Of a stretch of 36,203 nt of DNA, positions 1-36,203 are shown piece by piece (the first letter of the stretch is position 1; each line of letters begins with the position of its first letter). This DNA comes from an uncultured Alphaproteobacteria bacterium (GTDB lineage: Bacteria; Pseudomonadota; Alphaproteobacteria; Rhizobiales; Aestuariivirgaceae): NCBI GenBank assembly GCA_937873445.1, contig CALMWF010000005.1, forward strand, positions 1 through 36,203. Direction: 5' to 3'. The translations under genes and the position numbers were made by a program. The notes below the pieces were generated by a model. It was not told the origin of the DNA, ran no database searches, and saw only the letters and a list, made by a program, of their open reading frames with translations.

Positions 1-868
<868 letters not shown>

Positions 869-931
869 CATTTACCGATACCCATCGGGTAATGAGATCT
901 GACAATAATTGTGCATCATCTGTCCTTCGCC

Positions 932-1050
932 GGCCTGGTGGCTATGGCGGGGTGTCCCAACCCGATCCCATCTCGAACTCGGCCGTTAAACGCCCCAGCG
1001 CCAATGGTACTTCGTCTTAAGACGCGGAAGAGTAGGTCGCTGCCGGGCCT
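932..1050 (+). rRNA. rrf: 5S ribosomal RNA
   Basis: This is an alphaproteobacterial 5S sequence of about 118 nt. It contains the conserved core CCCGATCCCATCTCGAACTC and the loop E/helix IV segment GAAGAGTAGGTCGCTGCC. Helix I can form between GGCCTGG at 932-938 and CCGGGCC at 1043-1049 with one G-U pair, which sets the ends. It follows the 23S gene by about 63 nt, as expected in an rrn operon. No tRNA gene lies between it and the terminator or in the 250 bases beyond. Confidence 0.95.
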
Positions 1051-1089
1051 GCGAAAGACAGATTTCTCTTCATTCACAGCATTGAACGC

Positions 1090-1125
1090 AACCCGCTTCG
1101 TTGAAAAACGAGGCGGGTTTTGTTT
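1090..1125 (+). terminator. Intrinsic terminator of the rrn operon
   Basis: AACCCGCTTCGTT (1090-1102), loop GAAA, then AACGAGGCGGGTT (1107-1119) form a 13-bp stem with a single G-U pair, followed by TTGTTTT. It lies about 40 nt after the 5S gene and points the same way. The 1126-1323 stretch beyond it holds no gene I can support; it has only a 12-nt echo of the stem's 3' arm at 1206-1217. Confidence 0.93.
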
Positions 1126-1323
1126 TGCCCTTTCGGCCAACTGCGCAAAGCCGTCTATTTTTCCGCCATGACGGAGGATCGAAGCCAGGCCGCTTGGCGG
1201 CAAAGCGAGGCGGGTTTGTCTCGTCGATTGGGGGAATTTACCCCAAGGCGGTGTGCTTGAAATTGCCTGTGCGCCGGTGTTCACTGGCGGCTCTTCCCTT
1301 CTTTGACCGGGCTGCATGATGAT

Positions 1324-2154
1324 ATGTCGGGCATGAAACCGAGCGAGGACCGCCCGACCTGTCCTGAGCCACAGGAGCATCAGCTCTTTTTCGTCAAGCA
1401 GGGCAACGGCACCGTTGTGACGGTAAACTGGCGGGAGGTTCGGGAGCGCATTGCCGCTGGTACGATCGGGCCCGATACCAGCCTACGGCCGGTGGAGAGC
1501 CCGCACTGGGTCACAGCCGCGGGCCTTGCCTTCGGCCCCGGACGTCCGGTCCCCGTCGCCCTTCCGCCGCCGCGGCCTGGCTGGTGTTCACGCGCGCCGG
1601 AGGCGTGGGATGCCCATGCCAGGCGGGCTTTTCCACGCATGGCGGCACGGGTGGCCGATGCCCTTCTCGGCGTTCCCATCATTGCTGGTCTTGCCCTTGC
1701 CTTGACCAGGATCGATCCCTATCTGGCTCAGTCGATTCTTGAGCCGCCGCCCGGAACGGCAGCGACCCTTGCCGATGGGGTGATTTTTGCCGTTGTCTAT
1801 ATTCTTTCAAGTGCGGTGTTTCTGGGTGCCACGGGCACCACGCCAGGCAAATTGCTGTTCGGCATCTTTGTGCTGGGGAATGGCGGCGCGCCGATGGGAT
1901 TGCTCAGGGCGCTGCGCCGCGAGGCGTGGGTCTATGTGGCAGGCCTGGGATTCACTTTGCCTCCTGTTGCCCTCATCACCCTGGCCTTGTCGTTGCGCCG
2001 CCTTAAGCGGACGGGGGTGATGTGGTGGGATGACGGTCGGTCATCGGTGGTAATGCGTCCTGCCGGGCGGGTTGACTATTTATCCAGCCTGCTGGGCCTG
2101 GTTGTCATTGCTGCTCTTCTGTTGCTGTTGCGCTGGAGTGTGGGGTTGGAATGA
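1324..2154 (+). CDS. GYF_2-like and RDD domain membrane protein
   Basis: Predicted inner-membrane protein of 276 residues. An N-terminal soluble part (about residues 18-65, with FFVKQG, an acidic/arginine helix, GTIGPDTSLRP and a following W) looks like a GYF_2/DUF4339 domain, a presumed protein-interaction module. The C-terminal half is an RDD domain: an arginine just before the first hydrophobic segment (MAARVADALLGVPI), then a second segment and the family's G-T-T-P-G-K-LLFGI motif. A final hydrophobic helix closes the protein. RDD proteins are membrane proteins whose roles are mostly unknown. Start choice is uncertain: no strong Shine-Dalgarno sequence precedes ATG 1324, and TTG 1303 and ATG 1333 are alternatives. 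Its stop overlaps the next start (ATGA), so the two genes are probably translationally coupled. Confidence 0.85.
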   Translation: MSGMKPSEDRPTCPEPQEHQLFFVKQGNGTVVTVNWREVRERIAAGTIGPDTSLRPVESPHWVTAAGLAFGPGRPVPVALPPPRPGWCSRAPEAWDAHARRAFPRMAARVADALLGVPIIAGLALALTRIDPYLAQSILEPPPGTAATLADGVIFAVVYILSSAVFLGATGTTPGKLLFGIFVLGNGGAPMGLLRALRREAWVYVAGLGFTLPPVALITLALSLRRLKRTGVMWWDDGRSSVVMRPAGRVDYLSSLLGLVVIAALLLLLRWSVGLE

Positions 2155-3098
2155 ACACCGCGTGGGACAGGGGCATCAGAGGGTATGCCCGTGTGGTGAG
2201 GGATGACCTGCCACCTGTGCCGGATCATGCCCATCGTCCGACAAACATCCGGCGCCTCATGAAGTGGAGCTTGCTGATCCTGGCCGTCGGGCTGGTGCTG
2301 GTCATTTTCGAAGTCCCCCTCGACAATGGTCTGGAAGGTGTCTTTGGCGCCTGGCGCGCTGTTGTGTGGCTTCTCCTCTCGGCAGTGGTGGCGGGGGCGC
2401 AGGCGCTGGTCTTGCGGTTGCTGTGGAAGAGCCCGGAGCGTCAGCGGGCCACGGGCTGCGCGGCGGTTGCGGTGATGGTGACCATTGCCGCCTTGATCTT
2501 CCAGTTCCAGCAGTTTGCCTACAATGCCCTGGTGACCCCGGACCTGGTGCTCAATTCCCTGGCGCAAGACAGCGAACCCTATTCCGGCGAAGTCTTCAGA
2601 TTCGGATCGGCTGGTGCCTTCATCAAGGGTGACATTTATGAGGGCCTTGTTGAACCGCTGAACCGGATCAACGACGAGGGGCCGGGCATCCGCAAGATCT
2701 ACATCAGCAGCGGTGGCGGCGCGGTCAACACTGCCTATGCCATTGCGGCGTTTATTGAAGAAAACAATGTCGAGGTGATGGTTGTCGACGAGTGCCTGTC
2801 GGCCTGCACCATCATTGCCTTCTCCGCCCGGTCGCTCAGCGCTAATCGCAATGCGGTCTTCGGCTTTCACCCGCTTTCGTTTTACGCCGGCCCCTATTCA
2901 CAGCCGATACGCTGGGCCCTGGACCGCGATAACGAAGACTATTTTGATTTTCTCAAGGACCATGCCGTGCCGCTTGAAGTGATTTCAAAGGCGCGCCGCC
3001 TGCAACCTGACGATATGCACTACGAGACGGCGGTAGACATGGAACGATGGGCGACTGTTGATCGCCTGGTGCATTTCGAGTCGACGGAGAAGGAGTAG
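2151..3098 (+). CDS. Membrane-anchored ClpP-fold (COG3904-like) protein
   Basis: 315 residues. Three hydrophobic segments at about 38-55, 70-92 and 103-120 are followed by a domain of about 190 residues with the ClpP/crotonase layout: KIYISSGGGAVNTAYAIAAF (the strand and oxyanion-type glycines), then VDECLSACTIIAF and GFHPLS. Ser217 in the C-L-S-A-C motif and His240 sit where the nucleophile and histidine of ClpP-like serine peptidases sit, so proteolytic activity is plausible. The topology puts the domain beyond the last helix, possibly in the periplasm. The gene overlaps the preceding RDD gene by 4 nt, which suggests the pair acts together. The substrate is unknown. I see the fold motifs directly; catalysis is inference. 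Confidence 0.8.
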   Translation: MNTAWDRGIRGYARVVRDDLPPVPDHAHRPTNIRRLMKWSLLILAVGLVLVIFEVPLDNGLEGVFGAWRAVVWLLLSAVVAGAQALVLRLLWKSPERQRATGCAAVAVMVTIAALIFQFQQFAYNALVTPDLVLNSLAQDSEPYSGEVFRFGSAGAFIKGDIYEGLVEPLNRINDEGPGIRKIYISSGGGAVNTAYAIAAFIEENNVEVMVVDECLSACTIIAFSARSLSANRNAVFGFHPLSFYAGPYSQPIRWALDRDNEDYFDFLKDHAVPLEVISKARRLQPDDMHYETAVDMERWATVDRLVHFESTEKE

Positions 3099-3237
3099 AG
3101 CGGCAACGGGTGCGCCGCAGCTGCTCTGGGTTGTGGGCGTTCTGGCAGACCGTCTCGGTCAGGCTGCGACAATAGGTCGGGATGTCCACCGCTCACATTC
3201 AGAGTCAATCTGGGGCGCGGGGGCGTGGAGGGACGCC

Positions 3238-3558
3238 ATGTCGATCTTTCATATGGACGTGAACGTGGGCGGGCGCACGGGGCATTTGCGCCTGGAAATT
3301 GCCTATCTGGAGCCGAAGCAGAGCTGGCAGTGCCAGCCCGCCGACATCATCGGCTCGCATAGGGGCGATGTGCGCTGGCGGGCCAGCCAGATTGGCCTGT
3401 TTGCCAATGAGGACGGCACGGCGGAACGGCCCTATGCCATTCTCGATGTGCCGGAGGACGGGCTGGACGAAGCGCCCATTGGCGAGACGGGTGAAATCCG
3501 CATTGTCTCGTCCGGCGTGGGCCAGTGGGTGCTGAAGGAAAAAATCGTCAAGCCGTGA
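3238..3558 (+). CDS. Hypothetical protein, 106 aa
   Basis: I do not recognise this protein. The start ATG 3238 is chosen because GTGGAGGGACGCC, a good ribosome binding site, lies just before it. The frame is open upstream to 3058, but those codons translate to arginine-rich, unlikely protein. The product is soluble and acidic, with a conserved-looking core (QPADIIGSHRGDVRW, then IVSSGVGQWVLKEKI) and no signal peptide or membrane segment. The C-terminal part reads like a small beta domain. It lies 139 nt after the ClpP-fold gene on the same strand; that gap holds nothing I can identify. It converges on the DUF4126 gene. Confidence 0.7.
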   Translation: MSIFHMDVNVGGRTGHLRLEIAYLEPKQSWQCQPADIIGSHRGDVRWRASQIGLFANEDGTAERPYAILDVPEDGLDEAPIGETGEIRIVSSGVGQWVLKEKIVKP

Positions 3559-3567
3559 GGGCGCTCG

Positions 3568-4146
3568 TCATTCCTCAACGAGGCGATTTTTGCGCATCCG
3601 CCGGATGACGCGATAGGCGATGTAAACCGCAACCAGCGCCAGGGCGAGGGCAAGCCAGGGCGCCACCAGCGACAGCAGCGACAGCACCACGGCGCCGATG
3701 ATTTCGCCGGTGCTCAGGATGTGATTGCCGGTGCCGCCGGTGAGCACGGTGGAGTGGCCGCGGGCAATGGCGGTGGCCCCCTGGGTGAGGCTGGCCGCAC
3801 CCCCGCCGGCAATGATGGCCAGTGTCCACTTCAGCATGGGCGGCATGCCGGTCATGACCGCTGCCGACACCATGACCCCGGCAATGAGGGCGGCCGGGGC
3901 GGCCAGCGTGTCCAGAAGATTGTCCACACCGGGAATGTAATAGGCGAGGATTTCGGCCAGCGCCGCCACCGCCAGCATGATGAGGGCGGGTGTGCTGGCA
4001 ACCCAGGCAAAGCCGTCGCTCACCGGCACAAAACCCCAGTGGGCCGAGGCCCCCAGTGCCAGAAGCGGCACAAAGACCCGGAAACCCGCAGCGGCGGCCA
4101 GGCTGATGCCTAAAACCACCGGCATGAGATAGTCCCAACCCAGCAT
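3568..4146 (-). CDS. DUF4126 family membrane protein
   Basis: 192 residues. The start is placed at the ATG at 4146 because AGGGAGG stands about 8 nt before it; an upstream in-frame start at 4194 would add 16 unlikely residues. The protein is strongly hydrophobic with about five membrane segments. It carries the family's features: an N-terminal GISLAAAAGFRVFVPLL stretch, AHWG, an IPGVDNLLDTLAAPAA segment and GATAIARGHSTVLTGGTGN. It ends in a basic tail (RRMRKNR). DUF4126 proteins are uncharacterised inner-membrane proteins, so no function is claimed. It is divergent from the FAD oxidase gene across about 150 nt. Confidence 0.85.
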   Translation of the reverse strand: MLGWDYLMPVVLGISLAAAAGFRVFVPLLALGASAHWGFVPVSDGFAWVASTPALIMLAVAALAEILAYYIPGVDNLLDTLAAPAALIAGVMVSAAVMTGMPPMLKWTLAIIAGGGAASLTQGATAIARGHSTVLTGGTGNHILSTGEIIGAVVLSLLSLVAPWLALALALVAVYIAYRVIRRMRKNRLVEE

Positions 4147-4297
4147 GGCGGAGCCTCCCTGTTCCGGTGATGATAAATGGTGCGTCGCGGGCAAATGTCA
4201 AAGCCTCAGTGGGGCTGGCGCTTGGGTGGAACTGGCCCTTGTTTCGGGGCCGGGGCGGGGATAGCTAGGCGCAGCCCGATCATCAGGATTTGTGCCC

Positions 4298-5581
4298 ATG
4301 TTGAATGATCCCCGCTCGCACGGATTGTGGGAAAGAACGGCTCCACCCGCCCCCGTCACCCGGCCGCTTGCCGGGGTTGTGAAGGCCGATGTGGCGGTGA
4401 TCGGTGCCGGTTTTACCGGCTGCTCGGCAGCGCTGCATCTGGCGCAGGGTGGCGCCAGGGTGGTGGTGCTGGAAAGGGCCGAGGTGGGCTATGGCGCGGC
4501 GGGGCGCAATGTGGGCCTGGCCAATGCCGGTCTGTGGGTCATGCCACAGGACATCATCAAGGCGCTGGGCGGGGATTACGGCAACCGCATTCTCAACCTG
4601 CTGGGCAACGGCCCGCAGGAGGTATGGGACACCATCGAGAGGCACGGCATTGCCTGCGAGGCGACCCACCGGGGCACGCTCCACCTGGCGCTGGGCAAGG
4701 CCGGTCTCAAGGAACTGGAGGAACGCTCAGCCCAATGGCAGGAACGGGGTGCGCCGGTGCGGCTTCTCGACAAGGCCGAGACGGCGAGCCGCGTCGGCTC
4801 ATCGGCCTATGAGGGAGCCCTTCTCGACATGCGGGCGGGCACGGTGCAGCCGCTGGCCTATGTGCGCGGGCTGGCGCGGGCGGCCATCACCGCGGGGGCT
4901 GTCATCCACACTGCCACGCCGGTCAACCAGGTGGAGGTGGGCGGCAAGGGCTGGCGGCTGGTGACAGCGCAGGGCCAGGTCGAGGCCGACTGGGTGATTG
5001 TGGCCACCGACGCCTATACCACCAGCCCCTTTGCCGAGTTGCGGCTGGAGCAGGTGCATCTGCCCTATTTCAATTTTGCCACCGCCCCCCTTTCCGAGGC
5101 GCAGCGGGTGCGCATTCTGCCGGGGCTGGAGGGCTGCTGGGATACCAAGGAAGTGCTGAACTCCTTCCGCATGGATGCGGCGGGCCGTCTGGTCTTCGGC
5201 AGCGTGGGGGCGCTGCGGGGGCCGGGGGCTGCCATTCACCGCAATTATTCCAGGCGGGCGCTGGCCCGGCTCTTCCCCGACCTCAAGGGCATTGATTTTG
5301 AGTCCGAATGGTATGGCATGATCGGCATGACCAGTGACAACATTCCGCGCTTCCACCGGCTGGGCCATCGGGTCATCTGTTTTTCCGGCTATAATGGCCG
5401 GGGCATCGGCACCGGCACGGTGTTCGGGCGGGTGCTGGCAGAGCATGTGCTGGGCAAGATTGCCGAGACCGATCTGCCGCTGCCGCTGTCACCCGCCACG
5501 GCCATTCGCCGCCGCAGATTGAAGGAACTGTATTACGAGACGGGCGCCCAGGCCGCCCATTTTGTCGATCAACGGATTTGA
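4298..5581 (+). CDS. DAO-family FAD oxidoreductase, probable L-pipecolate oxidase (AmaA-like)
   Basis: 427 residues, the usual length for this family. Near the N-terminus is the dinucleotide-binding motif VAVIGAGFTGCSAALHLAQG with the closing VVVLE. Next comes GAAGRN, typical of the PuuB/AmaA/ordL branch, and the C-terminal FAD-binding motif is FSGYNGRGIGTGTVFGR. Such enzymes oxidise secondary amines or amino acids, for example gamma-glutamylputrescine (PuuB) or L-pipecolate (AmaA). The next gene, 8 nt downstream, is an ALDH7-type aminoadipate-semialdehyde dehydrogenase. The pair therefore favours pipecolate to piperideine-6-carboxylate and on to 2-aminoadipate. PuuB-like activity remains possible because PuuA- and PuuD-like genes occur elsewhere in the window. 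ATG 4298 is chosen over GTG 4292 because AGGA at 4285-4288 is correctly spaced for it. Confidence 0.85.
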   Translation: MLNDPRSHGLWERTAPPAPVTRPLAGVVKADVAVIGAGFTGCSAALHLAQGGARVVVLERAEVGYGAAGRNVGLANAGLWVMPQDIIKALGGDYGNRILNLLGNGPQEVWDTIERHGIACEATHRGTLHLALGKAGLKELEERSAQWQERGAPVRLLDKAETASRVGSSAYEGALLDMRAGTVQPLAYVRGLARAAITAGAVIHTATPVNQVEVGGKGWRLVTAQGQVEADWVIVATDAYTTSPFAELRLEQVHLPYFNFATAPLSEAQRVRILPGLEGCWDTKEVLNSFRMDAAGRLVFGSVGALRGPGAAIHRNYSRRALARLFPDLKGIDFESEWYGMIGMTSDNIPRFHRLGHRVICFSGYNGRGIGTGTVFGRVLAEHVLGKIAETDLPLPLSPATAIRRRRLKELYYETGAQAAHFVDQRI

Positions 5582-5589
5582 GGACAATC

Positions 5590-7116
5590 ATGAGCACTGC
5601 TGCTGAAGTGAGGAAACTGCTGGCCGACATGGGCGTGGACCAGAAGCGCCTGACGCCGGGGGCGCTGTCCTGCCGGTCGGCCGTCACCGGCGAGGAACTG
5701 ATGACGCTGGCCGATGCCGGCACGGCCGAAACGGGACGGGACATTGCCGCAGCCCATGATGCCTATCTTTCCTGGCGGGTGACGCCCGCGCCCAAGCGCG
5801 GCGAGCTGGTTCGTCTGTGGGCGGAGGAATTGCGCGCTCACAAGGACGCGCTGGGCCGTCTCGTCTCGGTGGAGGTGGGCAAGATCACCTCGGAGGGTCT
5901 GGGCGAAGTGCAGGAGATGATCGACATCTGTGACTTTGCCGTGGGCCTGTCGCGCCAGCTCTATGGTCTTACCATCGCCAGCGAGCGCCAGGATCACCGG
6001 ATGATGGAAAGCTGGCACCCGCTGGGCGTGGTGGGCATCATCTCGGCCTTCAATTTTCCGGTGGCGGTGTGGTCGTGGAACACCGCACTGGCCCTGGTCT
6101 GCGGCAATGCGGTGGTGTGGAAACCGTCGGAAAAGGCGGCCCTGTCGGCACTGGCGGCACATGCCCTGCTGGAGCGCGCCGTGGCCCGCTACAACGCTGC
6201 GGACGGCAAGGCGCCGGCGGGCCTGTCCGGACTGGTGGTGGGGGCGCGCGCAGCGGGCGAGGCGCTGGTTCAATCCCATCAGGTGCCGCTGGTCTCGGCC
6301 ACCGGGTCCACCCGCATGGGCCGGGCCGTGGGGCCGAAGGTGGCGGAACGCTTCGGCCGCTCGCTTCTGGAGCTGGGCGGCAACAATGCCGCCATTGTCA
6401 CGCCCTCGGCCGATCTTGATCTCACGGTGCGCGGCGTGGCCTTTGCCGCCATGGGCACGGCGGGCCAGCGCTGCACCACGCTGCGCCGCCTTATTGTGCA
6501 TGAGAGCATTCATGACACGCTGGTGGCCCGGCTGGAGAAGGCCTACGCCTCGGTGAAGGTGGGCAACCCGCTGGAGGACGGCACGCTGGTGGGGCCGCTC
6601 ATCGACAAGGCGGCCTTCGACATGATGCAGAAGGCGCTGGCCGAGGCCAAGGCGGCGGGCGGCAGGGTGCAGGGTGGCGAGCGCGTGATGCTGAACGGCC
6701 TGCCGGAGGGCTATTATGTGCGGCCCGCCCTGGTGGAAATGCCCAAGCAGGTGGGGCCGGTGGTTGAGGAAACCTTCGCGCCCATTCTCTACGTGCTGAA
6801 ATACCGCGATTTCGACGAGGCGCTGGCGCTGCACAATGCGGTGCCGCAGGGCCTGTCGTCGTCGATCTTCACGCTCGACATGCGCGAGGCGGAAACCTTC
6901 CTGTCGGCGCGCGGCTCGGATTGCGGCATTGCCAATGTCAATATCGGCCCGTCGGGGGCGGAAATCGGCGGCGCCTTCGGCGGTGAAAAGGAAACCGGCG
7001 GCGGCCGCGAGTCCGGCTCGGACGCGTGGAAGGCCTATATGCGGCGGGCCACCAACACCATCAATTACGGCACGTCACTGCCGCTGGCCCAGGGGGTGAA
7101 GTTCGACGTGGCCTAG
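5590..7116 (+). CDS. amaB: L-aminoadipate-semialdehyde dehydrogenase, ALDH7 family
   Basis: 508 residues, matching the ALDH7/antiquitin family. Family marks are MESWHPLGVVGIISAFNFPV with VWSWNTALAL, GNAVVWKPSEK for NAD binding, catalytic Glu261 in LELGGNNAA, and nucleophile Cys295 in GTAGQRCTTLRR. The C-terminal SGAEIGGAFGGEKETGGGRE block is also typical. It would oxidise 2-aminoadipate-6-semialdehyde (in equilibrium with piperideine-6-carboxylate) to 2-aminoadipate in lysine catabolism, in the cytoplasm. The gene follows the FAD oxidase by 8 nt with AGGA before its ATG, so the two form an operon. Substrate is inferred from family and neighbour. Confidence 0.9.
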   Translation: MSTAAEVRKLLADMGVDQKRLTPGALSCRSAVTGEELMTLADAGTAETGRDIAAAHDAYLSWRVTPAPKRGELVRLWAEELRAHKDALGRLVSVEVGKITSEGLGEVQEMIDICDFAVGLSRQLYGLTIASERQDHRMMESWHPLGVVGIISAFNFPVAVWSWNTALALVCGNAVVWKPSEKAALSALAAHALLERAVARYNAADGKAPAGLSGLVVGARAAGEALVQSHQVPLVSATGSTRMGRAVGPKVAERFGRSLLELGGNNAAIVTPSADLDLTVRGVAFAAMGTAGQRCTTLRRLIVHESIHDTLVARLEKAYASVKVGNPLEDGTLVGPLIDKAAFDMMQKALAEAKAAGGRVQGGERVMLNGLPEGYYVRPALVEMPKQVGPVVEETFAPILYVLKYRDFDEALALHNAVPQGLSSSIFTLDMREAETFLSARGSDCGIANVNIGPSGAEIGGAFGGEKETGGGRESGSDAWKAYMRRATNTINYGTSLPLAQGVKFDVA

Positions 7117-7130
7117 AAGGAGTAAGACCG

Positions 7131-7550
7131 TCAGGCTTCCTCGACGATGCGGAAGTCGTGGGTGATCTCGGCGGTCTTGCCCAGCATGATGGAGGCGGAA
7201 CAGTATTTTTCCGCCGAGAGCTGGATGGCACGCTCGACATTGGCGGGCTTAATGCCCTTGCCCGTCACCACATAGGTGACCTTGATTTTGGTGAAGACCT
7301 TGGGTTCCTCACCGGCGCGCTCGGCCTCCAGTTCCATGGCACAGCCGGACACTTTCTCGCGCATCTTCTGCAGCATCATGACCACGTCGATGCCGGTGCA
7401 GCCGCCCATGCCGAGAAGGAGCATTTCCATGGGCCGGGGGCCGAGATTGCGCCCGCCCAGATCGGCGGCGGTGTCCATCAGCACGCCGTGGCCGGAGCCA
7501 CTTTCGCCCAGAAAGCTGCGGCCTTCAATCCATTGAACCTTGACCTTCAT
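7131..7550 (-). CDS. OsmC/YhfA-type peroxiredoxin-like protein
   Basis: 139 residues starting at the ATG at 7550, which has GGAGAGGGATC before it. An in-frame extension to 7724 exists but has no family similarity that I can see. The protein begins MKVKVQWIEGRSFLGES and contains GMGGCTGIDVVMML and AEKYCSAS. These two cysteines are the pair conserved in OsmC-like thiol peroxidases, and the spacing fits the YhfA branch. OsmC proteins reduce organic hydroperoxides; YhfA-type members are less characterised. It converges on amaB with 14 nt between the stops and is divergent from terC. Confidence 0.88.
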   Translation of the reverse strand: MKVKVQWIEGRSFLGESGSGHGVLMDTAADLGGRNLGPRPMEMLLLGMGGCTGIDVVMMLQKMREKVSGCAMELEAERAGEEPKVFTKIKVTYVVTGKGIKPANVERAIQLSAEKYCSASIMLGKTAEITHDFRIVEEA

Positions 7551-7751
7551 GATCCCTCTCCTGATGGGTCGGATATTAGCATGGAGTGATATGGCGGGCG
7601 AGATTTCTGTGGCAGGGGGGCTTGAAAGCCGCGGGCTGCGCCGCCATGTTGCCAAAATCGGCTGCGGGCCCCTCTGGCGCGCGGGGTGTGCCCCGTGCGT
7701 GATGTCGGAGCCGATGACAGGCAATCAATAAAACCAACAAGAGGCAGGCCC

Positions 7752-8744
7752 ATGGACAGCTTTTCCGCCCTCATTGCAACCTCATTTCTCGGCACCCCGC
7801 TGTGGTTCTGGCTCATTTTCATCACCGTGGTGGTGACCCTGCTGGTGCTGGATCTGGGCGTTCTGCACCGCAAGACCAAGGATATTTCGGCGCGCGAGAG
7901 CTTCCTGCTCTACGGCTTCTACATGGCTGTGGCGCTGGCCTTCGGCGGCTTCGTCTGGTGGCAGCGCGGCTCGCAGGCCGGGCTTGAATTCTTCACCGGC
8001 TATCTGATCGAGCAGTCGCTTTCCATGGACAATGTCTTCGTCATTGCCATGATCTTCGGTTTTCTCGCCATTCCGCGCCATTTGCAGCACCGGGTGCTGT
8101 TCTGGGGCATTCTGGGCGTGGTGGTGTTCCGCGCCATTCTGATCGGGGCCGGGGCGGCTCTGGTCCATTCCTTCGACTGGATCCTGTTTGTGTTCGGTGC
8201 CTTTCTGGTGTTCACCGGCATCAAGATGTTTGCCAAGAAGGAGGAGAAGGCGAGCCTTGCCGATAACCCCATCTATGGCTTTCTGAAGCGCCGCTTCCGC
8301 ATGACCGATGAGCTGCATGGCCAGAACTTCACCGTCATGCTGCCCGACCCCAAGACCGGCAAGGTGGTGCGCTACATGACACCCATGCTGGTGGCGCTCA
8401 TCATGGTGGAACTGGTGGACCTGGTTTTTGCGGTGGATTCGGTGCCCGCCATTTTTGCCATCACCCAGGACCCCTTCATCGTCTATACCTCCAATATCTT
8501 CGCCATCCTCGGCCTGCGCTCGCTCTATTTCGCACTGGCGGCCGCCATCCACCGCTTCCGCTATCTGCAGTTTTCGCTGGCCATTGTGCTGGTGCTGGTG
8601 GGCATCAAGATCTTCCTGGTGCCCATGGGCATCAAGATCGACACGGCCCTGTCGCTCATCGTGACGCTGACCGTGCTGGCGGGTGGCATTCTCTATTCGC
8701 TGTGGGCCACCCGGCGTGATCCGCCGGTGCGTGATGCGGCCTAG
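7752..8744 (+). CDS. TerC/Alx family membrane protein
   Basis: 330 residues with about nine hydrophobic segments. Family signatures are EQSLSMDNVFVIAMIF, and ELVDLVFAVDSVPAIFAIT preceding FIVYTSNIFAILGLRSLYF. The large charged loop between them (KKEEKASLADNPIYGFLKRR) is typical of the longer Alx-type members. TerC proteins are linked to tellurite resistance and, for Alx and MeeF-type members, to manganese efflux and metal supply of exported proteins. ATG 7752 is preceded by GAGGCAGG. I looked for a yybP-ykoY manganese riboswitch in 7551-7751 and do not see its conserved core. The stop TAG shares the tetranucleotide CTAG with the stop of the opposing MFS gene. Confidence 0.92.
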   Translation: MDSFSALIATSFLGTPLWFWLIFITVVVTLLVLDLGVLHRKTKDISARESFLLYGFYMAVALAFGGFVWWQRGSQAGLEFFTGYLIEQSLSMDNVFVIAMIFGFLAIPRHLQHRVLFWGILGVVVFRAILIGAGAALVHSFDWILFVFGAFLVFTGIKMFAKKEEKASLADNPIYGFLKRRFRMTDELHGQNFTVMLPDPKTGKVVRYMTPMLVALIMVELVDLVFAVDSVPAIFAITQDPFIVYTSNIFAILGLRSLYFALAAAIHRFRYLQFSLAIVLVLVGIKIFLVPMGIKIDTALSLIVTLTVLAGGILYSLWATRRDPPVRDAA

Positions 8745-9877
8745 AACCTGGCGGGCAGCATGAGGATGAGGGCCAGCGCCGCCGCCACCACCACAGCGGA
8801 AAAGCCATAGGCGCCGGAGACGGAGGTCCAGGTGGCCACCAGACCGAAGGCCCAGGGTGCGAGAATGCGGGGTGCCCCCGCCACCCCGGCAAGAAAGCCC
8901 AGCGCACCGGCCCGGTTGGCCGGTGCGGTGCCCGCCGCCAGCGCATAGAGGCAGGGGCAGAGCAGGGCGAGCCCTGCGCCCACCCCGGCAAAGGCCAGCA
9001 CATTGCCCAGAAATGACAGGTTGAGGCCAAGGGCAGCAAAGCTCAGCACGCTGATGATGAGGGAGGCCACCATGACGGGCTTTTCGCCGAAGCGGGCGCG
9101 CAGGGCATCACCCCGGAGGCGGACCAGAGCAGCACAGAAGCTGTAGAAGGCGGCCCCGGCTCCGGCAATGGCGGCCAGGCGCGGGGAAATGTCCTGCAAC
9201 AGTTTGGCCGACCAGATGAGGCTTGCGGTTTCGGCGGCGATGACCAGCCCCACCGCCAGGCCGAGCACGGCAAGCAGGCCATAGTTCAGCGGCGCATGGC
9301 CCTGGGGCGTGGCCGCGGGCAGAGGCCGCAGCGGCACATTACGGTGGACGAGGCTGACGGCAAGGGCATAGACCCCCGCCACCAGCAGGGCGGTGAGCCA
9401 CGGCCCCACCAGCACGCTGGTGAGGCTGGAAAGCAGGGCAAAGACCGCCACCATGAGCGAGCCTGCGGCGTGGAACCCCATGAAAATGGGGCGCTGCATG
9501 TCATGTTCAATGGCCGAAGCCTCGGCATTGATGAACAGATCACCCAGGCCATAGGCAAAGCCGAAGATGATGAAGGCGGCGGCCAGACTCATGGGGCTGC
9601 GGGCCAATAGAAAGAGCGCGATGGCCGCCGCCACCAGCGGCAGCACGGCGAGCAGCAGGTGGCGCACCGGGATGTGACGGGAAAGACGACCGCCCAGCAC
9701 CATGGCAAGAATGGTGGCCGCGGTGGCCACGGTGGCCATGATGCCGAAATGATATTCATCAACCCCGGCATTGCTCATGACGGTGGGAATGGAGCCGGAC
9801 CAGGCACCGGTGGAGGTGCCAAAGGCGGCAAAACCGGCCAGCAGGGCAGCGCGGGGGGAGGACAGAGAGAGCGGCAT
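8741..9877 (-). CDS. MFS transporter
   Basis: 378 residues, nearly all hydrophobic, with about 12 predicted membrane helices and the MFS motif A-like loop GGRLSRHIPVRH after the second helix. A second copy occurs in the C-terminal half near RLRGDALRARFGEKP. The protein resembles small MFS efflux proteins of the YbjJ type (inner-membrane, substrate unknown). Start at the ATG at 9877 has GGGAGGG about 8 nt before it. It is tail-to-tail with terC, the two stops overlapping in CTAG at 8741-8744. No neighbour gives a clue to its substrate. Confidence 0.88.
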   Translation of the reverse strand: MPLSLSSPRAALLAGFAAFGTSTGAWSGSIPTVMSNAGVDEYHFGIMATVATAATILAMVLGGRLSRHIPVRHLLLAVLPLVAAAIALFLLARSPMSLAAAFIIFGFAYGLGDLFINAEASAIEHDMQRPIFMGFHAAGSLMVAVFALLSSLTSVLVGPWLTALLVAGVYALAVSLVHRNVPLRPLPAATPQGHAPLNYGLLAVLGLAVGLVIAAETASLIWSAKLLQDISPRLAAIAGAGAAFYSFCAALVRLRGDALRARFGEKPVMVASLIISVLSFAALGLNLSFLGNVLAFAGVGAGLALLCPCLYALAAGTAPANRAGALGFLAGVAGAPRILAPWAFGLVATWTSVSGAYGFSAVVVAAALALILMLPARF

Positions 9878-9975
9878 GGAGCGCCCTCCCTATAGGGTTT
9901 TGCCGGGCAGGGGAATGAGGCGGCAAAGATTATTTTGAGCGTCTTTCCCGCCCCTTACCATCCGCCCTGCGGCTC

Positions 9976-9998
9976 ACCCTCTCCCCTGTGGAGAGGGT
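9976..9998. repeat. CCCTCTCC-type palindrome
   Basis: ACCCTCTC (9976-9983), loop CCCTGTG, and GAGAGGGT (9991-9998) form a perfect 8-bp stem just after the stop of the - strand GS-like gene. Similar CCCTCTCC/GGAGAGGG palindromes are scattered between genes in many proteobacterial genomes. There is no T tract on either side, so it is not a classical terminator, although it may end or stabilise the transcript of the GS-like gene. Confidence 0.55.
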
Positions 9999-10006
9999 TG
10001 AGGAAA

Positions 10007-11386
10007 TCACACCGTCCGCAGATACCATTCAAAGTCGCGGGCGATGGGTTCGGCGTAGAAGCGGTCGGCCTCCACTTCCTTCAGCGTGCAATAGGTATCG
10101 ACGAATTCCTTGCCGAAATATTCCTTGAGGATGGAGGCGCGCCAGAAGGCGTCCACCGCGTCATACCAGTTGCCGGGTATGTATTTGGCGCGGCGTTCAT
10201 AGCCGTTGCCCACCACCGGGTTGCCCGGCTCCACCTTTTCGGTGATGCCGTGGTGCATGCCCGCCAGAATGGCCCCCATGACCAGATAGGGATTGGCATC
10301 GGCGCCGGACGGCCGGTGCTCGATGTGGCAGCCCTGGGGCGGGCCCGCGGGAATGCGCAGCGACACGGTGCGGTTGTTGATGCCCCAGCTGGCCGAAACC
10401 GGCGCATAGGAATTGCGCCGGAAGCGCCGGTAGGAATTGGCGTTGGGGGCGAAGATCAGCATGGATTCCGCCATGGCCGCCTTCATGCCGCCGATGGCAT
10501 GGAGCAGCAGTTCATTCTGCATCGGGTCTTCGGCGGCAAACAGGTTGTGGCCCTGTTCATCGGCCAGACTGATGTGAATGTGCATGCCGGAGCCGGTCCA
10601 TTCCGAATAGGGCTTGGCCATGAAGGTGGCGGCCATGCCATGCTGTTCGGCGGTGGCCTTGATCAGGCGCTTCAGCATGATGGCCTCATCGCAGGCCTTC
10701 ACCACATCGGCGCGGTGACGCAGCACGATTTCCATCTGCCCCGGCGCATATTCCGAGATCAGCGTCTTGGCGGGCAGGCCCTGCGCATCGCAATAGGCAT
10801 AGAGATCGCGGAAGAAGGGGCCATAGTCTTCCAGATCCTGCAGGTAATAGGCCTGATAGTGCATGGGCCGCGATTCATTGATGAGCGACTGGGGCGCCTG
10901 CGGCCTGCCCTCAAGGGCCGCCTTGCGATCCATCAGGAAGAATTCCAGTTCCACCGCACCCACCGGCGTCATCTTCAGTTCTTCCTTGAAGCGGGTGACG
11001 ATCTTGTCCAGCGCATTGCGCGGGTCGGCATAGTGGGGGGTGCCGTCCAGCTCATGCACGGTGGTGAGATATTGCGCCGAGGGTTCGGCCGCCCAGGGCA
11101 TGCGCTTCATGGTGCCAGGAATGGGCCACATGAGAAGGTCGCGGTCGCCCTCGTCAAAGACCAGGCCGGTTTCCGGCACGTCCTGGCCGGTCACGTCCAG
11201 CACCAGGGCGGAAATGGGCATGAAGCGGCCATCGCGCCAGGCTGGGGCCACCTCGTCGGCGCGCAGCACCTTGCCGCGGGCCACGCCACACAGATCGGTC
11301 CAGACAAGGTGGAAGGACTGAATATCAGGATTGGCTTCAATGAAGGCGCGCGCTTCGGCATCGCGGTGAGGGAATACGACAGACAT
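10007..11386 (-). CDS. Glutamine synthetase family protein, gamma-glutamylputrescine synthetase-like (PuuA type)
   Basis: 459 residues. The N-terminal beta-grasp portion has VWTDLCGVARGKVLRADE, and the catalytic barrel shows the glutamine synthetase metal and substrate motifs: GAVELEFFLM, ISEYAPGQMEIVLRH, GSGMHIHISL, NSYRRFRRNSYAPVSASWG and HRPSGADANPYL. PuuA-type enzymes use ATP to join the gamma-carboxyl of glutamate to an amine such as putrescine. The ATG at 11386 is preferred because GGAGAGACCC precedes it; an ATG at 11398 is possible. It lies 33 nt downstream of a class III aminotransferase on the same strand, which fits amine catabolism. Substrate cannot be read from the sequence. Confidence 0.88.
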   Translation of the reverse strand: MSVVFPHRDAEARAFIEANPDIQSFHLVWTDLCGVARGKVLRADEVAPAWRDGRFMPISALVLDVTGQDVPETGLVFDEGDRDLLMWPIPGTMKRMPWAAEPSAQYLTTVHELDGTPHYADPRNALDKIVTRFKEELKMTPVGAVELEFFLMDRKAALEGRPQAPQSLINESRPMHYQAYYLQDLEDYGPFFRDLYAYCDAQGLPAKTLISEYAPGQMEIVLRHRADVVKACDEAIMLKRLIKATAEQHGMAATFMAKPYSEWTGSGMHIHISLADEQGHNLFAAEDPMQNELLLHAIGGMKAAMAESMLIFAPNANSYRRFRRNSYAPVSASWGINNRTVSLRIPAGPPQGCHIEHRPSGADANPYLVMGAILAGMHHGITEKVEPGNPVVGNGYERRAKYIPGNWYDAVDAFWRASILKEYFGKEFVDTYCTLKEVEADRFYAEPIARDFEWYLRTV

Positions 11387-11419
11387 GGGTCTCTCCATTC
11401 GTCCGGCCCCGGGGGGCCA

Positions 11420-12817
11420 TCAGCTCTTCAGTTCAGCGACACAACTGTCGAGAGTGGTGAGGAGCCTGTTCACATGAGCCTCGGTCGTGGCGGGACAGAT
11501 GAGCATCATGTTGTGGAAGGGGGTGATGATGACACCGCGATTGAGGAGGTAGTGATGGATGGCCTCATCAAGGGGCTGGTGGATCACCCTGGCCGCCTCA
11601 CCGCCGTTTTTGGGCGGGGTGGCCACGCACATGAACTCCACACGGGCACCCGCGCGGGTCACGTGCCAGGGCAGGCCATGTTTGATGATCACCTGGGCAA
11701 TGCCCTTTTCGAGTTTTTTGGCCAGTGCAATGAGCGGCGCATAGGCCTTGTCGGTGAAATAGTTCTCCAGCACGGCGCGCATCAGCGCCAGCTGGATGCG
11801 TGAGCCGGACAGGGTGGTGCCGATGCCGGAATGGCCGGGGGTGCGGGTTTTGAGGAAATCGTTGACCCGGTCGGCAAAGGCGGCGGACAAGCCATAGACG
11901 GCGGCTGGAATGCCGCCCGCCAGGGGCTTGCCCATCACCAGACCATCGGGTTTCAGGCCATGGGCGCCGGTGTAGCCGCCGGGGCCGGAGGAGATGCAGT
12001 GCGTCTCGTCAAGGATGAGCAGGGTGCCGGTCTTTTCCGTGGCGGCGCGCAGGTGGTCGAGAAAGCCCGGCTGCGGCAGCACCATGCCGACATTGGTCAT
12101 GATGGGTTCGGCCAGCACGCAGGCCACATCCCCGTCCGCAAGGGCGGCATCGAGGGCGGCGGGATCGTTGAACTCCACCACCCTGGTCAGGCTGGTGAGG
12201 TCGCGCACCTCGCCAATGAGGGCCGGATCGGCCACCGGCCTGCCGTTTTCAAGGCTGACGAAGGTTTCATCAACGGCGCCGTGATAGGCATGGTTGAAAA
12301 CCAGGATTTTCCTGCGGCCGGTGACGGCGCGGGCCCAGCGCAGGATGGAGCGGTTGGCGTCCGAGGCGGTGGCCGTCACCTGCCACACCGGCAGGCCGAA
12401 GGCCCTTTCCAGCAGGTCGCCCACCACGGCGGCATCGGGCGAGGGCATCATGGTGGTGAAGCCGTGAGCCCCCTCGCGCTGCAGGGCCGCCACCACCGGC
12501 GGCGGCGAATGGCCGAACATGGCCCCGGTGTCGCCCAGGCAGAAATCAACATAGGCATGGCCGTCGGCGTCGGTGACGTCCACGCCCACGGCGCTGGCCA
12601 CAAAGAGCGGAAAGGGCATGCCCCAGTCCACCATCCAGTGCATGGGCACGCCGCGCAGCCAGTTGCGCGCCGTCCTGCGGGAAAGATCTTCCGATTTCGG
12701 GTTGCGCTGGGTGAAGAAGTGCTCTTCACGCTCCAGCATGGCCTTGATGGCGCTTTCCCCAGGGTTTGCCCCCATGATGCCCTGCATGGTTGTTGTCGTT
12801 GGCCAAGAGTAAGCCAT
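11420..12817 (-). CDS. Class III PLP aminotransferase (GSA-aminomutase-like)
   Basis: 465 residues, fold type I PLP enzyme. Visible motifs are HAYHGAVDE, LILDETHC with Asp270 to hold the pyridine nitrogen, and GLVMGKPLAGGIPAAVYG with Lys297 as the Schiff-base lysine. The set ILDETH followed by GKPLAGG is closest to the glutamate-1-semialdehyde aminomutase-like and aspartate aminotransferase family branch, not to GabT itself. True HemL is unlikely because of the long N-terminus and the catabolic neighbours. It probably transfers an amino group from an omega-amino compound. It forms an operon with the PuuA-like gene downstream. No strong ribosome binding site is seen for this start; the ATG at 12787 is an alternative. 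Confidence 0.85.
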   Translation of the reverse strand: MAYSWPTTTTMQGIMGANPGESAIKAMLEREEHFFTQRNPKSEDLSRRTARNWLRGVPMHWMVDWGMPFPLFVASAVGVDVTDADGHAYVDFCLGDTGAMFGHSPPPVVAALQREGAHGFTTMMPSPDAAVVGDLLERAFGLPVWQVTATASDANRSILRWARAVTGRRKILVFNHAYHGAVDETFVSLENGRPVADPALIGEVRDLTSLTRVVEFNDPAALDAALADGDVACVLAEPIMTNVGMVLPQPGFLDHLRAATEKTGTLLILDETHCISSGPGGYTGAHGLKPDGLVMGKPLAGGIPAAVYGLSAAFADRVNDFLKTRTPGHSGIGTTLSGSRIQLALMRAVLENYFTDKAYAPLIALAKKLEKGIAQVIIKHGLPWHVTRAGARVEFMCVATPPKNGGEAARVIHQPLDEAIHHYLLNRGVIITPFHNMMLICPATTEAHVNRLLTTLDSCVAELKS

Positions 12818-12900
12818 GCCGGCATTACGAAAACAACCCCCATGGATTTACGGCACAGAATCTGTTTTGTTTGCAGTGCAGCAAGAGGAAGGGTCAGCCC

Positions 12901-13746
12901 ATGTCGCGCATTGTCTTTGTCAACGGCAGTTATGTTCCGGAAGGTGAGGCGAAAATCTCGGTGTTTGACCGGGGGTTCATCTTCGGCGACGGGATTTACG
13001 AAGTGACGGCCGTGGTGGGCGGCAGGCTGGTGGATTTCGACAGCCATATGGAGCGGCTGGACCGGTCGCTGCGCGAGGTCAGGATTGCCCGGCCGGCCAG
13101 CACAGACGCGCTGCGCGCCATGCACATGGAACTGGTGAAGAAAAACAGCCTGAAGGAAGGCTGGATCTATATGCAGGTGACGCGCGGGGCCGCCGACCGC
13201 GACTTCAAGTTCCCGGAAGGGGTGGCCCCCACTCTCATCGCCTTCACCAAGGCGGGGGCGCTGGTGGACAATCCCAATGCGGTTTCCGGCGTTAAGGTGG
13301 TGACGGTGCCGGACATTCGCTGGCTCCGGCGCGACATCAAGACGGTGATGCTGCTGGGTCCGGTGCTGGGCAAGCAGGAGGCCCATGAAAAGGGCGCCTT
13401 TGAAGCGTGGATGGTGGAGGACGGCAAGGTGACGGAGGGCACCTCGTCCAATGCCTATATCGTCAAGGACGGCAAGGTCATCACGCGCGGCCTGTCCAAC
13501 CGCATTCTCGCCGGCTGCACGCGCAAGGCGCTGATGCGGCTGGCCCAGGAGCACAAGGTGACCATTGAGGAGCGGCTGTTCACGCCGGAGGAGGCATATG
13601 CCGCCGACGAGGCCTTCCTCACCAGCGCCACCACCTTTGTCATGCCCATTGTGGAAATTGACGGCAAGCGCATTGGCGGCGGCCAGCCGGGACCGGTGGC
13701 CCGGGCGCTGCGCACATACTATCTCGACGAAGTGGCAAAGGGGTAG
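12901..13746 (+). CDS. D-amino acid aminotransferase, class IV PLP
   Basis: 281 residues, the normal length for D-alanine aminotransferase (Dat). Motifs are FVNGSYVP at the N-terminus, VFDRGFIFGDGIYEV, the Schiff-base Lys147 in RRDIKTVMLLGPVLGKQEA, Glu179 in KVTEGTSSN for the pyridine nitrogen, and FLTSATTFVMPIVEIDG. It would interconvert D-alanine and D-glutamate with their keto acids in the cytoplasm. ATG 12901 follows AGAGGAAGGG. The gene is divergent from the class III aminotransferase across 83 nt and convergent with the GMC gene. A branched-chain activity is possible within class IV but the DRGF-FGDG pattern favours Dat. Confidence 0.9.
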   Translation: MSRIVFVNGSYVPEGEAKISVFDRGFIFGDGIYEVTAVVGGRLVDFDSHMERLDRSLREVRIARPASTDALRAMHMELVKKNSLKEGWIYMQVTRGAADRDFKFPEGVAPTLIAFTKAGALVDNPNAVSGVKVVTVPDIRWLRRDIKTVMLLGPVLGKQEAHEKGAFEAWMVEDGKVTEGTSSNAYIVKDGKVITRGLSNRILAGCTRKALMRLAQEHKVTIEERLFTPEEAYAADEAFLTSATTFVMPIVEIDGKRIGGGQPGPVARALRTYYLDEVAKG

Positions 13747-13787
13747 AGCGTCCGAAAAGTCTGCACCTTACGGATAAGGGGATGGGT

Positions 13788-15449
13788 TTAGCGCTGACTC
13801 GTCTCCCAGGCGGGATTGATCCAGGGCACCAGATTTGAGGGCGCAAGGCTGCGGCCGAGAATGTGATCGGAGGCCTTTTCGCCGATCATCAGGGTGGGCG
13901 CATTGAGATTGGCATTGGTCACCTGAGGCATAATGGAACTGTCGGCCACCCGCAGGTTTTCGATGCCGATGACCCGGCATTCGGGATCAACCACCGCCAG
14001 CGGATCATCCTTGGCGCCCATCCGGCAGGTGCCGCAGGGGTGATAGGCGCTTTCGGCGTGTTCGCGGATGAAGGCGTCGATCTGGTCATCACTCTCCACC
14101 CCGGGGCCGGGCTGGATTTCGCCATCGGCATGGGCGGCCATGGCGGGCTGGCGGAACAGTTCGCGCGTCAGGCGCACGCAGCGGCGGAATTCGTCCCAGT
14201 CGTCCGGGTGCGACATGTAATTGAACAGAATGCTCGGCGCCTCGTGCGGGTCTTGGCTGCGGGCGCGGACGAAGCCCCGCGACTTGGACCGCATGGGGCC
14301 GACATGAACCTGAAAGCCATGGCCCTTGAAGGCGGCCCGGCCGTCATAGCGCATGGCGGCGGGCAGGAAGTGATACTGGATGTCGGGGTATTTGATGCCG
14401 GCGCGGGACCGGATGAAGCCGCAGCTTTCAAAGTGATTGGTGGCGCCAAGGCCGGTGCGGAAGAGAAGCCATTCCAGACCGATCAAGCCCTTGGACACGA
14501 GGTTGAGCTTGGAATGGAGCGTGACCGGCTGCTTGGCCCTGATCTGGAAATAGATCTCCATGTGGTCCTGGAGATTTTCGCCGACCCCGACGCGCTCATG
14601 CAGAACGGGAATGCCCGCCGCCCGAAGCACGGAACCGGGGCCGATGCCGGACAACTGCAACAGCTTGGGCGAGTTGATGGCCGAGGCGGCGATGATGACC
14701 TCGCGCCGGGCCCTGGCCATGAGCGGCTCGCCACCCATGTCATATTCCACGCCCACTGCCTTGCGGCCCTCCAGCACGACGCGGCGGGCAAAGGCGTGGG
14801 TGACCAGCTTTACCTTGCCGGTCTTCAGGGCGGGGCGCAGATAGGCATTGGCGGCAGACCAGCGGAAACCGTTGTGCACGGTCATTTCCATATGGCCGAA
14901 ACCTTCCTGCTGGTGGCCATTATAATCGGCGGTGACGGCATAGCCCGCCTCGGCACCGGCCCTGATGAAGGCGTCATAGAGGGGGTTGAGGCGGCGGCCG
15001 CGGGTCACATGCATGGGGCCATCGGTGCCGCGCCAGCCGGCCTCGCCGTCGGCGGCGTGTTCCATGCGTTTGAAGTAGGGCAGCACATGGGCAAAGTCCC
15101 AGCCCGTGGCACCCATTTCGGCCCAGCTGTCAAAATCGCAGGCGTGGCCGCGGACATAGACCATGCCATTGATGGAGGACGAGCCGCCCACCACCTTGCC
15201 GCGCGGGGTGGCCAGCCTGCGGCCGCCAAGGTGCGGTTCCGGCTCGGTCATGAAGCCCCAGTTATAGAGCTTCATGTTCATGGGGTAGGACAGGGCCGAG
15301 GGCATCTGGATGAAGGGGCCGCGGTCGCTGCCGCCATATTCCAGCACCAGAACGGTGTTCTTGCCGTCTTCCGACAGGCGGCGGGCCAGCACGGAACCGG
15401 CAGAGCCTGAGCCCACCACGATGAAATCAAAGACCTGTTCTGCGCTCAT
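13788..15449 (-). CDS. betA: GMC oxidoreductase, probable choline dehydrogenase
   Basis: 553 residues, close to the 550-560 of BetA. The N-terminal FAD motif is [19 protein letters not shown]. Other GMC signatures are [34 protein letters not shown], and HPCGTCRMG with the active-site histidine region, then [23 protein letters not shown]. The C-terminal [15 protein letters not shown] matches the tail I recall for rhizobial BetA. It would oxidise choline to betaine aldehyde at the membrane. No betaine-aldehyde dehydrogenase (betB) or betI sits beside it, so another alcohol substrate is possible. The start overlaps the stop of the RpiR-type gene (ATGA), indicating co-transcription and coupling. 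Confidence 0.85.
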
Positions 15450-16315
15450 GATTTTCCACGCCGGAGCGTCTCATTGATGGTTTCAAGCCGGTGGATGCGC
15501 GCCTGCGTTTCCGGCCAGTTGTGATCAACCACCGCCGCCACCAGGCTTTCCGCCACGAACAGCGGCACCATGTTGGAATCCCAGCTGGACGGCACTTCAA
15601 TGCGCAGTGGCAGGGTCAGTCCGGCAATGCGGGCGATGGGTGACATCCACTGGTCGGTGATGAGCACGACTTCCGCTCCCTCGGCTTTCGCGGAAACGGC
15701 AAAGTCCAGCATGCGCGCGTCATAGCGGCGGACGTCAAAGACCAGCAGCACGTCACCCCTGGAAAGGTTGAGCAGATATTGCGGCCAGGCGGCCTGGGCC
15801 TCGGGCACCAGGTGAACGCCGGGCCTGGCCATGTGCAGGTGGGTGTGGAAATAGTGGGCCACGGCACCGGTGATGCGCCCGCCCATGATGTGGACGGACC
15901 GGCGGCGCGCCCCCAGAAGCCTGGCCACCGCATCAAACACCCGATGGTCCATGAGGCGGAGCGAGGCACGCATATTGTCCATGGCGGCATCGGCAAAGCG
16001 GTTGAGAATATGGGCATCCGGCGCTTCCGCCGCCCAGCGCTCATGCTTGGCGATGGGGTTTTGCAATTGCGCCGACAGTTCGCCGCGCAGGGCTTCCTGC
16101 AGGGCCGGAAAGCCGGAGAAGCCCAGCTTCTTGGCCAGCCGCAGCACCGAAGGCGTGCTGACCCCTGCCAGTCTGGCAAAGTCGGTGATGCTGGAGAGGC
16201 CCGCCACCGGATAGTCAGCAAAGAGAGCAGCCATCAGTTTTTTCTCGGCGGCGGTCAGAACGCCCGCCTTCATGCGCAATTTTTCGGCAACCGTGCTCTG
16301 TCTCTTGGCGCTCAT
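15446..16315 (-). CDS. MurR/RpiR family transcriptional regulator
   Basis: 289 residues in the standard two-domain form. Residues 1-80 form an HTH_6 helix-turn-helix ([13 protein letters not shown], then [36 protein letters not shown]). A C-terminal SIS sugar-phosphate-type sensing domain includes [21 protein letters not shown] and the [15 protein letters not shown] strand. RpiR proteins respond to phosphorylated or small polar metabolites. The gene is divergent from the + strand amidohydrolase/permease operon and overlaps the betA-like gene, so it probably controls both. The start has GGGGGGAAATGGC before the ATG. The effector is unknown. Confidence 0.9.
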
Positions 16316-16350
16316 GCCATTTCCCCCCGCAGCGCACCACTGTAATGAAT

Positions 16351-16379
16351 TTGACAGGCATAAGACAATCTGAAATTAT
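16351..16379 (+). promoter_or_regulatory. Sigma70-type promoter of the 16417-22903 operon
   Basis: A perfect -35 TTGACA at 16351-16356 is followed, after 17 nt, by AATTAT at 16374-16379 (4 of 6 matches to TATAAT). The predicted transcript start near 16386 leaves about 30 nt before ATG 16417. It lies in the 101-bp divergent region shared with the RpiR gene. CTGT and ACAG, ten nt apart at 16340-16357, overlap the -35 and could be part of an operator, but that is weak. Confidence 0.65.
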
Positions 16380-16416
16380 CGCTTCAAGCCCGGTGCCAAG
16401 CCGGCGGGGAGGATAG

Positions 16417-17193
16417 ATGGGGACGAGCCTGCTTCGAGAAGAAGAAAGCCCTGCGATTCTGGTCAACGAAACCGGAGCCTCACCCTTTGTCCTGATTTGC
16501 GAACACGCCTCGAACCGTCTGCCTGCAGTGCTGGGCAGCCTTGGCCTTGCGCCGGAGGATATGACGCGCCACATCGCCTGGGACATTGGCGCCGATGCGG
16601 TGGCGCGGCTGTTGTCAGCCCGGCTTGATGCGCCGCTCATCATGCAGCGCTATTCGCGGCTTGCCTATGACTGCAACCGGCCGCCCGAATCGCCCGATGC
16701 CATGCCGGCGCTGAGCGAGATTTTCACCATTCCCGGCAATCAGTCTCTGACGCCTGCGCAGCGGCTGGCACGCATTGAGGAAATCTATCGGCCCTTTCAT
16801 GCCGCGGTGAGCCGCCTGCTCGACCGGCGGGCCGCGCTGGGTCAGGACACGATGGTGGTGTCCATTCACTCCTTCACCCCGGTTTACAAGGGCAAGCGCC
16901 GCACCCTGGAGGTGGGGGTTCTGTTTGACCGCGACGAACGCCTGGGCCGGCGCATACTGACCGGGCTTGCCGGGGTTGATGCCCGGGCCAATGAACCCTA
17001 CGGGCCGCAGGACGGGGTTCTGCATACCTTGAACATCCATGGCGCGGTGCGCGGGCTTGACCATGCCATGATTGAAATCCGCAATGATCTGATCTCGCAG
17101 CCGGAGGGCCAGAAGGCCTGGGCGGGGACAATCGGCGCGGTGTTAGAGCAACTCGTTATGCCGCAATCAAAAACACTGGCGGCGCGCGGGTGA
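16417..17193 (+). CDS. N-formylglutamate amidohydrolase family protein
   Basis: 258 residues. Family motifs are FVLICEHASNRLP near residue 30, DIGADAVARLLSARLDAPLI, YSRLAYDCNRPP, VVSIHSFTPVY, and HGAVRGLDHAMIEIRNDLI with the histidines and glutamate expected to bind zinc. Characterised members (HutG) hydrolyse N-formyl-L-glutamate in histidine degradation, but no hut genes are nearby. First place in an operon with a GS-like ligase suggests it may instead cleave a glutamyl amide; that is inference. ATG 16417 follows GGGGAGGAT. A 70-nt gap separates it from the permease gene. Confidence 0.85.
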   Translation: MGTSLLREEESPAILVNETGASPFVLICEHASNRLPAVLGSLGLAPEDMTRHIAWDIGADAVARLLSARLDAPLIMQRYSRLAYDCNRPPESPDAMPALSEIFTIPGNQSLTPAQRLARIEEIYRPFHAAVSRLLDRRAALGQDTMVVSIHSFTPVYKGKRRTLEVGVLFDRDERLGRRILTGLAGVDARANEPYGPQDGVLHTLNIHGAVRGLDHAMIEIRNDLISQPEGQKAWAGTIGAVLEQLVMPQSKTLAARG

Positions 17194-17263
17194 AGGGGAA
17201 ACGTGATTGACCGACGCCCGCCGGGAGACGGGCAGCAAGAGAAAGGGCCAAGCGGGGTGAAAC

Positions 17264-18841
17264 ATGTCTGCTGAAACCGGTTACACAGAACGAGACAAGA
17301 TGGAGGACGTCAAGGTCCTTCACAGCATGGGCTATGCCCAGGAACTCGAAAGAAGGATGAGCAAGTTCTCGAACTTCGCAATTTCCTTCTCCATCATCTG
17401 CATCCTGTCTGGCGGCATCAACTCGCTGGGCCAGGCAACCTCCGGTGTGGGTGGTGCTGCCATCGGCATCGGCTGGCCGGTGGGCGTGGCGCTGTCCGCC
17501 GTGTTTGCGCTGGCGCTGGCGCAGATTTCCTCGGCCTACCCCACGGCGGGCGGGCTCTATCACTGGGGGTCGATCCTCGGCAACCGCTTCACCGGCTGGC
17601 TGTCGGCCTGGCTCAACCTGCTCGGTCTGGTGACCGTTCTGGGCGCCATCAATGTCGGCACCTGGTATTTCTTCTTTGGTGCCTTCGGCGCGGGCTGGGG
17701 GCTTGAAGACACACTCACCAACCGGGTGTTGTTCGTGGCGGCCATTACCGGCCTGCAGGCGCTCATCAACCACTACGGCATCGGTCTCACCGCTAAGCTC
17801 ACGGATTTTTCCGGCTATCTGATCTTTGCCACGGCCATTGCGCTGACGCTTGCCTGTCTCATCGCCGCGCCTGGCTATGACGTCTCGCGGCTGTGGACCT
17901 TCACCAACTATACCGGCACGGAAGGGGCATCGGGCGTGTGGCCCAATGCGGTGTCCATGGGCATGGCCTTCCTACTCGGCCTGCTGCTGCCGGTCTATAC
18001 CATCACCGGCTATGACGCTTCGGCCCACACGTCGGAAGAAACCGTGAAGGCCGCCACCTCGGTGCCGGAAGGCATGGTGTCATCGGTGTGGTGGTCGGGC
18101 CTGTTCGGCTGGATCATGCTGTGCGCCTTCGTGCTGATGATCCCGAACATGGATGATGCGGCCAAGCAGGGCTAGAACGTGTTCTTCTGGGCCATGGACG
18201 CGCAGATGAACCCGATGGTGAAGATGCTGCTCTATGTGGCGATCTTCATTTCCCAGCTGCTCTGTGGCCTTGCCACGGTGACCAGCGCCTCGCGCATGCT
18301 GTTTGCCTTCTCGCGCGATGACGGCATTCCCTTTGCCTCCAAGGCGCTGGCCAGGGTCAGCCCCGCGCACCGCACGCCGGTGGCCGCCATCTGGTCTTCG
18401 GCCATCCTGTCGGTGCTGTTCGTGTGGTTCACATCGGCCATCACCATTGCCGGCACACCCGCCTATTCCATCGTGGTGTCGTGCACGGTGATCTTCCTGT
18501 TCCTGTCCTTCACGGTTCCCATTGTCCTTGGCCTCATCGCCATCGGCGGGCCAAAGTGGCCGCATATGGGCCCGTGGAGCATGGGTGCCGGCAATTACAA
18601 GATCGTCTCGGTGCTGGTGATCATCGCCATGGCGATCCTGTTCTACATCGGCATTCAGCCGCCCAATGACAAGGCGCTGGAAGTCACAGTTGGCTTCCTA
18701 GTGCTGGCGCTGGTGATCTGGTTTGCCATTGAAAACCGGCGCTTCAAGGGTCCGCCCATCGGCGATGAGATCAAGCGGCGCATGTCCGCCATCCATGCGG
18801 CCGAAAAGGCGGTGGGTGAGAAGGTCAACGTCGAACTGTAA
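17264..18841 (+). pseudogene. APC amino acid/choline-type permease interrupted by an in-frame TAG at 18173-18175
   Basis: Read through, this is a 525-codon transporter of the APC superfamily, amino acid/choline (ACT) branch. It has MGYAQELERRMSKFSNFAISF at the N-terminus, SSAYPTAGGLYHWGS after the second helix, and GYDASAHTSEET after the sixth. The first reading stops after 303 residues (KQG-TAG), and NVFFWAMDAQ continues in the same frame to a natural TAA at 18841. Seven helices precede the break and five follow, the break being in the loop between helices 7 and 8. One G-to-A change from TGG (Trp) would explain it. Downstream codons show no decay, so it is a recent mutation, a base-call error, or read-through. 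GTG 18179 or ATG 18194 could restart a second half. Expected role: import of an amine, amino acid or amino alcohol. Confidence 0.85.
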
Positions 18842-18850
18842 CGGAAATTG

Positions 18851-18895
18851 CGCGGGCGCCTGTCATGGGCGCCCGCGGCGCCCGCGGCGCCCGCG
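18851..18895 (+). repeat. GC-rich hairpin with tandemly triplicated 3' arm
   Basis: CGCGGGCGCC (18851-18860) pairs perfectly over 10 bp with GGCGCCCGCG (18868-18877) across loop TGTCATG. The 3' arm unit GCGCCCGCG is then repeated exactly three times in tandem (18869-18877, 18878-18886, 18887-18895). Any of the three copies can pair with the single 5' arm. It lies in the 84-nt gap between the permease stop and the ribosome binding site of the GS-like gene, where it could slow exonucleases or modulate downstream translation. Confidence 0.75.
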
Positions 18896-18925
18896 GACCA
18901 TCAGGGAAGAAACAAGAGGAATATC

Positions 18926-20299
18926 ATGACCACCGGAATGCTGACGCTGGAACAACTCAGGGCCGAGGTGAAGGCCGGGACCATTGATACGGTCATTGCC
19001 GCCATGGTCGACATGCAGGGCCGCCTCATCGGCAAGCGGTTCCACGCCCAGTTTTTCGTTGACGGCGGTTATGAGGAAACCCACGGCTGCAACTATCTGC
19101 TCGGGGTTGACATCGAAATGGAGCCGGTGCCCGGCTACAAGGCGACCAGCTGGGAAAAGGGCTATGGCGATTTTGTGCTGAAGCCCGACATGGCGACATT
19201 GCGCCGGGTGCCCTGGCTTCAGGCCACCGCACTGGTGCTGTGTGACATTCTCGATCATCACACCCACGAAGATGTGCCGCATTCGCCCCGCGCCATTCTG
19301 AAGAAGCAGCTGAAGCGTCTCGAGGCGATGAAGCTCAAGGCCTATATGGCCTCGGAACTGGAGTTCTTCCTGTTTGACGATTCCTATGAGACCGCCAATG
19401 CCAAGGGCTATCGCGATCTCAAGACCGCCGGTTATTACATTGAGGATTATCACATCCTGCAAACCTCCAAGGAGGAGGGCTATATGCGCGCCCTGCGCAA
19501 TGGTCTGGCGGGGGCTGGCATTCCGGTTGAAAATTCCAAGGGTGAATGGGGACCGGGGCAGGAGGAAATCAACGTCCGCTATGCCGAGGCGCTGGAAATG
19601 GCCGACCGCCATGCCATCATCAAGCATGGCGCCAAGGAAATTGCCTGGGCCCAGGGCAAGAGCGTCTCCTTCATGGCCAAGTGGGACTATGGCATGGCGG
19701 GCAATTCCTCCCACATTCATCAGTCGCTGTGGTCCACCGATAACAAACCGCTGTTCTTCGAGAGGGCGGGCGACCACGGCATGTCCGACATGATGAAGCA
19801 TTATCTGGCCGGGCAACTCGCCCATGCCGGCGAGATCACCTATTTCCTGGCACCCTATATCAACTCCTACAAGCGCTTCATGGCCGGCACCTTTGCGCCG
19901 ACGCGCGCGGTGTGGAGTTTTGACAACCGCACGGCGGGCTTCCGCATCTGCGGCGAACACTCCAAGGCCATTCGCGTTGAATGCCGCATCGGCGGCGCTG
20001 ATCTCAATCCCTATCTGGCGTTTGCGGCGCTGATTGCCGCCGGGCTGGACGGCATTGAAAAGAAGATGGCGCTGGAGCCGGTGGTGTCGGGTGATGTCTA
20101 TGACACGTCACGCAAGCTTCGGGAAATTCCGAAGACGCTGCGCGATGCCACCGAGCTTCTCGACACGTCGAAATTCCTGCGCGGCGTGCTGGGCGACGAG
20201 GTGGTGGACCACTACGTTCACACCGCCAAGTGGGAGCAGTTTGAATTTGACCGCCGCATCACCGATCTCGAACTCAGGCGCGGCTTTGAGAGGTATTGA
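18926..20299 (+). CDS. Glutamine synthetase family ligase (second paralogue)
   Basis: 457 residues. Start ATG 18926 has AGAGGAATATC before it; in-frame codons upstream translate the GC repeat and are rejected. Motifs of the GS fold are AAMVDMQGRLIGKRF, MASELEFFLFDD, GPGQEEINVRYAEALEMADR, GNSSHIHQSLW, NSYKRFMAGTFAPTRAVW, DNRTAGFRICG and CRIGGADLNPYLA. It is clearly different from the PuuA-like protein at 10007 and belongs to the non-adenylylated, catabolic GS-like group that makes gamma-glutamyl amides from amines or amino alcohols. It sits between the permease and the ALDH gene (20-nt gap), so the amine taken up by the permease is its probable substrate. True nitrogen assimilation is less likely. 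Confidence 0.87.
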   Translation: MTTGMLTLEQLRAEVKAGTIDTVIAAMVDMQGRLIGKRFHAQFFVDGGYEETHGCNYLLGVDIEMEPVPGYKATSWEKGYGDFVLKPDMATLRRVPWLQATALVLCDILDHHTHEDVPHSPRAILKKQLKRLEAMKLKAYMASELEFFLFDDSYETANAKGYRDLKTAGYYIEDYHILQTSKEEGYMRALRNGLAGAGIPVENSKGEWGPGQEEINVRYAEALEMADRHAIIKHGAKEIAWAQGKSVSFMAKWDYGMAGNSSHIHQSLWSTDNKPLFFERAGDHGMSDMMKHYLAGQLAHAGEITYFLAPYINSYKRFMAGTFAPTRAVWSFDNRTAGFRICGEHSKAIRVECRIGGADLNPYLAFAALIAAGLDGIEKKMALEPVVSGDVYDTSRKLREIPKTLRDATELLDTSKFLRGVLGDEVVDHYVHTAKWEQFEFDRRITDLELRRGFERY

Positions 20300-20319
20300 G
20301 TTCGTTTCCGAGGATTATC

Positions 20320-21714
20320 ATGGCTGACCATATTTCCTGCATCTCCCCGGTGGATGGCCGGGTCTATGCCAAGCGTGCCGTGGCCACCAAGAAGGCCATC
20401 ACGCAAACCTTCTTCAACGCCGCCGCCGCCCAGGTGGAATGGAAAAACGTTGCCCTGGCCGAGCGGGCGCGCCTGTGTTCCAGGGCGGTGGACGCCATGC
20501 TCGCCATGAAGGACGAGATCGTGCCGGAACTGGCCTGGCAGATGGGCCGTCCGGTGCGCTATGGGGCGGGCGAGCTGCGCGGCTTTGAAGAGCGGGCGCG
20601 CTTCATGATCGGCATTGCCGAAAAGGCGCTGGCACCCATCGTGCCGGAGGCCAAGGAGGGCTTCACCCGCTACATCAAGCGCGAGCCGCTGGGCGTGGTG
20701 TTCACCATTGCGCCGTGGAACTACCCCTATCTCACGGCGGTCAACTCCATTATTCCCGCCATCATGGCGGGCAATACGGTGGTGCTGAAGCATGCTTCGC
20801 ACACCCTCCTGGTGGCCGAGCGTTTCCAGCAGGCCTTTGACAAGGCGGGCCTGCCCAAGGGCGTGTTCCAGCATCTGGTGCTGAACCATGAGCAGACGGC
20901 CCAGATCATTTCCGGCGGCCTTACCAACATGGTGTGCTTCACCGGCTCGGTGGCGGCGGGCCGCGCCATGGAACAGGCGGCGGCGGGCCGCTTCATCAAC
21001 ATGGGGCTGGAACTGGGCGGCAAGGACCCCGCCTATGTGCGCGCCGATGCCGATCTCAACCATGCGGTTGAAAATCTGGTGGACGGCTCGTTCTTCAACT
21101 CCGGCCAGAGCTGCTGCGGCATCGAGCGCATTTATGTGCACAAGTCGCTCTACAAGGATTTCGTGGCGGGCTTCATCGACCTGACGAAGAAATATGTGCT
21201 GGGTTCACCGCTGGATGAGGCGACCACGCTGGGGCCGATGATCAAGGCCGATGCGGCGGGCTTTGTGCGCAAGCAGATTGCCGCGGCGGTGCGGGCCGGA
21301 GCCACGGCCCACATTGACCCCAAGTCCTTCCCCATGGACAAGAAGGGCACGCCCTATATGGCGCCGCAGGTGCTGACCGGTGTGAACCACCAGATGAGCG
21401 TCATGACCGAGGAAAGCTTCGGCCCGGTCATCGGCATCATGAAGGTGTCGGACGATGAGGAAGCCATCAACCTGATGAATGACTCCGCCTATGGGCTGAC
21501 CTGCGCACTGTGGACCAGCGACGAACAGGCCGCCCAGGCCATTGGCGATCGTCTCGCCACCGGCACGGTGTTCATGAACCGCTGCGACTATCTTGATCCG
21601 GCATTGACCTGGACCGGCGTCAAGGACACGGGCCGTGGCGCCACCCTGTCGGTGGTGGGCTATGAGGCGCTGACCCGGCCCAAGAGCTATCATTTGAGGA
21701 CGCGCACGGCGTGA
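20320..21714 (+). CDS. NAD(P)-dependent aldehyde dehydrogenase
   Basis: 464 residues, a full-length ALDH. Motifs are VFTIAPWNYPYLTAVNSIIPA, the cofactor motif FTGSVAAGRAM, catalytic Glu in LELGGKDPAYV, and nucleophile Cys265 in FNSGQSCCGIERIYVH. The MTEESFGPVIGIM block also fits. The double cysteine and ERIYVH place it near the Sad/YneI-like and related semialdehyde dehydrogenases, not ALDH7. In this operon it would oxidise an aldehyde carrying a gamma-glutamyl-amide group. ATG 20320 follows CGAGGATTATC. The neighbours upstream and downstream are the GS-like ligase and the iron alcohol dehydrogenase. Confidence 0.92.
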   Translation: MADHISCISPVDGRVYAKRAVATKKAITQTFFNAAAAQVEWKNVALAERARLCSRAVDAMLAMKDEIVPELAWQMGRPVRYGAGELRGFEERARFMIGIAEKALAPIVPEAKEGFTRYIKREPLGVVFTIAPWNYPYLTAVNSIIPAIMAGNTVVLKHASHTLLVAERFQQAFDKAGLPKGVFQHLVLNHEQTAQIISGGLTNMVCFTGSVAAGRAMEQAAAGRFINMGLELGGKDPAYVRADADLNHAVENLVDGSFFNSGQSCCGIERIYVHKSLYKDFVAGFIDLTKKYVLGSPLDEATTLGPMIKADAAGFVRKQIAAAVRAGATAHIDPKSFPMDKKGTPYMAPQVLTGVNHQMSVMTEESFGPVIGIMKVSDDEEAINLMNDSAYGLTCALWTSDEQAAQAIGDRLATGTVFMNRCDYLDPALTWTGVKDTGRGATLSVVGYEALTRPKSYHLRTRTA

Positions 21715-21742
21715 ACCCGCAACGTGCCATTGGAGATGTGAC

Positions 21743-22903
21743 ATGACCATTCCGAACCGCAATCTGAATTTTCCCACGGCCATCAAATATGGCGCGGGGC
21801 GCATCCGCGAACTGGCGGATTTCTGCCGCGCCTCCGGCATCGAGCGGCCGCTGCTGGTGACCGATCCCGGCCTTGCCGCCATGCCCATGGTGAAGGCCAT
21901 TGTCGAGGACGTGAAGAAGTCGGGCCTTGGCATTGCCGTGTTTGCCGATGTGCGCCCCAATCCGGTGGAGAGCAACATCACTGATGGCGTGCGCGCCTTC
22001 AAGGCCGGCAATCATGATGGTGTCATCGCCTTTGGCGGTGGCTCGGGCCTCGATATCGGCAAGATGATCGCGCTGATGCATGGCCAGTCCATTTCGGTGT
22101 TTGACCTGGAGGACATTGGCGACTGGTGGACGCGGGCCGATGCGTCGAAGATTGCTCCCATCATCGCCGTGCCGACCACGGCGGGCACCGGCTCGGAAGT
22201 GGGCCGCGCCGGTGTGGTGACCCACCCGGACACCCATGAGAAGAAGATCATCTTCCATCCCGCCATCATGCCCAGGGTGTCGATCCTTGATCCGGAACTC
22301 ACCGTGGCGCTGCCCGCCAAGCTTACGGCGGCAACCGGCATGGACGCGCTGTCGCATAATCTCGAAGCCTATTGCGCGCCCTTCTATCATCCGCTGGCCA
22401 AGGGCGTGGCGCTGGAGGGCATGCGCCTCATCAAGGAAAACCTGGTGAAGGCAGTGAAGAAACCCAAGGATCTCGATGCCCGCGGCAACATGCTGGTGGC
22501 CTCTGCCATGGGGGCCACCGCTTTCCAGGCCGGGCTTGGCGCCATGCATGCGCTGGCCCATCCCTTTGGCGGGCTTTATGACGCTCACCACGGCCTGCTG
22601 AACGCCATTCTCATGCCCTATGTGCTGAAGGCCAACCGCAAGAAGATCGAGAAGGACATTGAGCGTGCTGCCGCCTATCTCGGCATCAAGGGCGGCTTCA
22701 ACGGTTTCCTGAAATGGATTCTGGCGCTGCGCAAGGAGATCGGCATTCCGCACAAGCTGTCGGACATCGGCATTGACAGCAAGCGGCTGGACGAGATTGC
22801 GGCCATGGCGGTGAAGGATCCCTCTGCCGGTGGCAATCCCATTCAGTTCAGCGTGAAGCAATACAAGGCGCTGGCCAAGAAGGCGGTTGTCGGCGACCTG
22901 TGA
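21743..22903 (+). CDS. Iron-containing alcohol dehydrogenase
   Basis: 386 residues, group III Fe-ADH. The NAD-binding part has VIAFGGGSGLDIGKMIAL and PTTAGTGSEVGRAGVV. Metal ligands by spacing to FucO are Asp201, His205 (GMDALSHNLEAY), His269 and His283 (GAMHALAHPFGGLYDAHHG). It would oxidise a primary alcohol to the aldehyde used by the preceding ALDH. It is the last gene of the operon; the gap to the ALDH gene is 28 nt and a terminator follows. The alcohol is unknown; an amino alcohol linked to glutamate fits the context. Confidence 0.93.
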   Translation: MTIPNRNLNFPTAIKYGAGRIRELADFCRASGIERPLLVTDPGLAAMPMVKAIVEDVKKSGLGIAVFADVRPNPVESNITDGVRAFKAGNHDGVIAFGGGSGLDIGKMIALMHGQSISVFDLEDIGDWWTRADASKIAPIIAVPTTAGTGSEVGRAGVVTHPDTHEKKIIFHPAIMPRVSILDPELTVALPAKLTAATGMDALSHNLEAYCAPFYHPLAKGVALEGMRLIKENLVKAVKKPKDLDARGNMLVASAMGATAFQAGLGAMHALAHPFGGLYDAHHGLLNAILMPYVLKANRKKIEKDIERAAAYLGIKGGFNGFLKWILALRKEIGIPHKLSDIGIDSKRLDEIAAMAVKDPSAGGNPIQFSVKQYKALAKKAVVGDL

Positions 22904-22926
22904 TTTGCCGACAGTCTGAATCTGAC

Positions 22927-22953
22927 GCCGGGGCGGCAACGCCCCGGCTTTTT
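22927..22953 (+). terminator. Intrinsic terminator after the Fe-ADH gene
   Basis: GCCGGGGC (22927-22934), loop GGCAAC, GCCCCGGC (22941-22948), then TTTTT (22949-22953): a perfect 8-bp GC-rich stem with a U tract. It ends the 16417-22903 operon and its last T belongs to the stop codon of the convergent tspO gene. There is no T tract in the other direction. Confidence 0.9.
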
Positions 22954-23438
22954 CATGGGTTCAACTGCCAGACGGTGTAATTCAGCACAGCGGCAAAGCT
23001 GACCCAGGCAAGGTAGGGCAGAAGCAGCGCACCGGCCGGTTTCGACAAGCGCCAGAAGGCGATGAGGGTGGCCAGCAGAGCCGCCCACAGCATAAGGATT
23101 TCCACAAAGGCCGTGCCGGGCTGGCGGGCGCCGAAGAACAGGAAGGACCAGGCGAGATTGAGCAGAAGCTGGGAGAAGAACAGGGTCATGGCCCCCTTGA
23201 TGGCAGCACCCGTCTGGCCGCGCTTCCACACCAGCCAGGCCGCCACTGCCATCAGAATGTAAAGCGTGGTCCAGACTGGCGCAAAAACCCAGTCGGGCGG
23301 ATTCCAGCTGGGCTTGTTGAGGGTGGGATACCACTCAGCCACGGCGGGCGCCGTCACCCAGCCGCCCAGGGCACCGACCGCCAGACACAGGCCGATGAAG
23401 CCCGCGAGAACCAGGCCACTGCGCAGTTTGGGGGTCAT
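22953..23438 (-). CDS. tspO: TspO/MBR family tryptophan-rich sensory protein
   Basis: 161 residues with five hydrophobic helices, the standard TspO size. Signatures are WYPTLNKPSWNPPDWVFAPV, WTTLYILMAVAAWLVW, LNLAWSFLFFGARQP and PYLAWVSFAAVLNYTVWQLN. TspO binds porphyrins and, in Rhodobacter, affects tetrapyrrole-dependent gene expression; it lies in a membrane. Its ATG starts 1 nt after the stop of the NicO gene, so translation is probably coupled to that metal transporter. That arrangement is unusual for tspO and hints at metal or haem control. Confidence 0.95.
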   Translation of the reverse strand: MTPKLRSGLVLAGFIGLCLAVGALGGWVTAPAVAEWYPTLNKPSWNPPDWVFAPVWTTLYILMAVAAWLVWKRGQTGAAIKGAMTLFFSQLLLNLAWSFLFFGARQPGTAFVEILMLWAALLATLIAFWRLSKPAGALLLPYLAWVSFAAVLNYTVWQLNP

Positions 23439-23439
23439 G

Positions 23440-24567
23440 TCACATCACCGTCTGGCTGGATTGAAGGGAACCGAGGAACATCAGGAGGCCCAGCCCGGCG
23501 ATGAGCAATCCTGCCGCCAGACGCAGGCCCCGGTTCAGCCAATGCGCCAGACGGTCATTGGTTCCCGCAAGCCGCGTGGCCAGGCCCTTGCCGAAGACGG
23601 CCAGGGCGGCAATGGCCGAGACGGTGAGAAAGGTGCCAAAGCCCATGGCGAGGGTGGAGACGACACCGGCCCAATAGATGCCAAGGGCATTGGCCATGAT
23701 CAGAACCAGAATGGCCCCGGTGCAGGGCCGGATGCCGATGGCGAAGGCCATGGACAGCGCCTTGGGCCATGACCAGTCAGCCCCCGCCACGGCATAGGGG
23801 GTGGGGGCATGGGCATGGCCACAGCCGCAGGCGTCATCGCCGTTGCCGTCATTCAGCGCTGCGCAGGAGGGGCAGTCGGCATGGTCGCCGTGGTGGTCAT
23901 GATGGCTGTGGCTGTGGCCATGATGGTCGTGGCTGTGGCCATGGCCATGGTCATGATGCCGGGCGGGCCGGGCGCGGGGCAGGGCGGTGGCGAGGAGATA
24001 AAGGCCAAGCCCCGCGATCATCAGATAGCTGGCACTTTCAAGGAAGCCTGTGGCATCGCGGGCCACGCTGCCGGCACTGGCCACCAGCCCCAGCAGCACC
24101 GTGACCAGCAGAATGGCCGTGAGCGCCTGTATGATGGAACTGAGAAAGGCCACGGTGATGCCGCGGCGCAGCTCATTTTCAGTGGCAAAAAGCCAGGCGG
24201 AGATCACGGTTTTGCCGTGGCCGGGGCCTGCGGCATGAAATACGCCATAGGCAAAGGAAATGAGAAACAGCGTCCAGCTGGCCCTGGCCCTGCCTTCGCC
24301 GCGCAGGCCGCGCAGCGCCTGTGACAGGCTGCCGTAAAAGGATTGCTGTTTTTCGGCCATCCAGCGCACGGGGTCTTCGGTGAAGGGTGTGGTCCTGAGG
24401 GTGCCATCGGAGTTTTTCGGCGGCACCAGAAGCTGGCGCGGGCTGATTCTGGGGGTGGCCTCGGTCTGGCTGGTGGCGCTGGCGGGGGCGCTGTCCTGAG
24501 CAAGGACCGGGGCCGTGCCGGCGAGCGCCAGCATCACAACAACAAGCAGGCGGATCAGGAGGCGCAT
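23440..24567 (-). CDS. NicO/RcnA-like nickel-cobalt family transporter
   Basis: 375 residues. An N-terminal signal peptide is likely (LLVVVMLALAGTAPVLAQ). The membrane domain carries the NicO motif FAYGVFHAAGPGHGKTVISAW and the later GIRPCTGAILVLIMANALG. A cytoplasmic or periplasmic loop at about residues 200-260 is very rich in histidine (repeated HDHGHGHSHDHH) with a CGCGHAHAP segment. NicO proteins move Ni or Co; the histidine loop binds divalent metals. It overlaps the DUF1007 gene by 13 nt. With znuA and a Zur box upstream, a zinc-related role is possible. The direction of transport is not decided by the sequence. Confidence 0.9.
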   Translation of the reverse strand: MRLLIRLLVVVMLALAGTAPVLAQDSAPASATSQTEATPRISPRQLLVPPKNSDGTLRTTPFTEDPVRWMAEKQQSFYGSLSQALRGLRGEGRARASWTLFLISFAYGVFHAAGPGHGKTVISAWLFATENELRRGITVAFLSSIIQALTAILLVTVLLGLVASAGSVARDATGFLESASYLMIAGLGLYLLATALPRARPARHHDHGHGHSHDHHGHSHSHHDHHGDHADCPSCAALNDGNGDDACGCGHAHAPTPYAVAGADWSWPKALSMAFAIGIRPCTGAILVLIMANALGIYWAGVVSTLAMGFGTFLTVSAIAALAVFGKGLATRLAGTNDRLAHWLNRGLRLAAGLLIAGLGLLMFLGSLQSSQTVM

Positions 24568-25208
24568 GACAGGGTGATGGGCTGGGCGAACAGGGCGCCG
24601 AAGTCTTCATTGTTTTCGGGCTGCCAGTCCACACCCTTGGTGGCCAGCATGGTGCGGGTTGACTCCAGTTCGGCATCGGTGGGCACGGGCTTGACGGTGA
24701 CGGCGCAGCCGGCGGGTGCATTGCCCTCAAGCCGGGCGGCGTTGTGGGCGGCCAGCGCAAAGGAAATGAAGAAATCGGGGTCATAGATCTTGGCCACGAC
24801 CTCAGACTTCCGGGGGTCGAGCGGATGTTTGAAGGGCAGGGTGAAATGGAGGGTGAGCAGACCCTTGGACCAGGTCTGGTCGGTATCAATGGGGGCGCTG
24901 GTTTCGACACGTTCGCCCTTTTGCCGGACCACGGTGAAATAGTCATATTCCCGGAGCGACTTGATGTTTTCATCCGTGAGCGGGCGCAGCTCCGCCGAGG
25001 TGAAGGTGCCGTCATGGTTGGTGTCCATGTCTTCCAGCGCCGCTTCGGTATAATTCTTGTCGAACAGCCAGTGCTGGCGGAGTCCGGTGACCTGTCCGGC
25101 CGCGTTGAGCAGAAGTTCGGTCTTCACGTCGACAATAACATGTGGATGCGCGCCGGCCGGGCCTGCGGCCAGAAAAAGCATCAGGGCAACATAGGGAAGA
25201 CGATGCAA
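24555..25208 (-). CDS. DUF1007 family periplasmic protein
   Basis: 217 residues with a signal peptide (LPYVALMLFLAAGPAGA) that leaves HPHVIVDVKTE as mature N-terminus, the HPH start typical of DUF1007 proteins and apt for metal binding. DTNHDGTFTSAE, around residue 63, matches an EF-hand loop (D-x-N-x-D-G and E at position 12), so Ca2+ or another cation may bind. DUF1007 proteins are almost always beside NicO transporters and are taken as their periplasmic partners. The gene overlaps the NicO start by 13 nt. A 73-nt gap with a possible terminator separates it from znuA. Confidence 0.88.
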   Translation of the reverse strand: MHRLPYVALMLFLAAGPAGAHPHVIVDVKTELLLNAAGQVTGLRQHWLFDKNYTEAALEDMDTNHDGTFTSAELRPLTDENIKSLREYDYFTVVRQKGERVETSAPIDTDQTWSKGLLTLHFTLPFKHPLDPRKSEVVAKIYDPDFFISFALAAHNAARLEGNAPAGCAVTVKPVPTDAELESTRTMLATKGVDWQPENNEDFGALFAQPITLSCAS

Positions 25209-25261
25209 GGAGACCCCCGGGCAGTGATTTGCTCGTTGCCTTCATCATCCGGCATTGGGGC

Positions 25262-25284
25262 CAAAAAGTGAAGCCGCCGCTTCA
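25262..25284 (-). terminator. Weak intrinsic terminator after znuA
   Basis: On the - strand TGAAGC (which includes the znuA stop), loop GGCG and GCTTCA form a 6-bp stem followed by CTTTTTGG. The stem is short, so some transcripts may continue into DUF1007-NicO-TspO. Confidence 0.5.
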
Positions 25285-26280
25285 GCCCGACAGACATGTC
25301 TTCAGGCTGGCGGCAAGATCATCCAGCAGGGTGGGATAGGCTTCAGGCCCCGGGGTCAGACCGGCCCCCAGGGGATCGAGCACGCCGGTGCGGGTGCCGG
25401 TGTCGGCGGTGATGGCCACCACCCGGTCGGCGGGAAACTGCGGTTCGCGGAACACGCAGGCGGCCTGGGTGGAACGGATCTTGTCCTGAATGTCCTTGAG
25501 GCGCTGGGCAGAGGGCGGGGCACCGGCAATGTCGGTGATGCTGCCCACGCCGGAAAGGCCGAAATCCCGCTCAAAATACTGATAGGCATCATGGAACACG
25601 ATGAAGGGCCGGTCCTTCACCGGGGCCAGCTCGGCGGTCAGCCTGGCGCTGGTCTCGTCAAGGCGGTGGTCCAGCCTGGCGGCATTGGCGGCATAGGCCG
25701 CGGCATTGGCGGGGTCGAGGCGCGACAGCTCGGCGGCTATGGCCCCGGCCATCACCTTGGCGTTGGCGGGAGAAAGCCAGATGTGGGGGTCAAATGCGGC
25801 GTGGACGGCGTGGTCATGGTCGGTCTCCGCCGCGCTGTGGGCGGCGTGGTCATGGTCGGTCTCCGCCGCGCTGTGGGCGTCGTGGTCATGGTCAGTCTCC
25901 TCGTCATCATGGTGGTGAGGTTCCCAGCTGCCGCCCTCGCGGATGGGGAGCGTGGCAAGGCCAGGGGTATCGGCAAGAGCGACAAAGCGCCTGCCGCCCA
26001 CGGCCTCGGAACCATCAAGCTGCACCAGCTTCGATTCCAGGCCTTCGCCCACCATGAACACCGCATCAGCCTTGATCAGTTGCTCCAGCTGGCGGGGGGT
26101 CAGGCTTGCGGTGTGTTCCGAGTTCTGGCCCGACAGCAGCAGTTCCGGTGTGCCCACCCCCTGCATGATGGCGGCAGCCAGGGAATGAACCGGCACAATG
26201 GAGGCCACCACACGCGGGGCGGCCAGGGCGGGCAGGGAAATGGCGGCCAGAAGCAGACCGGAAAGGGCAAGGCGGCGCAT
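25282..26280 (-). CDS. znuA: High-affinity zinc ABC transporter, substrate-binding protein
   Basis: 332 residues with a signal peptide (MRRLALSGLLLAAISLPALA). It has the cluster A-I (ZnuA) layout: VASIVPVHSLAAAIMQGVG, SEHTASLTPRQLEQLIKADA with the first metal histidine, a histidine-rich loop at about residues 120-160, FDPHIWLSPANAKVM with the second, and VFHDAYQYFERDFGL with the third. The loop contains a tandem 12-residue repeat (DHDHxAHSAAET). ZnuA captures Zn2+ in the periplasm for ZnuBC, but the znuB and znuC genes are not in this window, so this is an orphan binding protein here. The ATG follows GGAGAGATC. A Zur-box promoter lies directly upstream. Confidence 0.93.
   Translation of the reverse strand: MRRLALSGLLLAAISLPALAAPRVVASIVPVHSLAAAIMQGVGTPELLLSGQNSEHTASLTPRQLEQLIKADAVFMVGEGLESKLVQLDGSEAVGGRRFVALADTPGLATLPIREGGSWEPHHHDDEETDHDHDAHSAAETDHDHAAHSAAETDHDHAVHAAFDPHIWLSPANAKVMAGAIAAELSRLDPANAAAYAANAARLDHRLDETSARLTAELAPVKDRPFIVFHDAYQYFERDFGLSGVGSITDIAGAPPSAQRLKDIQDKIRSTQAACVFREPQFPADRVVAITADTGTRTGVLDPLGAGLTPGPEAYPTLLDDLAASLKTCLSG
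25797..25894. repeat. 36-bp tandem repeat inside znuA
   Basis: A unit of 36 bp that encodes DHDHxAHSAAET is repeated almost perfectly, with about two and a half copies between roughly 25797 and 25894. It lies in the metal-binding loop of ZnuA and stays in frame, so copy number could vary without breaking the gene. Confidence 0.8.
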
Positions 26281-26293
26281 GATCTCTCCATGT

Positions 26294-26312
26294 TATGTTA
26301 TAATATAACATA
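26294..26312 (-). promoter_or_regulatory. Zur box overlapping the znuA -10 element
   Basis: TATGTTATAATATAACATA is a 19-nt palindrome, perfect apart from its central base, and matches the alphaproteobacterial Zur consensus GTTATAnTATAAC as I recall it. On the - strand a -35 TTGACC (26330-26335) and -10 TATGTT (26307-26312) are spaced by 17 nt, so the palindrome covers the -10 and the start of transcription. The box ends 13 nt before the znuA ATG. Zinc-loaded Zur would block transcription. Confidence 0.9.
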
Positions 26313-26422
26313 TCTGATGGCGTAACCGAGGTCAAGGCGCGCAAGCGCCCTGACTGATATGTGAAAGGACTGCGGCGCTGGCCCGCCTTGCGGTCGGCGC
26401 GGCGGCCTGTCATGGAGCGGTC

Positions 26423-27163
26423 ATGAGCAATGTGTCCTTTGGTGCGGCCCTGCTGGCGGGGGTGGCGAGTTTTCTCAGCCCCTGTGTGCTGCCGCTGGTG
26501 CCGCCCTATCTGGTGTTCATCACCGGCGTGTCGCTGGAGGAGATGACGGCGGAGGGCGAGGCAGCCCTGGCCGCCAAGCGCCGCCGGGTGCTGCTGGCCT
26601 CGCTCATGTTCGTGCTCGGCTTTGCCACGGTGTTCGTGGTGCTGGGGGCGTCGGCCTCCTATGCCGGGCAGATGCTGCGCGCCTGGGCGCCGCTGCTGGC
26701 CAAGGTGGCGGGTGTGTTCATCATCATCATGGGCCTGCACTTCCTCGGCCTGTTCAAGATCGGCCTTTTGAACCGCGAGGCGCGCTATCAGCAGCAGTCC
26801 AATCCGGCTGGCCTGTGGGGCGCCTATGGCGTGGGGCTGGCCTTTGCCTTCGGCTGGACGCCGTGCATCGGGCCGGTGCTGGCCGCCATTCTGACCATTG
26901 CCGCCTCGGAGCAGAATGTGGCCCAGGGAGCAGCGCTGCTGGCGGTCTATTCGCTGGGTCTTGGCATTCCCTTTCTCATTGCCGGGGCCAGCGTCGGCGG
27001 CTTTCTGCGCTTCTTCGCCCGTTTCCGCAAACACATGCTGACGGTGGAACGGGTCATGGGGGCACTTCTGGTGGCAACCGGCCTCATGTTCCTGACCGGT
27101 GCCATGCAGGCGGTGTCGTTCTGGATTCTCGAACATTTCCCCGCCCTGTCGGTGGTGGGCTGA
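26423..27163 (+). CDS. ccdA: Cytochrome c biogenesis protein CcdA
   Basis: 246 residues with about six membrane helices, the compact CcdA/DsbD-beta form. The two redox cysteines are Cys21 in FLSPCVLPLVPPY and Cys148 in GWTPCIGPVLAAI, both in their conserved proline-flanked motifs. CcdA carries electrons from cytoplasmic thioredoxin across the inner membrane to periplasmic thiol reductases for cytochrome c maturation. ATG 26423 follows ATGGAGCGGTC. The gene is divergent from znuA; the stretch between the Zur box and this start holds no further site I can support. Confidence 0.95.
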   Translation: MSNVSFGAALLAGVASFLSPCVLPLVPPYLVFITGVSLEEMTAEGEAALAAKRRRVLLASLMFVLGFATVFVVLGASASYAGQMLRAWAPLLAKVAGVFIIIMGLHFLGLFKIGLLNREARYQQQSNPAGLWGAYGVGLAFAFGWTPCIGPVLAAILTIAASEQNVAQGAALLAVYSLGLGIPFLIAGASVGGFLRFFARFRKHMLTVERVMGALLVATGLMFLTGAMQAVSFWILEHFPALSVVG

Positions 27164-27219
27164 ACCCTTTTCTTTTTCACCACGGCGGTTAGCATGGCGG
27201 CTTCGGGTGGGGGCGGCGC

Positions 27220-27909
27220 ATGGCAGAGGCAAGGGTGAAACTCGAAGGCATTCAGGCGGTGGTGTTTGACGCCTATGGCACGCTGTTTGATGTGGCCTCG
27301 CCAGTGGCGAAGATGGCTGCCGACCTTGACGGCAAGGGTGAGGAACTGGCCCGGCTCTGGCGCCAGACACAACTGGACTACACCTGGCTGCGCAGCCTGA
27401 TGGGCGTGCATGACGATTTCTGGAATGTGACACGCGCCGCCCTTGACCAGACGCTTGCCGCCCTTGAACTGACTGAGGCGGGACTGGCCGATGAGCTGAT
27501 GGCGCTCTATCTCAAGCTTGATGCCTACCCGGATGCAGCCGAAGCCCTGAAGGCCATCAAGGGCAAGAGCCGCCGCACCGCCATTCTGTCCAACGGCTCA
27601 CCGTCCATGCTGGATCAGGCGGTGCGCCATGCGGGGCTGGACAAGCTGCTCGATCAGGTGCTGTCGGTGGAGGATGTGGGCATCTACAAGCCGTCGCGCC
27701 GGGTCTATCGCCACGCCATGCAGAAACTGCAAATCCATGACGCGCCGTCCATCTGCTTTGTGTCGGGCAATGGCTGGGATGCGCAGGGCGCGGCGCATTT
27801 CGGCTTTCAGGCGGTGCGGCTGGCACGCCGGGCCGAGGCCGATGAGAAACTGCCGGGCAAGCCTGCGGCGCGCATTACCAGCCTGACGGAACTGCCGGCC
27901 CTGCTGTAA
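27220..27909 (+). CDS. Haloacid dehalogenase, type II
   Basis: 229 residues, the size of L-2-haloacid dehalogenases. HAD motif I is VVFDAYGTLFDV with nucleophile Asp17. Then come LWRQTQLDYTWLRSLMG, motif II AILSNGSPSML, motif III lysine in VEDVGIYKPSRRVY, and FVSGNGWDAQGAAHFGF. This set is specific to type II dehalogenases and not to general HAD phosphatases. It would hydrolyse short 2-haloacids to 2-hydroxyacids; natural substrates are unknown. It is 56 nt after ccdA on the same strand, with no obvious functional link. Confidence 0.9.
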   Translation: MAEARVKLEGIQAVVFDAYGTLFDVASPVAKMAADLDGKGEELARLWRQTQLDYTWLRSLMGVHDDFWNVTRAALDQTLAALELTEAGLADELMALYLKLDAYPDAAEALKAIKGKSRRTAILSNGSPSMLDQAVRHAGLDKLLDQVLSVEDVGIYKPSRRVYRHAMQKLQIHDAPSICFVSGNGWDAQGAAHFGFQAVRLARRAEADEKLPGKPAARITSLTELPALL

Positions 27910-27913
27910 GGGA

Positions 27914-28699
27914 TCAGGCGACGCTGGGGGCCAGGCGTTTTTCCAGGCGCTGGCGGGCATGCGCCCGCACCGCATCGCCGAAGGCCGTGAACAGCTTCAC
28001 CGAATCGGGGTTTTCACCGGCCCGGAATTCCGGGTGCCACTGGGTGCCGAAGGCAAAGGCCCTGGCCCCCTTCACCGACACGGCTTCAATGATGCCGTCG
28101 GGGGCGGTGGCCTCGGCCACGAGGCCGGGGGCGAGATGGCGCACCCCCTGGCGGTGAATGGAATTCACCCTGGTTTCGGTCTTGCCCAGAATGCGCTCCA
28201 GCATGCCGCCGCTGGTGATGGCGATGTCATGGGAGGGGGCATAGCGCACATTCACATCATCGGACTTGGGGGCGCGGTGGTCGAGCCGGCCGTGGCCACG
28301 CTGCAGTTCGGTTTCCAGCGTGCCGCCCATGGCGACGTTCAGTTCCTGAAAGCCGCGGCAGATGCAGAACAGCGGCATGCCGCGGTCAACGACGGCGCGG
28401 ATCAGGGCAAGCGTCATGGCATCGCGGCGGTGGTCATAGGGTTCGTGGTCGGCGCTGGGCTGTTCGCCATAGTGCGGCGGGTGCACATTGGATATGGCCC
28501 CTGTCATCAGCACACCATCGAGGTGGCTCAACAGCCCGTCCAGATCCATGACCTCGGCGATGGAGGGAATCATGACGGGGGTGACGTTCGCCACTTCAGC
28601 CAGGGCGCGCACATATTTGTCGCCCAGCGAGTGATAGAGGAAGCCGTGGGATTCATGGGTGTCGGCAGGCAGGCCGACAAGGGGATAGCGGGTGGGCAT
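27914..28699 (-). CDS. puuD: Peptidase C26, gamma-glutamyl-GABA hydrolase-like (PuuD)
   Basis: 261 residues, near the 254 of PuuD. It is a class I glutamine-amidotransferase fold: VGLPADTH at the start, DGVLMTGAISNVHP, PLFCICRGFQELNVAMGGTL with nucleophile Cys114, and FAFGTQWHPEF with the catalytic histidine. PuuD releases glutamate from gamma-glutamyl-GABA. Here it could serve either of the two GS-like ligases, which make gamma-glutamyl amides. The start at the ATG at 28699 is taken from alignment with the family; no strong ribosome binding site is visible, and an upstream TTG at 28780 exists. It converges with the HAD gene 5 nt away. Confidence 0.87.
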   Translation of the reverse strand: MPTRYPLVGLPADTHESHGFLYHSLGDKYVRALAEVANVTPVMIPSIAEVMDLDGLLSHLDGVLMTGAISNVHPPHYGEQPSADHEPYDHRRDAMTLALIRAVVDRGMPLFCICRGFQELNVAMGGTLETELQRGHGRLDHRAPKSDDVNVRYAPSHDIAITSGGMLERILGKTETRVNSIHRQGVRHLAPGLVAEATAPDGIIEAVSVKGARAFAFGTQWHPEFRAGENPDSVKLFTAFGDAVRAHARQRLEKRLAPSVA

Positions 28700-28824
28700 G
28701 GTCTCGAACCGTTGATGGTTGCGGCAAAATAGCCGCTGGACCGGGGTTTTGCCAGTGTGGATTGCATCGGAAGCGTTCAAATATCCGTCTGGCAGCCGGC
28801 GGTCGGCGAAGCGCGGGCCGCCGG

Positions 28825-30657
28825 TCAGGCCCGGCGACGCTGGCCGGTCTGGCGCTGCGGCCAGTGGATGCGCGAGGCCGGCAGAATGAGGCTTGCCGTG
28901 GTGCCGGCACCCGGTTCGCTGGCCAGCGTCACGTCGCCACCATGCAGACGGGCAATCTTGCGGGCGATGGCCAGGCCCAGGCCCATGCCGCCATAACGCC
29001 GGCTGGAACTGTTTTCAGCCTGAAAGAAGGGATCGAAAACCCGCTCGATATCGGACTGGGCGATGCCGATGCCGGCATCTCGCACGGCCAGGATGAGCTG
29101 GCCCTGGGGGCTGCGTTCCATGTCCACATTTACAATGCCGCCGGCGGGGGTGAACTTGATGGCGTTGGTCAGAAGGTTCAGGAACACCTGCTTGAGCCGG
29201 GTGACATCACCGGTGATGCCGATATTGTCCACGGTGCGGGCCACCACGGTCACATCGGCGCCCTCCGCCTGGCTGCGGCACATGCGGGCGGCCACCTCCA
29301 CCAGTTCGGCTGCGTCCAGTTCCTGTTCCACCAGCTGCAGGGTGCCCTTTTCCATGCGGGTCATGTCGAGCAGATCGTTGATCAGACTCTGCAGGTGGCG
29401 CGTGCTCTCCATGATGGTGTTGAGGTAGTCCTGGCGGGTCTCGGGCGACAGGTTGTCACCATGGGCGCCGCCCAGCATTTCGGAAAAGCCGACAATGGCA
29501 TTGATCGGGGTGCGCAGCTCGTGGCTCATCACCGCCAGGAACTGCGACTTGGCAGAGGAGGCGGTTTCCGCCGCCTGCTTGGCATCGCGCAGGGCCGTTT
29601 CCGCTTCCCATTTCTGGGTCACATCGCGGCCGACGCCACGATAGCCATGAAAGCTGCCATCCTCCTTGAACAGGGGCCGGGCGGTGATTTCCCAGTGGGC
29701 CATGTTGCCGCGCAGGCTGACATCAATGACCCGGCCCTCAATGGTCTGGCAGGCCGCCATGTCGCTCAGAAAGGCGTCCCAGCCGGGTGTGTGGGCATCG
29801 GCCTGCAGCAGTTCGGCGAAACTGCGGCCAATGATCTGTTCCGGCGCCAGGCCCAGATGCTCGCCCAGCCGCGGCGAGAAATAGGCAAGCTTGGCTTCGG
29901 TATCACTTTCCCACAGCCAGTCATGGGTGCCGCGTTCAAAATCATTGAGCAGCAGGGCAATCACCTCCTGCTGGTTCTTGACCTCGAAGTCGGCGCGGGC
30001 CCGACGCAAGAAGTCATGGTGGGAGGCGAGAATGATGCTGGTGAGAACCAGGCCATAGGTGATGGTGAGGGAAGCCCCGATAACCGCATCGCTGCCGCCA
30101 TAAAGCAGCAGCGAATAGCTGAGGGCAGATACGGAAAAGGCCGTGAACAGGATGGCGGCGGTTGGAATGCGGGCCAGCGAAATGGCGCCGATGCTGGTGA
30201 TGGTGAGCACCAGACCCAGAATGATCATGCGTTCGGTGCCCATTGCCTGGGCCATGAGAAGGGCCGATGGCATGGTCCAGATGACGCCCATGAAGACACC
30301 GCCCGCCTCAATCAGGCGGAACACCAGCGTATCGTTCTTGCGGGGATAGCGGTCATGATAGAACCAGGCGGCGGAGAGAATGACGGCGGGCAGCAGGGTC
30401 AGAAAAAAGATCAGCAGCGAATGAACTTCGCCGGTGCGGCCCGACAGCCGCATGGTGAGGATGAGGGCGGTGCAGATGTGAAACAGGAGGAACAGGGGAA
30501 TGGAGCGGCTGACCTCGCTGACCTGTTCGTGGCGGATCAGGACACGGGCACGTGTGTCCGATATGCCCTCGGCATGAAGGTCTCGAAGTGCGGGGGTGAG
30601 CACTGCCCGGCTGGCGTCCCGCAAGCTGTCGAAAATAATGGTGGGATTATGCTTCAT
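28825..30657 (-). CDS. Membrane-bound PAS sensor histidine kinase
   Basis: 610 residues. About six hydrophobic helices (roughly 51-70, 78-99, 113-135, 143-160, 165-187, 191-212) form an N-terminal membrane sensor of unknown type. A PAS domain covers about 240-350 (DWLWESDTEAKLAYFS, GRSFAELL, WEITARPLFKEDGSF). A short coiled coil leads to HisKA with His379 in FLAVMSHELRTPINAIVGF. The HATPase domain has the N box (LLTNAIKFTP, Asn498), G1 DAGIGIA, the F box FDPFFQ and G2 GGMGLGLAIARK. No response regulator is adjacent, so its partner is elsewhere. It is divergent from hemH across 180 nt and upstream of puuD on the same strand (125-nt gap). Confidence 0.93.
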   Translation of the reverse strand: MKHNPTIIFDSLRDASRAVLTPALRDLHAEGISDTRARVLIRHEQVSEVSRSIPLFLLFHICTALILTMRLSGRTGEVHSLLIFFLTLLPAVILSAAWFYHDRYPRKNDTLVFRLIEAGGVFMGVIWTMPSALLMAQAMGTERMIILGLVLTITSIGAISLARIPTAAILFTAFSVSALSYSLLLYGGSDAVIGASLTITYGLVLTSIILASHHDFLRRARADFEVKNQQEVIALLLNDFERGTHDWLWESDTEAKLAYFSPRLGEHLGLAPEQIIGRSFAELLQADAHTPGWDAFLSDMAACQTIEGRVIDVSLRGNMAHWEITARPLFKEDGSFHGYRGVGRDVTQKWEAETALRDAKQAAETASSAKSQFLAVMSHELRTPINAIVGFSEMLGGAHGDNLSPETRQDYLNTIMESTRHLQSLINDLLDMTRMEKGTLQLVEQELDAAELVEVAARMCRSQAEGADVTVVARTVDNIGITGDVTRLKQVFLNLLTNAIKFTPAGGIVNVDMERSPQGQLILAVRDAGIGIAQSDIERVFDPFFQAENSSSRRYGGMGLGLAIARKIARLHGGDVTLASEPGAGTTASLILPASRIHWPQRQTGQRRRA

Positions 30658-30725
30658 CAGCCAGTCCGTTTCCGAGGCATTTCAGGCGACTCACCTTAGG
30701 CGGGAATGACTGTGTAAGTTATTAA

Positions 30726-30780
30726 CGATTCCTGCCTTCACCTGGAATCGGCAGGAAATTATCGGTTTTTTTCCGATTCC
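30726..30780 (+). promoter_or_regulatory. Mutually exclusive inverted repeats upstream of hemH
   Basis: Three segments compete. TTCCTGCC (30729-30736) pairs perfectly with GGCAGGAA (30750-30757); CGATTCC (30726-30732) can instead pair with GGAATCG (30744-30750). GGAATCGG (30744-30751) also pairs with CCGATTCC (30773-30780). A run of seven T (30766-30772) follows the first hairpin by about 8 nt. The layout resembles an attenuator or switch in the hemH leader, or a set of operator half-sites between hemH and the kinase gene. Function is not shown. Confidence 0.5.
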
Positions 30781-30837
30781 GTCAAAAGGCAGATTGCTTT
30801 AGCTTCAGCCCACCACAAGTCACGAGACCCATGCACC

Positions 30838-31896
30838 ATGCCAGCACTTTCGCCGCTGCCCCCCGGCCATCCGCCTGTTGCCCCGGCCCGGATCGGGGTT
30901 CTGATCATCAACCTGGGCACCCCGGAGGCCACCTCCTACTGGCCCATGCGCCGCTATCTCAAGGAATTCCTGTCGGACCGCCGGGTGATTGAAACCAACC
31001 GCGCCCTGTGGTGGGTGATCCTGAACGGCATCATCCTGACCACCCGGCCCAAGCGGTCCGGCCATGCCTATGACAAGATCTGGAACCGCGATCTCGACGA
31101 ATCGCCGCTCAAGACCATTACCCGGTCGCAGGCCCGGAAGCTGGCCACGGCGCTGGGCGGGGCCCTGCCGGGCGAGGCGGGCTGGGAAACCGCACCGGTG
31201 CTGGTGGACTGGGCCATGCGCTATGGCCTGCCGCCCATTGCCGACAGGCTTGCGGCCCTGAAACAGGCGGGTTGCGAGCGCATTGTGCTGTTTCCGCTCT
31301 ATCCGCAGTATTCGGCCACCACCACGGCCTCGGTGCTGGACAAGGCCTATGAGGCGCTGCAGACCATGCGCTGGCAGCCGGCCATTCGCACCGTGCCGCC
31401 CTATTTCGATGATCCCGCTCATATTGCCGCCCTGGCGCGGAGTCTGGAGACGGCACTGAAGGGGCTTGCCTGGCAGCCGGACCGTATTCTCATGTCCTTC
31501 CATGGCCTGCCCAAGGACTACTGGATGAAGGGTGATCCCTATCATTGCCACTGCCTGAAGACGGCGCGCCTGGTGCGCGAGAAGATGGGGCTTTCCGAAG
31601 ACCGGCTGCAGGTGGTGTTCCAGTCGCGCTTCGGCAAGGCGGAATGGCTGCAGCCCTATGCCCAGGAGGTGGTGGAGGCTCTGCCCGGCCAGGGCGTGAA
31701 GAACCTGCTGATGATCACCCCCGGCTTTGCTGCGGACTGCGTGGAAACGCTGGAGGAGGTGGCGATTGGTCTGGGAGAGACCTTCCGTGAGCATGGCGGG
31801 GAGAACTTCGCCGTGGTGCCCAGCCTCAACGATACGAGCGAATCAATTCACATGCTAGAAACCATCGTTCGACGCGAGCTCATGGGCTGGCGCTGA
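30838..31896 (+). CDS. hemH: Ferrochelatase
   Basis: 352 residues, usual for bacterial HemH. It contains IGVLIINLGTPEATSYWPMRRYLKEFLSD, VLFPLYPQYSATTTASVLD, ILMSFHGLPKDYW with catalytic His222, DPYHCHCLKTARLV, FQSRFGKAEWLQPY, and TPGFAADCVETLEE with Glu303. It inserts Fe2+ into protoporphyrin IX, the last step of haem synthesis, at the inner membrane. Start ATG 30838 gives the family N-terminus plus a proline-rich leader of about 15 residues. The 180-nt region before it holds competing inverted repeats; I do not see a clear Irr box. Confidence 0.96.
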   Translation: MPALSPLPPGHPPVAPARIGVLIINLGTPEATSYWPMRRYLKEFLSDRRVIETNRALWWVILNGIILTTRPKRSGHAYDKIWNRDLDESPLKTITRSQARKLATALGGALPGEAGWETAPVLVDWAMRYGLPPIADRLAALKQAGCERIVLFPLYPQYSATTTASVLDKAYEALQTMRWQPAIRTVPPYFDDPAHIAALARSLETALKGLAWQPDRILMSFHGLPKDYWMKGDPYHCHCLKTARLVREKMGLSEDRLQVVFQSRFGKAEWLQPYAQEVVEALPGQGVKNLLMITPGFAADCVETLEEVAIGLGETFREHGGENFAVVPSLNDTSESIHMLETIVRRELMGWR

Positions 31897-31968
31897 GGCC
31901 CTTGCAGGCGAGGCACCGTCTTCCCATGATAGGGGCGGACTTTTTTCCTTTCGGGACGGAGGACTGCG

Positions 31969-32940
31969 ATGAATTCGGGCCTGGGAATTTTCGTCATTCT
32001 GCTGTTCGGTGTGGTGGTGTTCTACCTGTTGCGCGCCATTCGCATGGTGCCGCAGGGCTATAATTATACGGTGGAGCGTTTCGGGCGCTACATTCGCACC
32101 CTGGAACCGGGCCTCGGTCTCATCGTTCCCTTCATTGACCGGGTGGGCGCCAAGCTCAACATGATGGAGCAGGTGATCCAGGTGCCGTCGCAGGAGGTCA
32201 TCACCCGCGACAACGCCATGGTGACGGTGGACGGGGTTGCCTTCTATCAGGTGCTGGATGCAGCGCGCGCTTCCTATGAAGTGCAGAACCTGGAAAACGC
32301 CATCATCAACCTGACCATGACCAATATCCGTACCGTCATGGGCTCCATGGACCTCGACCAGCTTCTGTCGCAGCGCGACGAGATCAATCACCGCCTGCTG
32401 GGCGTGGTGGACCGGGCGACCGAGCCCTGGGGCGTGAAAATGACCCGGATCGAGATCAAGGACATCAATCCGCCCCGTGATCTGGTTGATTCCATGGCGC
32501 GCCAGATGAAAGCCGAACGTGACAAGCGCGCGGCCATTCTCGAGGCCGAGGGCCTGCGTCAGGCGGCCATTCTGAAGGCCGAGGGCGAAAAGCAGTCGGC
32601 GGTGCTGCAGGCCGAAGGCCAGAAGGAGGCCGCCTTCCGCACGGCTGAGGCGCGTGAACGCCAGGCCCAGGCCGAAGCCAAGGCAACCACCATGGTGAGT
32701 GAGGCCATTGCGGCCGGCAATGTGCAGGCCATCAATTATTTCGTCGCCAACAACTATGTGAAGGCGCTGGAGGCGCTGGCGCAGTCACCAAACCAGAAGG
32801 TTTTGATGATGCCGGTGGATGCGGCTTCGGTGCTGGGGTCCATTGGCGGCATTGCCGAGATTGCCCGCGAGGCCTTCGGCAATTCCGAGCCTTCACCCAG
32901 CCTGCCGCGCCGCGGTTCGCCGCCCAATCCGCGGAGCTAG
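31969..32940 (+). CDS. qmcA: SPFH/Band 7 family protein QmcA
   Basis: 323 residues. One N-terminal membrane helix ([20 protein letters not shown]) is followed by the SPFH domain: [31 protein letters not shown], and [19 protein letters not shown]. Then comes a long alanine/glutamate coiled coil (about 190-250, [19 protein letters not shown]) and a proline-rich tail. QmcA-type stomatin homologues form membrane microdomains and oligomers. The ATG is preceded by GGACGGAGGACTGCG. The nfeD-like gene starts 3 nt after its stop, and NfeD/QmcA pairs are a known unit. Confidence 0.94.
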
Positions 32941-32943
32941 GCC

Positions 32944-33390
32944 ATGTCGGAACTCTTTCCGCTTCTCGGCAACTGGTCGTGGTTTGTGGTGGCGGGCGCC
33001 CTGCTCATTCTCGAATTGATGGCGCCCGGCATTTTCTTCATCTGGCTGGCCATTCCAGCCGCCGTGGTCGGGCTTCTCGACATGATGCTGAACATGGGCT
33101 GGCAGGCCGAACTCATATTGTTTTCGGCCCTGTCGCTGGTCAGCGTTTATGCCGGGCGGCGCTTTCTCAGTGAACGGAAGGTTTTTGACTCAGCCCAGCC
33201 CAACCTGAACCGGCGCATGTATGAATATATCGGCTCGACCTATGTTCTGGGTGAGGCAATCCGCGAGGGCCGGGGCCATCTGTCCATCAACAGCACGCTG
33301 TGGGAGGTGGAGGGGCCGGACCTGCCGCCGGGAACGCGGGTCAGGGTCACAGGTGTCAACGGGCTGCGGCTTCGGGTGGAAGCCGCCTGA
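32944..33390 (+). CDS. NfeD-like membrane protein
   Basis: 148 residues, short NfeD (YbbK) type without a protease domain. Two to three hydrophobic segments span residues 12-70 (WFVVAGALLILELMAPGIFFIWLAIPAAVVGLL). A C-terminal OB-fold domain follows, ending LPPGTRVRVTGVNGLRLRVEA. It is the expected partner of the SPFH protein encoded just upstream. Its TGA stop abuts the TCA (reverse stop) of kdsD in the sequence TGATCA, so the two genes meet with no gap. Confidence 0.92.
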   Translation: MSELFPLLGNWSWFVVAGALLILELMAPGIFFIWLAIPAAVVGLLDMMLNMGWQAELILFSALSLVSVYAGRRFLSERKVFDSAQPNLNRRMYEYIGSTYVLGEAIREGRGHLSINSTLWEVEGPDLPPGTRVRVTGVNGLRLRVEAA

Positions 33391-34386
33391 TCACGAGACG
33401 CCGAGGCGCAAGAGGTCGTGGATGTGAATGAGGCCTGAAGGCCTGCCACCTTCATCAACAATGAAGGCGGCGGTGATCTTGGCACGGTTCAGTGTGTCCA
33501 GGGCCTCAATGGCAAGATCATCGCGCGGCAGGGTCCGGGGGTTGGGCGTCATCACCATGCGCGCTGTCTGGCCCAGCAGGTGGCCGGTCATGTGACGGCG
33601 GAGATCGCCATCGGTGATGATGCCGATGAGCCTGCCCTGCGGATCGGTCACACCCACACAGCCCAGGCTTTTGGCGGTCATGACCACCAGGGCCTCACTC
33701 ATCACCATGGTTTCCGGCACCAGCGGCAGCGCGTCACCCGTCAGCATCACCTCATGCACCAGCTTCAGCTGCGCGCCCAGCTTGCCACCGGGGTGAAAGG
33801 CCGAAAAATCCTCGGCGGTGAAGCCGCGCTGCTTGAGCAGCATGATGGCCAGCGCGTCACCGAGGGCCAGTTGCATCAGCGTCGAGGTGGTGGGGGCCAG
33901 GCCGATGGGGCAGGCCTCCTCGGCCTGGGGCAGCAGCAGCACCACGTCTCCCTCGCGGGCGAGGGTGCTGGCGGGGCGCGCGGTCATGGCAATGAGGGGC
34001 ACACGGAAGCGCCGGCTATAGGCCAGCAAGTCACGCAGTTCTGCCGACTCGCCCGAGTTTGACAGCAGCAGCAACACATCCTGGGTGGTGATCATGCCAA
34101 GGTCGCCGTGGCTGGCTTCAGCGGGATGCACAAACAGGGCAGGCGTGCCGGTGGAAGCCAGGGTAGCGGCGATCTTGCGGCCGATGTGGCCGCTTTTGCC
34201 CATGCCCGAAACAACAACGCGGCCGGCCGCTGCGGCAATGAGCGCTGCCGCGCGGGCGAGGCTGTCGCCCAGCGGCCCGTCCAGGGCAGCCAGAAGACGG
34301 TTAAGCCCCTGGGCCTCTGTGGCCAGTGCGGTGCGCGCCGTGGCAATCAGGTCGAGATCGGGGGAATGGCGGGAAGGCTTTGACAT
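33391..34386 (-). CDS. kdsD: KpsF/GutQ family arabinose-5-phosphate isomerase
   Basis: 331 residues. An N-terminal SIS domain has VVVSGMGKSGHIGRKIAATLASTGTP, FVHPAEASHGDLGMI and LLLLSNSGESAELRDLL. Two CBS domains follow (about 205-265 and 275-330) with VGVTDPQGRLIGIITDGDLRR and ITAAFIVDEGGRPSGLIHIHDLL. KdsD converts ribulose 5-phosphate to arabinose 5-phosphate, the first step to Kdo of lipopolysaccharide. The start is uncertain: neither the ATG at 34386 nor the TTG at 34395 has a strong ribosome binding site. It is divergent from the outer-membrane protein gene across about 106 nt. Confidence 0.93.
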   Translation of the reverse strand: MSKPSRHSPDLDLIATARTALATEAQGLNRLLAALDGPLGDSLARAAALIAAAAGRVVVSGMGKSGHIGRKIAATLASTGTPALFVHPAEASHGDLGMITTQDVLLLLSNSGESAELRDLLAYSRRFRVPLIAMTARPASTLAREGDVVLLLPQAEEACPIGLAPTTSTLMQLALGDALAIMLLKQRGFTAEDFSAFHPGGKLGAQLKLVHEVMLTGDALPLVPETMVMSEALVVMTAKSLGCVGVTDPQGRLIGIITDGDLRRHMTGHLLGQTARMVMTPNPRTLPRDDLAIEALDTLNRAKITAAFIVDEGGRPSGLIHIHDLLRLGVS

Positions 34387-34492
34387 GGCGGGCAAAATAG
34401 GAGGCTCACGGGCAAAAGGAAAGGGTGCCGAAGGCCGCGCAACCTGACGTTAACCATGTTTCTTTACGGTCGCGCGCAGTGAGGAGAGTACC

Positions 34493-35914
34493 GTGATTAA
34501 CAGGCACTTGGCGCGGCTGGCGTTGACCGCGGCCGCATTATGGGCATTGACCCTACCCGTTCTGGCCCAGGTGCTGCCACCGCTGCGGACCAGCACAGCG
34601 GATGCTGCCGCTGTGGCTGACGGCACCGACCCTGTTTCCGATCCGCTTGACGATCCTCTGGCCGATCCGCTGGCCGACCCCGCAGCCCCTCCCGAGGACA
34701 GTGCTGCCGTCAGGGTTCTGGCGCCGCCGCCGGTGACCGAAACGGTTGCCGCCAGACCGCGCCGCCTTACCCGTCCCCGGCCCGACCCCTATGCGCCGCT
34801 GGGCATGCGGGCCAGTGTGTTCGATTTCCATCCATCCCTGGAGGTGGGCGGCGTTGCCACCAGCAATGCGCGCAGGAGTGCGGACAAGGCCGACGCCGAT
34901 GTCGGTTTGCGGCTGCGCCCGGCCGTCGCCTTCCAGAGTGACTGGTTGCGCCATTCCTGGAGCGGTGAGGCCAGCAGCGAATTCATCCGCTTTCTCGACA
35001 AGGACAACCCGAGCACTGTGACCGCTTCGGCCAAGACCGATTTTCGGCTCGATGTGCGCCGCACCACCCATGCCGATTTCAGCCTGCATTATGACCTGAC
35101 CCAGACCGGTGCGGGATCCCGCGAAGTGGCGACCGACGCTGTCGATCCGCGGCGCGATCACGCGCTGGGCGGCAGCGCTGCCCTGAGCCATGATTTCGGC
35201 CCCCTCGAAACCACCGCCAGGCTGGGGGTCGAGCGCGCCTTCTTCAGCGACGTGAAGCGCGGCGACGGCACCACGGAGGACAATTCCGACCGGGCCTATA
35301 CGGAACCCACGCTCAACCTGCGCGGCACCTACAGATATGGTGCGGCCATCAATCCCTTCGCCGAAGCCAGCTATGGCCCGCGCCTGCATGACAGCACCCG
35401 CGACCGCAACGGGCTGAAACGCAACTCCCACGGCCTGGCGCTGCGGGCCGGTTTCAGTTTTGACGACGGTGCCTTGTGGAACGGCGAGATGGCGGTCAAA
35501 TATCTGGTGCGCGACTATGCCGATCCGGCCCTCAAGACCATTCAGACGGTGGGGCTTGACGGGTCGCTTGCGTGGCGGCCCACCGAACTCACCACCGCTG
35601 TGCTCACGCTAGGCACCGAACTGAACGAGAGTGCTGCTGCCACATCATCCGGCACGCGCAAGTGGGCAGCCCGCCTCGACCTGACCCAGGCGCTTCTGGA
35701 AAATCTCGACCTCAAGTTCAACATCGGGGCAGATTATGAGAAGGGCGATGGCGGGGCCGACATTACCGCCACGGCGGGAACGGGCATTGAATACATGTTC
35801 AATCCCATGCTGGCGGTCGCTGGCGGCTATTCCGGCACATTTTTCCATGGCTCGGAACCGGGTGACGACTGGACCGACCATCGGGTTCTGGCCAGTCTGA
35901 TCTGGCGTTACTGA
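34493..35914 (+). CDS. Outer-membrane beta-barrel protein
   Basis: 473 residues from a GTG start with GAGGAGAGTACC before it. Signal peptide: LALTAAALWALTLPVLAQ. A low-complexity acidic linker with repeated D-P-L (DPLDDPLADPLADPAAPP) precedes the barrel. From about residue 110 on there are alternating hydrophobic/polar strands such as SLEVGGVATSNARRS, DFSLHYDLTQTGAG and NIGADYEKGDGG. The protein ends LIWRY with a C-terminal tyrosine, an aromatic end residue typical of BAM-folded barrels. It fits the outer membrane beta-barrel (BBP2-like) group, function unknown. Neighbouring kdsD is envelope-related. Confidence 0.85.
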   Translation: MINRHLARLALTAAALWALTLPVLAQVLPPLRTSTADAAAVADGTDPVSDPLDDPLADPLADPAAPPEDSAAVRVLAPPPVTETVAARPRRLTRPRPDPYAPLGMRASVFDFHPSLEVGGVATSNARRSADKADADVGLRLRPAVAFQSDWLRHSWSGEASSEFIRFLDKDNPSTVTASAKTDFRLDVRRTTHADFSLHYDLTQTGAGSREVATDAVDPRRDHALGGSAALSHDFGPLETTARLGVERAFFSDVKRGDGTTEDNSDRAYTEPTLNLRGTYRYGAAINPFAEASYGPRLHDSTRDRNGLKRNSHGLALRAGFSFDDGALWNGEMAVKYLVRDYADPALKTIQTVGLDGSLAWRPTELTTAVLTLGTELNESAAATSSGTRKWAARLDLTQALLENLDLKFNIGADYEKGDGGADITATAGTGIEYMFNPMLAVAGGYSGTFFHGSEPGDDWTDHRVLASLIWRY

Positions 35915-35924
35915 TCTGGCGTTA
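35897..35924. repeat. 14-bp tandem duplication across a stop codon
   Basis: CTGATCTGGCGTTA occurs twice in direct succession (35897-35910 and 35911-35924). The beta-barrel gene stops at TGA 35912-35914 inside the second copy. Since both copies read LIWRY-stop, the duplication leaves the protein unchanged. Confidence 0.9.
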
Positions 35925-35959
35925 CTGACGAGGCGCAGGACGCCAGGCCTGTCATGACA

Positions 35960-35983
35960 AAGGCCCGGTTTGCGCCGGGCCTT
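35960..35983. terminator. Hairpin between convergent genes
   Basis: AAGGCCCGG (35960-35968), loop TTTGCG, CCGGGCCTT (35975-35983): a perfect 9-bp stem between the barrel gene and the partial - strand gene. In the - direction it is followed by TGTC, and in the + direction by CGCG, so the U tract is poor on both sides. It probably serves as a bidirectional terminator. Confidence 0.7.
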
Positions 35984-36004
35984 CGCGTGTGACGCGCAGT
36001 GCCA

Positions 36005-36203
36005 TCAGGCGGCCTGATCGCCGCCCGGGTTTTCGCCAACGGGCAGATCATCACCGTCGCGCATGGCCTTCAGTTCCTCCAGAATGTGGGTAAGGCTGGG
36101 GGCGGCCTTCCAGCCGATGAAGCCGCCATGCTGAGCCACCACTTTCTGCATCGCCTCGCGGAAGGCGGGTCCGATGTCGTCGCGTTCGAGGCCGAAGGCG
36201 ATG
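36005..36203 (-). CDS. Unrecognised protein, C-terminal 66 residues (partial, 5' end outside window)
   Basis: An open frame on the - strand runs from the window edge to TGA at 36005-36007. The visible part reads FGLERDDIGPAFREAMQKVV, then QHGGFIGWKAAPSLTHILEELKAM and an acidic, glycine-rich tail ending DQAA. Codon third positions are GC-rich as in neighbours and the amphipathic helix pattern looks like real protein. I do not recognise the family. It converges on the barrel gene with a hairpin between them. Confidence 0.65.
   Translation of the reverse strand, partial: IAFGLERDDIGPAFREAMQKVVAQHGGFIGWKAAPSLTHILEELKAMRDGDDLPVGENPGGDQAA

Follow-up and report, generated by a model that had tools for sequence, protein, structure and literature searches.

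The genes at 16417–22903 of the window (the whole 36,203-nucleotide stretch analysed, contig CALMWF010000005.1) most probably form a copy of the published type of operon for ethanolamine gamma-glutamylation, here in a relative of Aestuariivirga; we put the probability of this reading at about 0.87. It would extend an ethanolamine route already published from sea and soil to a further Hyphomicrobiales lineage, adding a third type of transporter in the same slot of the operon and a candidate sequence for the operator of RpiR, and it leaves the known pathway itself unchanged. The locus looks ordinary except for the stop codon that interrupts its permease gene and for the unusual oxidase gene beside it.

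Gene content and published counterparts

ORF calls and Pfam searches confirmed the five gene families of the initial annotation, together with their order, strand and coordinates (16417–22903). Its operon left out two upstream genes that probably belong, those for RpiR and a BetA-like GMC oxidoreductase. The features are:

13788–15449, minus strand: BetA-like GMC oxidoreductase (TIGR01810 betA, 836 bits; cut-off 732.1)
15446–16315, minus strand: divergent RpiR/SIS transcriptional regulator (HTH_6, 55.6 bits; SIS, 69 bits)
16351–16379, plus strand: promoter-like site TTGACA-17-AATTAT (10/12 consensus match)
16371–16386, no strand assigned: putative RpiR operator TGAA-N8-TTCA, overlapping the -10 element (motif in RpiR/FGase intergenic regions)
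16417–17193, plus strand: amidohydrolase of the formylglutamate amidohydrolase (FGase) family, proposed gamma-glutamylglycine amidohydrolase (PF05013, 154.8 bits)
17264–18841, plus strand: APC-family permease (TIGR00907 type) broken by an in-frame TAG (both halves match PF13520 and TIGR00907)
18926–20299, plus strand: GS-like ligase, proposed ethanolamine gamma-glutamylase (PF00120, Gln-synt_C, 339.4 bits)
20320–21714, plus strand: ALDH, proposed gamma-glutamyl-aminoacetaldehyde dehydrogenase (PF00171, Aldedh, 402.5 bits)
21743–22903, plus strand: iron-containing alcohol dehydrogenase (Fe-ADH), proposed gamma-glutamylethanolamide dehydrogenase (PF00465, 155.6 bits; PF25137)
22927–22953, plus strand: intrinsic terminator-like hairpin and T run (9 G-C pairs, loop of 4, TTTTT)

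Ethanolamine is a building block of membrane lipids. In the proposed pathway the permease would import it, and the ligase would use ATP to couple glutamate, through the gamma-carboxyl, to its amine. The Fe-ADH would then oxidise the resulting gamma-glutamylethanolamide at the alcohol group, the ALDH would convert the aldehyde so formed to gamma-glutamylglycine, and the FGase-family enzyme would release glycine and glutamate, the glutamate being returned. This substrate and reaction order, like the regulation described below, are what we infer for this organism. In the Puu (putrescine) and Ipu (isopropylamine) systems a GS-like ligase likewise masks the amine ahead of oxidation; PuuD belongs to a hydrolase family other than that of the window's FGase, and amine oxidation in Puu is carried out by PuuB, not by an Fe-ADH.

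Synteny, the exchange of transporters in one slot and the literature together lend good support to the pathway from ethanolamine to glycine plus glutamate, which the initial annotation offered as an example, but this pathway is not new. Ethanolamine gamma-glutamylation ending with a PF05013 enzyme acting on gamma-glutamylglycine is a published route (PMC6529630, PMC9397018, PMC10132767), and an FGase-type hydrolase in the place of PuuD, which had been thought novel, is already present in the available text of these papers (for PMC9397018, in Table 2). In Phaeobacter sp. MED193 the operon MED193_10021–10056 comprises RpiR, GGAH, EtoVWX, ETAGA, GAADDH and GETADH (PMC10132767). RpiR, amidohydrolase, transporter, gamma-glutamylase, ALDH and alcohol dehydrogenase have the same locus-tag order there as in the window. 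The transporter is the TRAP system EtoVWX where the window has an APC permease, and a GMC oxidoreductase, which stands beside RpiR in the window, is not among the genes named for that operon in the available text of PMC10132767. The pathway enzymes and EtoX of Phaeobacter increase on phosphoethanolamine, and the Kd of EtoX for ethanolamine is 7.9 uM (PMC10132767); induction and binding were measured in that organism, whereas the window locus is known from sequence. The available text of the same paper names A. tumefaciens C58, second-hand, as a demonstrated case.

Table 2 of PMC9397018 lists PF00120, PF00465, PF00171 and PF05013 enzymes for Chromohalobacter salexigens, their demonstration being reported second-hand; families and assigned steps are the same as in the window, but uptake is by a TRAP system (Csal_0678, PDB 4UAB) in place of an APC permease. 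In Streptomyces coelicolor, glutamylation of ethanolamine was shown for GlnA4 (cluster SCO1610–SCO1615), and a dehydrogenase, an ALDH and a formylglutamate-amidohydrolase-family enzyme were proposed for the later steps (PMC6529630), as they are here. The dehydrogenase named in the figure legend of that paper (orf2, taken as SCO1611) is of the short-chain type, unlike the Fe-ADH of the window; the review PMC9397018 lists this enzyme beside PF00465. S. coelicolor, as described in the available text of PMC6529630, has the regulator EpuRI and no permease gene, in contrast to the RpiR and permease genes of the window.

Joint conservation of the genes, by which the initial annotation proposed to judge a dedicated pathway, was found among close relatives and only in part across the class. 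The clustered PF00120, PF00465, PF00171 and PF05013 set is present at the window locus. Among the 67 relatives with >15 kb of sequence (full-flank relatives; individual loci carry L numbers), 65 have an FGase near the ligase, all 67 an Fe-ADH on the ligase's strand and 56 an ALDH. In the class-wide sample of 10 distant genomes, an Fe-ADH accompanied the ligase in eight, an ALDH in four and an FGase in only two. The whole set occurs in two of them, with an Eat-like transporter (L120) or a TRAP system (L121); in L122 and L123 none of the ligase's partners is alongside.

The interrupted permease

The permease consists of two ORFs in the same frame (17264–18175 and 18179–18841), separated by a TAG at 18173–18175 and scoring 94.6 and 63.1 bits, respectively, on AA_permease_2 (PF13520, Pfam). 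The ACT-type permease of the initial annotation does belong to the APC family, but the gene is not intact, the in-frame TAG having been overlooked. No stop occurs at this position in 32 of 34 permease-bearing relatives, which align cleanly there; the alignment of L024 and L072 is unclean, with no stop in the segment examined. Among 13 matched places, this genome alone carries an internal stop. Because the permease gene is interrupted, import via the operon's own permease has probably been lost in this genome, unless the TAG is an assembly error.

The stop could mark the operon as a decaying remnant, in which the permease is a pseudogene and this lineage is losing the pathway, a reading that we consider unlikely. 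When the window was compared with L004, the ratio of amino-acid-changing to silent codon differences in the C half of the permease was 3.45 times that in the N half, an excess reached by only 2 of 465 pairs among 31 of the 34 relatives (L024, L043 and L072 were excluded beforehand as too divergent). The excess does not, however, lie on the window's branch: in the C half the window differs from 30 other relatives by a mean of 63.0 changes, and the intact L004 by 61.2. Permease decay as judged by codon comparison was rejected, the excess not being specific to the window. The remaining four operon frames are open, and ratios against L004 are low for the ligase, ALDH and Fe-ADH (0.13–0.18). In L080, L059, L045 and L074, all within the 31, the stop in the compared segment is the natural end of the protein (residue 515–523). 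N-half identities of up to 84% raised the idea that the permease had been acquired horizontally from rhizobia; this was set aside because same-genus copies reach 81–82%.

Transporters, enzymes and substrate

In the slot that separates FGase from ligase, 33 of the 67 full-flank relatives have the window's permease type, 12 an Eat-type permease and eight a TRAP system; L024 has two of these three types. None of the three was found in 15 of the 67 loci, 14 of them Aestuariivirga-type and the other L081. The TRAP binding protein of L030 matched PDB 4uab at 498 bits, the next match scoring 65.8; 4UAB is Csal_0678 with bound ethanolamine, a known TRAP ligand. On the ethanolamine permease model TIGR00908, the permeases that fill this slot in L029, L063 and L023 scored 357–373 bits, below the cut-off of 381.75. 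Judged by sequence similarity, the ethanolamine-type transporters predicted in this slot support an ethanolamine pathway.

The same chemistry might instead serve a related amino alcohol in this genus, such as 1-amino-2-propanol, alaninol or serinol. The window permease, present in the operon but interrupted, is of a subfamily other than Eat or EtoX, which makes the transporter evidence on substrate indirect, and Ipu-type ligases are active on isopropylamine and alaninol. Yet the same permease type stands in the same slot of 33 of 67 relatives beside an orthologous ligase and Fe-ADH, and the transporters in the slot of other relatives match known ethanolamine ones. On chemical reasoning, a methyl group on the hydroxyl carbon would yield a ketone, so the ALDH would be left without work. 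Such a substrate is very unlikely, and ethanolamine is preferred. The Eut ammonia-lyase pathway was rejected because the draft genome, at a completeness of 98.15%, gave no EutB (PF06751) match, whereas a control search did pick up E. coli. The Puu putrescine pathway was ruled out by the ligase score, 193.7 against a gamma-glutamylputrescine synthetase cut-off of 650 (NF045547).

The ligase lies near characterised ligases and apart from ordinary GS, matching PDB 11zs at 669 bits and 5dm3, which we take to be the C. salexigens ligase, at 605 bits, with the next best GS at 169 bits. It has IEMEPVPGY and GTFAP where the genome's best-scoring PF00120 protein has an FDGSSISGW loop and a GYEAP flap; this comparison covers one of the three PF00120 proteins that the genome encodes besides the window ligase, the remaining two being L095 and L097. 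It is hardly credible that the protein serves only as a back-up ligase for ammonia and that its neighbours are there by chance: it belongs to PF00120 and matches TIGR00653 GlnA at 269 bits (below the cut-off of 429), but a canonical-loop PF00120 protein (457.7 bits) is present elsewhere in the genome, the window ligase departs from the canonical loop and flap, and Fe-ADH accompanies it in every full-flank relative and in 8/10 distant genomes.

The FGase matched PDB 2odf (Atu2144) at 245 bits; the FGase encoded in an Agrobacterium cluster (L079) scored 472 bits and is almost identical to that entry. HutG N-formylglutamate deformylase function was ruled out by a score of 24.5 on TIGR02017, far below the equivalog cut-off of 278.75. 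The genome holds two further PF05013 genes, both distantly related to the operon FGase (17.8 and 13.6 bits, phmmer). Our reading suggests that 2odf, deposited as 'Hypothetical protein Atu2144', may hydrolyse gamma-glutamylglycine.

Regulatory sites and the BetA-like neighbour

A divergent RpiR gene is present in 59 of the 67 full-flank relatives. TGAA-N8-TTCA was found in 58 of 64 RpiR/FGase intergenic regions, compared with a mean of 0.3 and a maximum of 3 in 200 shuffles; it occurs three times in the whole window. This motif is likely to be the RpiR operator, on the evidence of its conservation, and RpiR, bound there across the -10 element, would probably keep the operon repressed as long as no inducer is present. 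The single strong promoter of the initial annotation corresponds to the 10/12 site with its 17-nt spacer at 16351–16379, but shuffles of the region contain a mean of 1.4 such sites, so that a single one is expected by chance. The site gains some weight because TTGACA is invariant, and the -10 stretch almost invariant, across 10 aligned intergenic regions (the window and nine close relatives). Similarly, the proposed closing terminator (22927–22953) is the strongest of five terminator-like sites, but shuffles also give 5.0.

The broken permease, the BetA-like partner and the ALDH-less operons are the features left over. The GMC gene (13788–15449) and RpiR (15446–16315) overlap by 4 bases and are probably on one transcript. 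GMC is the sole TIGR01810 match in the genome, lies beside the locus in 16 of the 67 full-flank relatives and may have a role in the pathway. ALDH is absent from 10 of these 16 loci, which form one clade, compared with 1 of the 51 GMC-less loci. The isolate Aestuariivirga litoralis has an ALDH-less locus (L008). It is conceivable, but improbable, that the Aestuariivirga-type lineage recruited GMC, co-transcribed with RpiR, to oxidise gamma-glutamylethanolamide or the aldehyde towards gamma-glutamylglycine, as BetA acts on choline, and that many of its members could then dispense with the dedicated ALDH and lost it. In the distant L125 (a contig of only 8.4 kb), L127, L128 and L129 the ligase adjoins Fe-ADH with no ALDH between and no GMC match in the stretch. 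Other ALDH-superfamily genes were found in all 13 genomes probed, none above the BADH cut-off. The replacement of ALDH by GMC was demoted, and rejected as obligatory, because the GMC loci form a single clade, ALDH-less distant loci lack GMC and the genomes hold other ALDHs.

The other ALDHs found in this genome are 25–31% identical to the operon ALDH, for which an alternative in-frame TTG start upstream, at 20296, is also possible. Among 12 matches listed in a search of plasmids with the ligase, relatives were annotated as 'glutamine synthetase family protein' or were unannotated.

Gene set and its conservation

The five genes from FGase to Fe-ADH, which the initial annotation had placed in this order on one strand, were confirmed by gene calls and domain matches. 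A regulator gene and an oxidoreductase gene lie upstream and divergent from them, with further genes beyond:

10007-11398, minus: second GS-like ligase
11420-12817, minus: PRK07046-type transaminase
about 12904-13746, plus: class IV aminotransferase, above the PRK06680 D-amino-acid transaminase cut-off
13788-15449, minus: BetA-like GMC oxidoreductase (GMC)
15446-16315, minus: RpiR/SIS regulator (RpiR)
16417-17193, plus: formylglutamate-amidohydrolase-like protein (FGase)
17264-18841, plus: permease, with an in-frame TAG inside
18926-20299, plus: GS-like ligase
20320-21714, plus: ALDH
21743-22903, plus: Fe-ADH

The RpiR and GMC genes probably form a single operon, since their reading frames overlap by four bases.

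A ligase scan of GTDB genomes gave 469 relatives; the analysis was continued with the best 80. The nearest ligases (L004-L017, 85–97% identity) include those of Aestuariivirga litoralis, Aestuariivirga sp. and uncultured Hyphomicrobiales. Hereafter, Aestuariivirga-type denotes loci whose ligase has an identity of 79% or more (L004-L024 and L053), and full-flank denotes any of the 80 loci that is longer than 15 kb (∼7 kb on either side; 67 of the best 80 of 469). In this sample, which is biased toward relatives because it was selected on ligase similarity, the ligase strand also carried FGase in 65 of the 67 full-flank loci, Fe-ADH in all 67, ALDH in 56 and the three together in 55, while RpiR was divergent in 59. 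A less biased, class-wide sample of 115 genomes, own included, contained 10 other genomes whose ligase match reached E 1e-150. Fe-ADH adjoined the ligase in eight of these, ALDH in four and FGase in two; in L122 and L123 none of the three was found around the ligase. Eight of the 10 genomes encode an FGase homologue (E 1e-15) at some location. The expectation that the genes are conserved together thus holds for nearer relatives, and across the class in part. We conclude from the class-wide counts that ligase and Fe-ADH are the firm core, and that the complete set is a trait of nearer relatives and the published operons.

In L058 (8450-9323) and L057 (8435-9275), two small genes are inserted between ligase and ALDH. 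In L058 the first of them weakly matches a phage-associated family, whereas the second matched no family but is PIN-type-like by eye; a toxin-antitoxin pair is possible.

A known pathway and its probable substrate

The window operon is a further instance of an already known pathway, as the published GlnA4, C. salexigens and Phaeobacter systems share its steps or families. GlnA4 was shown to be a gamma-glutamylethanolamide synthetase (Krysenko 2019; PMC6529630), and the last of the later steps proposed there is a formylglutamate-amidohydrolase-family enzyme acting on gamma-glutamylglycine. The C. salexigens enzymes tabulated in a review (PMC9397018) are PF00120, PF00465 ('iron-dependent dehydrogenase'), PF00171 and PF05013. 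Both sources contradict the initial view that an FGase-type hydrolase would be new here. The Phaeobacter operon has, by locus tag, the gene order of the window (Sci Adv 2023; PMC10132767). According to the same paper, its proteins increased on phosphoethanolamine, EtoX has a Kd of 7.9 uM, and the genes are close kin of ones demonstrated in C. salexigens and A. tumefaciens C58. The only PDB match of the window FGase at E 0.01 was 2odf (Atu2144), to which the FGase of the Agrobacterium genomosp. 13 cluster is nearly identical.

Several kinds of evidence, all indirect, point to ethanolamine as the likely substrate. The transporter encoded between FGase and ligase differs from one full-flank locus to another: the slot holds the window's permease type in 33 of the 67, a permease of the Eat type in 12 and a TRAP system in 8, with none of the three in 15 and two types in L024. 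The Eat-like permeases of relatives scored 357–373 bits on TIGR00908 'ethanolamine permease', slightly below the cut-off of 381.75. The TRAP binding protein of one relative (L030) matched 4uab at 498 bits (next PDB match, 65.8); 4UAB is Csal_0678 with ethanolamine bound (PMC12410723; likewise PMC4646407), and ethanolamine is among the TRAP ligands listed in PMC5812351. EutB had no match in the host draft genome (2.58 Mb, 98.15% complete), which encodes three other PF00120 proteins. The FDGSSISGW loop and GYEAP flap of the best-scoring of these, which hold the ammonium site and the flap glutamate, are gone from the window ligase. Among PDB chains, 11zs ('Glutamine synthetase, catalytic domain') matches the window ligase best (669 bits).

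GMC and the loci without ALDH

GMC lies beside the locus in 16 of the 67 full-flank relatives, precisely the 16 full-flank Aestuariivirga-type loci, and ALDH is missing from 10 of these as compared with 1 of the 51 loci without GMC. In the Aestuariivirga-type loci L005, L006, L008, L010, L011, L013, L018, L019, L021 and L053, Fe-ADH comes after the ligase without an intervening ALDH. When 12 Aestuariivirga-type genomes were probed for ALDH at E 1e-60, five of the 10 lacking it in the locus gave no match, four gave matches of 32–34% identity only, and one (L013) had a 57% match elsewhere. GMC is the sole TIGR01810 match in the host genome, and no ALDH in 13 genomes passed the BADH cut-off. GMC might thus serve the pathway. 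We regard this as improbable: other ALDHs could carry out the oxidation step where the locus lacks its own, and in the distant genomes L125, L127, L128 and L129 the ligase adjoins Fe-ADH with neither an intervening ALDH nor a GMC match.

Regulation and the interrupted permease

The motif TGAA-N8-TTCA was present in 58 of 64 RpiR-FGase intergenic regions, as compared with 0.3 on average and at most 3 in 200 block shuffles, although these regions are related, non-independent sequences and the excess is therefore not a probability. The window as a whole contains three copies of the motif, and the site at 16371-16386 overlaps the -10 of a promoter-like match at 16351-16379. The natural reading is that RpiR would repress the operon at this putative operator. 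As to the strong promoter and single terminator originally described, the scan gave counts of both kinds of element that were not above those in shuffles.

The permease gene is present, but its frame is broken by an in-frame TAG at 18173-18175, the halves matching consecutive portions of PF13520. No stop occupied this codon position in the 32 cleanly aligning permeases from 34 relatives with the gene; in the other two (L024 and L072), alignment there was not clean and the segment shown contained no stop. The permease was matched at 13 places in 12 of 31 genomes searched (own included), with an internal stop solely in the window's copy; intact permeases therefore exist in near relatives, L004 among them. 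Amino-acid changes in the C half show no excess specific to the window (mean against 30 other relatives, 63.0 for the window and 61.2 for L004). The window-L004 pair has a high C to N half ratio of 3.45, reached by 2 of 465 relative pairs. The TAG may reflect either a nonsense mutation of recent origin or an error in the assembly.

Elsewhere in the window, the class IV aminotransferase at about 12904-13746 recurs upstream in several relatives, as does a GS-like gene. At 4292-7116, an L-pipecolate-oxidase-like gene (434 bits, below the cut-off of 600) is followed by an L-piperidine-6-carboxylate dehydrogenase gene (815 bits, cut-off 730), a pair that probably functions in lysine degradation.
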